Below, piece by piece: positions 1-64,000 of a stretch of 64,000 bases of DNA; the stretch's first letter is position 1; every line of letters begins with the position of its first letter. The DNA is from Sandaracinaceae bacterium (GTDB taxonomy: Bacteria; Myxococcota_A; Polyangia; Polyangiales; Sandaracinaceae): positions 1-64,000 of the forward strand of contig JAHBWG010000024.1 of assembly GCA_019637095.1 (NCBI GenBank), in the 5' to 3' direction. Position numbers and translations under genes: made by a program. The notes under the pieces were generated by a model. That model had not been told where the DNA came from and searched no databases. It worked only from the letters and a program-made list of their open reading frames with translations.

Positions 1-67
1 CGACAGCGACTCCGGGCGCTACGCCGACCCGGGCGGCGGCGGTCGCCGCTGCGGCGGCGCGCGCTGA
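1..67 (+). CDS. C-terminal end of a gene cut by the left window edge
   Basis: Only the last 21 codons are visible, reading in the frame that starts at base 2 and ending at TGA 65-67. The tail is Gly/Arg-rich (DPGGGGRR...). Nothing identifies the product. It is called because the stop codon sits immediately before the hairpin of a repeat element in exactly the way four other genes of the window end (thrC, the dCMP-deaminase-type gene, the CBS gene, purK). The evidence is therefore contextual. Confidence 0.45.
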   Translation, partial: DSDSGRYADPGGGGRRCGGAR

Positions 68-291
68 GTCTTCGGAGGGGCTGTTCCAGCCCCTCCCCCC
101 CATGCGGCAAAGCCGCATGGCCGTTGGCCGAGGGGCCCCATCGCCGCGCGATGGGGTCGAACGCGGCCCGGTCGCGTTCGTCTTGGGTTGGGGGGCCCCA
201 CCGCTGCGCGATGGCGTGGCCTCGAACGGCGTCTGCCGCGTAGGCGCTCGACATGTCGACCGCCTGTGAGTCCTCGGAGCGGTCGTTCCAA
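68..291. repeat. Mosaic palindromic repeat, copy A
   Basis: Begins directly after TGA 65-67. It contains a perfect 10-bp stem with a TTC loop (74-96), then a 9-bp stem with an AAA loop (100-120), both in the opposite orientation to the rest of the family. From about 120 it switches to direct-orientation modules (GGCCGTTGGCCGAGG, CCCCATCGC...GCGATGGGG, GAACGCGGC...). The right part, to about 291, is decayed but keeps GGCCTCGAACGGCG and a diverged copy of the end motif (GAGTCCTCGGAGCGGTCGTTCC). The copy therefore looks like a head-to-head hybrid. It lies between converging genes and has no coding support. Confidence 0.8.
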
Positions 292-323
292 CGTTGAAAC
301 CCTCCTCGTCTCCCCTTCTCTCT

Positions 324-354
324 TCGTCTCCCGTGGAAGAACGGGAGGCGACGA
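324..354. terminator. Possible bidirectional hairpin between converging genes
   Basis: TCGTCTCCCGT (324-334) can pair with ACGGGAGGCGACGA (341-354) with a small bulge and a six-base GGAAGA loop. It lies downstream of the lipoprotein gene that ends at 420 on the minus strand. There is no U-run on either side, so a role in termination is inferred from position and stem strength only. Confidence 0.35.
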
Positions 355-419
355 GACCCGGAGGCGAGCAGAGTGCGCCTACGGCGCGGGGAAGGTCTTC
401 GAGACGCGGCCCGCGGCGC

Positions 420-905
420 TCAGAGGCGCGGCCAGAGCTCGACCAACGTGTGTGCGCGGTTGCTCGGGTTCTCGAGGAGCTGACCTCGCACGATCTGTTG
501 CCCGCGCACGAACCGGAACCTCGCGCCCGGCTCGTCGGGCTCGCGAGTCCAGCCCGCCGCGGCGAACCCCGCCGCGTACGACGCCAGCACCGCCTCGTTC
601 GAGTGGGGGACCGCGGCGAGGACCGACGCGCCTCGGTTCTGCGAGAACGCGCGGAAGCCCGGCGGGATCTCGGTCCCCTCGAGGAACGGGAGGTCCGCGG
701 GCCAGCCCGCGGCCGGCGTCGTGGTCGCGATCGGGGGCGGGGCCGGCGGCTCGGGCTCGGGCTCGGGCTCCGGCTCCGCCGCGGGCTCCGGCGCAGGCGC
801 CACCTCGGCGGCCGCCGTGGGGGCGGCCTCCGCCTCGTCGCTGCCGCAACCGGCCCAGACCATCGCGAGCGAGAGCACCAACGCAGCGTTCCTCTTCGTC
901 ATCAT
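420..905 (-). CDS. Predicted lipoprotein, function unknown
   Basis: 161 residues. The N-terminus has basic residues, a hydrophobic stretch and a lipobox ending in Cys about residue 20 (AMVWAGC), so an envelope lipoprotein is expected. Residues 25-65 are a low-complexity Ala/Pro/Glu linker with runs of Glu-Pro, a typical spacer that holds a domain away from the membrane. The remaining 95 residues form a small globular domain with no family that I recognise. AGGAGG lies a few bases upstream of the tandem ATG codons, which supports the start. It stands alone, with the 97-bp gap to asnB upstream showing no gene. Function is not assigned. Confidence 0.75.
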   Translation of the reverse strand: MMTKRNAALVLSLAMVWAGCGSDEAEAAPTAAAEVAPAPEPAAEPEPEPEPEPPAPPPIATTTPAAGWPADLPFLEGTEIPPGFRAFSQNRGASVLAAVPHSNEAVLASYAAGFAAAGWTREPDEPGARFRFVRGQQIVRGQLLENPSNRAHTLVELWPRL

Positions 906-1002
906 CGCACCTCCTGGCGTGCGCCGCCCTCCGCACGGCGCGTGCCGCGCGCGCGACGCTGGAGGTCGGGGCGCGCCGCGGACGAGACGACGGCGAGCGT
1001 CG

Positions 1003-2982
1003 TCAGGCGCGCCGCGCGTCGTCGCGCGCGACGCCGTGCCGCGCGAGGTGCGCCGCCTCGTAGGTCGCGATCTCGTCGATGAACACGGAGGCGAGCAGGC
1101 GCAGCGCGAGCACGCGCTCGAGGAGCCTCGCCTCGGCGCGCTCGACGGGGTGGTCCGCGTCGGGCGAGCCCCGCGCGCGGCGCTCGAGCGCCGCGCGGAC
1201 CCACGCGGGCCGCACCACCTCGAGCGCCTCGATCGCGCGCGGCGCGAGGAGCGCCGCGAGCCGCTCGCGCCCGTCGTCCGCGAGCAGCGCCTCGCTGAGC
1301 ACGCAGGGCGCCGCGAAGGGCTGCTTCTCGCGCGCCGCGATCGACGGCGGGAGCCGCTCGCGCGCGAGCGCGCGCAGGAGCGGCTTGTCCCCCGGCGCCG
1401 CGTCCCGCAGCGCGCGCGGCAAGCGCGCGTGCCACTCGAAGAGGCGGTGGTCGAGGAACGGGCAGCGCACCTCGACGCCGCTCGCCATCGAGTAGCGATC
1501 GAGCGTGCGCAGGATGTACGCGGGCAGCCGCGTGTGCGCCTCGACGTACGCGAGCGCGTCGAGCGACTCGGGCGCGACGCCGGCGGGCAGCGCCGGCACG
1601 TTCACCATCCGCGCGGCGGCCGGCGGCGAGACGAAGACCTCGCGCGCGAGCGGCTCGAAGAGCCGGGGCTCGACCAGCACGCCGAGCGGGAAGCTCGGCG
1701 CGAGGAGGTGCGCGCTCGTCCCCCACGTCGCGCGCGCGCGCGCCTCGGCCTCCGCGAGCTCCGCGAAGTCGTCGTCGTCGAGCCCGAGCGACTCCGGGAT
1801 CTCCTCGAGGTCCGAGCGCGCGGCGTAGCGGACGAGGTGCGGGTGCAGGCGGTGGTGCCGGTAGCCGCGGAAGAGCTCGTCCGCGCCTTCGCCGCCGAGC
1901 AGTACGACGTAGCCTCGCTCGGCCGCGAGCGTCGTGACGTGACGGAGCAAGATGTCTTGCTCGAACGAGGGGTCGGCGTGCTCGCCGAGCCACTGCGCCT
2001 CCGGGTAGGACGCGAAGACCTCCTCGAGGCGCTCGTCGAAGTCGAAGCGGTGGAGCGTCGCGCCGACGTGCGCGGCGACCGCGTCCTGGTGCGCCGACTC
2101 GTCCAGGTACGGGTCCGCGAACCCGATCGAGAACGCGTCGCGCGCTCGGAGCCAGGCGCACACGAGCGAGGAGTCGATCCCGCCGCTGAGGAGCGCGCCG
2201 ACCGGGACGTCGCCCATCGTGCGCCGCGCGACCGCGTCGTCGAGCAGCGCGCCGAGCTCCTCGGCCGCCGCCTCGATCGTGGCCGGCGTGCCGTCTTCGA
2301 CGCCGACCGGGACGCGCCAGTACCGCCGCGTCTCCATCGCGTCGAGGCGATCCGCGCGCACGCGCGCGACGTGCGCCGGGGGCAGCGCCGCGATCCCTTC
2401 GAAGGGCGTCATCGGATCGAAGACGTGCTCGAAGAGCAGGAAGTGCTCGGACGCGCGCGGGTCGAGCCGCCGCGGGAAGCCCGGCAGCGTGAGCAGCGCC
2501 TTCATCTCCGAGGCGAACCAGAGCGCGCCCTCGTGGCGCGCGTAGTGGAGGGGCTTCTTGCCGAACCGATCGCGCGCCAGGACGAGCTCGCGGCGCGCGG
2601 GCGACCAGATCGCGCACGCGAGCATGCCGTCGACCCGCTCGAACACCGCCTCGCCCCACGCGAGCCAGCCCGCGAGCAGCACCTCCGTGTCGCTGCGGGT
2701 CCGGAAGCGGTGCCCGCGCGCCTCGAGCGCCTCGCGCAGCGCCGCGTGGCCGTACAGCTCCCCGTTCATCACGAGCGTCGTGCCGGTCTCGGCGTCGCGC
2801 ATCGGCTGCTGGCCGTGCGCCACGTCCACGATCGCGAGGCGGCGGCACGCGAGACCTACCTGCTCGCCGAGCCAGAGCCCGCGCTCGTCGGGCCCGCGAT
2901 GCGTCGACAGGTCGGCCATGCGGGTCAGCCGCGCGCGCGCGTCCGCGCCGCGCGCGCCGACGAAGCCGGCGATCCCGCACAC
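1003..2982 (-). CDS. asnB: Asparagine synthetase, glutamine-hydrolysing (AsnB type)
   Basis: 659 residues, normal length for the family. The protein starts MCGIAG, so Cys2 becomes the N-terminal nucleophile of the class II glutamine amidotransferase domain (about 1-200), which releases ammonia from glutamine. The synthetase domain follows with the PP-loop ATP pyrophosphatase signature LSGGIDSS (about 265), which activates aspartate as beta-aspartyl-AMP. A conserved EGADE-type motif (GGEGADELF, about 370) is also present. The ATG lies 7 bp after the stop of the TerB-like gene, so the two are probably co-transcribed. Some relatives in this family amidate other acids, for example in peptide or lipopolysaccharide pathways, but no such genes are nearby, so ordinary asparagine synthesis is the simplest reading. 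Confidence 0.95.
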   Translation of the reverse strand: MCGIAGFVGARGADARARLTRMADLSTHRGPDERGLWLGEQVGLACRRLAIVDVAHGQQPMRDAETGTTLVMNGELYGHAALREALEARGHRFRTRSDTEVLLAGWLAWGEAVFERVDGMLACAIWSPARRELVLARDRFGKKPLHYARHEGALWFASEMKALLTLPGFPRRLDPRASEHFLLFEHVFDPMTPFEGIAALPPAHVARVRADRLDAMETRRYWRVPVGVEDGTPATIEAAAEELGALLDDAVARRTMGDVPVGALLSGGIDSSLVCAWLRARDAFSIGFADPYLDESAHQDAVAAHVGATLHRFDFDERLEEVFASYPEAQWLGEHADPSFEQDILLRHVTTLAAERGYVVLLGGEGADELFRGYRHHRLHPHLVRYAARSDLEEIPESLGLDDDDFAELAEAEARARATWGTSAHLLAPSFPLGVLVEPRLFEPLAREVFVSPPAAARMVNVPALPAGVAPESLDALAYVEAHTRLPAYILRTLDRYSMASGVEVRCPFLDHRLFEWHARLPRALRDAAPGDKPLLRALARERLPPSIAAREKQPFAAPCVLSEALLADDGRERLAALLAPRAIEALEVVRPAWVRAALERRARGSPDADHPVERAEARLLERVLALRLLASVFIDEIATYEAAHLARHGVARDDARRA

Positions 2983-2989
2983 CCGCGCC

Positions 2990-3526
2990 TCAGCCCACGC
3001 GCTCGTCGACCGCCGCGGCGATCTCCTTCGCGCGCGCCGGCCGCACCTCGAGCTGCCGCGCGAGGTCGGCGTAGAGCTCGGACTCGGCTTGGTCCACGCG
3101 CCCGTCCGCGAGCGCGAGCTCCCACGCGAGGGCGAGGATCAGCTCGCGCAGCACCGGGTGCGTGAGCCGATCGCCGAGGTCCTCGACCTCGCGAGGCTGG
3201 TGCACGCGCATCACGAGCTCGTCCTGCGTGTCCTCGTCGAGCCCCGAGCGCGCCACGAGGCGGCTCAGGAGGTGGCTCTCCTCCGGATGGACGTCGCGGT
3301 CCGCCTGCGCCATCGCGATCACCGCCTCGACGGCCGCGCGCCGCTCGCGCGCGACCGCCTCCGCCGACGCGTGGCGGAAGAAGGTGCGCAGCTCCTCGAG
3401 CCGCTCCTCGCCCACCACGTACGCGGCCACCGCCGCGCCTGCGTCCGCGTCCTCGGTCGGCTCGAGCACGCCCGAGCTCGACAGCGCCCCCACCCACGTC
3501 GTCATCGCCTTTTGCGCCGCGTTCAT
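2990..3526 (-). CDS. TerB-like (tellurite-resistance-type) protein
   Basis: 178 residues, wholly helical in character. Two TerB-type acidic motifs are visible: DRDVHPEESHLL (about 80) and the more typical LALADGRVDQAESELYADLA (about 145), which in TerB folds binds metal or acts as a scaffold. There is no signal peptide, so it is cytoplasmic. The start ATG at 3526 has no Shine-Dalgarno but has TACCAT exactly 7 nt upstream, so a leaderless mRNA is likely. asnB follows after 7 bp. The family is common outside tellurite-resistance operons and its role here is unknown; tellurite itself is not implied. Confidence 0.85.
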   Translation of the reverse strand: MNAAQKAMTTWVGALSSSGVLEPTEDADAGAAVAAYVVGEERLEELRTFFRHASAEAVARERRAAVEAVIAMAQADRDVHPEESHLLSRLVARSGLDEDTQDELVMRVHQPREVEDLGDRLTHPVLRELILALAWELALADGRVDQAESELYADLARQLEVRPARAKEIAAAVDERVG

Positions 3527-3533
3527 GCGGGCG

Positions 3534-3567
3534 ATGGTACCAAGCCGCGGCGCGGACGAAGTATAGT
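3534..3567. promoter_or_regulatory. Divergent -10 boxes of the TerB-like and FHA genes
   Basis: On the minus strand TACCAT (complement of 3534-3539) lies 7 nt before ATG 3526. On the plus strand TATAGT (3562-3567) lies 7 nt before GTG 3575. Both distances place the expected transcription start at the start codon itself. No clear -35 hexamer is seen at 16-18 bp for either. Confidence 0.6.
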
Positions 3568-3574
3568 TCCCGCC

Positions 3575-4570
3575 GTGACGGCTCCCGGTTTCACCTGGTG
3601 GCTGCGCTTCGGCGACGGCGTCGCCAAACGCATCACGCCCGGCGGGCTCTTGATCGGGCGCTCCCCGCAGTGCGACGTGCTGACGCGGAGCCCGACGTCG
3701 AGCCGGCGCCAGGCGCTCGTGTACCTCGACGAGAGCGGCCCTCGGATCGCGGTGATGGGCCGCGGCACCGTCGCGGTCGGCGGCCGCGCGATCGAGCTCG
3801 ACGAGCCGCTCGAGGACGGCGGGCGCCTCGAGGTCGGCGACCTCTCGCTCGAGGTCGCGCGCGAGGACGCGAACGAGGGCGCGGGCGACCGCAGCGCGGT
3901 GTGGGTGCTCGAGACGGCCGACGGCGGCCTGTTCTCCTTCTCGACCTCGCCGTTTCGCGTGGGCGGCGCGGCGGACGACGATCTGCGCGTCGAGCCGTGG
4001 CCGGAGCACGCGCTGACGTTCCGTTCGATCGGCGGGCGCCTCGAGGTCGAGCCGCACGTCGAGGTGTCGATCGACGGCGCGCGCGTCGCCCCGGGCGAGC
4101 CGCAGCGGCTGCGCCGCGGGAGCACCCTCGCGGTCGGCGAGGTCGGCGTACGGATCGTGACCGGCGGCGAGCTCGGCACCGGGAGCACCGTCGCGCTCGA
4201 GGCGGACGCGGAGCCGGGCGCGCGCTACGTGCGGCTCGAGTTCCTGCCGCGCGGCGGGCGCCTGCACGTGCGCGCGGGCGGCGACGAGCAGGCCATCTAC
4301 CTCACGGATCGCCGGTGCGACTTCATCGCGGTGCTCCTGCGACCTCCGCCGCCGCTCGCCGCGGGGGACTTCGTCCCCGACGAGCAGCTCTGGTCGCGCG
4401 TCTGGGGCAAGCAGCCCTCCGGCAAGAAGACGCTGCACGTCTTGTTGCACCGGCTGCGCAAGGACCTCGACCGCGTCGGCCTCGACGGCAACGAGCTGCT
4501 CGAGCGCGCCGAGGGCGGCGGGGCCACGCGGTTCGTCCTGCGCGACGGCGCGCACGTCGATCTCGATTGA
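3575..4570 (+). CDS. FHA-domain protein with C-terminal winged-helix domain
   Basis: 331 residues from GTG 3575, chosen because TATAGT lies 7 nt upstream; no ATG fits better. The N-terminal FHA domain (about 1-95) shows the phosphothreonine-binding signature GRSPQCDV...SRRQA. A second FHA-like beta-rich repeat spans about 105-200 but lacks the canonical GRS..H residues. The last 90 residues (YLTDRRCDFIAVLL...QLWSRVWG...RLRKDL) resemble the winged helix of OmpR/SARP-type regulators, including the recognition-helix pattern LHVLLHRLRKDL. It is probably a DNA-binding regulator docked by a phosphorylated protein; the Ser/Thr kinase that follows 107 bp downstream on the same strand is the obvious candidate partner. 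No receiver domain is present. Confidence 0.85.
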   Translation: MTAPGFTWWLRFGDGVAKRITPGGLLIGRSPQCDVLTRSPTSSRRQALVYLDESGPRIAVMGRGTVAVGGRAIELDEPLEDGGRLEVGDLSLEVAREDANEGAGDRSAVWVLETADGGLFSFSTSPFRVGGAADDDLRVEPWPEHALTFRSIGGRLEVEPHVEVSIDGARVAPGEPQRLRRGSTLAVGEVGVRIVTGGELGTGSTVALEADAEPGARYVRLEFLPRGGRLHVRAGGDEQAIYLTDRRCDFIAVLLRPPPPLAAGDFVPDEQLWSRVWGKQPSGKKTLHVLLHRLRKDLDRVGLDGNELLERAEGGGATRFVLRDGAHVDLD

Positions 4571-4664
4571 GCGCGTGAAGGGCTCCGAAGACGCGACGGC
4601 CCGACGCGAGGGGCGTGACTCGCGTGATCGGACGGCGCGGCACCGCGAGGGGGCTCCGACCTGC

Positions 4665-4677
4665 TACGGTGGTCGCC
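4665..4677 (+). promoter_or_regulatory. -10-like box before kinase start
   Basis: TACGGT (4665-4670) is followed by 7 nt and then GTG 4678. This matches the spacing at other starts in the window and decides the kinase start in favour of 4678 over the longer in-frame ATG at 4615. Confidence 0.5.
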
Positions 4678-5700
4678 GTGGCGGAGGAACGCGACGCGCG
4701 GTTCGAGCGCGAGCCGAGGGTGCGCTTGCCGAGCACGGAGACGTGGGCTCCGTTCGGCTCGACCCTCGACGAGGAGCCGGACGCCGCCGAGCCGGCGCGG
4801 CCGGCGACCGACAGCGTCGGCCCGCTCGACTTCCACGAGCGCTACGAGCTGCTCGGCACCCTCGCCTACGGCAGCATGGCGGAGATCCGGCTCTGCAAGG
4901 ACCGCCCCTTCGCGCGCGAGGTCGCGATGAAGGTGCTGCGAAACGCGCCGTCGGCGCGGAGCGCGCGGTGGCGCTTCGTGCGCGAGGCGCGCGTGCAGGG
5001 GCAGCTCAGCCACCCCGCGGTGGTGCCCACCTACGACCTCGGGATCGACCCGTCGGGCGACCTCTACTTCACCATGAAGTGGGTGCGCGGCCTGCGGCTC
5101 GACCGCGCGCTCGCCGAGCTGAGCGAGGGCGCGGAGCGGCCCGCGTTCAGCGAGCGCCAGCTCCTCTCGCGCTTCTCGCAGCTCTGCCTCGCGCTCGAGT
5201 ACGCGCACTGCCGCGGCGTCGTGCACCGCGACCTCAAGCCGTCGAACATCATGCTCGGCGAGTTCGGCGAGGTGTACGTGCTCGACTGGGGGCTCGCCAA
5301 GGTCCTGACCGAGAGCCAGGCGCGCTACGAGCCGATCGACGACGCGTCGGGCGCGATGCGCACCAGCGACGGATCGGTGCTCGGCACCATCGGCTACATG
5401 GCGCCCGAGCAGCTCCAGGGCGAGGTCGACCGCGTGACCACCCGCGCGGACGTCTACTCGCTCGGCGCGATGCTCTTCGAGCTGCTCGCGCGCGAGCCGC
5501 TCCACCGCGGCTCCGCGGCGATCCAGGCGCTCTCGTCGCTCAAGACCGACGGCGCGAGCCCGCGGGAGCGGCGCGAGGGCGTGCCCGAGGGCCTCGACGA
5601 GCTCTGCTTCGCCGCGCTGCGCGCCGATCCGGAGCAGCGCCTCGAGAGCGCGAAGGCGATCGCCGACGCCATCGACGCGCACCTCTCGAGCGGCCCCTGA
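4678..5700 (+). CDS. Ser/Thr protein kinase with DWG in place of DFG
   Basis: 340 residues from GTG 4678. After a variable 45-residue leader comes a complete Hanks-type kinase domain: glycine loop LGTLAYGSMAEI, ATP-binding Lys in EVAMKVL, catalytic loop VVHRDLKPSNIML, metal-binding motif DWGLAK, activation segment ending GYMAPEQ, and DVYSLGAML. The DFG Phe is Trp, a change seen in a subgroup of myxobacterial and planctomycete kinases that should still bind Mg. There is no membrane segment or extracellular sensor, so it is soluble. It lies directly after the FHA gene, suggesting a kinase/phospho-reader pair. The longer start at 4615 would add 21 residues without family support. Confidence 0.9.
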   Translation: MAEERDARFEREPRVRLPSTETWAPFGSTLDEEPDAAEPARPATDSVGPLDFHERYELLGTLAYGSMAEIRLCKDRPFAREVAMKVLRNAPSARSARWRFVREARVQGQLSHPAVVPTYDLGIDPSGDLYFTMKWVRGLRLDRALAELSEGAERPAFSERQLLSRFSQLCLALEYAHCRGVVHRDLKPSNIMLGEFGEVYVLDWGLAKVLTESQARYEPIDDASGAMRTSDGSVLGTIGYMAPEQLQGEVDRVTTRADVYSLGAMLFELLAREPLHRGSAAIQALSSLKTDGASPRERREGVPEGLDELCFAALRADPEQRLESAKAIADAIDAHLSSGP

Positions 5701-5790
5701 CGTTCCCACGCGGGCTCCTACGCGCGTTCCCACGCTCGCTCCGCATCGTCTCGGTGCGCGTGGATCCACACCGCGCAAAGGAGCGACCCG

Positions 5791-6675
5791 ATGACCCCGA
5801 GAGCATTCGCCCACGCCAGCGCCCTGGCCCCCGACCTGACCGCGCGCTTCGCGATGCGGTCCTTCCTGACGCCGCCGCGGCCTCCGATCCGTCCCGACCA
5901 CGCGCGCGTCCTCGCGGCGGCGAGCCGCCGCTCGATCCGCGCCGGTGGCCGCGCGCTGCCCGGCTACGTCTGGGGAGACGGCCCCACCGTGCTCCTCGTG
6001 CACGGCTGGGGTGGTCGGGCGGCGCAGCTCGGCGGGCTCGTCGCGCCGCTCGTCGGCGCGGGGCTGTCCGTCCTGGCGTTCGACGCGCCCGCCCACGGTG
6101 CGTCGCCCGGCGCGCGCACGCACGTCGGCGAGATGGCGGCGGCCGTCGCCGCGGTGCTCGAGCGCGAGCGCGTCCACGCCGTGATCGCGCACTCCGCCGG
6201 CGCGATCGCCGCGGCGCGCGCCCTCGCGCAACACGCGCCGCGGCTGCCGCTCGCCGCGATCGCGCCGGCGGTGCGCGTCCGCGACTTCGCGGTCGCCTTC
6301 GCGCGCGCCGCCGGGCTCAGCGCGCCGAGCCGCGCGGCGTTCCTCGGCCGCCTCGAGACCGACACGGGCACCCCCTGGTCCGCGCTCGATCTCGGCGCGC
6401 TCGCGCTGCGGCTCGAGGGCCCGGCCTGGCTCGCGCTCGACCCGACCGATCGGGTCGTGCCGATCGCCGAGGCCCGCGCGCTCGCCGCGTCGTGGCGCCG
6501 CGCGACCGTCGCCGAGCGCCCCGCGGGCGGTCACTACCGCGCGCCGAGCGACCCGACGGTGATCGCGGAGGCCGCCGCGTTCGTGCGCGAGCACACCTTC
6601 CACGCGCGGCTCTCGCGTCCCTTCGGCTTGCGCGAGCCGGCCCTCGCGCGCTTCGTCGACGAGGTCCGCCTCTGA
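5791..6675 (+). CDS. Alpha/beta hydrolase
   Basis: 294 residues with an alpha/beta hydrolase fold: oxyanion-hole region LLVHGWGGR (about 72), a nucleophile elbow reading AHSAGA (Ser about 134, with His where the first Gly of GxSxG usually stands), an acid in LDPTDRVVP (about 218) and the catalytic His in GGHYR (about 250). Fold and triad are complete, so it is probably an active esterase or similar enzyme; the substrate cannot be read. AAAGGAG 9 bp upstream of ATG 5791 is a good ribosome-binding site, in contrast to the leaderless neighbours. No signal peptide is obvious. Confidence 0.88.
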   Translation: MTPRAFAHASALAPDLTARFAMRSFLTPPRPPIRPDHARVLAAASRRSIRAGGRALPGYVWGDGPTVLLVHGWGGRAAQLGGLVAPLVGAGLSVLAFDAPAHGASPGARTHVGEMAAAVAAVLERERVHAVIAHSAGAIAAARALAQHAPRLPLAAIAPAVRVRDFAVAFARAAGLSAPSRAAFLGRLETDTGTPWSALDLGALALRLEGPAWLALDPTDRVVPIAEARALAASWRRATVAERPAGGHYRAPSDPTVIAEAAAFVREHTFHARLSRPFGLREPALARFVDEVRL

Positions 6676-6716
6676 CGCTCGTCGGGACGTTCCCGTCGCT
6701 CGAGCTCTGTCGATGA

Positions 6717-6797
6717 GTCGAGCGCACGAGGCCGACGGCGCCGTTCGAGGCCAGGCCATCGCGCAGCGATGGCCGTTGGCCGAGCGGGCACCACTCA
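6717..6797. repeat. Mosaic palindromic repeat, copy B (truncated)
   Basis: Leader GGCCGACGGCGCCGTTCGAGGCCAGGCC followed by the CCATCGC-GCA-GCGATGG palindrome and CCGTTGGCCGAG, then an abrupt end. The remaining modules, including the GGGGCTGGAACAGCCCC hairpin, are missing. On the minus strand the TGA of the dCMP-deaminase-type gene (6795-6797) is the edge (TGAGTGG...). It lies between converging genes. Confidence 0.8.
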
Positions 6798-7271
6798 GCT
6801 CGCGAGCCGCGGATCCTTGGGCCCGGGGACGACCGTGATCTCGACGCCGTGATCCTGGAGATACCCGACACCATTCGCGCCCGCGTAGCCGCCCTCGACG
6901 ACGAGCACGCGCACGATGCCCGCGTGGTGGATCATCTTCGCGCACATCATGCACGGCTCGCCGGTGACGATGAGCCACGCGCCGCGGCAGGCGACGCCGT
7001 TCGCGGCCGCGTTGCAGATGACGTTCATCTCGGCGTGGTGGCAGCCGATCTCCATGCGCGTGCCGCTCTCGACGCCGAGGGTGTCGCGCAGGCACACGTC
7101 GCCGCCGCACAGCTCGCCGCCGCCGCGCGGCCCGCCGTTGTAGCCGTCCATCAAGACGACGTTGCGGTCGGGGTCGAGCAGGAGCGCGCCGAACTTGCGG
7201 CGCGGGCAGTTGCTCGCCTTCGCGAGCGACAGGCACTGCTCGACCCGGATGGAGACGTGCTTTTCCTTCAC
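6795..7271 (-). CDS. dCMP-deaminase-family protein (ComEB-like)
   Basis: 158 residues from GTG 7271. Zinc-dependent cytidine-deaminase-fold signatures are complete: HAEMN (in CHHAEMN, about 80) supplies the zinc His and proton-shuttling Glu, and PCMMC (about 107) supplies the two zinc Cys. An inserted Cys-rich segment (GGDVCLRD...CHH) is typical of dCMP deaminases, which make dUMP for thymidylate synthesis; bacterial relatives include ComEB. The start was chosen because TTGACC-17 bp-CAGGGT lies exactly 7 nt before this GTG; longer starts at 7280-7307 would sit inside that promoter. Substrate (dCMP versus another cytidine compound) is inferred from the family. Confidence 0.85.
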   Translation of the reverse strand: MKEKHVSIRVEQCLSLAKASNCPRRKFGALLLDPDRNVVLMDGYNGGPRGGGELCGGDVCLRDTLGVESGTRMEIGCHHAEMNVICNAAANGVACRGAWLIVTGEPCMMCAKMIHHAGIVRVLVVEGGYAGANGVGYLQDHGVEITVVPGPKDPRLAS

Positions 7272-7318
7272 GGCCGCCACCCTGGTCAAACGGCCGCTTC
7301 TGGTCAAGGCTCCGCGCC
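7272..7318. promoter_or_regulatory. Overlapping divergent promoters with repeated TGGTCAA
   Basis: Minus strand: TTGACC (complement of 7302-7307), 17-bp spacer, CAGGGT (complement of 7279-7284), 7 nt, GTG 7271. Plus strand: AAGGCT (7306-7311), 7 nt, GTG 7319. The -35 of one promoter overlaps the -10 of the other, so the two cannot easily fire together. TGGTCAA occurs directly repeated at 7283-7289 and 7301-7307 (18-bp step), a plausible operator. Confidence 0.55.
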
Positions 7319-8077
7319 GTGGACGAGCTCACCGACGACGCGATCGCCGGCGACCTCCGGCTCTTGCAGCGCCGGCGGGGGCACCGCTACTCGCTCGACG
7401 ACGTCGCGACCGCGTGGGAGGCGGCGCGCGCGCGGCCGCACGCCGCGCGCTACCTCGACCTCGGCTGCGGCATCGGCTCGGTGCTGATCATGGTCGCGTA
7501 CAAGGTGCGCCCGGCGCACGTCCTCGGCGTCGAGGCGCAGGAAGCGAGCGCCGCGCTCGCGCGCGAGAACGTGCGGCGCAACGGGATCGACGCGCGGATC
7601 GTGCAAGCCGACTTGCGCGAGGTCGCGCTCGCGCCCGAGCACGACCTCGTCACCGGGACGCCGCCGTACCTGCCCGCCGGGCGCGGCTCGCTCTCGACCG
7701 ACGCGCAGCGCGCCTACGCGCGCATCGAGCTGCGCGGAGGGATCGAGGACTACCTCGCCGCGGCGGCGCGCGCGCTCGCGCCGGGCGGCGTGGTGGTGGC
7801 CTGCTGCGACGCGCGCACGCCCGCGCGCGCGATCGACGGCGCGGCGGCGGCGGGCCTCGCGCCGGTGCGCCGGCGCGACGTCGTGCCGCGCGCCGGGCAC
7901 AAAGGCCCGCTCTTCTCGGTGTGGACCTTCGCGCACGAGGGCACCCTCGAGATCGAGCCCCCGCTCGTCGCGCGCGACGAAGCGGGCGGCCGCACCGAGG
8001 CCGCGCACGCGCTGCGCGCGTTCTTCGATCTGCCGGTGAACCGAGGCGAGGCACCGAGCCCGGGGAGGTCGCGTTGA
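7319..8077 (+). CDS. SAM-dependent methyltransferase, TrmN6/YfiC-like
   Basis: 252 residues with a class I Rossmann methyltransferase fold. Motif I is LDLGCGIGSV (about 45) and the acidic residue of strand 2 is in VLGVEAQ. The catalytic motif reads TGTPPYLP (about 118), the NPPY-type loop of enzymes that methylate exocyclic amino groups on nucleic acid bases. Layout and length match the family of tRNA1(Val) adenine-37 N6-methyltransferase (TrmN6). First residue of NPPY is Thr-Pro shifted (TPPY), seen in relatives. It overlaps the next methyltransferase by TTGA. RNA substrate is inferred from the family; Gln/protein methylation (HemK-like) is less likely. Confidence 0.8.
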   Translation: MDELTDDAIAGDLRLLQRRRGHRYSLDDVATAWEAARARPHAARYLDLGCGIGSVLIMVAYKVRPAHVLGVEAQEASAALARENVRRNGIDARIVQADLREVALAPEHDLVTGTPPYLPAGRGSLSTDAQRAYARIELRGGIEDYLAAAARALAPGGVVVACCDARTPARAIDGAAAAGLAPVRRRDVVPRAGHKGPLFSVWTFAHEGTLEIEPPLVARDEAGGRTEAAHALRAFFDLPVNRGEAPSPGRSR

Positions 8078-9228
8078 GCGCGGACAAGCGCCCCCTGTCG
8101 CAGATCCGCGGCCCGATCCGCACCGAGGGCGAGGCGGACGCGCTGCGCGCGGCGTGGGAGGCGGCCTCGCGCGAGGAGCCGGACACGCTCACCCACGGCT
8201 TCCACCCGTGGCCCGCGCGGATGCACCCGGCGATCGCGCGCGTGATCCTCGAGCGCTCGGGGGCGGAGGCGCTCATCGACCCGTTCTGCGGCGCGGGCAC
8301 GACGCTCATCGAGGCGCGCGTCCGAGGCGCGCGCTCGCTCGGCGTGGATCTGAGCCCGCTCGCGATCCGGCTCGCGCGCGTGAAGGCGAGCGTGCCGTCG
8401 CGCGCCTCGCGCGCGGCGTTCCTCGAAGCGGCGCACGCCGTCGCGGCGGCGAGCGAGGCGCGCGTGCGCGGTCGCGTGCCGATGACCGTCGCGCTGCCGC
8501 CGCCGATACGCGCGCGCTGGGACATGCACGTCCTCAAGGAGCTCGGCGGCCTGCGCGAGGAGCTGCGCGCGCTCGACGCGCCCGACGCGCTGCGCGAGGC
8601 GCTGCTCCTCGCCTTCTCCTCGATCCTCACGAAGGTCGGCCGGCAGCGCTCCGAGACGGAGGAAGAGATCGCGCCGCGCCGGGTCCGCAAGGGGCTCGCG
8701 ACGGAGATCTTCCTGCGCAAGGCGGTGGAGCTCGAGCGCCGCTGGGGCGAGCTCGCGGCGGCCGCGCGCGGGCCGGCGCCCGAGCTCGTCGAGGGGGACG
8801 CGCGGCGCCTGCCCGAGCTCGCGCGCGGGCGACGCGCCCCGCTGATCCTCACGTCGCCGCCCTACGGCGGCACGTACGACTACGCCGCGCACCACGCGCA
8901 CCGCATGGCGTGGCTCGAGCTCGACGACCGCGCGCTGCGCCGCGGCGAGCTCGGCGCGCGGCGCCACGCGAGCGCGCCCGACGCGCGCGCGCGCTGGGAC
9001 CGCGACGTGGTCGCGATGCTGCGCGCGATGGCGGCGGTGCTCGAGCCCTCGGGCGCGATCGTGCTCGTCATGGGCGACGCCTCGCTCGGCGGCGAGCCCG
9101 TGCCCGTCCCCGCGCAGCTCGCGCGCCTCGCCCCGCAGGCCGGGCTCGCCGTGCGCGGCGTCGCGTCGCAGGCCCGCCACGGCGGCCGCGACGAGCACCT
9201 CGTGCGCCTGCACCTCGCCGCGCGGTGA
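8074..9228 (+). CDS. Predicted DNA or RNA amino-methyltransferase, standalone
   Basis: 384 residues starting at TTG 8074, which overlaps the upstream stop as TTGA and is preceded by GGGGAGG at 8061. Motif I (DPFCGAGTTLIEA, about 70) and GVDLSPLA bind SAM; the catalytic motif LTSPPYGGTYDY (about 265) is the (S/T)PPY form typical of N4-cytosine or related amino-methyltransferases. Motif I precedes the catalytic motif with about 180 residues between them, room for a helical or target-recognition domain (EEEIAPRRVRKGLATE...). A near-N-terminal HPWPARM motif resembles the F-x-P-x-R substrate-side region of Trm11/DNA methylase families. No restriction endonuclease is nearby, so it is an orphan. DNA versus RNA cannot be decided. 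Confidence 0.75.
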   Translation: MSADKRPLSQIRGPIRTEGEADALRAAWEAASREEPDTLTHGFHPWPARMHPAIARVILERSGAEALIDPFCGAGTTLIEARVRGARSLGVDLSPLAIRLARVKASVPSRASRAAFLEAAHAVAAASEARVRGRVPMTVALPPPIRARWDMHVLKELGGLREELRALDAPDALREALLLAFSSILTKVGRQRSETEEEIAPRRVRKGLATEIFLRKAVELERRWGELAAAARGPAPELVEGDARRLPELARGRRAPLILTSPPYGGTYDYAAHHAHRMAWLELDDRALRRGELGARRHASAPDARARWDRDVVAMLRAMAAVLEPSGAIVLVMGDASLGGEPVPVPAQLARLAPQAGLAVRGVASQARHGGRDEHLVRLHLAAR

Positions 9229-9303
9229 CCCGCGGCGCGCATCACCGGATCGACGCACGATCGTGGCGAGTCGGAGGGGTCGGCTCCAACGCGGCCGGGT
9301 CGC

Positions 9304-11034
9304 TCACCCGCGGCTCAAGATGAACGGGTAGTCCACCATCACGACGCCGCCGCCGTCGGGGGATGGGAACCGCCAGCGCGTCGCGACGGAGACGATGCAC
9401 GACTCGACGTCGGGGGCACCGAGCGTCGAGCTCCCGATGGCCGCCGACTGCACCGTCCCCGTCGGCGCGATCACGAGGCGCACGGTGACGCGCCCCTCGA
9501 GCGTTGGGCGGACGGCGAGGCCCCGCTCGTAGCACCGGCGGATCGCCGGCTCGTCGCGCGTGATCACCCGCCGGATCACGTCGCGCGAGAGCGAGCCGCG
9601 CACGTCGGCGTTGCCGCTGCGCACCCGCGCCGTCTCCGTCACGCGGAGCGGCGGGGCTTCCTCTGCCCCGGCGCGCGCCCGCGGCGCGGCCCCCGTCCGA
9701 GCGCGGGCGGGAGGGGCTTGCTCCGCGGCGGGCGGCGGAGCCACCTCCTCGGGAGGCGGTGGCGTTGGCATCGGCGCCGGGATCGCGTCGACCTCGGGTG
9801 CGGGCGCGCGAGCCTCGAGCGGCGTCAGCGGCGTCTGCGGCGCGGGCGACGCCACGACGTCGATCGGGCGAGGCGGCGGCGCCGACGCGAGCTGCGCGGT
9901 CCCGCCGAGGGCGCCGAGCGCGACGAGCGCGACGGCCCCGAGCGCCACGAGCCCGAGCCCCACCGCGACGACGAGGCCGAGCGCCACGCGAGCTGGCGCG
10001 GAGGCGCCGGGCGGCGCGCCCGGGTGGTTCGGCGCGCTCGCGTACCCGAGCGCCGGCGCGGCGGCCCCGAGCGGCAGCGTGGGCGCGGGGTGGGGAGCGT
10101 CCGCGCGCGCGCCCGCTGCGCGCGCCGGCGCGAGCGCCCCCGGGGCGAGCGCCGCGCCGAGGGCGTCCGCAGCCGCGGTCGCGTCCGCGAAGCGGCGCAT
10201 CGGATCGCGATCGACGCAGCGCGCGAACCAGGCGTCGAACCCGGGCGGTACGTGCGCGCCCAGCTCGGCGGCGCGCGCGCTCGCCGGATCGAGCGGCAAC
10301 GTCAGCGCCTCCACGAGGAGCGCCGAGAGGTTGAACGTCGGGTGGTTGGCGGCGCGCCAGTACGAGCGGCCCGTCAGGCAGTGGAACACGATCAGCCCGA
10401 GCGCCCAGACGTCGGTGGCCGGCCGCAGCTTCGCGCCGGGCTGCGCCTGCTCGGGCGCCATCCAGAGCGGTGAGCCGATCGCGCTCGTGACGGTCGCCGC
10501 CGTCTGGTTGCCCTCGACCATCCGCGCGATGCCGAAGTCGAGGATCTTCAGCACCGAGCCCTCCGCGCTCCGCCGCGAGCGCGCGACGAACAGGTTCTCG
10601 GGCTTGAGGTCGCGGTGGACGATCCCGAGGCGGTGCGCCGCGCCGAGCGCGTGCGCGAGCTGGCGCACGAGCTCGAGCACCTCCGCCGGAGGGAGCGCGC
10701 CGCGCGCGCGCACGACGTCCCCGAGGTCCTGCCCTTCGAGCAGCTCCATCGCGAGCCACGGCACGCCGGTCGGACCGTCGACGCCGGCCCCGACGACCTC
10801 GACGACGTGGTCGCTCGCGATCTTGCCGCCGACGCGCGCCTCCTCGACGAAGCGTGCGCGGCTCGTCGCGTCCGGCGCGAGCGCGGGGTGCATGATCTTC
10901 AGCGCGCGCGCCTTGCCCGTCGAGAGCTGCTCGGCGACGTACACCGCGCCCATGCCGCCCTCCGCGAGCGGTCGCACGACGCGGAAGTCGCCGGCGAAGA
11001 GCGTCCCGGGCGCGAGGTGCGTGTGAGGGAGCAC
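9304..11034 (-). CDS. Ser/Thr kinase fused to a TonB/AgmX-type C-terminal domain
   Basis: 576 residues. Kinase domain about 15-290: AEGGMGAVYVAEQ, ALKIM Lys, HRDLKPEN, DFGIAR, WMAPEQ, all catalytic residues present. A Pro/Ala linker, one transmembrane helix (about 345-370, Val/Gly/Leu-rich) and a second long Pro/Glu/Ala linker follow. The last 100 residues (SLSRDVIRRVITRDEPAIRRCYERGL...GRVTVRLVIAPTGTV...RWRFPSPDGGGVV) form the AgmX/PglI or TonB-C-like domain with the paired Cys seen in myxobacterial envelope proteins. So a cytoplasmic kinase is tethered to a periplasmic domain that may bind a transport or gliding complex. A separate protein with the same domain lies at 30591-31280 beside another kinase. 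Confidence 0.85.
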   Translation of the reverse strand: MLPHTHLAPGTLFAGDFRVVRPLAEGGMGAVYVAEQLSTGKARALKIMHPALAPDATSRARFVEEARVGGKIASDHVVEVVGAGVDGPTGVPWLAMELLEGQDLGDVVRARGALPPAEVLELVRQLAHALGAAHRLGIVHRDLKPENLFVARSRRSAEGSVLKILDFGIARMVEGNQTAATVTSAIGSPLWMAPEQAQPGAKLRPATDVWALGLIVFHCLTGRSYWRAANHPTFNLSALLVEALTLPLDPASARAAELGAHVPPGFDAWFARCVDRDPMRRFADATAAADALGAALAPGALAPARAAGARADAPHPAPTLPLGAAAPALGYASAPNHPGAPPGASAPARVALGLVVAVGLGLVALGAVALVALGALGGTAQLASAPPPRPIDVVASPAPQTPLTPLEARAPAPEVDAIPAPMPTPPPPEEVAPPPAAEQAPPARARTGAAPRARAGAEEAPPLRVTETARVRSGNADVRGSLSRDVIRRVITRDEPAIRRCYERGLAVRPTLEGRVTVRLVIAPTGTVQSAAIGSSTLGAPDVESCIVSVATRWRFPSPDGGGVVMVDYPFILSRG

Positions 11035-11067
11035 GGCGACGTCATCCTCGCACGGGGTGGGAGCGGG

Positions 11068-11544
11068 TCAGTAGCCGAGGTCGGTCGGCTCGCGCCAGCC
11101 GAGGCGCGGATCGAGGCGGCCGAGGAACGCGCGCGCGCCGTCGAAGACCGCGAGACCGGCCGTCGGAAACGGCGGCAGCTCGACGCCGAGCGCGCGACCG
11201 AGCGTGCGCACGGTGGGCTCGTGGCTCACGAACAGGACGTGGTGCTCGTCGGCGTGCTCGTCGAGCACCGCGAGCGCCGGGCCGCTCGGGCCGCCGGGGA
11301 CGAGCGGCGCGAGCGGCGCGAGCGGGCCGTCGAGCCCGAGCGCCGCGCGCACCACCTCCGCCGTCTCGAGGGCGCGCGCGAACGGGCTCGCGTAGACGTG
11401 CGTCGGGATCAGATCGCGGCCGCGCAGCGCGCGCGCGATCGCGCCGCACTCGCGGCGGCCGGACTCGGTCAGCCGCCGCTCCGCGTCGCCCTGCGACGGG
11501 TGCGCGGGGGCCGCTTCGCCGTGCCGCATGATCAAGATCCGCAC
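11068..11544 (-). CDS. sixA: SixA-type phosphohistidine phosphatase
   Basis: 158 residues, histidine-phosphatase fold. The first strand carries LIMRHGEA, whose His is the phospho-acceptor, and the second catalytic His is in FVSHEPTVR (about 107). Length and the short form without a large insert match SixA, which removes phosphate from histidine phosphotransfer proteins and the Npr phosphotransferase in E. coli. The start is GTG 11544. It sits 33 bp from the kinase gene downstream and 42 bp from acs upstream on the same strand. Given the many hybrid histidine kinases in this genome, a role in damping phosphorelays is plausible but inferred. Confidence 0.88.
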   Translation of the reverse strand: MRILIMRHGEAAPAHPSQGDAERRLTESGRRECGAIARALRGRDLIPTHVYASPFARALETAEVVRAALGLDGPLAPLAPLVPGGPSGPALAVLDEHADEHHVLFVSHEPTVRTLGRALGVELPPFPTAGLAVFDGARAFLGRLDPRLGWREPTDLGY

Positions 11545-11586
11545 CCCGAAGCTCTAGCTCCGCCAGCGCCGCGCGGCCACCGACGC

Positions 11587-13527
<1,941 letters not shown>

Positions 13528-13604
13528 GGGCCCGATCGACTACCAGAGATCGGCCCGCCTGAGAATCCCAGGGCTCGCTCAGCGGCGCGGCTCCCGGCGA
13601 TCGG

Positions 13605-13803
13605 TCGAGAGCGCACGCGGCCGGCGGCACCGTTCGAGGCCAGGCCATCGCGCAGCGATGGCCGTTGGCCGAGGGGACCCCATCGCCCCATCGCCCCGCG
13701 ATGGGGTCGAACGCGGCTCCGCCGCGTTCGCCTTGGGAGGGGGGCCCCGTCGCGGCTTTGCCGCGATGGGGGGAGGGGCTGGAACAGCCCCTCCGAAGAC
13801 TCA
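13605..13803. repeat. Mosaic palindromic repeat, copy C (complete)
   Basis: The most complete single copy. In order: leader GAGCGCACGCGGCCGGCGGC...TTCGAGGCCAGGCC; CCATCGC-GCA-GCGATGG; GCCGTTGGCCGAGG; CCCCATCGC-CCC-GCGATGGGG; GAACGCGGC-TCC-GCCGCGTTC; CCATCGCGGCTTTGCCGCGATGG-type stem; and a perfect 10-bp stem with GAA loop (13772-13794) followed by CGAAGAC and the complement of the thrC stop codon. It separates thrC from acs on the same strand and would form several strong hairpins in a read-through transcript. Confidence 0.9.
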
Positions 13804-15162
13804 GACCCCGCGTGCGTCGAGGGCGCGGTGGATCTGTGCGCTCACCTCGGCGGGCTCGCGGCCCATCTCGAGAGGCAAGTTGGCGTACGTGCACTCGAGG
13901 CCCTCGAGCTTGCGCTCGTGGTAGCGCGCCTTGAACTCCGTGAACTTGAGCCCGTGCGCGGTCGAGACGACCACCACGCGCTCGTCCTTCCGGATCGTGC
14001 CGCGTCGGACGAGCTTCTCGAGGCACGCGAGCGCGACGCCGGTGTGCGGGCAGTTGAACATCCCCGTGCGGTCCGCGCGCGCGACGGCGTCGGCGAGCTC
14101 GTCCTCGCTCGCCTGCTCGACGACGCCGCGCGTCTCGACGAGCGCGCGGATCGCCTTGGGCAGCGAGACCGGGTGGCCGATCCGGATCGCGCTCGCGAGC
14201 GTGTCGCCCGCCTCGATCGGCGTGAAGTCGCCCTCGGCGAGCTCGCGGTCCGCGGCGCGCGCGCGCTGGTACGCGAGGTAGAGCGGGTTCGCGCGCTCGG
14301 CTTGGCAGCACACCAGGCGCGGCAGCGACTCGATGATCCCGAGCCGCTTCATCATCGAGAAGCCTTTGGCGATCGCGCTCACGTTGCCGAGGTTGCCGCC
14401 GGGCACGAGCACCCAGTCCGGCACCTCCCAGTCGAACTGCTGCACGATCTCGACCGAGATCGTCTTCTGCCCCTCGACGCGCAGGCTGTTCATCGAGTTG
14501 GCGAGATAGATGTGCGGGTCCTCGGTGAGGTGCTGCACCACGCGCATGCAGCCGTCGAAGTCGGTGTCGAGGCTGCACACGATCGCGCCGTTCGCGAGCG
14601 GCTGGACGAGCTGCGCCGCGCTGATCTTGCCCTTGGGCAGGAGGACCACCACCGGGATCCCCGCCGCCGCGCCGTACGCGGCGAGCGCGGCGGAGGTGTC
14701 GCCCGTCGACGCGCAGGCGAGCGCGCGGATGGGCTTGCCCTCGCTGATCATCTGCTTCACCGACGAGACGAGCACGGTCATCCCGAGGTCCTTGAACGAG
14801 CCCGTGTGGCTCGTGCCGCACTGCTTGACCCAGAGATCCTCGAGCCCGATCGTCCGGCCGTAGCGCTCGGCCCAGAAGAGGTTCGTGTTGCCCTCGTAGA
14901 GCGAGACGACGTTCTCCGGCTGGACGTGCGGCTGCACCCACTCGTGCTTGGACCAGACGCCGCTCCCGTAGGGCCAGGACGTGCGCCCGTAGCGCTCGTC
15001 GAACAGGCGCATCCACGCCGCCGCCGAGCGGCGCCCGAGCGCCTCGAGGTCGTGGACGACCTCGAGCAGCGCGCCCGTCGCCGGGTCGCGGTAGATCACC
15101 TCGTTGAGCGGGAAGCGGCGGTCGCCTCCGGCGACGCTCTCGAACCAGGCCGAGTAACTCAT
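13801..15162 (-). CDS. thrC: Threonine synthase
   Basis: 453 residues, PLP-dependent fold type II. The PLP Lys is in [12 protein letters not shown] (about 118), the phosphate-binding region in [18 protein letters not shown], and [10 protein letters not shown] matches the family. It converts O-phosphohomoserine to threonine. The N-terminus (MSYSAWFE...[11 protein letters not shown]) and length fit the longer class that includes plant and many bacterial enzymes. The TGA stop at 13801-13803 coincides with the edge of repeat copy C. The gene diverges from the glyoxalase-type gene with 27 bp between start codons. Confidence 0.95.
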
Positions 15163-15189
15163 CGCCGGGCGATCTACCATGCGCCCGCC

Positions 15190-16065
15190 ATGGAACACGT
15201 CGTCACCAAGCCCACCCCGCCGTTTTCGAGCGCCTCGGGCGCGCTCGAGGTCCACCAGATCCCCGCCTGGCAGGACAACCTGATCTGGCTCGCGGTCTGT
15301 ACGAAGACGCGGCAGGCCGCCGCCGTCGACGGGCCGGACGCGGAGGCGGTGCTCGCCTACTGCGACCGCCACGGGCTGTCGCTGACGACGATCCTCAACA
15401 CGCACACGCACATGGATCACGTCGGCATCAACCACGACCTCTCGCGGCGCGGGCAGCTCGCGGGGCTGCGCGTGTTCGGGCCGAAGCGCAAGGCGAGCGA
15501 CGTGCCCGGGCTGACCGATCCCGTCGACGACGGAGACCACGCGCAGCTCGGCGAGGTGCGCTTCGAGGTGCTGCTCACCGAGGGCCACCTCGACGGGCAC
15601 GTGAGCTACGTGTTCGAGGACGTGCTCTTCTGCGGCGACACGCTCTTCGGCGCGGGCTGCGGCAAGCTCTTCGACGGGCCGCCCGAGAAGATGCACGCGA
15701 GCTTGACGCGCCTGATGGCGCTCGACCCGGCGACGCGCGTGTGCTGCGCGCACGAGTACACCGAGGACAACCTCCGCTTCGCGTGGAGCGTCGAGCCGGA
15801 CAACGCGGCGCTCGCCGCGCGCATCCGCGAGACCTGGGCGCTGCGCGCGCGCGGCGAGTGCTCGCTCCCCTCGACGATCGGGCTCGAGCGCGCGACCAAC
15901 CCGTTCGCGCGCCACGCGAGCCCGACGATCCGCGCGAGCGTCGCCGCGGCGTGGCCGGACCGCGCGCTCGACGACGCGCTCTCCGTGTTCGCGGCGACGC
16001 GCGCGCTCAAGGACCGCCGCGACTACGCGAAGCAGCCCGACGACGCGCTGCCCCTCGCGCCCTGA
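15190..16065 (+). CDS. gloB: Hydroxyacylglutathione-hydrolase-type metallo-hydrolase (glyoxalase II)
   Basis: 291 residues, metallo-beta-lactamase fold. The zinc signature THTHMDHVG (about 75-83), a further His in [12 protein letters not shown] (about 130), the bridging Asp in [15 protein letters not shown] (about 150) and [14 protein letters not shown] (about 180) all match glyoxalase II, which hydrolyses S-lactoylglutathione. GxCGRxFEG is nearly conserved. The start ATG 15190 follows TACCAT (15175-15180) by 9 nt without Shine-Dalgarno. The C-terminal substrate-binding segment ([15 protein letters not shown]) is also family-like. Whether this organism uses glutathione is not shown by the sequence. 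Confidence 0.88.
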
Positions 16066-16069
16066 CCGC

Positions 16070-17281
16070 TCACCAGGCCATCGGGACGGGGACCTCCGAG
16101 AAGTTGGCGGGGCGGTCGAACGCGCGAAAGACCGCCCCGAGGATCCCGTCGGAGTTGTCGCCCCAGCAGCAGAGCCCTCCGGCCGCCATGCGCGCGCACG
16201 CCGCGTCGTCGCCGATCGCGGCCTGCTCCGCGACGCCGAGGAGCGCGCGGTGGCGCGGGCTCGCGGACTCGGGATCGAAGGGTGCGTCCGAGCCCCAGCA
16301 CCACACGCCGCCCCCGACGTCCGTCGCGCAGACGTGCGTGCCCCAGGCGACGATCGCGCGCGCTGGCGGGAGCCCCTCGACCCACACCGGGTGCTCCGCG
16401 TAGCCGCGCGCGTGAGGGCCGAGCTGACCATGGGATCCGTCGCCCCAGCAGTGGACCGCTCCGTCCACGAGGCGCGCGCAGGCGCTCCCGCGCCCGACGA
16501 CGACTTCGACCGCCGCCGCCGGCAAGCCCGCGACGATCTGAGGAGTGCGGCTCCCGTTGATCCCGCCCCAGCATGCGACGGCGGCGTCGCGCGTGACCGC
16601 GCAGCTCGACGTGTGGCCGGCGGCGACCGCCGAGGCGCGAAGGCGCGGGACGAGGACCGGCCGCTCGTAGCGATCGCGCGCCCCATCCCCGAGCTGGCCG
16701 TCGTGGTTGCGCCCCCAGCAGTAGACCTCACCGCGGCGGGTCACCGCGCACGTGTGGTCGGAGCCCGCGTCGAGCCGCACGACGTCGCGCAGTCCGTCGA
16801 CCTCTCCGGCGCGGCTCGTCGAGGTTCCCTCGATCGGGCGGCCGAGCTGGCGGTAGCCCGAGTCGCCCCAGCACCACACGCGCCCGCGCTGATCGAGCGC
16901 GCACGAGTGCGCGCGCCCGGTCGTGATCGCCCGCAGCCCCGAGACGCCCTCGACCCGCGTCGGCGTCGCGGTGTTCGCGCGTGAGCCGTCCCCGAGCGCG
17001 CCGCTGTTGCCGCTGCCCCAGCAGCGCGCGGTGCCGTCGGCGAGCACGACGCACGCGTGGCTCTGCCCGAGGGCGACGTCGACGACCGCCACCGCGTCGG
17101 GCCCGGGCCCGTCACACGTGAGGTCGGCCAGCGGCTCGGGCTCGGGGGGCGGGACGCGCCGCACCCGCAGCCGCGCGATCACCTCGTCCCCCGCGGCGGG
17201 GACGACCGCGACGTACCGGCGGGTCGCGCACGCGCTCGCGATCGAAGCCAGCGCGAGCGCGACGAGGAGGCGGCGGCTCAC
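16070..17281 (-). CDS. RCC1-repeat lipoprotein (second of a coupled pair)
   Basis: 403 residues from GTG 17281. Signal peptide with lipobox (ASIASAC) then about seven RCC1-type blades, each ending in a CWG motif with patterns such as G.SHAC.....G...CWG...GQLG. The repeats should fold as a beta-propeller on the cell surface or in the periplasm; bacterial RCC1 proteins have no established nucleotide-exchange role. The many paired Cys (HAC...CWG) suggest disulfides in an oxidising compartment. GTG 17281 overlaps the upstream stop as GTGA, so translation is coupled to its paralogue. It ends 4 bp from gloB, tail to tail. Confidence 0.85.
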
Positions 17282-18480
17282 CACGGCACCTCGACCGGCA
17301 GGAGCTGGGGGCGGCGTGGGGTGACGCCGACCTGCCCCGACGTGTTGTCGCCCCAGCAGTAGAGGCGCCCGCTCGCCCGCGCGCAGGTGTGCTGCGAGCC
17401 CGCCGCGATCTCCTCGACGGCGGTCAGCTCGAGGAAGCGCGCCTCGTTGCGCCGCGCGGTGGTTCCGTCTCCGACCTCGCCGTGCGAGTTGTCGCCCCAG
17501 CATGCGGCGGTAGCGTTCGAGAAGAGCGCGCACGCGTGGCTGCCGCCAGCGACGAGGGCCACCACGGGCTGATCGATCCCCTCCACGGGGTACTGCGCGA
17601 CCGCGCGCGGACGTGAGTAGTCGACGATGGGGCCCACGTCCGTTCGCATGACCCGCCCCGCGCGATCGACGATCCACGGGCGGCCATGCGGATCGAGCGA
17701 GGGGAGCGCGAGGGACCGCACGCCGTCGATCCCTTCGACCCGCCAGATCGGCCCGCGCTCGCGCGCGGGTGTCCAGCGGGGGAACTCCTGCCCGATGCAG
17801 GTGATGCGTCCGCTCGGGTCGACGCCACAGTGTCGCAGCATCCCGGCCACGACGCCGCTCGTTCCGCGCGGGAAGTCGATGCGCTGAGGCGACTCGTACC
17901 GGCCACGCGAAGGGCCGTAGTTGCCCCAGCAGAACGTGTGCTCGTCGGTCGTCAGGCAGCCCGCCCGCAGACCGAGCGAGAGCGTGCGGACGCCCGGGTA
18001 CGGGAGCGGGGTCGCGACGCCGGGCTCGCGGTTGCGCCCGAGCCCGGTGTCCCCCCAGCACTGGAGCGATCCGTCGTCCGCCTCGCGGGCGCAGGTCATG
18101 TCGTAGCGAGCCCACACCGCGTCCATGCGGCCGAGCCCCGGGACGCGCACGGGGACGTCGGTGTGGCGCGTGCCGGGGTCGCCGAGCTGGCCGCCCGCGT
18201 TCAAGCCCCAGCAGTAGACGCCGCCGTCCTCGGTCAGCGCGCACGAGTGCGCGTCGCCGAGCGCGAGCATCGTCGGCGCCGGGCGCCCCGCGGCCGCCGC
18301 GGCGGCGAGGCCGCAGTCGGGCGACTCGCACGGGACCTGGACCAGGAGGGAGGCCTCGACCCGCCGCGGCTCCGCGACCACGAGCGACATGGCGGTGCGA
18401 CCACCGCACGCGGCGAGGAGCAAGGTGAGTGCGAGCCAGAGGAGCGAGCTCAGCCCGAAGAGGGCGCGGTCGTGATGCAT
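17278..18480 (-). CDS. RCC1-repeat lipoprotein (first of a coupled pair)
   Basis: 400 residues. MHH...LTLLLAACGG is a lipoprotein signal with Cys at about 25. RCC1-type blades with CWG motifs follow (HSCALTEDGGVYCWGLNAGGQLGD is the clearest), but the central blades are degenerate and one reads ITCIGQ, so the propeller is more decayed than in its partner. Ligand unknown. It heads a two-gene unit with the gene ending at 16070. The two share domain design but are clearly diverged, so the duplication is old. Confidence 0.85.
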   Translation of the reverse strand: MHHDRALFGLSSLLWLALTLLLAACGGRTAMSLVVAEPRRVEASLLVQVPCESPDCGLAAAAAAGRPAPTMLALGDAHSCALTEDGGVYCWGLNAGGQLGDPGTRHTDVPVRVPGLGRMDAVWARYDMTCAREADDGSLQCWGDTGLGRNREPGVATPLPYPGVRTLSLGLRAGCLTTDEHTFCWGNYGPSRGRYESPQRIDFPRGTSGVVAGMLRHCGVDPSGRITCIGQEFPRWTPARERGPIWRVEGIDGVRSLALPSLDPHGRPWIVDRAGRVMRTDVGPIVDYSRPRAVAQYPVEGIDQPVVALVAGGSHACALFSNATAACWGDNSHGEVGDGTTARRNEARFLELTAVEEIAAGSQHTCARASGRLYCWGDNTSGQVGVTPRRPQLLPVEVPW

Positions 18481-18525
18481 GATGCCCGCCTATCGGCGGG
18501 CGGTGCGCGCGGTTTCCAGTGGACG

Positions 18526-19251
18526 TCACGGGGCGCGGCGCGCGCGGGGCTCGTCGGCGGCGCGCTCGGCGGGCTCCGTCTCGGTGGCGGGCTCCTCGTC
18601 GAGCGCGACGCGCGCGCGCGGCGGCGCCGCGACGGCGTTCTGGCGTGCGACCTCGACGAGCGCCTCGAACAGGCCGCGCGTCTCGCGCTCGGCGCGCTCG
18701 GCGCGCTGGCGGTAGAGCGGGCGCAGCGCGAAGAAGGCGAGCACGATCCCGAGCGGGATCATCCAGAGCGCGTGCGCTTCGGTCAGGCCCCGCCACACGA
18801 AGTCGTGCACGATCGCGAGCGTGGCGAGGGCGACGAAGCCGCCGCCGAGCGCGCTCGTCGCGAGCGTGGCCGGGCCGAGCCCGTCGAACAGTCCGCGCAG
18901 GGCGAGGTGCGTCGTGCCGTCCTCGACGCGCAGCGTGAAGCCGGGCGCGGTGAGCGTGCGGCCGACCTGCTCGATCCGCCCGCGGCCGCGCGCGCGCAGC
19001 AGCTCCGCGATCGCCACGAGGCCCTCGTCGCCGAGCTCGAAGTCGAGAACGCGCTCGAGCCGGAGGGTGCCCGGGCCGCCGAGGATCGCCGAGCGCGTGG
19101 CGTGCTCCTCGACGCCGTCGGCGCGCTCGGGGGCGCCCCGCGTGAGCCGCGCGATCGTCTCCTCGGCGTGGCCGAGAGCACGCTCGAGCTCGGTCACGCG
19201 CGCGCGGAGCGTCTCCGTCTCGTCGCGGTAGCCGCGATCCCCAGTGGTCAC
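18526..19251 (-). CDS. Membrane protein with coiled coil, function unknown
   Basis: 241 residues from GTG 19251 (GACACT lies 7 nt upstream; no ribosome-binding site). Residues 8-40 are a predicted coiled coil (DETETLRARVTELERALGHAEETIARL). A soluble region follows, then two transmembrane helices at about 145-165 and 175-195 separated by a short loop, and an acidic, Glu/Ala-rich tail. I do not recognise a family. It sits upstream of the RCC1 pair on the same strand with 45 bp between, so it may be transcribed with it. Confidence 0.7.
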   Translation of the reverse strand: MTTGDRGYRDETETLRARVTELERALGHAEETIARLTRGAPERADGVEEHATRSAILGGPGTLRLERVLDFELGDEGLVAIAELLRARGRGRIEQVGRTLTAPGFTLRVEDGTTHLALRGLFDGLGPATLATSALGGGFVALATLAIVHDFVWRGLTEAHALWMIPLGIVLAFFALRPLYRQRAERAERETRGLFEALVEVARQNAVAAPPRARVALDEEPATETEPAERAADEPRARRAP

Positions 19252-19321
19252 GGCCGACAGTGTCGCCGCCCGCTGCGGCTCCGTCGAGCCGCGCGCGCGA
19301 GACACGATCCAGGCGCGGGTG

Positions 19322-19333
19322 TAGGCTCGCCGC
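19322..19333 (+). promoter_or_regulatory. -10-like box before DUF1697 gene
   Basis: TAGGCT (19322-19327) followed by 6 nt and GTG 19334. No Shine-Dalgarno is present, so the transcript is probably leaderless. Confidence 0.5.
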
Positions 19334-19876
19334 GTGGGCGCCTCGTCCGAGCACGTCGTCTTGCTCCGCGCGGTCAACGTCGGCGGGACCGCGAAGCTGC
19401 CGATGGCCGAGCTCCGCCGCCTGCTCGAGGGCGTCGGCTGCGCGGACGTGCGCACCTACGTGCAGAGCGGCAACGCCGTCGTGCGCGCGCCGGCCCGCGT
19501 CGCGGCGTCGCTCCCGGCGCGGCTCGGCGACGCGATCGAGGGCGCGCTCGGCTTCCGGCCCGCGGTCATCGTGCGCAGCGCAGAGGCGTGGCGCGAGGTC
19601 GCCGCCGCGCACCCGTTCGACGGCGAGGGCGTCGAGCCCAAGCTGCTGAACGTCGCGTTCCTCGCGGAGGCGCCGGCGGCCGGGCGCGCGCTCGATCCGG
19701 CGCGCTCCCCCGGCGATCGCGCCCTCGTCCGTGGGCGCGAGGTGTACCTCTACTACCCGCACGGCTCCGGCCGCAGCAAGCTCGACAACGGCTACCTCGA
19801 GCGCGCGCTCGGCACCGCGAGCACGATGCGCAACTGGCGGACCGTCGGCGCGCTCGCGGCGCTCCTCTCGGCCTGA
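19334..19876 (+). CDS. DUF1697 family protein
   Basis: 180 residues. The N-terminus VVLLRAVNVGGTAKLPMAELRRLLE, the TYVQSGNAVV strand and the C-terminal pattern SKLDNGYLERALGTASTMRNWRTV are the hallmarks of DUF1697, a widespread cytoplasmic family of about 175-180 residues with no established activity. The family is complete here. The GTG start is supported by the -10-like box 6 nt upstream. It diverges from the coiled-coil membrane protein and is followed by 340 bp without a gene. Confidence 0.9.
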   Translation: MGASSEHVVLLRAVNVGGTAKLPMAELRRLLEGVGCADVRTYVQSGNAVVRAPARVAASLPARLGDAIEGALGFRPAVIVRSAEAWREVAAAHPFDGEGVEPKLLNVAFLAEAPAAGRALDPARSPGDRALVRGREVYLYYPHGSGRSKLDNGYLERALGTASTMRNWRTVGALAALLSA

Positions 19877-20000
19877 GCGCCGACCGAGCGCGTCGAAGGC
19901 CGAACACTTTTCTCGACGGGTCGGCGCGCGGCCGGCCACGTAGGGGCAGAGCGTCGCCGCGGCGCTCCCGGAGCGTGGCCGAGATCCGGCCCTCCGGTGG

Positions 20001-20035
20001 GCCGACAATCGCATTTGAATATGCGTTTGATCGGC
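20001..20035. other. AT-rich imperfect inverted repeat in a 340-bp intergenic region
   Basis: GCCGACAATCGCAT pairs imperfectly with ATGCGTTTGATCGGC around TTGAAT; the inner CGCAT/ATGCG arms (20010-20014, 20021-20025) are perfect. The region 19877-20213 is unusually AT-rich for this genome and holds no convincing gene. The repeat could be an operator, a terminator for the DUF1697 gene 125 bp upstream, or part of a small RNA. Confidence 0.4.
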
Positions 20036-20145
20036 GGGACCCATCGCGCGTCCATGCGCGACGGCGCGGGCGTGTCGTGTCACGTCCTCTCGGCGCGATG
20101 GCACACGATGACACCAGCATTTCTGGGGTATGCGAGAGAGATGGT

Positions 20146-20161
20146 TGGCACGGACACTGCG
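20146..20161 (+). promoter_or_regulatory. Sigma-54 (-24/-12) promoter
   Basis: TGGCACGGACACTGCG matches the sigma-54 consensus TGGCACG-N4-TTGCA at the seven -24 bases and at T, G and C of the -12 element; only the first -12 T and the last base differ. The GC of the -12 element is at 20159-20160, so transcription would start near 20172, about 45 nt before the start codon of the antistasin/Kazal-type gene, leaving room for its GAGG ribosome-binding site at 20204. Confidence 0.65.
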
Positions 20162-20216
20162 AGGCGTCGGTTCGAGCTTCGCTGAATACAATCAGCAGAA
20201 TCCGAGGTAAGACGTG

Positions 20217-21164
20217 ATGAACATCAATGCATACAAGTCGCTCAGTCTGTCGCTGCTCGTCGCCATGCCCTTCCTCGGCGGGGTCACGGAGTGCGGGGGG
20301 CGCTCACACCGCCCGGACCCGGATCCGGACCCGGATCCCGTGGTGTGCTGGTCGACCGAGGACTGCGCGCCCGGGCAGTACTGCGACACCGACGTCTGCA
20401 TGAGCCCGTGCCGCGAGGGCGAGGCGTGCCCCGCCGTCTGCTACGGCGCCTGCGTGGACCTGCCGCCTCCGCCCGCGCACTGCATGTCCGACGCGGACTG
20501 CGGGATCGGCGCGCGCTGCAACCTCGAGACGTGCAGCACCCCGCCGGGGTGCGGGGATGACCCGATGGGCCCGGCCGTCTGCTACGGCACCTGCGAGCCG
20601 CTCGTGCCGCCGACCTGCGAGCCCGTGATGTGCGCGCTGTGGTGCGAGGGCGGCTTCGCGCGCGACCCGAGCGGCTGTGAGATCTGCGCTTGCGAGCCGC
20701 CGCCGCCCCCGATGTGCGAGCCGGTCACCTGCGAGATCTGGTGCGAGCACGGCTTCGCCGTCGACCCGCGGGGCTGCGAGATCTGCGCGTGCAACCCGGA
20801 GCCTCCGTCGTGCGACGAGCGCGTGATCTGCGACCTCTGGTGTGAGCACGGCTACGACGTCGACGAGCGCGGCTGCGGCATCTGCCGGTGCGCGCCGCCG
20901 CCTCCCGGCGGCGTCTGCGGCGGGTTCGCGGGCTTGGCCTGCGCGCCGCACGAGTTCTGCGACTACCCCGACGACGCGATGGTCGGTTGCGGCGCGGCCG
21001 ACCACCTCGGGGTGTGCCGCCCGCGGCCCGAGGTGTGCCCCGAGATCTACGGCCCGGTCTGCGGCTGCGACGGCGCGAGCTACCCGAACGAGTGCTACGC
21101 GAACGCCGCCGGCGTCGACGTGTGGGCGAGCGGGCTGTGCGCCCCGCCGCGGCCGGATCGCTGA
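20217..21164 (+). CDS. Cys-rich secreted protein with antistasin-like repeats and a Kazal-type domain
   Basis: 315 residues from ATG 20217 (GTG 20214 is possible). A signal sequence with Cys about residue 26 (GGVTECGG) suggests export, perhaps as a lipoprotein. A Pro-Asp linker precedes two Cys-rich DxC segments (about 45-130), then three tandem repeats of the form CEPVxCxxWCExGFAxDPxGCEIC (about 137-225) that match antistasin-type domains, which inhibit serine proteases in leeches. The C-terminus (CPEIYGPVCGCDGASYPNECYANAAGV, described by Cys spacing C-x7-C-x-C-x10-C) is Kazal-type. Two unrelated protease-inhibitor folds in one exported bacterial protein suggest protection from secreted proteases. 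Inhibitory activity is inferred. A sigma-54 promoter and an intrinsic terminator bracket the gene. Confidence 0.85.
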   Translation: MNINAYKSLSLSLLVAMPFLGGVTECGGRSHRPDPDPDPDPVVCWSTEDCAPGQYCDTDVCMSPCREGEACPAVCYGACVDLPPPPAHCMSDADCGIGARCNLETCSTPPGCGDDPMGPAVCYGTCEPLVPPTCEPVMCALWCEGGFARDPSGCEICACEPPPPPMCEPVTCEIWCEHGFAVDPRGCEICACNPEPPSCDERVICDLWCEHGYDVDERGCGICRCAPPPPGGVCGGFAGLACAPHEFCDYPDDAMVGCGAADHLGVCRPRPEVCPEIYGPVCGCDGASYPNECYANAAGVDVWASGLCAPPRPDR

Positions 21165-21180
21165 AGCGCGAGCCCGCCTC

Positions 21181-21223
21181 ACGGGGCCGGTCGCCGAGCG
21201 CGGCCGGCCCCGTCTCCCTTTCT
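21181..21223 (+). terminator. Intrinsic terminator of the antistasin/Kazal gene
   Basis: A perfect 10-bp stem (ACGGGGCCGG 21181-21190 with CCGGCCCCGT 21204-21213), 13-nt loop, then the pyrimidine tail CTCCCTTTCT. It begins 16 bp after the stop codon and is the best terminator-like structure in the window. Confidence 0.75.
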
Positions 21224-21232
21224 GGCGCCAAC

Positions 21233-21327
21233 TGGCACAATGGCACAGCTATGTGTGCCATTGAATCGGTGGTTCTCGCGACGGAAATGGGGTGGCACGT
21301 GCCATGTAGATGGCGTGGCACATGCCG
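21233..21327. promoter_or_regulatory. Cluster of TGGCAC palindromes, likely operator region
   Basis: CAATGGCACA (21238-21247) and TGTGCCATTG (21254-21263) form a perfect 10-bp inverted repeat with a 6-bp spacer. TGGCACGTGCCA (21293-21304) is a perfect 12-bp palindrome. Further TGGCAC half-sites are at 21233 and 21316, the last one overlapping the start region of the following gene. The spacing and symmetry suit a dimeric regulator. None of these sites has a proper -12 GC, so they are not sigma-54 promoters by the consensus. Confidence 0.6.
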
Positions 21328-22074
21328 AACGCCTCGATCGCCAAGCCGCTCTTCGTCGCCGTCACCCTGTCCGCCGCGCTGCTCGCGCTCGCGGCCGCCG
21401 CGCCAGGGCGCGCGCACGCGCAGGCGGGCGTCGAGCTGGGCGATCCCGTGACCGGCGCGACTGGATCGACGCAACTCGTCTTGCCGCCTCCCCCGCGCAC
21501 GGTAACCCTCGATCCCGAGCTGCTCGCGCTGCGCGGGGAGGTCCGCCGCGCGCGTGACGTCGTGCGCGAGGGACCGAGCTTCGGCGCGAGCTGGGGCCAC
21601 GCCGCCGGCGGCTTCGGCATCGGGCTCGGCGTCGGGGCGTTCGCCGGCAGCGCGATCGGGCTCGGCGCGTGCGCGAACCAGGACGCGTGGACGTGCCCCA
21701 TCTTCATGGTGCTCGGCGCCTCGCTCGGCGGCGGCGGGCTCGCGCCGTTCGGCGCCGCGCTCGCGACGTGGGGCTTCGGCGAGCGCGCGGGCGGGACGGG
21801 CAACTTCTTCGCCGCGCTCGGCGGCGCGTACCTCGGCGCGGGGCTCGGCCTCGGCGTCTCGACGATCTTCGGCCTGATGGGTGAGGTGGGCGCGGCCGCG
21901 ATCGTCGGGCCGGTGTTCGGCGCGATCGCGACGACGTTCTTCTCCGCCCTCTTCTATCAGGCCACGTCGCGCGGCGCGCGCGCGCCCGACGAGCGCGCAG
22001 AGGGGGTGAGCCTCGTGCCGATGCTCGCGCCGGTGGACGGCGGCGCGACCGCCGGCGTGGCGGGGATCCTCTGA
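21310..22074 (+). CDS. Exported Gly-rich envelope protein, function unknown
   Basis: 254 residues from ATG 21310; an in-frame ATG at 21322 would give a more usual signal peptide. The signal (hydrophobic run, then GRAHAQA) looks like a signal-peptidase-I site. After a linker and a short charged helix (residues 75-90) the protein is dominated by Gly/Ala-rich hydrophobic stretches (about 95-225), reminiscent of membrane glycine-zipper regions. No catalytic motif is seen and no family recognised. A cluster of TGGCAC palindromes lies immediately upstream and overlaps the start, pointing to tight control. Confidence 0.7.
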   Translation: MAWHMPNASIAKPLFVAVTLSAALLALAAAAPGRAHAQAGVELGDPVTGATGSTQLVLPPPPRTVTLDPELLALRGEVRRARDVVREGPSFGASWGHAAGGFGIGLGVGAFAGSAIGLGACANQDAWTCPIFMVLGASLGGGGLAPFGAALATWGFGERAGGTGNFFAALGGAYLGAGLGLGVSTIFGLMGEVGAAAIVGPVFGAIATTFFSALFYQATSRGARAPDERAEGVSLVPMLAPVDGGATAGVAGIL

Positions 22075-22139
22075 GCGAATCCGTGTAAGCGGCGCGCGCG
22101 CGGCGCGTTGGGCGGACACCTCTCAGCGAAGGAGACCGC

Positions 22140-22958
22140 ATGCCCCGTCCCGCCCCGTCCCTCACGCTCGCTGCCCTCGCCCTCTCGCTCGCGCCCGGCT
22201 GCGCCGCGAGCCTCGGCATGGACCGCGGCGCCGTCCCGATCGTCGAGCACGCGCCGCCGAGCGCGCCGGCCACGCCGGTGGTCGACAGCGCCACGATCGG
22301 CGAGGAGCTCGCGCGCCGACCGCAGCTCCCCGCGCGGCCGCGCGTCGCGGTGTACTTCGAGCCGCCGGCCGACCCGGCGACGCCGTGGCGGTGGAGCTAC
22401 GAGGAGCGCCGCGCGATCGTCGACGCCGGCGCCGACACGCACGAGGCCGACCTGTTCGCGCTGCCCGCGTCTGCCGTCTCGAGCCGCGACCGGCACGCGG
22501 TGCGCGTGGCCGCCGCGCAGCACGGCGCCGACGCGGTGATCGTGGTGCGCGGGAGCTTCGTGCAGGAGCGCCGCGACAACGGCTGGGCCGCGACGTACGC
22601 GCTCTTGCTGCCGATCTTCTTCGCGCCCGCGCAGGAGCAGGAGACGGTGTTCGTCGCCGAGGCGACGATGCTCGACGTGCGCAACGGCTACCTCTACCTC
22701 ACCGCCGAGGGCGAGGCGTCGCAGTCGCAGCAGCGCGCGCACGTGTGGGTCGACGCGCGCGACGGAGTCGAGACGAGCCGCCGCGGCGCGGTCACCGAGC
22801 TCGCGCGAGAGCTCGGCCGCCGCCTCGCGCGCGTGCGGCCGGCGACCGGCGCGCAGGCTGCCACCGCGCAGACTCCCGGCGCGCAGGCTGCCGGCGCGCA
22901 GGCCCCCGCCGCGCCCACGGCTCACGACGAAGGCCGCGCCCCCGACGACGCGGGCTGA
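22140..22958 (+). CDS. Predicted lipoprotein, function unknown
   Basis: 272 residues, ATG after a good ribosome-binding site (GAAGGAGACC). Lipobox ALAPGC places the lipid-modified Cys about residue 21. The middle (about 60-240) looks like a single alpha/beta domain with repeated strands (RVAVYFEPP, ADAVIVVRGSF, ETVFVAEATMLDV), similar in style to lipoproteins that gather into outer-membrane assemblies, but I recognise no family. The C-terminus is an Ala/Gln/Pro tail with the five-residue repeat GAQAA or AQTPG. It follows the Gly-rich exported protein by 65 bp and may share its transcript. Confidence 0.75.
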   Translation: MPRPAPSLTLAALALSLAPGCAASLGMDRGAVPIVEHAPPSAPATPVVDSATIGEELARRPQLPARPRVAVYFEPPADPATPWRWSYEERRAIVDAGADTHEADLFALPASAVSSRDRHAVRVAAAQHGADAVIVVRGSFVQERRDNGWAATYALLLPIFFAPAQEQETVFVAEATMLDVRNGYLYLTAEGEASQSQQRAHVWVDARDGVETSRRGAVTELARELGRRLARVRPATGAQAATAQTPGAQAAGAQAPAAPTAHDEGRAPDDAG

Positions 22959-22998
22959 CGCGCGTCGAGGAAAAGCTTGCGCCCGCGGGCTCGCTCTC

Positions 22999-23010
22999 TA
23001 CCCTCGGGGC
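22999..23010 (+). promoter_or_regulatory. -10-like box before tldD
   Basis: TACCCT (22999-23004) followed by 6 nt and ATG 23011; no Shine-Dalgarno, so a leaderless start is likely. Confidence 0.5.
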
Positions 23011-24570
23011 ATGGACCCTCGCCTCGGCCGCCGCTCTTTCCTCGAGACGGGGGCGATCGTCCTCGCGATGCCGGGCGCGCTCGCCGCGTGCGGCGCCTCG
23101 CCGCGCTCGGTCGCCGCGCCGCCGCCCGCGAGCCCGGCGAGCCCGCTCGCGCCGTTCGCCGACGTGTTCGGCGTGGACGAGGCGATGATCCGCGCCGCGC
23201 TCGCGGAGCTCACCTCGCGCGGCGCCGATCAGGCCGAGCTCTACTTCCAGTCCGCGCGCTCCACCTCGATCGACCTCGAGGACGGGATCATCAGCCGCGC
23301 CCACGCGAGCGTGGACCTCGGCGTGGGCCTGCGCTGCGTGGTCGGCGAGCAGACGGGCTACGCGTACACCGAGGAGCTCACGCGCGAGTCGATGGTCGCG
23401 GCCGCGCGCACCGCGGCGGCGATCGCGTCGGGTGGGCGCGCCGCGCCGCCCGAGCGCATCCAGCACGTCGCCTTGCCCCACCAGCGCTACGCGATCGAGA
23501 TCCCGTGGCGCGACGTGGGCGTGAACGACAAGCTCCCGCTCATCCAGCGCGCGGCGGCGCTCGCGCGCGCGGCGGACCCGGCGATCGCGAAGGTCGAGAT
23601 CTCGTGGCTCGACGGCGAGTCGCGCGTCCTCGTCTGCGACATGCACGGGCGCATGGTCTACGACGAGCGGCCGATGACGCGGCTGTACGTCACGGTGACG
23701 GCCGAGCGCGCGGGCCAGCGTCAGACCAACCGCGCCAACATCGCGGCGCGCCGCGGCGTCGACTTCTACTCCGAGGAGAACCTGCGCACCGTCGTCCAGC
23801 AGGCGGTCGACCGCACGATGATCCTCTTCGATGCGCGCCGCCCGCCCGCCGGCGAGATGCCGGTCGTGCTCGCCGCGGGCGCGAGCGGGATCCTCCTGCA
23901 CGAGGCGATCGGCCACGGGATGGAGGCGGACTTCAACCGCAAGCGGATCAGCATCTACGCCGACATGCTCGGGCGAGAGGTCGCCGAGCCGTTCGTGACG
24001 ATCGTCGACGACGGCACCATCGAGCACGAGCGCGGCGCGCTCAACGTCGACGACGAGGGCCGCGAGGCCGAGCGCACGGTGCTCGTCGAGCGCGGGCGGC
24101 TCGTCTCGTACATGCACGACGGGATCAGCAGCCGGCACTACGGCGTCGCGGCGACCGGCTCGGGGCGGCGCGAGAGCTTCCGCTACCCGCCGATGCCGCG
24201 GATGCGCTGCACGTACATGGAGCCCGGCCCGCACACGCGTGACGAGATCGTCGCGTCGGTCGAGCGCGGGATCCTCGCCGAGACGTTCACCAACGGGCAG
24301 GTCCAGATCGGCGCGGGCGACTACACCTTCTACATCAAGAACGGCTGGCTCATCGAGGACGGGCGGCTCAGCGCGCCGATCAAGGACGTGAACATCATCG
24401 GCACCGGGCCCGAGACCTTGCGGCGCATCTCGATGGTCGCCGACGACGCGCAGCTCGACACGGGCGGCTGGAGCTGCGGCAAGCGCGGGCAGACCGTGCC
24501 CGTCTCGATCGGCATCCCGACCGTGCTCGTCCGGCAGCTCACCGTGGGAGGCGAGAACCGTGCTGGCTGA
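23011..24570 (+). CDS. tldD: TldD-type metalloprotease with a Tat lipoprotein signal
   Basis: 519 residues. The N-terminus carries a twin-arginine motif (GRRSFLETG, about 5-13), a hydrophobic stretch and a lipobox (GALAACG, Cys about 30), followed by an Ala/Pro linker, so the protein should cross the membrane folded and be lipid-anchored. The rest is a complete TldD: the zinc motif HEAIGHGMEAD (about 297) and a C-terminal GGWSCGKRGQ segment. TldD with TldE forms a protease that trims peptides such as microcin B17 and CcdA, normally in the cytoplasm. Export is therefore unusual. tldE overlaps by 11 bp. The start at 23011 is required for the Tat signal. Confidence 0.92.
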   Translation: MDPRLGRRSFLETGAIVLAMPGALAACGASPRSVAAPPPASPASPLAPFADVFGVDEAMIRAALAELTSRGADQAELYFQSARSTSIDLEDGIISRAHASVDLGVGLRCVVGEQTGYAYTEELTRESMVAAARTAAAIASGGRAAPPERIQHVALPHQRYAIEIPWRDVGVNDKLPLIQRAAALARAADPAIAKVEISWLDGESRVLVCDMHGRMVYDERPMTRLYVTVTAERAGQRQTNRANIAARRGVDFYSEENLRTVVQQAVDRTMILFDARRPPAGEMPVVLAAGASGILLHEAIGHGMEADFNRKRISIYADMLGREVAEPFVTIVDDGTIEHERGALNVDDEGREAERTVLVERGRLVSYMHDGISSRHYGVAATGSGRRESFRYPPMPRMRCTYMEPGPHTRDEIVASVERGILAETFTNGQVQIGAGDYTFYIKNGWLIEDGRLSAPIKDVNIIGTGPETLRRISMVADDAQLDTGGWSCGKRGQTVPVSIGIPTVLVRQLTVGGENRAG

Positions 24571-25873
24571 GCTCACGGAGCGCGCGGACGACGCGATCCG
24601 CGTGGCCCGCGCCGCGGGCGCGGACGAGGTCTTCGCGAGCGCGGACCGCACGCGCGGGGTCGAGGTGCAGGTCCGCGACGGCGCGATCGAGAAGCTCGAG
24701 GAGAGCACGAGCCGCGGCCTCAGCGTCCGGCTCTACGTGCGCGGGCGCTACGGCACCTACCGCACGAGCGATCTGCGGCCCGAGCCGCTCCGCGCGTTCA
24801 TCGCCGACGCGGTCGCGATGACGCGCGCGCTCGAGCGCGACCCGTTCCGGATCATCCCGGACCCGGCGCTCTACGAGGGGCGCTCGACCGAGGACCTCGG
24901 CCTGCTCGACCCGGCGATCCTCGCGCTCGACATGGACACGCGCATCCGCTGGTGCATGGAGCTGTCCGCCGAGTGCCGGCACGAGCGGCTGGTGAGCGCG
25001 ACGGTCGGCGCCAACGACGGTCACTCGCTCGTCGCCTCGGCGAGCAGCAACGGCTTCCGAGGGACGCACGAGCGCACGGTCCACTGGCGCGGCGTCGGCG
25101 TCACGCTGCGCGACGAGGGCGACGCGCGGCCGGAGGGCCACTACTGGGTCGGCGCGCGGCACCTCGCGGACGTGCCGGACACCGCGCGCGTCGGCGCCGC
25201 GGGCCTCGAGGACGCGGTGCGCCGCCTCGGCGCGACGTCGGGGCCGACGCGGCGCACGACGATGGTCGTCGAGCCGCGCGCGGGCGCGCGCCTGATCGGC
25301 CTGTTGCTCGGCCCCGCGAACGCGAGCGCGTTCAGCCAGCAGCGCTCCTTCTGGCGCGAGCGCGTCGGCGCGCGCGCCGTGTCGTCACGGCTCGAGGTCA
25401 CCGACGAGCCGCTGATCGTGCGCGGTCACGGCTCGCGCTACTACGACGCAGAGGGGATCGCCGCGCGCCCGCTCCCGATCGTGACGGGCGGCGCGCTCGT
25501 GAACCTCTACGTCGACACGTACTACGGCCGCAAGATCGAGCGGCCGCCGACGACGGGAAGCACCTCCAACCTCGTCGTGCGCCCGGGCGCCCGCGATCTG
25601 CGCGCGATCGTCGCGGACGTGCGGGAGGGCTACCTCGTGACGAGCTGGCTCGGCGGCAACTCCGACGCGACGACGGGCGACTTCAGCCTCGGCCTGCGCG
25701 GCCACCGCATCGAGCGCGGCCAGATCGGCGGCCCGGTGCAGGAGATGAACGTCACCGGCAACCTGCTCACGCTCTTCTCGGCGCTGGCCGAGGTCGGCAG
25801 CGACCCGTGGCCGTACGGCTCCACGCTCGTACCGACGCTCGCGTTCGAAGGCGTGCAGTTCAGCGGCGCGTGA
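24560..25873 (+). CDS. pmbA: TldE/PmbA, partner of TldD
   Basis: 437 residues from GTG 24560, with GGGAGG just upstream inside tldD. It has the TldE/PmbA layout: N-terminal repeat-like domain, GTYRTSDLRPE loop, NLYVDTYYGRK and a C-terminal GGPVQEMNVTGN motif. As expected for TldE it has no zinc-binding HExxxH. There is no signal peptide, unlike its TldD partner. Possible explanations are co-export of the folded heterodimer through the Tat system by hitch-hiking, or separate compartments. The 11-bp overlap with tldD argues for a stoichiometric complex. Confidence 0.9.
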   Translation: MLAELTERADDAIRVARAAGADEVFASADRTRGVEVQVRDGAIEKLEESTSRGLSVRLYVRGRYGTYRTSDLRPEPLRAFIADAVAMTRALERDPFRIIPDPALYEGRSTEDLGLLDPAILALDMDTRIRWCMELSAECRHERLVSATVGANDGHSLVASASSNGFRGTHERTVHWRGVGVTLRDEGDARPEGHYWVGARHLADVPDTARVGAAGLEDAVRRLGATSGPTRRTTMVVEPRAGARLIGLLLGPANASAFSQQRSFWRERVGARAVSSRLEVTDEPLIVRGHGSRYYDAEGIAARPLPIVTGGALVNLYVDTYYGRKIERPPTTGSTSNLVVRPGARDLRAIVADVREGYLVTSWLGGNSDATTGDFSLGLRGHRIERGQIGGPVQEMNVTGNLLTLFSALAEVGSDPWPYGSTLVPTLAFEGVQFSGA

Positions 25874-25880
25874 GCCCGCG

Positions 25881-26495
25881 TCAGCGTGAGCGCGGCGGCT
25901 CGTCGGATGCGAGCAGTCGCATGACCTCGCGCCGCAGCTTCGCCAACGATGGGCAGTCGGGCTCGGGGACGAGCGACATCCGGGCCGTCAACTTCTCTTG
26001 ATGGATGACCTCGCGGTAGCGGCCACCGCTCATGTGACGAGACAGCCAGCCCTTCGCGTCGCGGATCGCCTCGGGGTCGTCTGGAGGCGCGAGGTCGAGC
26101 GGGAGCCCAGCCACCCCGCGGAGCGAGGTGGCCGAGGCGAGGAGCCACGCCTCGAACTCGCGCACGGCGAGGACGACGGCGAGCCGAACGTCCGAGCGTG
26201 CGCGCGACGCGCGGGCGCGGAGCTCGGGCCCGAGCGAGCAGGCGGTGTCGTCGTCGGCGTCGAGCAGGATCAGCACTGCCCCTCCGGGGCCGGTACGACG
26301 CGCCGCGAGCTCGACGGCGCGCTCGAGCTCGCCCGGACGCAGGAGCCGGCTGCGCGGGACGCGCAGGACGTCGCTCGTCGTGAGCTCGGGCATCGCGAGG
26401 CCCTCGGGATCGCGCTCCCACAGGCGCCGTAGGAGGATCGGGACCGCGGTCGTCTCTCCGTGCCCCTCGACGATGCAAGCGACCCTGCGGGTCAC
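25881..26495 (-). CDS. DUF4276 (TOPRIM-like) protein, partner of the AAA ATPase
   Basis: 204 residues. Conserved acidic motifs fit a TOPRIM-like metal centre: VEGHGET (about 9) and LILLDADDDT (about 76), with EFEAWLLAS (about 111) typical of DUF4276. GTG 26495 overlaps the ATPase stop as GTGA, so it is made with the ATPase. Toprim proteins paired with AAA/ABC ATPases (OLD, GajA of Gabija, AriA-AriB of PARIS) are anti-phage nucleases; DUF4276 partners are less well characterised. A nuclease activated by the ATPase is the likely role, but inferred. A housekeeping role is possible. The gene converges with tldE with 7 bp between. Confidence 0.85.
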   Translation of the reverse strand: MTRRVACIVEGHGETTAVPILLRRLWERDPEGLAMPELTTSDVLRVPRSRLLRPGELERAVELAARRTGPGGAVLILLDADDDTACSLGPELRARASRARSDVRLAVVLAVREFEAWLLASATSLRGVAGLPLDLAPPDDPEAIRDAKGWLSRHMSGGRYREVIHQEKLTARMSLVPEPDCPSLAKLRREVMRLLASDEPPRSR

Positions 26496-27724
26496 TCCGC
26501 CGCTCCGCCAGCGGGAGCGAAGAGATCGAGCTGCTCGGGCGAGACCCCTCGAGCGCTCTCGTGCGGTTCGAGCTGCCCCATGCGGAGCAGCTCACCCGCG
26601 GTGTAGAGGTGATCGCGCAGCGCGCCACGGCCGACGTCCGTGATCGGACCGAGCGTCGTGACGCCTTCCTCGGCCGCCACCGCCACGATCTGGGGGTCCG
26701 AGACGTCCTCGCTCTCGAGCAGATCAGGGCTGTGGCTCGTGACGACGACCTGAGTGTGCGCGGAGGCTTCGAGGAGCGCCTCGAGGAGCACCGTGGCAGC
26801 GGCGGGGTGGATCGCCGATTCGGGCTCCTCGATGCCGATGAGCGGCACCGGGTAGCCCGCGTCGCTCGCCTGCGCGAGGGCGACCAGCACCCCGAGCGCG
26901 CGGAGCGTGCCGTCGGACATGCTGCCGGCGAAGAACTTCCAGGGGTGCGCCGACCCCTTCACGGCCTGCCGGAAGAGCAGCGTCTCGCGGTGTGCGACGG
27001 CCTCGCGCGTCACGTCCTGGACGCCAGGGGCGATCTTGGCGAGGTAGGCCTTCACGCTCTTCATCGACTCCGGCGCCTCGGCCTCGAGGCGCCCGATGAC
27101 GCTGGCGAGGTTGCGCCCGTCGCGCACGAGTCGCCGGCCCGGGTCCGGCGGCTGCACCTCGCGGATCGCGGCGGGCGAGAGGTTGTAGAAGCTCATCGCC
27201 GAGAGCGCGTCGAAGACCTCTCGAAACTCGGGCGCTCCCGACATGGCGACGAGGTAGAGGCGGTCGGCGGCCGCCGCGGGCGGCCGCTCGATGGTGCAGC
27301 TCACGACGTCGCCGCGCCGCACGACGTAGCTCGCGCGCTCGGTCTCACCTCGAGCGAGCGGCAGACGATCGACGTCACAGCGCTCCTCCTTCACCTCGAA
27401 CGCGCCGTTCTTGCGAGCGGCGATCTCGAACGCGAAGACGGCGCGGGCGTCGTGCGCGAGCTCGAGCTCGAGCCGGATCCCGAAGTTGTGCGGGTGCCCC
27501 GTCGAGCGCCGCCGCACGTCATCGATCCCGCCGCGCTCTCGGAGCGCATGGTCGAGCGGCGAGGCCAGGCCATCGGAGACGAGCCGCAGGGCGTCGAGGA
27601 AGTTGCTCTTGCCGCTCCCGTTGGAGCCGACGAGGAACGTCAGCATCCCGAGCCGGAGGTCGCAGGCCGCGATGCTCTTGTAGTTTCGCAGGACGACGCG
27701 GCGGACGAAGGGGCGGGCGGACAT
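26492..27724 (-). CDS. AAA_21/SMC-like ATPase, likely defence-type
   Basis: 410 residues, ATG 27724 with TAGGCT 8 nt upstream. The N-terminus VRRVVLRNYKSIAACDL and Walker A GSNGSGKSN (33-41) are typical of RecF/SMC-like and OLD-type ATPases. An ABC-like signature (GSMSDGTLRALG), Walker B LIGIEEPESAIHP and H-loop VVTSHSPDLLE are also present. The ATP site is complete and no nuclease domain is fused; the DUF4276 protein encoded next would supply it. Codon use seems slightly less GC-extreme than neighbours, which might hint at acquisition, though weakly. Between tldE and nth, a chromosomal position without mobile genes. Confidence 0.9.
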   Translation of the reverse strand: MSARPFVRRVVLRNYKSIAACDLRLGMLTFLVGSNGSGKSNFLDALRLVSDGLASPLDHALRERGGIDDVRRRSTGHPHNFGIRLELELAHDARAVFAFEIAARKNGAFEVKEERCDVDRLPLARGETERASYVVRRGDVVSCTIERPPAAAADRLYLVAMSGAPEFREVFDALSAMSFYNLSPAAIREVQPPDPGRRLVRDGRNLASVIGRLEAEAPESMKSVKAYLAKIAPGVQDVTREAVAHRETLLFRQAVKGSAHPWKFFAGSMSDGTLRALGVLVALAQASDAGYPVPLIGIEEPESAIHPAAATVLLEALLEASAHTQVVVTSHSPDLLESEDVSDPQIVAVAAEEGVTTLGPITDVGRGALRDHLYTAGELLRMGQLEPHESARGVSPEQLDLFAPAGGAAE

Positions 27725-27732
27725 CGCCTTCA

Positions 27733-27738
27733 AGCCTA
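27733..27738 (-). promoter_or_regulatory. -10-like box before the AAA ATPase gene
   Basis: The complement reads TAGGCT, 8 nt before ATG 27724. There is no Shine-Dalgarno. Confidence 0.45.
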
Positions 27739-27798
27739 CCTCGCCGGGCTCGCCTCGCCGGTGGCGATTCTCGGGCCGCCGCGCGGCGCTGCGCGCCG

Positions 27799-27812
27799 TA
27801 TGCTCGCGCGCG
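27799..27812 (+). promoter_or_regulatory. -10-like box before nth
   Basis: TATGCT (27799-27804) followed by 8 nt and ATG 27813; no Shine-Dalgarno. Confidence 0.45.
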
Positions 27813-28547
27813 ATGAGCGAGCGACCGATCGATCCCGAAGTGCAGCGGCAGGCCGACGACGTGCGCAAGCGGCTCGCGGTGGCGATCCCGAAGCCCGTGG
27901 TCGAGCTCGATCACGAGAACGCGTGGCAGCTCCTCGTCGCGACGATCCTCGCGGCGCAGGCGACCGACAAGAAGATCAACGAGCTCACGCCCGCCCTCTT
28001 CGCGCGCTACCCGGGGCCGCGCGAGCTCGCCGTCGCCGACCTCGCGGAGGTCGAGCGGCTCGTGAAGCAGTCCGGGTTCTTCCGCGAGAAGGCCAAGCGC
28101 ATCGTCGGCGCGGCGCAGGTGATCACCGAGCGCTTCGGCGGCGAGGTCCCCAAGACGATGGATCGCCTGCTGACGGTGCCGGGCGTCGCGCGCAAGACCG
28201 CGAACGTGGTGCTCGGCGTCGCGTTTCGGAGGCCGGCCGGCGTGGTCGTCGACACGCACGTCACGCGGCTCGCGGGACGGCTCGAGCTGTCGACGGAGAC
28301 GAGCCCCGAGAAGATCGAAGAGGACCTCATGGCGCTCTGGCCCAAGCGCGCGTGGATCGACACGAGCCACCGGCTGATCTTGCACGGTCGCTACGTGTGC
28401 AAGGCGAAGCAGCCGCGCTGCGGGCGCTGTCCGCTCCACGAGCTCTGCGGCGCGGCCGAGGGGGCGAAGGAGACGCGCGGCTGGAAGACGCGCGCGGCGT
28501 GGGAGCAGCGGCTCGTCGAGTCCAAGGGCGCCGTCGACGTCCTCTGA
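27813..28547 (+). CDS. nth: Endonuclease III
   Basis: 244 residues. Helix-hairpin-helix LLTVPGVARKTANVVLG contains the catalytic Lys (after GVAR), and VVVDTHVTRLAGRL holds the catalytic Asp. A C-terminal four-Cys cluster (VCKAKQPRCGRCPLHELC) binds 4Fe-4S. It is a DNA glycosylase/AP lyase removing oxidised pyrimidines in base-excision repair. The C-terminus extends about 30 residues past the cluster. TATGCT 8 nt upstream supports the ATG start. It diverges from the AAA/DUF4276 unit with 88 bp between start codons. Confidence 0.95.
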   Translation: MSERPIDPEVQRQADDVRKRLAVAIPKPVVELDHENAWQLLVATILAAQATDKKINELTPALFARYPGPRELAVADLAEVERLVKQSGFFREKAKRIVGAAQVITERFGGEVPKTMDRLLTVPGVARKTANVVLGVAFRRPAGVVVDTHVTRLAGRLELSTETSPEKIEEDLMALWPKRAWIDTSHRLILHGRYVCKAKQPRCGRCPLHELCGAAEGAKETRGWKTRAAWEQRLVESKGAVDVL

Positions 28548-28689
28548 CGCGGAGGGTCCGCCGTCCCCACGGTGACGGAACGTCGCGACCGGCACACCCC
28601 GCGTTGACGATCTGTCCACCGGGAGGCCGCATGGATCGCAGAAGACGTGGAGAATCGAGGGTGGATCGAGAGCTGCTGAGCTCTCGGGC

Positions 28690-29004
28690 ATGCAGGACCA
28701 ACCGATCTCCATCGTCGTCGTCGGCGCGAGCTCCGCCTCCGACGAGGCCTGGCTCCGGCGGCGGCTCCCCGTCACCCCGCACGCGGGGGCGTGGGTGCTG
28801 CGCTACCCGGGCGCCGAGCTCGACGCGGTCGTGTTCGCGGAGCAGCTCCGGCTCGACGCGCGGCGCACGCAGGTGCGGCTCACGCTCGGCGTCGCGTCGG
28901 GCGGCGCGGACCCGATCGGAGACGCGATGCGCGCGTACGCGCGCGCGCGGGCGCTCGGCGGCGACATGACGCTCGCGTCCTCCGCGCTCCTGCGCGCCGC
29001 GTGA
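28690..29004 (+). CDS. Small hypothetical protein
   Basis: 104 residues, MQDQPISIVVVGASSASDEAW. It begins with a Rossmann-like strand and glycine-containing loop, but no nucleotide-binding signature is complete and I recognise no family. It has strong third-position GC consistent with coding, and no signal peptide. The 142-bp stretch after nth carries a TTGACG hexamer (about 28616) but no clear -10. Reality of the gene is likely, function unknown. Confidence 0.55.
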   Translation: MQDQPISIVVVGASSASDEAWLRRRLPVTPHAGAWVLRYPGAELDAVVFAEQLRLDARRTQVRLTLGVASGGADPIGDAMRAYARARALGGDMTLASSALLRAA

Positions 29005-29062
29005 TCGGCCGCGAGCGCGAGCGCCATATGATGGCGCGAGCAAGCTGTGTTGCCGGTGGAGC

Positions 29063-30550
29063 TCAGCCGCTGGGCGCCGCTTCGCGCTTCGCGATCGTTC
29101 CGTCGGGGAGCACGCGGCCGGGGAGATCGATCCCCTCGGCCATCGCGACGAGCGCGTCGCACAGCTCGGCGCGGTCGACGCGCAGGCGCGCGATCGTCAT
29201 GCGGCAGCGCTCGCGCGTCATCCGCACGCGGATCGCGCGGGCCGTCTCGCGGGCGAGGCGCAGGTAGCGCAGCGAGATCGCGCCGCCGGCGATCGCGAGC
29301 AGCGCGGTGAGCGCGCCGGCGGTGACGAACGCGTCGGGCACGCCCGGGTACATCGCGTGGAGCGTGTGGTGGCCCCAGCCGGCGAGGAGCGCGGCGGTCA
29401 GCCACGCCGCGGGGAAGATCAGCGAGCCGGCGAGGATCTTGATCGACGCCTCGTCCTTCTCGGTCTTCGAGGCCCAGCGCGAGACGGCGTAGAGCGCGAG
29501 CGCGGGCGGCACGTTGACGATGCCGCCGAGCACCATGATCGGCGGGAAGAGGAAGTACACGAGCACCGCCTGCAGGAGCAGCAACAGCCCGAGCCACGCG
29601 TTGACGATCCGCGGCGGCCGGTCGAGCTCGTGGTCCTCGATGCGCAGCGCGCGCAGGTCCGCGTCGTACTCGGCGACCCGCGCGATGAGCGCCTCGACCT
29701 CGCGCGGGTGCGTGGCGCGGCGCGCCTGGTAGCCGGTCCAGATCCGCGCGAACGCGCGCGTGCGCTCCTCCATCGTCGGCTTCGCGAGCTGCGCGCCGGT
29801 GCGGAACGCGCGCTCCGCGCGCACGAGCTTGCGCGCGCGGTGCATGAGGTGGTGGTCGTCCCAGCTCTCGGTCGCGTGCACCACCTCGTAGAGGACGCGC
29901 TCGATCTCGTCGGTGAACGCGCGGTAGCGCGCGCGGCGCGCCTCGTGCGGCTCGTCCGCGGGCGGCACGCCGGCGAGCGCCTCGGGCAGCGCCATCGGCG
30001 GGTGGTAGCTGACGAGCACGCTCGATCGGAAGAGGCGCTTCTCGTCGTAGTGCAGGCCGACCGGGACGAGCACCGGCGTCGGGTCCTCGGGGCGCTTGCG
30101 CTCGCACGCGCGGTAGTAGAGGCGCGCGACGCCGGTCTTGAGCGCCATGAGGTGCGGCGCGTCGTGGCTCATGCCCTCGGGGAAGAGCGCGGCGAAGCGG
30201 CCCCGCACGACCGCGTCCGAGAGGGCGTCGAGGCTCTTCTCGTTGGCCGCCGCGCGCGCCTCCTCGCTCGCGTCCTCGCCCATGTCGAGCGCGCGGTAGA
30301 TCGGGACCGTCTCGGTCGCGCGCAGGATCGCGCCGAGCATCGGCACCTTGAAGAGGCCGTGCCGCGCGCCGAACACCACGGGGCGCGGGCACGTCTCGAA
30401 CAAGAGCGCCGGGTCGATCATCCCGTTCGGGTGCCACGCGACGAGGACCCCGCCGCCCTCCGCGGGCACGTGCTCCAGGCCCGTCACCTCCACGCGGCGG
30501 AAGAACAGCCGCAAGAGGAGGTGCACGAGCTGGACGATGAGCCGTCGCAC
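29063..30550 (-). CDS. Glycerolipid acyltransferase, HX5D (Sct1-like) type
   Basis: 495 residues from GTG 30550. PlsC-like acyltransferase domain (about 15-250): the catalytic motif is WHPNGMIDP, with five rather than four residues between His and Asp, and motif III is LFPEGMSHD. Both features are found in the Sct1/GPAT-like subgroup. A helical region and transmembrane helices near 335-355 and in the last third (about 370-445) follow, so it is an integral membrane protein. It probably acylates glycerol-3-phosphate or a lysophospholipid. The start is chosen because CATACT lies 7 nt upstream; a longer frame to 30820 would run antisense through the neighbouring gene. Confidence 0.85.
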   Translation of the reverse strand: MRRLIVQLVHLLLRLFFRRVEVTGLEHVPAEGGGVLVAWHPNGMIDPALLFETCPRPVVFGARHGLFKVPMLGAILRATETVPIYRALDMGEDASEEARAAANEKSLDALSDAVVRGRFAALFPEGMSHDAPHLMALKTGVARLYYRACERKRPEDPTPVLVPVGLHYDEKRLFRSSVLVSYHPPMALPEALAGVPPADEPHEARRARYRAFTDEIERVLYEVVHATESWDDHHLMHRARKLVRAERAFRTGAQLAKPTMEERTRAFARIWTGYQARRATHPREVEALIARVAEYDADLRALRIEDHELDRPPRIVNAWLGLLLLLQAVLVYFLFPPIMVLGGIVNVPPALALYAVSRWASKTEKDEASIKILAGSLIFPAAWLTAALLAGWGHHTLHAMYPGVPDAFVTAGALTALLAIAGGAISLRYLRLARETARAIRVRMTRERCRMTIARLRVDRAELCDALVAMAEGIDLPGRVLPDGTIAKREAAPSG

Positions 30551-30557
30551 GGGGCGC

Positions 30558-30583
30558 AGTATGGCCGAAAGCGGTAGTAGACT
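30558..30583. promoter_or_regulatory. Divergent -10 boxes of acyltransferase and AgmX-like gene
   Basis: Minus strand CATACT (complement of 30558-30563) lies 7 nt before GTG 30550; plus strand TAGACT (30578-30583) lies 7 nt before GTG 30591. Only 40 bp separate the two start codons, so the -35 regions overlap. Confidence 0.55.
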
Positions 30584-30590
30584 CCGCTTC

Positions 30591-31280
30591 GTGGTGGATC
30601 GGAGGCTCGGAGCCGCGCTCGGCGCGGCGGCCGTCTTCGCCGTGGGCTTCGCGCTCGGCTGGCTCGTGCGCGGTGAGCGCGCGGCGAGCGCGGCGGGCGC
30701 GGCAGGCGAGCCGTCCTCCGCGAGTGCGGCGGGCGGAGGTGGCGGCGCGAGCGAAGGCGGCGTCGCGGGCGAAGGCGGCGTCGCGGGCGAAGGCGGCGTC
30801 GCGGGCGAAGACGACGCCACGCGCGAGGGTGAGGCGCGCGGCGAGGACGCCGAAGGAGGCGCCCGCGATTCGCGCGGCGAGTCCCTGCACGCGGATCGAG
30901 GGCACGGCGCGGGCCCGCGCGCGGCAGCGAGCGAAGCCGAGCCCGCGCGCAGCGCCGACGCGGGTGCGCCGCCGCGCGGGCGGCTCGCCGCGAGCGCGAT
31001 CCAGGACGTCGTGCGCGCTCATCGCGACGAGCTCGGCTTCTGCTTCGCGTGGCAGCTGCACCAGCGACCGGACCTCGGCGGCCGGGTCGTGATGGAGTTC
31101 GAGATCGGCCCCGACGGTCACGTCACCGAGGCGCGCATCGCCGACGACGCGCTCGGGGACGAGACGGTGCTGCGCTGCTTCGTCTCGGTGACGCGGCGCA
31201 TGGAGTTCCCCACGCCCGAGGGCGGCCCCGTCACCGTCCGCTATCCGTTCGTGCTCTCGGCGGAGCCCGCCGCGGACTAG
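30591..31280 (+). CDS. Membrane-anchored AgmX/TonB-C-like domain protein
   Basis: 229 residues from GTG 30591 (an ATG at 30561 would add ten residues but lies before the -10 box). One N-terminal transmembrane helix (LGAALGAAAVFAVGFALGWLV), then a long low-complexity linker with a perfect 18-bp tandem repeat encoding GVAGEG. The C-terminal 90 residues (IQDVVRAHRDELGFCFAWQLHQRPDLGGRVV, with DGHVTEARI and RRMEFPTPEGGP motifs) match the AgmX/PglI-like or TonB-C domain, with the paired Cys. The same domain is fused to the kinase ending at 9304. Here a kinase follows as a separate gene after 2 bp, so the two loci look like split and fused versions of one device. Confidence 0.82.
   Translation: MVDRRLGAALGAAAVFAVGFALGWLVRGERAASAAGAAGEPSSASAAGGGGGASEGGVAGEGGVAGEGGVAGEDDATREGEARGEDAEGGARDSRGESLHADRGHGAGPRAAASEAEPARSADAGAPPRGRLAASAIQDVVRAHRDELGFCFAWQLHQRPDLGGRVVMEFEIGPDGHVTEARIADDALGDETVLRCFVSVTRRMEFPTPEGGPVTVRYPFVLSAEPAAD
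30751..30812 (+). repeat. 18-bp tandem repeat inside coding sequence
   Basis: GCGAAGGCGGCGTCGCGG occurs three times in exact head-to-tail order (30751-30804) and a fourth time partly. It encodes the hexapeptide GEGGVA. Being a multiple of three, copy-number change would vary linker length in frame. Confidence 0.8.
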
Positions 31281-31282
31281 CG

Positions 31283-32155
31283 ATGCAGGAGAGCGACACG
31301 TACCTGCTCGACCGCGCCGGCACCGTGCTGCACGGGCGCTACCGGGTGACCGAGCTGATCGGCGCGGGCGGCATGGGGAGCGTGTGGCTCGCGGAGCAGC
31401 TCGTGCTCAAGCAGATCGTGGTCGTGAAGTTCCACGAGCCCTGGTCGCACGCGGAGGCCCCCGAGCGCGCGCTCGCCCGCTTCGTGCGGGAGGCGAAGCT
31501 CCTCGCGTCGGTGCGTCACCGCAACGTGACCGAGCTCTACGAGGCCGGCACGACGCGGAGCGGCGAGCCGTTCTTGATCATGGAGCGCCTGCGCGGGCAC
31601 GCGCTCTCGTGGCGGATGCGCGACGGCCGCCCGATGCCGCTCGGCGAGTCGCTGGGCATCGCGATCGAGATCGCGAAGGGCCTCGAGGCGGTGCACGCGG
31701 CCGGCATCCACCACCACGACGTGAAGCCCGAGAACATCTTCCTGCACCACGACGAGGACGACGAGGTCGTCCCGAAGCTCCTCGACTTCGGCCTCGCGGG
31801 CGCGCGCTGGCTCGCCCCGATCATCGACGCGCACCACACCGTCGGGACGCCCGGCTACATGGCGCCCGAGCAGGCGTACGGGCTCGACGGCATCGACCAC
31901 CGCGTCGATCTCTACGCGCTCGGCGTGACGCTCTACGAGATGCTCTCGGGCGCGCTCCCGGCGCTCGGCCGAACGAACGACGAGCTCGTGCAGCACACGA
32001 TCTCGGCCGATCCGATCCCGCTCACCGACCACCGCCCCGACCTCGCGGGCCCCGTCGCCGAGACGATCCACGCGCTGCTCGCGCGCGACCCCGCGCGCCG
32101 CCCCGCGGACGCGCGCGCGCTGCGCCACGCGCTCGAAGACCTGCGCGACGAGTAG
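31283..32155 (+). CDS. Ser/Thr kinase-like protein with HHD catalytic loop
   Basis: 290 residues. Kinase motifs: glycine loop IGAGGMGSVWLAEQ, Lys in VVVKFHEP, catalytic loop IHHHDVKPENIF (HRD replaced by HHD), DFGLAG, GYMAPEQ. The catalytic Asp and metal Asp remain, so activity is possible, but loss of the Arg removes the usual activation-loop phosphate contact. It would be a non-RD kinase, probably constitutively poised or controlled through a partner. No membrane segment. It starts 2 bp after the AgmX-like membrane protein, suggesting that the latter is its sensor or scaffold. Confidence 0.88.
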   Translation: MQESDTYLLDRAGTVLHGRYRVTELIGAGGMGSVWLAEQLVLKQIVVVKFHEPWSHAEAPERALARFVREAKLLASVRHRNVTELYEAGTTRSGEPFLIMERLRGHALSWRMRDGRPMPLGESLGIAIEIAKGLEAVHAAGIHHHDVKPENIFLHHDEDDEVVPKLLDFGLAGARWLAPIIDAHHTVGTPGYMAPEQAYGLDGIDHRVDLYALGVTLYEMLSGALPALGRTNDELVQHTISADPIPLTDHRPDLAGPVAETIHALLARDPARRPADARALRHALEDLRDE

Positions 32156-32198
32156 CCTCGCGGCGCGCCGTAGTCACGCAAGAATCGTTGACGGCGCC

Positions 32199-32660
32199 TC
32201 AGGGCTCGCGCGGGCGACACGCGCTCGGGCGCGCGGACGGGACCGCGCGCACGACGAGGCGGTTGCCCGGCGCGTCCGGCGCCCAGCTCGGGGTGCCACC
32301 CAGGGGTCGCTCCTCGCCGTAGCCGCACGCGAGCAGGCGCGACGGATCGACGCCGCGCGCAGCGAGCAGGGCGCGCACGTCCTCGGCGACGGCGTGCGAC
32401 TGGCGCAGGTTGAACGCGCCGGTGCGCACCGTCTCGGTGTGGACCTGCAGCTCGATCGCGCGATGCGGGCAGCCGGCCAGCCGCGCGGCGAGCGCGTCGA
32501 TCACCGGGTAGGAGACGGGATCGACCCGCCCCTGGAAGAGATCGAAGACGAGCGCGAACGTCTGCGGCGCCTCGGTGCACGCGGCCGCGGGCCGCGGGGT
32601 GGCGAGGACGGACGCGGCGAGCGCGAACGCGGTGAGCGAGGTGAGGCGAGACACGTGCAC
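32199..32660 (-). CDS. Exported OmpA-like protein
   Basis: 153 residues. Signal peptide ending ATPRPAAA, then an OmpA-C-like domain: VSYPVIDALAARL, HTETVRTGAFNLRQSHAVAEDVRALLAARGVDPSRL, GYGEERPLG, and NRLVV near the end. The peptidoglycan-binding Asp/Arg positions are partly altered (NRLVV for NRRVE; the usual GHTD reads VHTE), so diaminopimelate binding is uncertain. Periplasmic. It stands alone between the kinase (convergent, 43-bp gap) and a divergent DAG-linker lipoprotein (134-bp gap). Confidence 0.82.
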   Translation of the reverse strand: MHVSRLTSLTAFALAASVLATPRPAAACTEAPQTFALVFDLFQGRVDPVSYPVIDALAARLAGCPHRAIELQVHTETVRTGAFNLRQSHAVAEDVRALLAARGVDPSRLLACGYGEERPLGGTPSWAPDAPGNRLVVRAVPSARPSACRPREP

Positions 32661-32794
32661 CTCGGTGTACGGCTCGCGCGGCGGGATCTTCCGGCTCCCC
32701 CACCTTCGCGGGCGTGTGAGCAGACGCAGACGGTCGATCGTGACGGTGAGGGCACGCTCCCACGTACGCGGCAGGACCAGACTGCGGAGGAACG

Positions 32795-33577
32795 ATGCGA
32801 CGGATGTGGTGCTTGGCCTTCGCCGCGGCGATGGGCTGCGGTGGCGAGACGACCGACGTGGACGCGGGGACGGCGCGCGACGCGGGCGACGGGATGGACG
32901 CTGGCGCAGAGGACGCGGGCTTCGACGCGAGCGTCGACGCGGGCTTCGACGCGAGCGCGAGCGACGCGGGGAGCGACGCCGCGATGCCGGACGCCGGCCC
33001 GGAGCCGGAGTGGCCGGAGCCGGGGCTCGGCTCGCCCGCGTGGGCGACGCTGACCGTGGGTGAGCCGGGGACGTGCACCCCGCTCGTCGCGTGCGGCGGC
33101 GACGTGGTCGGCACGTGGGACGTCTCCGGCGGTTGCTTCGAGGTCGCGCTCGAGGAGCGCGTCTCGATGTGCCCGGGCGCGATGGTGAGCCGGCGCGAGG
33201 GCCGGGGACGCGGCCGCGTGGTGTTCGGCGCCGACGGCGCCGCGCGCCGCGTCGCCGAGGCGATCGTCGAGGTCGAGATCTTCGTTCCCGCGCTGTGCGC
33301 CGCCTTCGTGAGCTGCGCGATGATCGAGTCGATGATCCGGCCGGCGGTGACCGAGGCGAGCTGCCCCGTCGACGCGATGGGCAACTGCAATTGCATGGCG
33401 CGGCAGCGCACGCTGATCGACGACACCGACCTCTACACGACCGAAGGCGACGAGATCGTCTCGACCACCAGCGGCAAGCGCTGGGAGTACTGCGTCGAGG
33501 CAGACGGCTTGCGCTACCAGGACACGAGCCCGACCGGCACGCGCGAGCCCGGCATCGTCGAACTCACCCGGCGCTGA
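32795..33577 (+). CDS. Lipoprotein with Asp-Ala-Gly linker, function unknown
   Basis: 260 residues from ATG with GGAGGAA immediately upstream. Lipobox AAMGCGG gives Cys about residue 15. Residues 20-70 are a flexible linker of repeated DAG/DAS units, a style characteristic of myxobacterial lipoproteins. The C-terminal 180 residues hold at least eight Cys, likely disulfide-bonded (CTPLVACGG, GGCFE, PALCAAFVSC, CPVDAMGNCNC). No family recognised. It converges with the DUF4150 gene with 1 bp between stop codons and no terminator. Confidence 0.78.
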   Translation: MRRMWCLAFAAAMGCGGETTDVDAGTARDAGDGMDAGAEDAGFDASVDAGFDASASDAGSDAAMPDAGPEPEWPEPGLGSPAWATLTVGEPGTCTPLVACGGDVVGTWDVSGGCFEVALEERVSMCPGAMVSRREGRGRGRVVFGADGAARRVAEAIVEVEIFVPALCAAFVSCAMIESMIRPAVTEASCPVDAMGNCNCMARQRTLIDDTDLYTTEGDEIVSTTSGKRWEYCVEADGLRYQDTSPTGTREPGIVELTRR

Positions 33578-33578
33578 C

Positions 33579-33992
33579 TCACCCGTTCACGAGCACGGTC
33601 GTCTGGCTCGGCGCGATCACGTTGCCGGCCGGCGAGTTCGCGCTCGCGCCGTTCTGGGCGGTCATCTTGAGCAGGTTGACGATGTCGTTGCCTTCGACCT
33701 TCACCTTGCTCACGCCCATCTTGAAGGTCGCCTTGTCCATGTTGGTGCCGGAGCTGACGCCCTTCAGGGTGCCCGCCTCGTCGCCCATCGTGCGCGGGAT
33801 CTCGCTCGCCTTGGTGATCACCGGCTGGTTGAGGATCTTGACCTTCTGGCTGCACGTCCCACCGTCCGCCTGGTTGCACATGCCGATGTTCGGGAACGGC
33901 GTCGGGATCGGCGGCGCAGGGGGCGCGGGGACCTTGCACACGTCCGGGAACGCGAAGACCTGACCGCCTGCTTTCGTGCTCGCGGGGAACAT
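33579..33992 (-). CDS. PAAR-like DUF4150 protein
   Basis: 137 residues. The pattern VFAFPDVCKVPAPPAPPIPTPFPNIG near the start is the DUF4150 signature, a PAAR-like fold that caps the VgrG spike of type VI or other contractile injection systems. The full family length is present, with no fused toxin. There is no signal peptide and no VgrG, Hcp or effector gene within the window. It may supply a spike tip in trans, or sit next to an effector lost from here. CATACT lies 10 nt before ATG 33992. No Shine-Dalgarno. Confidence 0.8.
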   Translation of the reverse strand: MFPASTKAGGQVFAFPDVCKVPAPPAPPIPTPFPNIGMCNQADGGTCSQKVKILNQPVITKASEIPRTMGDEAGTLKGVSSGTNMDKATFKMGVSKVKVEGNDIVNLLKMTAQNGASANSPAGNVIAPSQTTVLVNG

Positions 33993-34253
33993 GGTGCGGG
34001 GCAGTATGCCAGAGCCTCGCGAGCTGAGCGACGCCGGCGGGTTACGCGGCGCGGGAACGCGAGGCCCCACGGCGCACGGCGGGCGCCGCGCCGGGGCGTC
34101 GAGCGCGCCCCGCCGTCCGAAACCTGGACGCCGATCGCGCCATCGCGGCGCGATCACCGCCTGCCGGCCTCGGGCGGAGCACACGCCTGCGGTGTCGAGT
34201 CCGCAGCGCGAAGGCCCCCGCCGCTGGTATGGCGGTTGCCAAGAGGGCGCTCG

Positions 34254-35015
34254 ATGCGGATCGCTGCGCTCTCTCTCCTCTGTCTCCTGGGCTGCGCCGA
34301 GCCGCCGGCGACGTCTTCGCAGGCGCCGCTCGTCGCGAGCGCGATCGCGCTCGACGACGGCGAGGTGCTCCTCGACGTGCGCGGCGACGCGCGGCTGATC
34401 GGCCTCGTCGAGCCGGTGCCCGAGGCCTCGGACGCCGACCGCGTCCTGTCGCTGCGCGGCGTGGGCCTCGACGGACGCCGCGTGCTCGACGCGCGCTTCG
34501 TCGGCGACGCGGTCGTGCTGATCGACGCCGACCACGGCCTGCGTGTCGTCGAGGGCGATCGCGAGCACCTCCTCGACGAGCGCGCCGAGGCGCCGCTCTC
34601 GGTGGTCGGCGACGCGATCGCGTACGTGCGCGGAGAGATGCCGGACTTCGAGGTGGTGCGCGCGGTCCCGGCGACCGGCGAGGTGCGCGCGCTCGCGCCG
34701 GGCGTCACGCCGGCCTGGTCGCCCGCGCTCTCGCCCGACGGCCGCGAGGTGCTGTTCGCGACGAGCGCGACGGGCACCCCGCGGCTCTACCGCTCCGGGC
34801 GCGGCGACGTCGAGAGCGCGCGCTTCCCGACCATGCCGGGCGGGCCCGCGTGGCGCGGCGAGGTGCTGATCCTCGAGGACGAAGCCGGGCTCGCCTGGAT
34901 CGACGTCGCGACGGGACAGCTCGTGCGCGAGGAGCGAGGGCTGTCGGGGCTGCTCGCCGCGGCGGACGGCAACGTCTACGCGCGGCGCGGCGCCGGCTAC
35001 GAGGTGATCCGATGA
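34254..35015 (+). CDS. Lipoprotein with beta-propeller-like (PD40) repeats
   Basis: 253 residues from ATG 34254, which gives a clean lipoprotein signal (LLCLLGC, Cys 17); an upstream TTG would add six residues. The body shows about five propeller-like repeats and one clear PD40/TolB-type segment, TPAWSPALSPDGREVLFATSATGTPRLYR (matched by position about 150-180). Such proteins are usually scaffolds in the periplasm or on the surface. The M23-domain gene begins in an ATGA overlap with its stop. The upstream 261 bp (33993-34253) show no gene and no repeat. Confidence 0.78.
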   Translation: MRIAALSLLCLLGCAEPPATSSQAPLVASAIALDDGEVLLDVRGDARLIGLVEPVPEASDADRVLSLRGVGLDGRRVLDARFVGDAVVLIDADHGLRVVEGDREHLLDERAEAPLSVVGDAIAYVRGEMPDFEVVRAVPATGEVRALAPGVTPAWSPALSPDGREVLFATSATGTPRLYRSGRGDVESARFPTMPGGPAWRGEVLILEDEAGLAWIDVATGQLVREERGLSGLLAAADGNVYARRGAGYEVIR

Positions 35016-37294
35016 TCGGCCGCGTCATCCTGTGCGTCGCGCTGCTCGCGCCGTCGGTCGCGAGCGCACAACGTGTGTTGCTCCGCCGTCCGTACGCGGA
35101 GACCTACCGCATGAACTACGGGTTCGACCACCGCGCGGGCGGCGGGTGCACCGACTACGCGTGCATGGGCGCCTGCTACGACGGACACACCGGCAACGAC
35201 TTCGGGACGCCGTTCGGCACGAACGTGCTCGCGGGCGCGGCCGGGCGCGTGATCGGGCGCAACGACGGCTGCGCCGACTACGGCAGCCTCGGCAACACCT
35301 GCGGCGGGCGGTGCGGCAACTACATCCAGCTCGAGCACTCGGATGGATCGCGCACGATCTATTGTCACATGCGGAACGGCTCGCTGCGCGTGAGCGTAGG
35401 CCAGACCGTGACCTGCGGGCAGCTCTTGGGGCAGAGCGCGTCGAGCGGGTCGAGCACCGGGCCGCACCTGCACCTCGGGTGGCGCGCGTCCGCGAGCGCG
35501 GCCTCGGACGATCCGTTCCGCGGGAGCTGCGGTGGACCGGTGAGCCTCTGGGTCGAGCAGCGGGGCTATCGCGAGGCGCCGGGCACCGTCTGCCAGAACG
35601 CCTGCACGCCCTCGACCGAGGTCTGCAACGGGCGCGACGACGACTGCGACGGACGCGTCGACGAGAACGCGACCGAGGAGGTGTGCAACGGGCGCGACGA
35701 CGACTGCGACGGCGCGGTCGACGAGGACGACGTGTGCGAGGTGCGGCTCCTGCACTGGGCGCCGAGCGCCTACGCGCCGCCGTCGAGCACCGACGTCGAC
35801 GGCGACGGGCGCGCCGACGTGTGCGCGCGCGGCTACTCGGGCGTGCGCTGCTGGCTCCGCGGCGCCGAGGGCGGCTGGCCCTCGGAGTGGGCGCCGGTCC
35901 CGTGGGGCGACGCCTCGGGCTGGGACGACGTGACGAACTTCGCGACGATCCGCATGGGCGACCTCGACGGCGACGGCCGCGCGGACGTGTGCGCGCGCGC
36001 CGACCGCGGCGTCGTGTGCGCGCGCTCGAACGGCGCCGGGTTCGACGCGCACACCACGTGGCTCGACGCCCTGTCCGACGCGAGCGGGTGGAACGCGCCG
36101 CGTCACTACACGACGATCCGGCTCGCCGACGTGAACGGCGACGGGCGCGAGGACCTCTGCGCGCGCGGCGCCGACGGGCTCGACTGCTGGCTCTCCGACG
36201 GCGAGGCGTTCGTCACGCGCGTCGAGGGCCCGCGGTGGTCGGACGGCTCGGGCTGGGGGAGCGCGCGCCACTACGGGACGATCCGCTTCGCCGACCTCGA
36301 CGGTGACGGCCGCGCGGACGTGTGCGCGCGCCGCGTGGCCGGGATCCGCTGTCACCTCGCGACGGGCGAGGGGTTCGGGCCCGCGGTGGACGGCGACGCG
36401 CTGAGCGACGCGGCCGGCTTCGGGGAGCGGCGGTACTGGAGCACGATCCGCCTCGCGGACGTGGACGGGGATCGGCGCGCGGATCTCTGCGCGCGCGACG
36501 CGGACGGGCTCTTCTGCATGCTCGGCGACGGGACCGGCGCCTTCGGCGCGCGCCTCGAGGTGGCGGCGCTCGCCGACGCGTCGGGGTGGGACGACGAGTC
36601 GAACTTCGCGACGCTGCGCGTCGGGGACGTCGATGGAGACGGCGCCGACGACCTCTGCGCGCGCGCGAACGCGGGGATGCGCTGCTACGCGTGGGACGGC
36701 GCCGCGTTCCGCACCTTGCAGGGGCCGGCGTGGTCCGACGACGCGGGCTGGAGCGCGGCGCGCTTCCACCAGACGATCCGCGTGGTCGACGTGGACGGAG
36801 ACGGGCTCGCGGATCTCTGCGCGCGCTCGAGCACCGACTACCGCTGCCACGCGGGGAGCGGCGCCGGGTTCGTCGAGGCGCCCGACGTGCTCTCCGAGAT
36901 GACCGACGCCGGCGGCTGGGACGCGCTGCGCTACTTCTCGACGATCCTGAGCGCGTCGTCGACGTGCCGGCCTTCGTCGGAGACGTGCAACGGGCGCGAC
37001 GACGACTGCGACGGCGTGATCGACGAGAACGCGAGCGCCGAGGTGTGCAACGGCCTCGACGACGACTGCGACGGCGCGATCGACGAAGACGGAGTGTGCG
37101 ACGAGCTCCCGCGGCCCGACGCGGGCGTGCCGCCCGTGGGGGACGGCGGCGCCGCGCCGAGCACGAGCCCGCCGAGCGAGCTGAGCCCCGCGTGCACCTG
37201 CCGCGCGACGCGCCCGTCGCGATCCGCCGGCGCGCTCCTCGCCGCGCTCGCCGTCGGCCTCGTGCTCGCCCGCCGTCGCGTGCGTACGCGTTAG
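35012..37294 (+). CDS. Secreted M23 peptidase-like protein with MopE and FG-GAP repeats
   Basis: 760 residues. Signal peptide (LLAPSVASA), then an M23/LytM domain about 25-195 with HTGNDFGTP and HLHLG, which supply the zinc His/Asp and active His; the extra Cys suggest disulfides. Two CNGRDDDCDGxxDE MopE-type motifs follow, then seven FG-GAP/VCBS repeats of the form DVDGDGRADVCAR (EF-hand-like, Ca-binding), two more MopE-type motifs, and a C-terminal CTC...Arg-rich hydrophobic tail resembling a MYXO-CTERM surface-sorting signal. Likely a cell-surface, calcium-stabilised wall-acting or wall-binding protein. It overlaps the upstream lipoprotein as ATGA and the response regulator tail to tail. 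Confidence 0.88.
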   Translation: MIGRVILCVALLAPSVASAQRVLLRRPYAETYRMNYGFDHRAGGGCTDYACMGACYDGHTGNDFGTPFGTNVLAGAAGRVIGRNDGCADYGSLGNTCGGRCGNYIQLEHSDGSRTIYCHMRNGSLRVSVGQTVTCGQLLGQSASSGSSTGPHLHLGWRASASAASDDPFRGSCGGPVSLWVEQRGYREAPGTVCQNACTPSTEVCNGRDDDCDGRVDENATEEVCNGRDDDCDGAVDEDDVCEVRLLHWAPSAYAPPSSTDVDGDGRADVCARGYSGVRCWLRGAEGGWPSEWAPVPWGDASGWDDVTNFATIRMGDLDGDGRADVCARADRGVVCARSNGAGFDAHTTWLDALSDASGWNAPRHYTTIRLADVNGDGREDLCARGADGLDCWLSDGEAFVTRVEGPRWSDGSGWGSARHYGTIRFADLDGDGRADVCARRVAGIRCHLATGEGFGPAVDGDALSDAAGFGERRYWSTIRLADVDGDRRADLCARDADGLFCMLGDGTGAFGARLEVAALADASGWDDESNFATLRVGDVDGDGADDLCARANAGMRCYAWDGAAFRTLQGPAWSDDAGWSAARFHQTIRVVDVDGDGLADLCARSSTDYRCHAGSGAGFVEAPDVLSEMTDAGGWDALRYFSTILSASSTCRPSSETCNGRDDDCDGVIDENASAEVCNGLDDDCDGAIDEDGVCDELPRPDAGVPPVGDGGAAPSTSPPSELSPACTCRATRPSRSAGALLAALAVGLVLARRRVRTR

Positions 37295-37686
37295 CAGGCC
37301 TCCTCCACGAGAGCCTGGAGCGTCTCGATCAGGGCGTCGGCGTCGATGGGCTTGTCGAGCACCGCGACGGCGCCGAGGTCCGCGGCGCGCGCGCGCGTCT
37401 CGTCGTCTCCGAAGGCGGTGACGACCACGGTGGGGAGCTGGAAGCCGACCCGCTCGGAGTACGCGAGCAGGTCGAGGCCCGTCATCCTGGGCATCCGCAG
37501 GTCCGTCAAGAGGACGTGCGCGCGCGGGCGCGGGCAGTCGAGCACGACGATGTCCTCGATGTAGTCGCGGATGCCGGTCGCGTCGGCGAACTCCACGACG
37601 TCGAAGCCGTGGAGCTCGAGGTACTCGCGGAGCGCGGTGCGGAGCTCGAGATCGTCCTCCGCCAGGAGCACTCGGGGTCGGGTCAT
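37291..37686 (-). CDS. Single-domain response regulator (CheY-like)
   Basis: 131 residues, one receiver domain: acidic pocket LLAEDDLE, phospho-acceptor Asp in LLTDLRMP (about 62), Thr/Ser in VVTAFGDD and Lys in LDKPID. It closely resembles the receiver at the C-terminus of the sigma-54 activator at 41163-42935 (shared RVLLAEDD, TDxRMPxMTG, AFxDD and KPID blocks). Last in a minus-strand run after two histidine kinases, 96 bp from the nearer. No output domain, so it probably acts through phosphotransfer or protein contact. Confidence 0.93.
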   Translation of the reverse strand: MTRPRVLLAEDDLELRTALREYLELHGFDVVEFADATGIRDYIEDIVVLDCPRPRAHVLLTDLRMPRMTGLDLLAYSERVGFQLPTVVVTAFGDDETRARAADLGAVAVLDKPIDADALIETLQALVEEAC

Positions 37687-37782
37687 GCCCGAGCTCCCCG
37701 CAAGAGGCGCTCCAGAGGCGCTCGATGGCCGGGGTCGGGCGGCCCGCGTGCACGTTCTGCGCGCAGCCTTCGCTACACGCCT

Positions 37783-39309
37783 TCAGGCGGGCCTCGGTTG
37801 CGCGAACCTCGCGGCGACGGCGAGCAGCTCGCCGACCGCGAGCGGCCGCTCCAAGCAAGCCGCCGGCTCCCCATCCGCGGCGCGCGAGACGCGGTCGTCC
37901 GTCCCACGCACGAGGACGACGGGGACCGAGGCGAGCTCCGCGCGCATCCACGCCATCAGCTCCGCGCCGCTGACGCCGCGGAGGCGCGGGTCGAGGAGCA
38001 CCAGCGACGGCGGAGGGTGAGACCGCAAGTAAGCTTGCGCATCGCGCCCCGTGGCGACGCCGCGCGCGAGGTAGCCGGCGCGCGCGAGCACCTCGACGAG
38101 GTCTCGCCGCGACGAGGCGTCGTCCTCGGCGACGACGATCAGCGGGCGACGGGGCGCCGCCGCCGCGACCGATCGGGGCAGCGCGAACGAGAAGCAGCTC
38201 CCGTGGCCGATCGCGCTGTGCGCCCACAGGCGTCCCCCGTGCGCCTCCACCAGGCCGCGGCACATGAAGAGGCCGAGCCCCGCGCCCTCGCCCGGACGCT
38301 TCGGGCGAGGCCGTCCCGCGCGCGGCGGCTCGAACAGCCGCGCGAGCTCGTCGCTGGCGATGCCCCGACCTTCGTCCTCCACGTGGAGCACGACCTCGAC
38401 CTCGCCCACGTCGGCGCGCACGGTCACGCGGCCGGGCTCGGGGGTGAACTTGAGCGCGTTGCCGATCAGGTGGTCGAGGACCTGCAGCACGCGCGCGCGA
38501 TCGCACGTCAGCTCGATGGGCTGAGCCGGCAGGCGCGAGGTGACGCGCGCGGGCGCCGCGCAGGATCGGTGCGCGATCCGCAGGAGCTCGGCGAGCTCGA
38601 CCGCGTGAGGGCTGACGCGAGCCCGGAGGCGGCCCGCCGCGATCTCGGACACGTCCATCGCGTCCTGGATCATGCGATCCAGGCGCGACGCGCTGCGATC
38701 GATCGCGTCGATCTCACGGCGCAGCTCCTCACCGGCCCGCCGGCGGAGCGTCGCCGCCTTCATCACGATCACGGAGAGCGGGTGGCGGAGCTCGTGGGCG
38801 ACCCGCGCCAAGAGGGCGTGCTCGGCGGAGCTGGGCTCGGCCGCGTCGTCTCGGTGGCGGACGGCTTCGAGGGCCGAGGCGCCGAGCGCGGTGAGCGCCT
38901 CGAGGAAGGCGCGCTCCAACGCCGTGAGCTCGCGTCCCGTGTCGAGCGCCACCGAGAGCACGCCCACCGACAGCCCGTGGATCAGGATCGGGAGGTGCGC
39001 GGCGCTCGCGTCGCGCGCCGTGGAGTAGGCTGGCGCACAGCGCCGGTACGCCTGGACGACGGGATCGTCGTCGCGATCGAGGCGCGATCGCGCGCTCGCC
39101 GCGCCGAGCGCTCCGCTCGCGGACACGAGCCGGAGCCCCTCCCCGGCCGGCGGCGCGATGTAGAGGAGCGCGTGGCGCGCGTCGAGCCCGTCGCGGGCGT
39201 CGCGCACGAGCGCGTGGTGGACGTCGAGCCGCCGCCGCGCCCCGGCGGCGTGGCGGCTGAAGTGACCGAGTCGCTCGACGAGCCGCTCGCCGTGAGCATC
39301 GTGGGTCAT
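37783..39309 (-). CDS. Hybrid sensor histidine kinase (GAF-HisKA-HATPase-REC)
   Basis: 508 residues. GAF-like sensor about 15-150; HisKA with VAHELRHPL (His about 172); HATPase with IGNALKF (N box), DEGRG, and GEGAGLGLF; a C-terminal receiver about 390-505 with AEDDAS and LLDPRLRG (Asp present), but the conserved Lys-Pro is Arg-Pro (LERPLAVG), so this receiver may be impaired. No transmembrane segment, so it senses inside the cell. ATG 39309 overlaps the upstream kinase stop as ATGA, giving a coupled kinase pair. Confidence 0.92.
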   Translation of the reverse strand: MTHDAHGERLVERLGHFSRHAAGARRRLDVHHALVRDARDGLDARHALLYIAPPAGEGLRLVSASGALGAASARSRLDRDDDPVVQAYRRCAPAYSTARDASAAHLPILIHGLSVGVLSVALDTGRELTALERAFLEALTALGASALEAVRHRDDAAEPSSAEHALLARVAHELRHPLSVIVMKAATLRRRAGEELRREIDAIDRSASRLDRMIQDAMDVSEIAAGRLRARVSPHAVELAELLRIAHRSCAAPARVTSRLPAQPIELTCDRARVLQVLDHLIGNALKFTPEPGRVTVRADVGEVEVVLHVEDEGRGIASDELARLFEPPRAGRPRPKRPGEGAGLGLFMCRGLVEAHGGRLWAHSAIGHGSCFSFALPRSVAAAAPRRPLIVVAEDDASSRRDLVEVLARAGYLARGVATGRDAQAYLRSHPPPSLVLLDPRLRGVSGAELMAWMRAELASVPVVLVRGTDDRVSRAADGEPAACLERPLAVGELLAVAARFAQPRPA

Positions 39310-40961
39310 CGCGCCGCGGCTCGTGACGTCGCGTCCCCGTCGCCGCTGGGGAGCGCGAGCGACGGCACCGACACCTCGATGCTCGACGGGGAGCCGATCG
39401 CCAATCGACCGTCGAGGGCGTGCGCCAGGTCGCGGACGAGGCTCAGGCCGAGGCCGGAGCCGGACCCGGCGCGCAGGTGCAGCGCGACGTCGACCTCGAG
39501 GGGCGCGAACAGCTCGCGGCGCTCGCTCGCGGAGAAGAGCCGTCCGCCGTGGGCCACGCGGAAGCGGTGGATGCCGCCGTCCGTCTCGACGCCGAGCACG
39601 ACGGGAGCCTCACCGCCGCGCTCGAGCGCGAGCGTCAGGACGTTCAGGAGGATCAGCCGCAGGAGCCGCGCGTCGCTGGCGAGCTCCGGCTCCTGCGTCG
39701 CGCCGCCCGGCGCGAGGCTCAGGCGCCGGGGGGCGCCGGCGTCGCTGAGCTCGTCGATCACGGCCGCGGCGAGGCGCCTCGCGTCGAAGCGCCGGACGAG
39801 CGGGGTGAGCTGCAGGTCCTGGTAGCGCGAGCACTCCAGCATCGTCTCGATGAGGAACTGCAGCCGGTGCTTCGACCGGTTGATGCGCTCGAGGCGCCTC
39901 CGCACCGACGGAGTCAGGCTCGCGCCGCCTTCGCGCTCCAGCATGCGGAGGTGCAGGCGCATCGAGGTCACGGGCGTCCTGAGCTCGTGGGAGACCATCC
40001 CGAGGAAGTCCCGCTTCGCGCGGTCCGGGTCGCGCGTCGCGGCCGGCGACGCGGTCGACGGCAGGGCGACGACGAGCTGGGCGAGCTCACTCGCGTCGGC
40101 GGGCTCGCTCGCGACGGTGACCTCGATCCCGGCGGGCGCACGTCGCGGCAACGCGACCTGCATTCGCCGGCCGCCGCGAGGGGATCGCGTGACGACGAAG
40201 GTGCCGCCGATCCCCTCGATCAGGTCGGCGAGCTCGTCGATCCCGACCGCGTCGGGGCGCGCGGCGCTCGCCCGGGCTCGCGGCGCACGTCCTCGAGCCG
40301 CCTCCGCGCTCTCCGACACCGTCACCTCGATGTCGCCGGCGCACACGCGCACGCGCAGCGAGACCCGCGAGCCCGGCGGCGAGTCGGCGAGCGCCTCGAC
40401 GACGAGGCCGACGAGGATCCGCGCGAAGTGATCGGGATCGACCTCGCCGCCCAGACGCGTCGGACACGTCACCGTGAGCTCGACGCCGCGCTCCCTCGCG
40501 AGGCCCGCGAGCGCGCTCGTGATCTGCGCGATCCACGCGGCGAGATCGCCACGCACGTAGCGCACCCGAGGCAGCGCCGCCTCGGAGTCTCCTTCGGCCG
40601 AGCGCCCGATCACCGATCGCAGCCGCGCGAGCAGGACCGCGCGATCTCGCGTCGAGCGCGCCTTCGACAGGAGCCGCGCGTCGGCGAGCGCGCGGATCGC
40701 CTCGCGCCACGGGGAGACCGCCCGCTCCACGTCCTCGCGGCGCTCGGGCTCGAGCGCGTGCAGCGCCTCGACGAGCTCGTCGAGGTCGTCGATCGCACGG
40801 CGCGACGCGGGATCCCCCCGCTCCTCGAGCGCAGCGCGGACGAGCTCGAGGTCCGCGAGGAGCGTGCCTTCCCAAGACGTCGTCGCGTCGGCCCGACGCC
40901 ATACGCCGGTCTCGACTCGCGTCTCGGGCGGGAAGGGATCGCCCTCGATCGGGAGAGGCAC
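39306..40961 (-). CDS. Histidine kinase with an extra N-terminal ATPase-like module
   Basis: 551 residues from GTG 40961. The C-terminal half is a normal kinase: FLGMVSHELRTPVTS (His about 326) and a HATPase with GSGSGLGLSLVRDLAHALDG, although the N box reads NVLTLALERG. The N-terminal half repeats the layout in decayed form: helices, then ARILVGLVVEALADSPPGSRVSLRVRV and GIDELADLIEGIGGTFVVTRS, resembling a second HATPase without a G box. So either a tandem kinase or a HATPase-derived sensor. Cytoplasmic. It diverges from the sigma-54 activator with 201 bp between, containing no other gene. Confidence 0.85.
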   Translation of the reverse strand: MPLPIEGDPFPPETRVETGVWRRADATTSWEGTLLADLELVRAALEERGDPASRRAIDDLDELVEALHALEPERREDVERAVSPWREAIRALADARLLSKARSTRDRAVLLARLRSVIGRSAEGDSEAALPRVRYVRGDLAAWIAQITSALAGLARERGVELTVTCPTRLGGEVDPDHFARILVGLVVEALADSPPGSRVSLRVRVCAGDIEVTVSESAEAARGRAPRARASAARPDAVGIDELADLIEGIGGTFVVTRSPRGGRRMQVALPRRAPAGIEVTVASEPADASELAQLVVALPSTASPAATRDPDRAKRDFLGMVSHELRTPVTSMRLHLRMLEREGGASLTPSVRRRLERINRSKHRLQFLIETMLECSRYQDLQLTPLVRRFDARRLAAAVIDELSDAGAPRRLSLAPGGATQEPELASDARLLRLILLNVLTLALERGGEAPVVLGVETDGGIHRFRVAHGGRLFSASERRELFAPLEVDVALHLRAGSGSGLGLSLVRDLAHALDGRLAIGSPSSIEVSVPSLALPSGDGDATSRAAAR

Positions 40962-41162
40962 GTCCGGCGCTCTTTCAAGGCTCGGGCCAGCGCCGCCCAG
41001 AGTGGCTTCGCCAGGGGTGCGCCTCCTGCAGCGCGCAGGGGGTGCGCAAAGATCCCCTCCCTGCGGTCGGCTCCGCACCGGTTGCGCGCCCCCTCGCGGT
41101 GACGGGGGATTCCCTGGCGCTCGCGGCCCCGGGTTTCGGCATACTTCCTCAGGGGGTGCAAC

Positions 41163-42935
41163 ATGTCGAACGACGTGCGGCGAGTGCTCGTGGTCTCTGG
41201 CGACCCGCGGTGCGGTGAGCTCGCCGAGCGGCTCGGGCGGAGCGGCCGCGTGGAGGTCCGCTGCGCGTCGGCGGTGGATGATGCAATCGAGCTTGTCGGC
41301 GCGTGGCGTCCCGCGGCGATGCTCGTCGACCCGACGGCGCTCGAGCCAGGGGAGGCGGAGCGCGCCGTCGAGGCCTTCGACCACGTCGAGGGGGGGCTGT
41401 GCGCGCTGCTCGCCGAGGAGCCCAGCGGAGAGACCGCGAGCGAAGCGCTGCGTCTGGGGGCCGACACGGTCCTCGCCTGGTCGGTGGACGTCTCGACGAT
41501 GTTCCGCTGCTTCGGCTGGGAGGACACGTCCGCGACGCCCGAGCTCGCCGACAGCGCGCTTCCGCCGTTCGTCGTGGGCTCGTGCCCGGCGATGCGCGAG
41601 GTGTGGCGCCTCGTGTTCTTGGCCGCGCCGGACCAATGCTCGGTGCTGATCTCGGGTGAGACGGGGGCCGGCAAGGAGGTGGTGGCGCGCGCGCTCCACC
41701 GGTTCTCGGCGCGGCGCAAGGGCCCCTTCGTGGCGGTCAACTGCGCGGCGCTCCCCGAAGGGCTCCTCGAGTCCGAGCTCTTCGGGCACGAGAAGGGCGC
41801 GTTCACGGACGCCAGCTCGCGCCGGCTGGGCCGGTTCGAGCTCGCGGACGGCGGGACGCTGCTCCTCGACGAGATCGGCGACCTGCCGCTGTCCCTGCAA
41901 GCGAAGCTCTTGCGAGTGCTCCAGGAGCGGACCTTCGAGCGGCTCGGCGGCGCGACCCCGATCTCCGTCGACGTGCGCGTCGTCGCGGCGACCCATTGCG
42001 ACCTGGTCGAGGCGTGCCACGCGGGCCGGTTCCGCGCGGACCTCTACTACCGGCTCGACACGCTGACGATCCGCGTGCCGCCGCTGCGGGAGTGTCGCGA
42101 GGACATCCTCGGGCTGTGGCGCTACTTCGTGGCGGCGGGCGCGCAGAGGCGCGGGCGCGCGGCGCCGGTGACCTCCGAGGCCGTGCTGCGCCGGCTGCTC
42201 CGCTACGACTGGCCGGGCAACGTGCGCGAGCTGCAGAGCGCCGCCGCGCACGCGCTCACGGTCGGAGTCGGTGACACGATCGGCGTGGACGACCTGCCCG
42301 AGCACCTGCGAGGCGCTCGCCCGCTCGGGCGCCTGCCGGGGCTGCTCGGGATGACGCTCCGCGAGGTCGAGCGCGAGCTGATCCTCCAGACGTTCTCCGC
42401 GTTGGAGAGCGCCTCCGCGACCGCGGAGATGATCGGGATCTCGACGCGGAAGGTGCAGTATCGCCTCAAGCAGTACCGGCTCGCCGACGCGGCCGACGCG
42501 CGCGCGTCGGCGGCGCCGGCCGACGAGACCGGAACGGTCGCCGGCCCGCGCGTGCTGCTCGCGGAGGACGACGACGAGATGCGCGACGTGCTCGAGGAGT
42601 TCCTCGAGGGCGGGGGCTTCAGCGTCACCGCGGTCGCCACGGGGCGCGCGGCGCTCGAGGAGCTCGCGCGCGAGTCCGGCGCGGACCTGGCGCCGGACGT
42701 CGTGCTCACCGACGTGCGCATGCCGGAGATGACGGGCATCCAGCTCTTGCGCACGCTGCGCGAGCGGGGCTCGAGCGTCCCGGTCATCGTCGTCAGCGCC
42801 TTCGCCGACGACGCCAGCGAGGCCGAGGCGAAGCGGCTCGGCGCCTGCGCGTTCCTCCCCAAGCCGATCGACCCCGCGCGGCTCGAGGACGCGCTGCGCG
42901 ACGCGGTGCACGGCGCCGCGCACCGGGCGCCGTAA
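41163..42935 (+). CDS. Sigma-54 activator with N-terminal pseudo-receiver and C-terminal receiver
   Basis: 590 residues. N-terminal receiver-like domain (1-120) keeps LVDP but lacks the paired acidic residues and Lys, so it is probably a pseudo-receiver. AAA+ domain 140-370: GETGAGKE (Walker A), LLLDEIGD (Walker B), RADLYYRL. The sigma-54 loop reads GAFTDA instead of GAFTGA. Fis-type helix-turn-helix about 415-440 (AEMIGISTRKVQYRLKQY). A full receiver follows (461-585; LLAEDDDEM, TDVRMPEMTG, LPKPID), an unusual order. Likely controls sigma-54 promoters such as the one at 20146. Divergent kinase and nearby response regulator are candidate partners. Ribosome-binding site AGGGGG is 8 nt upstream. 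Confidence 0.92.
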   Translation: MSNDVRRVLVVSGDPRCGELAERLGRSGRVEVRCASAVDDAIELVGAWRPAAMLVDPTALEPGEAERAVEAFDHVEGGLCALLAEEPSGETASEALRLGADTVLAWSVDVSTMFRCFGWEDTSATPELADSALPPFVVGSCPAMREVWRLVFLAAPDQCSVLISGETGAGKEVVARALHRFSARRKGPFVAVNCAALPEGLLESELFGHEKGAFTDASSRRLGRFELADGGTLLLDEIGDLPLSLQAKLLRVLQERTFERLGGATPISVDVRVVAATHCDLVEACHAGRFRADLYYRLDTLTIRVPPLRECREDILGLWRYFVAAGAQRRGRAAPVTSEAVLRRLLRYDWPGNVRELQSAAAHALTVGVGDTIGVDDLPEHLRGARPLGRLPGLLGMTLREVERELILQTFSALESASATAEMIGISTRKVQYRLKQYRLADAADARASAAPADETGTVAGPRVLLAEDDDEMRDVLEEFLEGGGFSVTAVATGRAALEELARESGADLAPDVVLTDVRMPEMTGIQLLRTLRERGSSVPVIVVSAFADDASEAEAKRLGACAFLPKPIDPARLEDALRDAVHGAAHRAP

Positions 42936-43082
42936 GTCTTGCACGTCGCGCCCTCTCAGGAGAGCGCGCGCGCATCGCTTGCCGTGACCGCTGCCCGCGC
43001 GAGCCTCGCACCGCGAGGTCGGCCCGCCCTCGCGGGTTGGGCCTCGCGCTTGCACGTGGATCGGACCACACGGAGGCCGACC

Positions 43083-43343
43083 TTGATCGAGATCGAATGG
43101 AAGAACGCCACGGACGAGGACCTCGCGCACGTGAGGCCGATGCTCGCGACCGCGCACGCCGGGGGGCGGGCGCTCGTCGCCGTGCGCCCGGTCGGGCGCG
43201 CCGCGTTCCAGGTCGAGCTGCGCCTGGGCGAGGGCGACTACGCGACCCGTGTCCGGCTCCGCGGCCAAGACCCCGTGGAGCTCATCGATCGCGCGCTGGG
43301 CCTGCTCCGCGTCGTGCGTCACGTCGGCGCGCCGCTCGCGTGA
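43083..43343 (+). CDS. Small hypothetical protein
   Basis: 86 residues from TTG 43083, selected because GGAGG lies 6 nt upstream and no ATG or GTG in frame is suitably placed. The sequence (IEIEWKNATDEDLAHV) is a mixed alpha/beta cytoplasmic domain with no cysteines. No family recognised. It lies between the sigma-54 activator and repeat copy D; the 147 bp before it contain no other gene. Confidence 0.55.
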   Translation: MIEIEWKNATDEDLAHVRPMLATAHAGGRALVAVRPVGRAAFQVELRLGEGDYATRVRLRGQDPVELIDRALGLLRVVRHVGAPLA

Positions 43344-43400
43344 CGGCCGTCGAACGCGCACGGGACCGGCCGCGCCAAGGCGCACGCTGCGAGCGCACCA

Positions 43401-43849
43401 TCGAGGCCAGGCCATCGCGCAGCGATGGCCGTCGGCCGAGGGGGGCCAGCCGAGGGGGGCCAGCCGACGCGGCCGACGGCGCCATTCGAGGCCAGGCCAT
43501 CGCCCCGCGATGTCCGTCGGCCGAGGGGGCCGCGATGCGGGGAGGGGTTGGAACAACGCCTCCGAAGACATCGAGGCCAGCGAAGACATCGAGGCCAGGC
43601 CATCGCGCAGCGATGGCCGTCGGCCGAGGGGGCCCCATCGCCCCGCGATGGGGTCGAACGCGGCTCTGCCGCGTTCGTCTCGGGCGGGGGGCCCCCTGCG
43701 GCTTTGCCGCATGGGGGGAGGGGTTGGAACAACCCCTCCGAAGACATCGAGGCCAGGCCATCGCGCAGCGATGGCCGTCGGCCGAGGGGGCCCCATCGCG
43801 GCTTTGCCGCGATGGGGGGAGGGGTTGGAACAACCCCTCCGAAAACTCA
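43401..43849. repeat. Mosaic palindromic repeat, copy D (tandem array)
   Basis: Four units joined head to tail. Units begin TCGAGGCCAGGCC at about 43401, 43485, 43589 and 43747 and most end with GGGGTTGGAACAACCCCTCCGAAGACA, the next TCGAGG starting immediately. Units differ in which palindromic modules they carry: unit 3 is complete, unit 1 contains a duplicated GGGGGCCAGCCGA, unit 2 has a mismatched terminal stem (GTTGGAACAACGCC). The distal edge GAAAACTCA includes the complement of the CBS gene stop (43847-43849). The loop-flanking base pair is TTGGAACAA here, against CTGGAACAG in copies A, C and E, a compensatory change. Confidence 0.9.
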
Positions 43850-44299
43850 GAGCACGCTGGCGACCGGCCCGTGGATGTACTCGTGCAGCAGCTGGTTCTC
43901 CGCCGCGAGATCGCGCGCGTTGACCTCGAGCAGATCGCTGCGCGCGATCACCCCGACCGTCTGGAAGCCGTCACAGACCGCGAGGTGAGTGACGTCGTGA
44001 TCGCGCATCGCGCGCAGCGCACCGTCGATGGTCTCGTCGATGTCGATGGTCAGCGGCGCGACCGTCATCACCTCGCCGGTCGCCGTCTCCGACGGGTCCC
44101 GCCCGCGCTGGACGACCCGCGTCAACACGTCGTGCTCGGTGAGCATCCCGACGAGCTCGTGACCATCGAACACGAGCGCCGAGGCGGCGTGCCGTTCGAC
44201 GATCTGGTGCACGGTCTCGAGCACGTCGAAGTGGACGTCGACCCTCACGGGCCGGTGGATGGTGCCCTCGCGGGCGAGCTCTCGGATTCGTCGCTGCAT
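43847..44299 (-). CDS. CBS-domain-pair protein
   Basis: 150 residues with two CBS domains (about 10-65 and 75-130): VDVHFDVLETVHQIVERHAASALVFDGHELVGMLTEHDVL and VAPLTIDIDETIDGALRAMRDHDVTHLAV-type halves, each ending in V(G/I)(M/V)I-type strand and (T/S)-(E/R)-x-D-L. CBS pairs bind adenine nucleotides or SAM and act as energy sensors. No fused effector. GGGGGAGG lies 5-6 nt before ATG, a strong ribosome-binding site. It follows the giant HAMP kinase on the same strand (119-bp gap), and its stop codon lies in the repeat array. Confidence 0.9.
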   Translation of the reverse strand: MQRRIRELAREGTIHRPVRVDVHFDVLETVHQIVERHAASALVFDGHELVGMLTEHDVLTRVVQRGRDPSETATGEVMTVAPLTIDIDETIDGALRAMRDHDVTHLAVCDGFQTVGVIARSDLLEVNARDLAAENQLLHEYIHGPVASVL

Positions 44300-44418
44300 G
44301 GTGGCCTCCCCCGAGGAGAAGCAGTGCAAGCGTCGCGCCTCGCGAGGTGCCGCACGGACGCGGCGGAGACGGGGCGCGAGCGATCGCAGTTCCTGCAGAC
44401 TCGGGCCGCGCGCGCGGC

Positions 44419-49433
<5,015 letters not shown>

Positions 49434-49437
<4 letters not shown>

Positions 49438-51230
49438 GACGAGGTCTCGGGGCTCGCGACGGTCGCGGCCAGCTCGCGCTCGAGCGCCAGGGCGCTCGCG
49501 GGCTTCACGAGGTGCGCGTCGAACGGGGAGGGCCCGTTCGCGGCCAACCGCGGGTCGTCGAAGCCCGTGAGCGCGACGAGGCGCGGCGAGCGGGCGCCGA
49601 GCGCCGTCCGCACGCGGCGGGCGACCTCGTACCCGTCGAGGCCCGGGAGCCCGAGGTCGAGGAACGCGAGCTGGGGAGGGTTGCTCACCATCTCGTCGAC
49701 GGCCGCGGTTCCGTCGTGCGACGCCCGCACGGCGTAGCCCCACTCGGCGAGCAACGCGCAGATGGCTTCGCAGACCTCCGCGTCGTCCTCGACCACGACG
49801 ACGTCGAGCGGCGGCGGAGGACGCGACGCGACGGGCTCCGCGGGCGCCGACCCGGGTGAGGGCTGCGCGTGGCGGTCGGCCACGACGAGCCGCACGAGGA
49901 ACTGCGCGCCCCTGCCCACCCCCTCGCTCCGCGCCTCGACTACTCCGCCATGGAGCTCGACGAGCTGCCTCACGAGGGTGAGCCCGAGGCCGAGCCCGCG
50001 CCCGCTGCGGCGCTCCTGCACGAAGCGGTCGAAGATTCGCTCGAGGAGCTCCGGAGAGATCCCGCAGCCGCGGTCGGCGACCTCGAGGACCGCGGTGTCG
50101 TCCTCGCGCCACCACCGGATCCAGATCGGCGATCCAGGCTCGGAGTAGCGGCACGCGTTGCCGATCAGGTTGGACAGCACCTGGGTCAGCCGGGCCGGAT
50201 CGGCGAACAGCGGGATCGGCTCGGCGGGCGGCTCGACGCTCAGCGCGACCCGTCGATCCGCGAGCATCGGCTGGCAGGTCTCGATCGCCCTCTCCACGAT
50301 GCGCTCGAGCTCGAGCGGCTCGCGCTCCAGCCGGAGCTTGCCGCGCGTGATGCGCGAGACGTCGAGCAGGTCGTCGATCATCCGGGTGAGGTGCTCCACC
50401 TGTCGCAGGATGGCGGTGCGCGATCCGTCGATCCGCGGGTCCTCCGATCGCAGCCGGAGCACCTCGAGGTGGCTCACCACCGAGGCGAGCGGGTTGCGCA
50501 GCTCGTGCGCGAGCATCGCGAGGAAGTCGTCTTTACGGCGAGCGTCGTCCTCGAGGTGCGAGACCTGGGCGCGGAGCGCCGCCGCCTCCCACGCGCGGCG
50601 CTCCTCGGCGAGCTGGCGGGCCGCCTCGGCCCGCTCGAGGCGCCTGAGCTCCTCCGCCTGCCGCGCGACCGTCGCCGTCCGCTCGCGCAGGGTGACGAAG
50701 ACCTCGACCTTGGCCTGGAGGACCTCCGGGACGATCGGCTTGAAGAGGTAGTCGACGGCGCCGAGCTCGTAACCCCGGCGCATCTCGAGCTCCGTGTCCC
50801 GGTACGCGGTCATGAAGATGATGGGGATGTGCCGGGTGCGCAGGCGCTCGCGGATCATCCGCGCCGTCTCGAACCCATCGGGCGAGGGCATCCGCACGTC
50901 GAGGAGGATCACCGCGAAGTCCTCGACGAGGAGGTGGCGCAGCGCCTCGTCGCCCGACCGCGCGACGACGAGTCGATCGGCGCGCGCGCCGAGGGCGGCC
51001 TCGATCGCGAGGAGGTTCGCGAGGTCGTCGTCGACCGCGAGGATCCGCACGACGTCGCCCCAAGCGGTCGCGCCCGGGTCGAAGGCGCCGGCGGGGAGCG
51101 GGAAGTGCCGATCGGTGTCCGAGCTCGACGTCGTCGTCACGCGTTCGCGTGCTTGCACGGGTCGAGCCCGGTCCGCTCGGGTCGTGGCCGCACGGGGCGC
51201 ATCACGCGACGTGCGCACGGATTTCCCCAC
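49434..51230 (-). CDS. Hybrid histidine kinase, receiver-HisKA-HATPase-receiver
   Basis: 598 residues from GTG 51230; a GTG at 51140 would give 568 residues and neither has a ribosome-binding site. Receiver 1 (about 60-180: [31 protein letters not shown]), coiled linker, HisKA with [10 protein letters not shown] (about 238), HATPase ([25 protein letters not shown]), receiver 2 (about 475-595: [28 protein letters not shown]). Input by phosphotransfer through receiver 1 is likely. Its stop overlaps the start of the HAMP kinase (GTGA). Confidence 0.92.
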
Positions 51231-51291
51231 GCCTGCCGCTCGCGGCCGCGGCTCCGCAAACTCTGCGCGCTCGCTCCGAGGGGCGCCGAGC

Positions 51292-52866
51292 TCAGGCGAA
51301 GTCCTCGGGGAGGATCGTCGCGAGGTTGCGCTCCACGATCGCGGAGATCGTCCACGCCGGGTTGGCGGTCGGGGTGATCCCGGGCATCAGCGCGCCGTCT
51401 TGCACGTACAGGCCGGGGTAGCCGTCGACGCGGCCGAACGCGTCGGTCGCGCGCCCGATCACGACGCCCCCGAGCGGGTGGAACGTCGAGTTGCGCGTGC
51501 GGCCGATCAGCGGCGCGTTCACGCCCGCCGTCGCGGCGTTGAGCCGCGCGCCGACCGCCTCGGACGCGGCGATCCCGCTCGCGCCGTTGGCGGGATCCCA
51601 GCGCAGCTCGGTGCGCGCCGCGGCGGCGTTCCACGAGAGGCTCCCCGTCCCGTCGTTGAGCGACGAGGACGGCAAGATCATGCAGCCGCAGTCGTAGCCG
51701 AACGCCGCCGCGCCGTGCTCGATCGTGCAGGGGGCGATCGGGTTGTCGAGGTCGCGGATCACCGCGGTCGGCGGGCCGCCCTGGTTGGCGGGCACCGAGA
51801 CGCCGAGCGAGCTGCGCATGAAGATGTGCTGCCCGTTGTGACCCCACCCTTCACCGACCTCCGAGGAGAGCCGCGGCATCGCGCCGCGCGCGCGCGCCTC
51901 GACGAGCAGGCGCGTCGAGTGGATCGAGCCCGCGCACAAGAACAGGGCGGGCGCGCGGTAGCGCGGCGTCGCGAGCACCTCGCCGCGCTCGTCGATGACG
52001 TCGGCCTCGACGAGGTAGCCGCCCGCGGGGTCGGGCGCGATGGCGCGCACCTGGTGGAGCGGCCGCACCTCGCACAGGCCCGTCGCCTCGGCGGCGGCGA
52101 GGTAGGTGCGGTCCGCCTGCACCTTGGAGCCGTTGTTGACGCCGTAGACGTAGTCGCCCGCGACGTTCTCCGCGGGGAGCTCGCCCGTGAGCTCGCGCCG
52201 GACGATGTCCCAGTCGATCGCGAGGTAGTTGAGCTCGGTCGGCAGGCCCGCGAGCTCCGCGTGCTGGAGGAACAGGCGCGTCGCCGCGTACGCGTCGTGC
52301 GCCAGCACGTCCTCGGGCACGTGCGCGACCGGCATCATCGCCGCGACGCGCGGGTACCAGGTCTCGAGCATCGCGCCGTAGTCGAGCTCGCGCGGGAACG
52401 CCGCCTCGAAGAGGTCGCGCGGCGGCTGCACCATCATCCCCGCGTACACGAGCGAGCCGCCGCCGACGCCGGCGCCGATGATCGCGGAGATGTGATCTCC
52501 GTCGAACTGCTCGACCACGCCCGCGTAGCGCCGGATGCGGCTCGAGATGCCGATGTGGGTCTGGGTGCTGAACCACGCGGCGCGCTCGTCCGGCGCGCGC
52601 AGCGAGCAGAACGTGTCGCGCTCCGGCGTGATCACCCAGCGCCGGCCTCGCTCGAGCACGGTCGAGGCGATGCCCGCCGCGGCGAGGCGATGCGCCGTGA
52701 TCGAGCCGCCGAAGCCGGAGCCGACGATCAAGGGGTGGTCGAGCTCGACCGGCGCCGACGCGGGCGGGCCGTCGTCGCAGCCGACGAGCGCGGCGCCCGC
52801 GACCCCGAGCGCCGTCGTCTCGAGGAAGCTCCGCCGTCCGAACCGATGCAGCCACGGGATCCGCAT
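51292..52866 (-). CDS. Tat-exported lipoprotein GMC oxidoreductase
   Basis: 524 residues from ATG 52866 (GTG 52875 also possible). N-terminal GRRSFLET twin-arginine motif and lipobox VGCDD (Asp at +2) predict Tat export and lipidation. The GMC fold follows: FAD-binding LIVGSGFGGSITAHRLA, GAGVGGGSLVYAGM, and the C-terminal FHPLGG...GLYVQDGALMPG...NPAWTISAIVERN. The catalytic His is in NSTFHPLGG. Cholesterol-oxidase-like enzymes are the closest in arrangement, but substrate is unknown. The folded flavoprotein explains Tat use. TldD shares the same GRRSFLET start. Confidence 0.9.
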   Translation of the reverse strand: MRIPWLHRFGRRSFLETTALGVAGAALVGCDDGPPASAPVELDHPLIVGSGFGGSITAHRLAAAGIASTVLERGRRWVITPERDTFCSLRAPDERAAWFSTQTHIGISSRIRRYAGVVEQFDGDHISAIIGAGVGGGSLVYAGMMVQPPRDLFEAAFPRELDYGAMLETWYPRVAAMMPVAHVPEDVLAHDAYAATRLFLQHAELAGLPTELNYLAIDWDIVRRELTGELPAENVAGDYVYGVNNGSKVQADRTYLAAAEATGLCEVRPLHQVRAIAPDPAGGYLVEADVIDERGEVLATPRYRAPALFLCAGSIHSTRLLVEARARGAMPRLSSEVGEGWGHNGQHIFMRSSLGVSVPANQGGPPTAVIRDLDNPIAPCTIEHGAAAFGYDCGCMILPSSSLNDGTGSLSWNAAAARTELRWDPANGASGIAASEAVGARLNAATAGVNAPLIGRTRNSTFHPLGGVVIGRATDAFGRVDGYPGLYVQDGALMPGITPTANPAWTISAIVERNLATILPEDFA

Positions 52867-52938
52867 GGCGCACACCTAACCCCCGATGAACACAGTTCAC
52901 CCCTCGCCAGGGATAACCCGACATGCGCGGCGATTCCG

Positions 52939-52967
52939 CTGACAACGGTCAACCGGTGGGGCATGCT
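52939..52967 (+). promoter_or_regulatory. Possible promoter of the small Cys-rich lipoprotein
   Basis: CTGACA (52939-52944), 17-bp spacer, CATGCT (52962-52967). The -35 matches well, the -10 poorly. Transcription would start about 27 nt before ATG 53002. Confidence 0.35.
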
Positions 52968-53001
52968 CGGGCCCGACCCAGAAGAAAAGGGGAGAAACAC
53001 C

Positions 53002-53367
53002 ATGACCCGCTCGCACTTCGGCAAGCTCATCAAGATCCTGGCCGCCTGGTCCGTCCTCGCGCTCATCGTCGCGTGCAACCTGGACCTCGGCGACACCGCG
53101 TCCTCCGATCCGGTCCCCGTGCCCTCGGAGCCGGTGGCCGAGCCGGTGGCCGAGCCCAGCGGCGGCGGCGGAGGCGGCTCCTGCTCGCGCATCGCGGCGT
53201 GCTGTCGGGCGTACATCGACGCGATGGGCGGCACGGTGCCGACGAGCACCTGCGACGCCTACAACAACGTCGTCGGCATGCAGGACTCCCTCTGCGACCA
53301 GACCATGGCCGGCTACCGCGCCGGTCTGCAGGCGATGAACAAGACCGTCCCCGCCGACTGCAACTGA
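53002..53367 (+). CDS. Small Cys-rich lipoprotein
   Basis: 121 residues from ATG 53002 with GGGGAG 8 nt upstream. The signal is hydrophobic with lipobox LIVACN; a Pro-Val-Pro/Glu linker and a Gly run lead to an 60-residue domain with six Cys (CSRIAACC, TCDAY, LCDQ, ADCN), presumably three disulfides. I recognise no family. It is bracketed by a promoter-like sequence and a short hairpin, so it is probably transcribed alone and abundantly expressed; that is inferred. Confidence 0.8.
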   Translation: MTRSHFGKLIKILAAWSVLALIVACNLDLGDTASSDPVPVPSEPVAEPVAEPSGGGGGGSCSRIAACCRAYIDAMGGTVPTSTCDAYNNVVGMQDSLCDQTMAGYRAGLQAMNKTVPADCN

Positions 53368-53382
53368 GCTCCTGAGGAGCTC
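53366..53382 (+). terminator. Short hairpin after the small lipoprotein gene
   Basis: GAGCTCC (53366-53372) and GGAGCTC (53376-53382), perfect 7-bp stem with a TGA loop, overlapping the stop codon. No U-rich tail follows, so termination is doubtful. Confidence 0.35.
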
Positions 53383-53445
53383 GCGGGGGCGCCGCCGCAG
53401 GGCTTGCGAATCGACCGAAACGGCCACATACCACGGCGCACTCCC

Positions 53446-56010
53446 GTGGGTCGGACGGACGCGGTATGGATCGCTCTCGCCCTCGTGGTGACCTCGGCGG
53501 TGCCGGTGGCGCGCGCGCAGGAGGGCCCGGTGCTCACGCCGCCCGAGCTCGTCGAGGGGGTGCGCCCCGAGGTCGAGCCGGGCTGGCTCGCGCCGGGTGA
53601 GCGGGTCGAGGTCGTCCTGCTCCTGCGCATCGGGACGGACGGGCGCGTCGAGGAGGCCGAGGTCGCGGGCGGCGCTGGCGAGCCCTTCGACGCGGCGGCG
53701 CTCGAGGCGGCCCGCGCGCTCGTCTTCCGCCCCGCGACGCGCGACGGCGCTCCCATCGTCGCGCGCATCCGCTTCGCGATCGCGTTCGAAGGTCCGGCGC
53801 CTCCGCCCGAGCCGCCGCCGCCGCCGCGCGGCGGCGTGCTCGAGGGGCGCGTCGAGGGCGCGGGCGGGGCGCCGATCGCGGGGGCCGCGATCGTCGTGAC
53901 GGGCGACGCCGACCCGATCGACGCGACGAGCGACGCGGCCGGCCGGTTCCGGCTCGAGCTGCCGCCCGGGGAGTACGCCCTCGAGGTCGACGCGCCGGGC
54001 CACGTCGCGCGCGCCGAGACGGTCGAGGTGATCGCGGGGGAGGCCGTCACCCTCACCCTCGGGCTCGAGGCGGTGCCCGCCGAGGTCGAGGACGACGGGG
54101 AGGAGCTCGGCGTCACCGCGGTGATCGAGCGGCCGCGCCGCGAGGTCACCCGCCGCACGCTCGAGGGCGAGATCCTCACCCAGACCGCGGGGACGCGCGG
54201 CGACGCGCTGCGCGTCATCGAGCTGTTGCCCGGGGTGGCGCGGCCGCCCTTCGGTTCCGGCCAGATCGTCATCCGCGGCGCCGCGCCGGGCGACAGCGAG
54301 GTCTTCCTCAACGGCGTCTCGGTGCCGCTCCTCTACCACTTCGGCGGCCTCACGAGCTTCTACAACTCGCGCCTGCTCGAGCGCGTCGACTTCTACCCCG
54401 GCAACTTCTCCGTGCGCTACGGCCGCCGCATCGGCGGCGTCATCGAGGTCGAGCCGCGCGATCCCTCGAGCCGCGACTTCCGCGGCGTCCTCGACATCAA
54501 CCTCATCGACGCCTCGCTCCTCATCGAGATCCCCATCGGCGACAACGCCGGGATCGCCCTCGCCGCGCGCCGCTCATACATCGACTTCTTCCTCAACGAC
54601 GTGCTCCCGGCGGGGACGCTCAGCCTCACGGCGGCGCCGGTCTACTACGACTACCAGCTCGTCTTCGCGTGGCGCCCGACGCGCGAGGACCGGCTGCGCC
54701 TCTTCGTCTACGGCAGCAGCGACGAGTTCCGGACCGCGTTCGACTCGGACGGCTTCGAGCGCCCCTTCTCGCTCGACCTCGCGACGCAGTTCCACCGCGT
54801 GCAGGCGGACTGGCGGCACGAGTACGACGACACGCTCACGCAGGAGATCACCCTCGCCGGCGGCTGGACGGGCCTCGTGATCGGCGTCGGCGACGTGTTC
54901 GGGCTCGACGCGGAGTTCGTGCCGCTGACGATGCGCGCGGAGTGGCGCCTGAAGCTCCACGAGGACGTGCAGGTGCGCTGGGGCCTCGACTGGACGTACA
55001 CGCCGACCACGCTCGCGTTCCGCGCGGCGGGCTCGCCGACCCAAGGGGAAGGCGCGCCCTCGAGCGGCGGGACCGGCGCGCGCTCGGCGGCGGCGTTCGA
55101 GGGCGCGGCGTACCGGCCCGGCCTCTACCTCGAGTACACGCTGCGCCCGGTGCGCCCGCTGACGCTCGTGCTCGGCGCGCGCGTCGACTATTACCGCGAC
55201 ATCGGCGAGTGGTCCTTCGACCCGCGCGCGAGCGCGCGCCTCGCGCTCGACGAGCAGTGGACGATCAAGGCCGGGCTCGGGATCTTCAGCCAACCGCCGG
55301 AGTTCCAGCAGTCGGCGCCCGGCGTCGGCAACCCGGACCTCGGCGTGACCACGAGCGTGCACGCGAGCGCGGGCGTCGAGCTGCGCCTCGACCAGACGTG
55401 GCGTTTCGACGTGGAGGGCTACTACAAGCACATCTTCGATCGCGTCACCGGCACCGCGGGCGGCGTGCCCCCGTTCTACGTCAACGAGGGGCTCGGCCGC
55501 ATCTACGGCCTCGAGCTCAGCGCGCGCATCCAGGCGACGCCCGGCTTCCCCCTCGTCGGGATCCTCAGCTACACGCTCAGCCGCAGCGAGCGGCTCGACC
55601 GCGACGGCGAGTGGCGGCTGTTCGACTTCGACCAGACCCACATCCTGACGACGGCGCTCGTCTGGCGGATCGGCGACGGCTGGGAAGCGGGCGCCGCGTT
55701 CCGGCTGATCAGCGGCAACCCCTATACCGCGGTCGTCGGCTCGATCTACGACGTGGGCGCGGACCGCTACCGGCCGATCTACGGGCCCATCAACGGCGAG
55801 CGCAACCCGTTCTTCACCCGCCTCGACCTGCGCATCGAGAAGATGTTCGTGATCGAGAACGTGTTCCGCCTCGCGATCTACCTCGACGTGCAGAACGTCT
55901 ACAACGCGGAGAACCGCGAGGCGATCACCTACAGCTACGACTACCGCAGCAGCGCCGACGTGCTCGGTCTGCCGATCTTGCCCTCGCTCGGCATCCGGGG
56001 GGAGCTGTGA
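53446..56010 (+). CDS. TonB-dependent receptor with N-terminal TonB-C-like and carboxypeptidase-regulatory-like domains
   Basis: 854 residues from GTG 53446 (a TTG at 53404 is possible). Signal peptide (SAVPVARAQ); a TonB-C-like domain about 25-115 (ERVEVVLLLRIGTDGRVEEAEVAGG...ALEAARALVFRPA); a beta-sandwich carboxypeptidase-regulatory-like repeat (LEGRVEGAGGAPIAGAAIVV); a plug domain (LLPGVARPPFGSGQIVIRGAAPGDSEVFLNGV); then a porin-like beta-barrel to the C-terminus. A TonB-C domain inside the receptor is unusual and might self-energise or compete for TonB partners. Substrate unknown. It is coupled to a lipoprotein gene by GTGA, a SusCD-like arrangement. Confidence 0.88.
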   Translation: MGRTDAVWIALALVVTSAVPVARAQEGPVLTPPELVEGVRPEVEPGWLAPGERVEVVLLLRIGTDGRVEEAEVAGGAGEPFDAAALEAARALVFRPATRDGAPIVARIRFAIAFEGPAPPPEPPPPPRGGVLEGRVEGAGGAPIAGAAIVVTGDADPIDATSDAAGRFRLELPPGEYALEVDAPGHVARAETVEVIAGEAVTLTLGLEAVPAEVEDDGEELGVTAVIERPRREVTRRTLEGEILTQTAGTRGDALRVIELLPGVARPPFGSGQIVIRGAAPGDSEVFLNGVSVPLLYHFGGLTSFYNSRLLERVDFYPGNFSVRYGRRIGGVIEVEPRDPSSRDFRGVLDINLIDASLLIEIPIGDNAGIALAARRSYIDFFLNDVLPAGTLSLTAAPVYYDYQLVFAWRPTREDRLRLFVYGSSDEFRTAFDSDGFERPFSLDLATQFHRVQADWRHEYDDTLTQEITLAGGWTGLVIGVGDVFGLDAEFVPLTMRAEWRLKLHEDVQVRWGLDWTYTPTTLAFRAAGSPTQGEGAPSSGGTGARSAAAFEGAAYRPGLYLEYTLRPVRPLTLVLGARVDYYRDIGEWSFDPRASARLALDEQWTIKAGLGIFSQPPEFQQSAPGVGNPDLGVTTSVHASAGVELRLDQTWRFDVEGYYKHIFDRVTGTAGGVPPFYVNEGLGRIYGLELSARIQATPGFPLVGILSYTLSRSERLDRDGEWRLFDFDQTHILTTALVWRIGDGWEAGAAFRLISGNPYTAVVGSIYDVGADRYRPIYGPINGERNPFFTRLDLRIEKMFVIENVFRLAIYLDVQNVYNAENREAITYSYDYRSSADVLGLPILPSLGIRGEL

Positions 56011-56957
56011 AGCGCAAGCTCGTTCTCTCGCTCCTCTTGCTCGGGCTCCCCGCCTGCGGCGACATGCTGCCGAACGGCGCGACGCTCGAGCGGCCCCGGG
56101 TGCTCGGCGCGCGGCTCGAGGTGGAGGGCGATCCGGGCCGCGCGTGGCCGGCGCCCGGCGAGACGGCGACGTTGCGCTGGCTCGTCGCCGCCCCCGAGCC
56201 CGCGCCCGCGTGGACCGGCGCGATCACCGCGTGCATCGCGCGCCCGAACCAGACGGGGCTGCCGTCCTGCGCGGGCGAGCCGTTCGCCACCGCGGTGACC
56301 GGCGCGCCGAGCCTCGAGCCCGTGCTCTCGTTCGCGCTGCCCGCCGCGGAGGCGTTCGAGGGGACGACGGGCGAGCTCCTCGTCGCCGGGATCCTCTGCG
56401 CGGGCGGCGCGCTCGGGCCGGACGGCTGCAGCGCCGACGCGCTCGACCGCGAGACGGTGATCCTCTCGCTGTCGACGGACCGCGGCGCGCAGCCTGCCAA
56501 CCGGCACCCGCGGCTCGACGACGAAGAGGCGTTCTACGACGAGCGCCCGTGGGCGCCGCCGCCGAGCGAGCTCCCGCGGGCGGGCTGCGCGAGCGCGGCC
56601 GACGTCGACGCGTTCCCGCGCGTCCCGTGGCGCGACGAGGACGACGCGCCGACCCTGCGCATCACCACCTCGCCCGACGATCGCGAGGCGTACCTCGAGC
56701 TCGTCTTCGGCGAGATGCCCACGCTCGTCGAGTCGCGCGAGGAGCTCACGATGACGCACGTCGTCGGCGCCGGTCGCCTCGCCCGCGCGCGCACGGTGAT
56801 CCTCGACGACGCGCGCCGCGACGCCGAGATCCGCTGGGTCCACCCGCCCGTCGAGGACGTCCCGGCGGACGGGCTCACGGTGGAGCTCCTCGTCGTCGCG
56901 CGCGACGGCCGCGGCGGCACCGACTGGACGCGCCGCGCCCTCTGCCTCGTCCCCTGA
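56007..56957 (+). CDS. Surface lipoprotein coupled to the TonB-dependent receptor
   Basis: 316 residues from GTG 56007 overlapping the receptor stop as GTGA. Lipobox LLGLPACG (Cys 17). The body seems to be two beta-rich Ig-like segments (RWLVAAPEPAP, LFGEMPTLVE), a middle with scattered Cys, and a C-terminal strand pattern (LTVELLVVARDGRG). No SusD-like signature is clear. The coupling suggests a receptor-associated substrate-binding lipoprotein; that is inferred from position. Its stop is followed within 20 bp by repeat copy E. Confidence 0.78.
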   Translation: MKRKLVLSLLLLGLPACGDMLPNGATLERPRVLGARLEVEGDPGRAWPAPGETATLRWLVAAPEPAPAWTGAITACIARPNQTGLPSCAGEPFATAVTGAPSLEPVLSFALPAAEAFEGTTGELLVAGILCAGGALGPDGCSADALDRETVILSLSTDRGAQPANRHPRLDDEEAFYDERPWAPPPSELPRAGCASAADVDAFPRVPWRDEDDAPTLRITTSPDDREAYLELVFGEMPTLVESREELTMTHVVGAGRLARARTVILDDARRDAEIRWVHPPVEDVPADGLTVELLVVARDGRGGTDWTRRALCLVP

Positions 56958-56976
56958 CGCGCCGTCGAAAGCCCAC

Positions 56977-57161
56977 GGTGCCGACGGCGCCGTTCGAGGC
57001 CAGGCCATCGCGTCGCGATGGCCGTTGGCCGAGGGGGCCCCATCGCCCCATCGCCCCGCGATGGGGTCGAACGCGGCCCCGCCGCGTTCGCCTTGGGTGG
57101 GGGGCCCCATGCGGCGTTGCCGCACGGGGGGAGGGGCTGGAACAGCCCCTCCGCAGACTCA
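56977..57161. repeat. Mosaic palindromic repeat, copy E
   Basis: Module order matches copy C: CCGACGGCGCCGTTCGAGGCCAGGCC, CCATCGC-GTC-GCGATGG (loop base change against other copies), GGCCGTTGGCCGAGG, CCCCATCGCCCC twice, GCGATGGGG, GAACGCGGC-CCC-GCCGCGTTC, CCATGCGG-type stem, and GGAGGGGCTGGAACAGCCCCTCC (57130-57152). The edge CGCAGACTCA contains the complement of the purK stop (57159-57161). It lies between converging genes. Confidence 0.9.
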
Positions 57162-58235
57162 GAGCTGCTCGACGCGCGCGTCGAGCGTCGCCGCGTCGGG
57201 AGCGGTCACCGTGACGTGGCCGAGCTTGCGGCCGGGGCGCGGCGCCTTGCCGTAGAGGTGCAGGTGCGCGCCCGGCACCGCCTGGATCGCGAGCGGGTCG
57301 GGCGCGTCGCCGATCAGGTTGATCATCGCGCTCTGTCCGCGCGCGGCGCACGAGCCGAGCGGCGCGCCGAGGATCGCGCGCAGGTGGTTCTCGAACTGGC
57401 TCGTCTCGGCGCCCTCGATCGTCCAGTGCCCGCTGTTGTGGACGCGCGGCGCGATCTCGTTGGCGAGCAGCTCCGTGCCGTCGTCGAACAGCTCGAGCGC
57501 GAGGACGCCGACGTAGTCGAGCGACTCGAGGAGCGCGCGCGCGTAGCCCTCGGCGCGCGCCTGCAGCGCGGCAGGGACGTCCGCCGCGGGCGCCCGGGTG
57601 AAGCGCAAGATGCCGCCTTCGTGTCGGTTCTCGACGAGCGGGTAGAAGGCGACCTCGCCGTCGAGCCCGCGCACCGCGACGATGCTGAGCTCGCGGCGGA
57701 ACGCGACGAAGCCCTCGTAGAGGAGCGGCACCGCGCCGAGCCCGGTGAAGGCGCCCTCGACGTCGCGCCTCGATTGCAAGACACGTTGCCCTTTGCCGTC
57801 GTAGCCCAGGCGGCGGGTCTTGAGCACGCCGGGCAGGCCGATGTCCCGCACCGCGGCCTCGAGCTCCGCGGCCGACTCCACCGACGCGAACGGCGCGGTC
57901 GGGATCCCGAGCTCGCGGAACCGCGCCTTCTCGTTGAGCCGGTCCGAGGCGACGACGAGCGCCTCGCCGCCCGGGCGCACCGGGACGCGCGGGGACAGCG
58001 TGGCGACGGCGGCGGCCGGCACGTTCTCGAACTCGTAGGTGACGACCTCGACGCGCGCCGCGAGCGCCGCGAGCGCGCGCGGGTCGTCGTAGTCAGCGAC
58101 GATCGTCTCGGCGACCGCGGCCGCCGGCGCGTCGCGCTCGGGGGTCAGCACCACGAACGAGTGACCGAGCGGGTGGCCTGCGAGCGCGAGCATGCGCCCG
58201 AGCTGCCCGCCGCCGAGGATCCCGATCGCGCTCAC
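57159..58235 (-). CDS. purK: N5-carboxyaminoimidazole ribonucleotide synthase
   Basis: 358 residues from GTG 58235, overlapping the purE stop as GTGA. ATP-grasp enzyme: N-terminal [29 protein letters not shown] (glycine-rich ATP loop), [24 protein letters not shown] (metal and substrate site). It carboxylates AIR with ATP and bicarbonate in purine synthesis, feeding PurE. Length and order are typical. Its TGA coincides with the edge of repeat copy E. Confidence 0.96.
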
Positions 58236-58726
58236 GGCGCGCTCGGGTCGGGGTGGCCGAGCACCTCTTCCGTCTGCGCCGCGCGGAACCGGCGGTACGC
58301 GTCGCGCAGCGCCGGGTGCTTCGCCCCGAGCATCGCACACGCGAGCAGGGCCGCGTTCTTCGCGCCGGCCGGGCCGATCGCGAGCGTGCCCACCGGGATG
58401 CCGCCCGGCATCTGCACGATGGACAGCAACGAGTCGAGCCCCTTGAGGGCGCGCGACTCGACCGGCACGCCGAGCACCGGCAGCTCCGTCTTGCTCGCGA
58501 GCATCCCGGGCAGGTGTGCGGCGCCACCCGCGCCCGCGATGATCACCTCGAGCCCGCGCGCCTCGGCGTTCGACGCGTACTCGAACAGCAGATCCGGCGT
58601 GCGGTGCGCGCTGACCACGCGCCGCTCGTGCGGCACGCCGAGCTGCGTGAGCATCTCGCACGCGTGCCGCATCGTCTCCCAGTCGGACTTGCTGCCCATC
58701 ACCACGCCCACGAGGGGACTCGTCAC
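58232..58726 (-). CDS. purE: N5-CAIR mutase
   Basis: 164 residues from GTG 58726 with AGGAG upstream. Class I Pur[14 protein letters not shown] (the substrate loop with catalytic region), VVSAHRTPD (catalytic His), [36 protein letters not shown]. It converts N5-CAIR to CAIR. It is first in the purE-purK unit and diverges from the DUF938 gene; the 135-bp region between contains no other gene. Confidence 0.96.
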
Positions 58727-58861
58727 GACGCGCTCCTCTCTCCTCGGCCAGCGCCGAGGGGCGCACATCCTAGCGATCCCCGCAGCCACCGCAAAGCCGG
58801 GACGCCACGTCGCCGCGAGGCGCGCCCGACGGCCCCGGATCCGTGGCACCCTGCGGAGGTC

Positions 58862-59467
58862 ATGGCTCGCCTCCACTCGGCCGCGTGCGAGCGCAACCGC
58901 GACCCGATCCTCGCGGTCTTGCGCGAGGTGCTCCCGCAGGCGGGGCTCGTGCTCGAGATCGCGGCGGGCACGGGGATGCACGCGGCGTACTTCGCGCCAC
59001 GCTTCCCGACGCTGACGTGGCTGCCGACCGACGCGGAGGACGAGGCGCTCGCGAGCATCGCGGCGTGGCGCGAGGACGCTAGGGCCGAGAACCTCTCGCC
59101 GCCCGCGCGGCTCGACGTGACCGCGAGCGCGTGGCCGGTCGAGCGCGCCGACGCGATCTTCAACGCGAACATGATCCACATCAGCCCGTTCGAGTGCACG
59201 GAGGGGCTGCTCTCGGGCGCCGCGCGCGTGCTCGCGGACGGAGCGCCGCTGGTGATGTACGGGCCCTACAAGATCGGCGGCGCGCACACCGCGCCATCGA
59301 ACGAGGCGTTCGACCAGAGCCTGCGCGCGCGCGACCCGCGCTGGGGTGTGCGGGACCTCGACGCGGTGATCGCCCTCGCCGACGCGGCCGGGCTCGCCTA
59401 CGAGCGACGCGTGACGATGCCCGCCAACAACCTCTGCGTCGTCTACCGGCGGAGGGCGCGCGCGTGA
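58862..59467 (+). CDS. DUF938 family methyltransferase
   Basis: 201 residues. [16 protein letters not shown] (SAM motif I), [11 protein letters not shown], and [17 protein letters not shown]...[11 protein letters not shown] are hallmarks of DUF938, class I SAM-dependent methyltransferase-like proteins of unknown substrate. All motifs are intact. ATG 58862 is preceded very closely by GGAGG, too near to be ideal. The BtpA-like gene starts in a GTGA overlap. Confidence 0.88.
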
Positions 59468-60261
59468 AGGTCCGCGGCCTCATCGGCGTGGTCCACCTCC
59501 GGCCGATGCCGAGCGATCCGGCCCACCGCGGCGGTGGCTTCGAGCGCGTGCTCGACGCCGCGCGCCGCGACGCCGCCGCGCTCGCCGAGGGGGGCGCGGC
59601 GGCGATGATCGTGGAGAACTTCGGCTCGGCGCCCTTCCCCAAGGGCACGCCCGAGCAGCCCACGCCGGCGCATCAGATCGCGATGCTCGCGCGCGCCGTC
59701 GACGCGTGCCTCGCGTTCGAGCGACCCGTCGGCGTCAACGTCCTGCGCAACGACGCGATGGCCGCGATCGGGATCGCCGCGGCGACCGGCGCCTCGTTCG
59801 TGCGCGTCAACGTCCATTGCGGTGCGTACGTCACCGACCAGGGCGTGATCGAGGGCCGCGCCTTCGAGACCCTTCGCTACCGCGCCGTCCTCGACGCGCG
59901 GGACGTCGCGATCCTGGCCGACGTCCGCGTGAAGCACGCGAGCCCGCTCGCCCCGGTCTCGATCGAGGCGGAGGTCGGCGACGTGCTCCACCGCGGGATG
60001 GCCGACGCGGTCGTCGTCACCGGCGCCGCGACCGGCGCGCCCGTCGACGCCGAGGTGCTCGCCGCCGTCCGCGCCGCGGCGGTCGAGGCCCCGGTCGTGA
60101 TCGGGAGCGGCCTCTGTCCCGAGCGCGCCGCGCTCGCTGAGCTCGCCGACGCCGCGATCGTCGGCACGTGGCTCAAGCACGACGGAGAGGTCGGCCGGCC
60201 CGTCGACCCGGAGCGGGTCCGCCGCCTCGTCGAGGCCCTGCGCTTCCGCGGGGACCCTTGA
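59464..60261 (+). CDS. BtpA/SgcQ family protein
   Basis: 265 residues from GTG 59464 in GTGA overlap with the DUF938 gene. TIM-barrel type with the BtpA signatures: [73 protein letters not shown] and GSGLCPERA. In cyanobacteria BtpA stabilises photosystem I, but most bacteria with homologues are not phototrophic, and no photosynthesis gene is near, so the role here is unknown. The family is complete. Confidence 0.88.
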
Positions 60262-60277
60262 CGCTGCACCATCGATA

Positions 60278-60298
60278 CGTTATGCGTTATGCGTTATG
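60278..60298 (+). repeat. Three exact CGTTATG heptads over the antitoxin start
   Basis: CGTTATG at 60278-60284, 60285-60291 and 60292-60298, directly repeated with 7-bp period and strikingly AT-rich for this genome. The last copy contains the antitoxin ATG (60296). A direct-repeat operator for the ribbon-helix-helix antitoxin is likely; the upstream ATGs are out of frame. Confidence 0.7.
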
Positions 60299-60538
60299 AC
60301 CTCTCGCGTCACGATCAGCCTCCCGGAGGAGCTCGCGGCGACCGTCTCCCGCGAGGCGAAGCGGCGCGGCGAGCCGGTCTCGGCCCTCGTCCGCGAAGCG
60401 ATCGAGCGCTACTTGCGCGCGGACGAAGCGCCGCGCGTCCTGCCGTTCGTGGGGCTCGGGCGGAGCGGCAAGAAGACGACGGCGCGCGACGCGGAGAAGA
60501 TCCTCGCGCGCGAGTGGTCGCGTGATCGCGATCGTTGA
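60296..60538 (+). CDS. Ribbon-helix-helix antitoxin
   Basis: 80 residues. MTSRVTISLPEELAATVSREAKRRGEPVSALVREAIERYL is a ribbon-helix-helix DNA-binding domain; the C-terminal 35 residues, basic and flexible, would bind the toxin. It overlaps the PIN toxin by 17 bp. No Shine-Dalgarno is apparent; three CGTTATG heptads cover the start. Autorepression by antitoxin or antitoxin-toxin complex is expected. Confidence 0.9.
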   Translation: MTSRVTISLPEELAATVSREAKRRGEPVSALVREAIERYLRADEAPRVLPFVGLGRSGKKTTARDAEKILAREWSRDRDR

Positions 60539-60929
60539 CACCGGCCCGCTCTACGCGGCGGTCGACGCGGACGACGACGCGCACGTGGCGTGCGTCGAAG
60601 CGCTCTCGGACACGCGCCACCGCCTCGTCGTCCCCGCGATGGTCGTCGCCGAGGCGACCTACCTCGTCGGCCGGCGCCTCGGGCCGGAGGTCGAAGCCGC
60701 GTTCCTGCGAGGCCTCGAGGTGCTCGACGTCGACGCGCCGGAGCCGGCGGACTGGGCGCGCATCGCCGAGCTCGTGGAGAGGTACGGCGACTTCCCGCTC
60801 GGCGGCACCGACGCCAGCGTCGTCGCGCTCGCCGAGCGGCTCGGCACCGACCTCGTGATCACCCTCGACCGCCGGCACCTCGGCGCGATCCGCCCGAAGC
60901 ACTGCGCCGCGCTCCGGCTGCTGCCGTGA
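60522..60929 (+). CDS. vapC: PIN-domain toxin (VapC-like)
   Basis: 135 residues. The four PIN acidic positions are present: IVDTGPLYA (Asp 6), VVAEATY (Glu about 44), GGTDASVVALAERL (Asp about 92) and ITLDRRHL (Asp about 115), so it should be an active Mg-dependent RNase. The overlap with the antitoxin implies coupled translation. Target RNA unknown; VapC toxins typically cleave initiator tRNA or rRNA. 171 bp without features follow. Confidence 0.92.
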   Translation: MIAIVDTGPLYAAVDADDDAHVACVEALSDTRHRLVVPAMVVAEATYLVGRRLGPEVEAAFLRGLEVLDVDAPEPADWARIAELVERYGDFPLGGTDASVVALAERLGTDLVITLDRRHLGAIRPKHCAALRLLP

Positions 60930-61100
60930 GTGGCGTAGTGCCCGCACGCCCGAGCGGTGGTGGGTCGCAGCCGTAACCGGCGATGGCGCGATCGACGCGT
61001 TCACGTCGATCCGTGTGCGCGCTCGATGCCCGCGCAGCTCCGGCGCGGGGGCGAAGGAGCGCTTGTGGGGGCGATGAGGACTCGGTAGCGTGGGCGAGCG

Positions 61101-62756
61101 ATGCGGGGGACGCTCGGGGTGCTCGCGCTCTTGGCGCTCGGGTGCGGTGGCAGCGCGCCGGCGCCGGTCGCCGAGCCGATCGTGGCCGCGCCTGCGCCGG
61201 CCGAGCCGGCGGCGCCCGACGAGGCGTCGCTCCGGCGCGCGATGCTGGACCGCCTCTTGGCGGACATCCGCCGCTACCACGTCTTCTCCGAGCACTGGCC
61301 GCGCGAGACCTGGGAGTCCGACGACGTCCCGCGCCTGACGCGCGAGGTCCTCGACGCGCCCGACAGCGAGGCGCTCTCGCGGGCGCTGCTCCACGTCGCG
61401 CACAGCCTGCGGGACGGGCACCTGACGTTCTTGCCCGCGCACCCTGCGTCGCGCGGGATCATCACGCTGCCGCTCGGCTTCGTCGCAGTCGGTGGCGGGT
61501 CGACGCCCCGGTTCGTCGTCGACCGGGCCGATCCGTCGACTGGCCTCGCGGCGGGCGACGAGCTCGTCACCTACGACGGCAGGTCCGCGTCGGAGCTGTC
61601 AGAGCGCTTCCGCTACGACCTGCGCGCGGGCCCGGAGTCCGTCCGTGCCGCGCAGCTCGCGAACGTCCTCCAGTGGCGGCAGCGCGAGCACTGGGCCTCG
61701 CTCGACGGCGCCGCGGTGCCGCTCGTCGCTCGGCGCGCGGACGGAACGACGGTCGAGACCACGGTGCGCTTCGCCCCGTACGCGGGCGAAGCGGGCGCGA
61801 CCGACCTCGACACGTTCCGCGTCGCCGACGAGCCCGTCTGCGACGAGACGCGTGCGCGCGACTACGGCCCCTATCGCCTCGTCGCCGTCGGCGCGAGGGT
61901 CTGCCTCTACCGCGCCTCCGAAGGCGCCTTCGCCCGCTTCCCGCTCGTCCGCCACCACTCGTTCGCCTACTCGGCGCGCAGCGGCGCGGACCGCGAGGAC
62001 CAGTATCGGCTCCTACAGGTCGACCACGACCTCGTGCGCGACTTCCTCGCGCGCACGCCGCGACTGGCCGGCGTGATCCTCGACCTGCGCGACAACGCAG
62101 GCGGCAACAACGCAGCGATCTTCCTCGACTGGTACGGCCGCGAACCGTACGTCGGGGGGACCACCGAGATCCGGCTGCACCCGGAGCTCCGCGACCGCGG
62201 TCGCCTCGAGGTCGCGCTCTATCGAGGCAGCGCGGTCGACGAGTACCTGCGCCGTGCGGCGGCCGGTGAACGGTGGTGGGTCCGCGCCGATCGCTGCAAC
62301 ACCGCGGACTGCCCCGAGGAGATCCGCCATTCCCCCGCGCACCGCGTCACGCGAGCGCCCATCGCCGCGCTCGTGGGTCCCGGCTGCGTGAGCGCGTGCG
62401 ACGACTTCGCCCGGCTGTTCGCCGCGAGCGGCGCGGGCCCCGTGATCGGCACGACACCCGCTTCGGCGCTGACGGCGCACCGCTATCCGCTGGAGGTCGT
62501 CCTGGGCGAGGAGGTGCTCGGCCACCTGCTCGTCGCGATCTCGCGGCACCGCTTCGGGCGCGAGGGCCCATGGCTCGAAGGCCGCCCGCACGACGTCGAC
62601 CGTGTCATCGAGCCCTCCTGGCCGCTCGCCGACTACGAGCGCGCCGTCCGCGAGGCCGCCCTCGACGCGCTGAGCACACGTCCCCGCCGCGCCGGTGACG
62701 CGACGCCCCGGCGACCACGGGAGGCACGGACGCGCTTCGTCGCACCAGCGATGTGA
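61101..62756 (+). CDS. S41 (tail-specific protease-like) lipoprotein
   Basis: 551 residues. Lipobox LLALGCGG (Cys 15), Ala/Pro linker, an S41-like N-terminal region (AHSLRDGHLTFLP), a PDZ-like segment (GLAAGDELVTYDGRSASEL), and the catalytic core: VILDLRDNAGGNNAAIFL and GPGCVSACDDFARLFAASGAGPVIG, with Ser as predicted nucleophile in CVSACD. The usual Lys is not obvious, so activity is uncertain. Two Cys flank the Ser (GCVSAC) and might be disulfide-bonded. Long Arg/Pro tail at the end. TAGCGT lies 9 nt before the ATG. Confidence 0.85.
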   Translation: MRGTLGVLALLALGCGGSAPAPVAEPIVAAPAPAEPAAPDEASLRRAMLDRLLADIRRYHVFSEHWPRETWESDDVPRLTREVLDAPDSEALSRALLHVAHSLRDGHLTFLPAHPASRGIITLPLGFVAVGGGSTPRFVVDRADPSTGLAAGDELVTYDGRSASELSERFRYDLRAGPESVRAAQLANVLQWRQREHWASLDGAAVPLVARRADGTTVETTVRFAPYAGEAGATDLDTFRVADEPVCDETRARDYGPYRLVAVGARVCLYRASEGAFARFPLVRHHSFAYSARSGADREDQYRLLQVDHDLVRDFLARTPRLAGVILDLRDNAGGNNAAIFLDWYGREPYVGGTTEIRLHPELRDRGRLEVALYRGSAVDEYLRRAAAGERWWVRADRCNTADCPEEIRHSPAHRVTRAPIAALVGPGCVSACDDFARLFAASGAGPVIGTTPASALTAHRYPLEVVLGEEVLGHLLVAISRHRFGREGPWLEGRPHDVDRVIEPSWPLADYERAVREAALDALSTRPRRAGDATPRRPREARTRFVAPAM

Positions 62757-62805
62757 CGAAGAAGGCGAGTATGCCCGGTTCCTCGCTGCCACGCGGGGAG
62801 CTTCA

Positions 62806-63579
62806 TCACGCCTCGATCGCGCGCCAGTCGGGGCCGCGGGCGGGGCGTTTGCACGCGTGGCCGGCCTCGCAGCGCGCGTGGAGGGGCTTGCGACAGCGCT
62901 CGCACCACGCGCCGTCGCGCGCGGTGCCGACGCGCTCGCGGCACGCGGCGCAAGAGCGCCCGACCGGCGAGGGAGGCTCTCCTCGGGTGAGCGCGAGCGG
63001 CACGAGCGGCCCCGCGTCGCTGCGCGGGCGGCGCAGCGCGAACCACGTCATGAACGCGGCGCCGAAGACCATCGCGCCGGCGATCCTCGGGAGCCACTCG
63101 GCCCCGGTCGCCATCGCACCCGCGAACGCCGCGACGGCCACGAAGGCGCAGAAGCCCGCCCCGAGGAGCCACGCGCGGGTGCGGCCGCGCCGCTCCTTCA
63201 CGGCCGCGCGCTCGAAGCACTCGGCGCAGCGCGCGCCGTCGAGGGCGAGGCAGCGCCGGCACGCGACCGCGTCGCACGCGGCGCAACGACCCTTGCTTCG
63301 CGCACCATGCGGTCCGCAGCGCGCCGCCTCCTTCCCGCGCCGCGGCGCCGGCCCCGCCGGCACGTACGACGCGTCCGCCCACAGCTCGGTCTCGATCGCG
63401 TTGGCCGTGCCGAACCGGCGCACCTCGACCTCGCGCCTCTTCCACGGGATCGAGAAGCGCCCGAGCACCCCGCCCGGGATCGTGGCCGACGCGCCGCCGC
63501 GGTCGACGTCGATGTCGAGCCCCGCGCGGTGCGGGGTGAGCGTGATCTCGACTCCATCCACGTAGTAGGTCCGAGCCAC
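62806..63579 (-). CDS. Membrane protein with two zinc-ribbon/B-box-like Cys clusters
   Basis: 257 residues from GTG 63579 (TATCCT 8 nt upstream). An N-terminal beta-rich domain (TYYVDGVEITLTPHRAGLDIDV) with no family recognised is followed by a Cys/His cluster (CGPHGARSKGRCAACDAVACRRCLALDGARCAEC), two transmembrane helices (about 145-165, 170-190), and a second Cys/His cluster (CAACRERVGTARDGAWCERCRKPLHARCEAGHAC; matched by spacing). Both clusters lie on the same side of a hairpin membrane anchor, likely cytoplasmic. Function unknown. Confidence 0.8.
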   Translation of the reverse strand: MARTYYVDGVEITLTPHRAGLDIDVDRGGASATIPGGVLGRFSIPWKRREVEVRRFGTANAIETELWADASYVPAGPAPRRGKEAARCGPHGARSKGRCAACDAVACRRCLALDGARCAECFERAAVKERRGRTRAWLLGAGFCAFVAVAAFAGAMATGAEWLPRIAGAMVFGAAFMTWFALRRPRSDAGPLVPLALTRGEPPSPVGRSCAACRERVGTARDGAWCERCRKPLHARCEAGHACKRPARGPDWRAIEA

Positions 63580-63587
63580 CGCGAGAG

Positions 63588-63593
63588 AGGATA
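63588..63593 (-). promoter_or_regulatory. -10-like box before the zinc-ribbon membrane protein
   Basis: The complement reads TATCCT, 8 nt before GTG 63579. No Shine-Dalgarno is seen. Confidence 0.45.
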
Positions 63594-63668
63594 CGGCCGC
63601 GCGCGGCGGATCTCTCCGCGAAGTCGCCGCGGGAACTTCTCGCGCTGCGCGGACACCACCGGTGGGCG

Positions 63669-64000
63669 ATGCGCCCCGCCTCACTCACGCTCGCCGCGCT
63701 GGTCCTCGTCGCGTGCACCGAGGACGCGCCCGCGCCGCCGGAGCTCGCGCCGGAGCCCGCGCCGGTCGAGCACGAGGAGGCGCCCGCGCCGCTCGCGCCG
63801 CCGCTCGCCGCGAGCACGCGGCCGTGGCGCTGGGTGCACGAGGGCCCGGCGCGCGACGCGACGTCCTTCGGCGACGGCGCCATCCACGAGCGCGCCGCGG
63901 TCCACGAGGTCGGCGCGCCCCGCCGCTTCGTCGTCACGCGCGAGGGCACCGCGCTCGTGATCGTCAGAGAGGACCGCGCGCAGCACGACCCGCCGGCGCC
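63669..64000 (+). CDS. Lipoprotein, cut by the right window edge
   Basis: First 110 codons only. MRPASLTLAALVLVACTED is a lipoprotein signal with Cys about residue 16. A Pro/Glu/Ala linker runs to about 45, then a domain begins (WRWVHEGPARDATSFGDGAIHERAAVHEVGAPRRF...). No family visible. It diverges from the zinc-ribbon gene with 89 bp between. Confidence 0.7.
   Translation, partial: MRPASLTLAALVLVACTEDAPAPPELAPEPAPVEHEEAPAPLAPPLAASTRPWRWVHEGPARDATSFGDGAIHERAAVHEVGAPRRFVVTREGTALVIVREDRAQHDPPA

Follow-up and report, generated by a model that had tools for sequence, protein, structure and literature searches.

The window, which is the whole 64-kb stretch of DNA that was analysed, features a pair of overlapping genes on the minus strand that lies between a tldE-like gene and an nth-like gene, both on the plus strand. 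The genes and their overlap are located as follows.

24560–25873, plus strand: tldE-like gene (Pfam PmbA_TldD), flanking context outside the module
25881–26495, minus strand: DUF4276 protein of 204 aa, HEC-01B family (PADLOC PDLC04196), a probable TOPRIM two-metal nuclease
26492–26495, minus strand: 4-nt GTGA, shared by the end of the ATPase gene and the beginning of the DUF4276 gene
26492–27724, minus strand: first gene of the pair, an ABC/OLD-type ATPase of 410 aa, HEC-01A family (PADLOC PDLC04178)
27813–28547, plus strand: nth-like gene, endonuclease III (Pfam HhH-GPD and endonuclease III iron-sulfur motif), flanking context outside the module

The ATPase reading frame begins with an ATG at 27724 and ends with a TGA at 26492, and the DUF4276 gene starts with a GTG at 26495 and ends with a TGA at 25881. 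The two genes are probably translationally coupled because they have GTGA in common. A preliminary description of this DNA gave the coordinates and the overlap exactly, and its naming of the neighbours as tldE and nth is borne out by the Pfam matches. A chance pair of open reading frames is excluded, since homologues in many phyla keep the identical two-gene order.

The first protein of the pair matches Pfam AAA_21 (E 6e-30) and AAA_15 (E 9e-17). The preliminary description had called it an AAA ATPase with complete Walker A, Walker B, signature and H-loop motifs. All of these motifs are present and conserved in an alignment of 38 homologues, and the protein is an ATPase, but its type is ABC/SMC (OLD-like) and not strict AAA+.

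27605–27628, minus strand: Walker A GSNGSGKS, ATPase residues 33–40
26906–26917, minus strand: ABC signature SDGT, ATPase residues 270–273
26825–26842, minus strand: Walker B region (GIEEPE), which ends in E299-E300
26732–26734, minus strand: H-loop H331 (TSHS)

G33, G38, K39, S270, G272, T273, E299 and H306 are invariant in the 38 homologues, and the position of H331 is occupied by His in 30 of them and by Gln in 8. The AlphaFold2 model of the ATPase (pLDDT 93.7) is an SMC/Rad50-type head, and the closest folds are Rad50/SMC heads (VIA Z 22–23) and PtuA (Z about 20–21). The 410-aa protein has no C-terminal TOPRIM domain. Eight Streptomyces-type relatives (L038, L040, L041, L042, L044, L046, L049 and L050), in which the ATPase is 33–36 % and the DUF4276 protein 43–45 % identical, feature a TTQS H-loop with Gln in place of His.

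The second protein of the pair matches Pfam DUF4276 (PF14103) with an E of 7e-14. The VEGHGE (E10–E14) and DADDD (residues 79–83) acidic motifs that had been picked out previously are indeed present and conserved. The candidate active-site residues, with their conservation in 37 proteins, are distributed over four segments of the gene.

26454–26468, minus strand: TOPRIM glutamate motif E10-G-H-G-E14, after strand 1; E10 in 37 of 37, residue 14 Glu in 34 and Asp in 3
26253–26261, minus strand: DxD motif D79-A-D81, at the end of strand 73–80; D79 in 36 of 37, D81 in 35 of 37
26151–26159, minus strand: E113-F-E115, candidate metal-B ligands, at the position of Burkholderia (Bp) OLD T506-x-E508 (PMC6755086); invariant in 37 of 37
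26052–26054, minus strand: K148, candidate catalytic lysine, at the position of Bp OLD K562 (PMC6755086); invariant in 37 of 37

Across the 37 proteins E10, G11, G13, E113, E115, K148, Y160 and Q166 are invariant and E14 (E/D), D79 and D81 nearly so. The two-metal site of Burkholderia OLD consists of E400, E404, D455, D457, T506, E508 and K562 (PMC6755086). The DUF4276 residues have the identical order and short spacings (Glu-x3-Glu, Asp-x-Asp, a pair two apart that ends in Glu, and Lys), a correspondence that was set by motif order and not by residue-level superposition. The AlphaFold2 model of the DUF4276 protein, built on the 37-sequence alignment (pLDDT 92.4), features the TOPRIM order, in which E10 and E14 follow strand 1 (residues 4–9) and D79 and D81 end a later core strand (73–80). 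E113 and E115 are found after strand 104–111 and K148 at the start of a C-terminal helix.

Structural comparison with VIA placed the Burkholderia OLD TOPRIM (6nk8) first for the DUF4276 model with a Z of 8.4 and 172 aligned positions, which pair DUF4276 residues 1–196 with residues 391–594 of OLD, and the Xanthomonas OLD TOPRIM region third (Z 8.0, 164 aligned). Unrelated Rossmann-like folds, lumazine synthase and Argonaute MID, score nearly as high (Z 7.8–8.1), which would be expected if DUF4276 were not a nuclease but a Rossmann-like protein of another sort, such as a partner of the ATPase that processes nucleotides or binds to it. This reading is quite unlikely, as the conserved E-x3-E, DxD, ExE and K constitute the OLD two-metal set with its order kept, and one DUF4276 protein from the class of the source genome (L109, G148:C132), found with the Pfam OLD-like_TOPRIM model, reaches 21.9–23.6 bits, around the model cut-off of 23.2. 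L109 features VEGHTE and HEIEAW motifs and is a possible sequence bridge between the DUF4276 and OLD-like_TOPRIM families. The best Foldseek match of DUF4276 is the remote retron Eco2 TOPRIM protein (E 0.02). Profile comparison by hhalign against OLD TOPRIM regions from genomes of the class gave a P of 4e-4 with a probability of 36 %, against a P of 0.55 for a control profile, and the alignment pairs E10, E14 and the DxD motif. Searches of PDB sequences with DUF4276 alone and with the 37-sequence profile returned nothing relevant, and the viral structure library gave no usefully scoring match. Residues, fold and profile evidence combined make DUF4276 a likely TOPRIM nuclease, a conclusion that the fold scores by themselves would not support. 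The earlier wording "TOPRIM-like" holds well for the catalytic residues and the topology; the support for the fold is good but remote.

Both proteins find their best PADLOC matches in one candidate defence family, in keeping with the preliminary description of the pair as a candidate anti-phage module. The ATPase matches HEC-01A (PDLC04178) with an E of 4.3e-155 over residues 2–402 of 410, and the DUF4276 protein matches HEC-01B (PDLC04196) with an E of 9.2e-65 over residues 4–197 of 204. The HEC-01 arrangement of two adjacent genes with the ATPase first is found at the source locus and in the relatives. Payne et al. 2024, a preprint on guilt by embedding, is said to be the source of the HEC candidates, with HEC-01 in PADLOC-DB v2. 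HEC means Hma-embedded candidate; according to publications that cite the preprint, 'guilt by embedding' brought these candidates to light, and some of them, HEC-05 and HEC-06, are functional (PMC12988326, PMC11411939; see also PMC10855318). Embedding in Hma is the origin of the HEC-01 name and, as far as the models show, is not demanded of every member; it is absent at the source locus, where the neighbours are tldE and nth, and present or nearly so in three relatives (L025, L026 and L029). In the open literature, with subscription papers and preprints mostly outside its scope, no experimental test of HEC-01 and no discussion of DUF4276 was found. NCBIfam gave solely matches far below cut-off, the best being MADS3. 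The pair looks to be a genuine, intact member of a catalogued, apparently experimentally uncharted candidate defence family. The suggestion that it may be a minimal two-gene system stands for the two-gene arrangement but not for a system yet unrecorded, as it is already catalogued as HEC-01. The pair is a further member of this known kind of system and not a new kind.

HEC-01 is matched at full length by both proteins and in gene order, and homologues lie in or beside Hma clusters; the source copy differs in standing alone between tldE and nth, outside Hma or a defence island. PARIS, which phage anti-restriction proteins such as Ocr activate, also features an ABC/OLD-type ATPase (AriA) and a TOPRIM nuclease (AriB) on separate genes. 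In this system the phage protein is sensed by AriA, and tRNA is what AriB cleaves (PMC12409363). The PARIS effector, however, is DUF4435 whereas the source effector is DUF4276, and the source ATPase is nearest HEC-01A, with far weaker AriA matches (E 7e-31). In the DUF4276 protein no match to DUF4435 (PF14491) was found at E up to 0.1 and no match to an AriB model in PADLOC; by domain content the pair is not a PARIS member because it lacks DUF4435. Class 1 OLD, Gabija GajA and the retron Eco8 OLD protein have in common with the pair an ATPase and a TOPRIM two-metal site with the residue order of Bp OLD, but in the source the domains are on separate genes. Additionally, the pair lacks the adjoining GajB helicase (UvrD-like) of Gabija and the reverse transcriptase of retron Eco8. 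With neither an ATPase-TOPRIM fusion nor GajB, the pair is, on its gene content, not Gabija or class 1 OLD. Septu and retron Eco7 PtuA-PtuB are alike in the ATPase fold, which is near that of PtuA, and in a separate nuclease gene, but PtuB is an HNH nuclease and the source nuclease is TOPRIM-like. AbiL (AbiLi/AbiLii) is matched distantly by the source ATPase (AbiLi, E 3e-20, PADLOC), whereas the HEC-01A match is more than 130 orders of magnitude better and the small protein has no AbiLii match in PADLOC.

The tldE–nth junction is without the pair in three genomes of the same family that belong to two other genera (G002:C260, G005:C12 and G008:C696). At these empty sites a tldE that is 73 % identical is directly followed by an nth that is 64–71 % identical, and the two genes overlap in G002 and are separated by less than 45 bases in G005 and G008. 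In the source window the two-gene pair is the sole insertion at this junction (25874–27812), and the search for a target-site duplication there gave no more than an 8-nt GC-rich match. The nine genomes of the same family contain no close homologue, and the HEC-01B family at E below 1e-20 is carried by 24 of 289 genomes and 20 of 145 genera of the class. Third-position GC is 0.91 and 0.88 in the pair genes, lower than the 0.954 (s.d. 0.025) of the window genes, which fits acquisition. As judged from these comparisons, the pair is horizontally acquired. Universal synteny among relatives, which had been named as a sign of a housekeeping function, is excluded: the pair is not housekeeping because of the empty sites in three genomes of the same family and the scattered carriage in the class. 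The same observations count against a DNA-repair or genome-maintenance pair, made up of a Rad50/RecF-like ATPase and a nuclease and placed by nth for that reason. The resemblance of the ATPase model to SMC/Rad50 heads and the adjoining repair gene, nth, speak for such a role, yet it is very unlikely with tldE–nth lacking the pair in three relatives, a scattered distribution and quite different neighbours in relatives elsewhere.

Among 84,980 scanned species genomes, a close relative of the DUF4276 protein turned up at 38 loci, in hosts that include Planctomycetota, Chloroflexota, Acidobacteriota, Poribacteria, Bdellovibrionales, Streptomyces, Achromobacter, Trinickia, Modestobacter, Pseudomonadota and others. 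A homologous ATPase gene lies directly upstream of the DUF4276 gene in 37 of the 38, and in at least 24 of these 37 pairs the genes overlap by 1 or 4 nt. The pairwise distances of the two proteins covary with a Mantel r of 0.72 over 33 loci and of 0.87 without Streptomyces, values that none of 1000 permutations reaches. By the measure of gene order and covarying distances, the ATPase–DUF4276 pair travels as a unit. One poribacterial locus (L034:6712-9953) features an ATPase–DUF4276–ATPase triplet, in which EKPE replaces EEPE at Walker B of the second ATPase; this change suggests an inactive regulatory duplicate. A reversed gene order considered for L034 was rejected, as the order proved to be ATPase–DUF4276–ATPase. 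L031, L033, L052 and L053 have an interrupted or shortened DUF4276 frame downstream of an ATPase frame that is mostly open, which would represent effector decay or assembly error.

For the relatives, the nearest two genes to either side of the pair were surveyed. The pair is preceded by HmaB and followed by HmaC in L026, preceded by HmaA and followed by HmaB in L029, and followed by an HmaB-like reading frame and then by a HEC-03B gene in L025. On one Streptomyces plasmid the copy is preceded by a fic toxin gene and followed by Gabija genes (GajA E 6e-189, GajB E 1e-176). Most other relatives have metabolic flanks, for example sulfatases, PhyH, ThiC and GatB. Embedding in defence loci is a real but minority condition among the relatives. 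The source copy had been described as standing without other defence genes between tldE and nth, and no convincing defence neighbour was found in the 64-kb window either. PADLOC matches on kinases and a sigma-54 activator in the window were dismissed as generic. The activator (41163–42935, plus strand) features a GAFTDA motif, is likely the source of an RtcR/CARF-type PADLOC match (E 9e-96), and is probably an ordinary regulator.

The pair could also be aimed mainly at plasmids or other mobile DNA, or be an addiction module in which the ATPase restrains a toxic nuclease, and not be directed at phages. The same anatomy would serve these roles, and relatives of the pair are found on three large Streptomyces plasmids, in two cases with transposase and conjugal transfer genes nearby, and on one putative phage contig. 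The Hma embedding and the Gabija neighbour, however, point to anti-phage company, and the source copy occupies a housekeeping locus of the chromosome that has no mobile genes, which leaves this alternative unlikely.

The locus is best explained, with good though not high confidence, as a self-contained, horizontally acquired two-gene HEC-01 defence module that consists of an ATPase sensor and a TOPRIM nuclease effector. Observed were the gene pair, its membership of the family, the conservation of catalytic residues, the folds of the models, a scattered distribution and the empty site. We infer for the pair a nuclease activity, complex formation, a trigger, a substrate and phage defence. Most likely, a sensor ATPase of the OLD/Septu kind controls a TOPRIM two-metal nuclease encoded by its own gene, as PARIS does. 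The ABC/OLD-type ATPase (HEC-01A) would be the sensor and regulator. The effector would be DUF4276 (HEC-01B), a TOPRIM-type nuclease on a separate chain that uses two metals (Mg2+) and is restrained by, or activated through, the ATPase. In an infected cell the ATPase would detect a phage product or a DNA state and permit the nuclease to cut nucleic acid, either DNA as in OLD and Gabija or tRNA as in PARIS AriB, and the phage would be blocked or the cell stopped.

New in the present analysis are the conservation of the pair across phyla, the empty tldE–nth site and the DUF4276 residues in OLD TOPRIM order. The clean empty site means that the bare pair arrived alone in a housekeeping locus, and searches based on defence islands would miss such copies. 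As a more tentative proposal, DUF4276 may be an unrecognised family of TOPRIM nucleases with a complete OLD two-metal site, and HEC-01 may be an immune system in its own right, a split form of OLD that differs from PARIS and Gabija, has its own trigger and substrate and has spread as just the two genes, away from defence islands. Pfam still lists DUF4276 as a domain of unknown function; with its placement among the OLD-type TOPRIM nucleases and with seven residues named, the catalogued candidate becomes a two-gene system open to experiment. The source genome contains a second DUF4276 gene (L010, G000:C146:44055-44681), which is a much better Pfam match (160 bits) and adjoins a different, distantly related ATPase.
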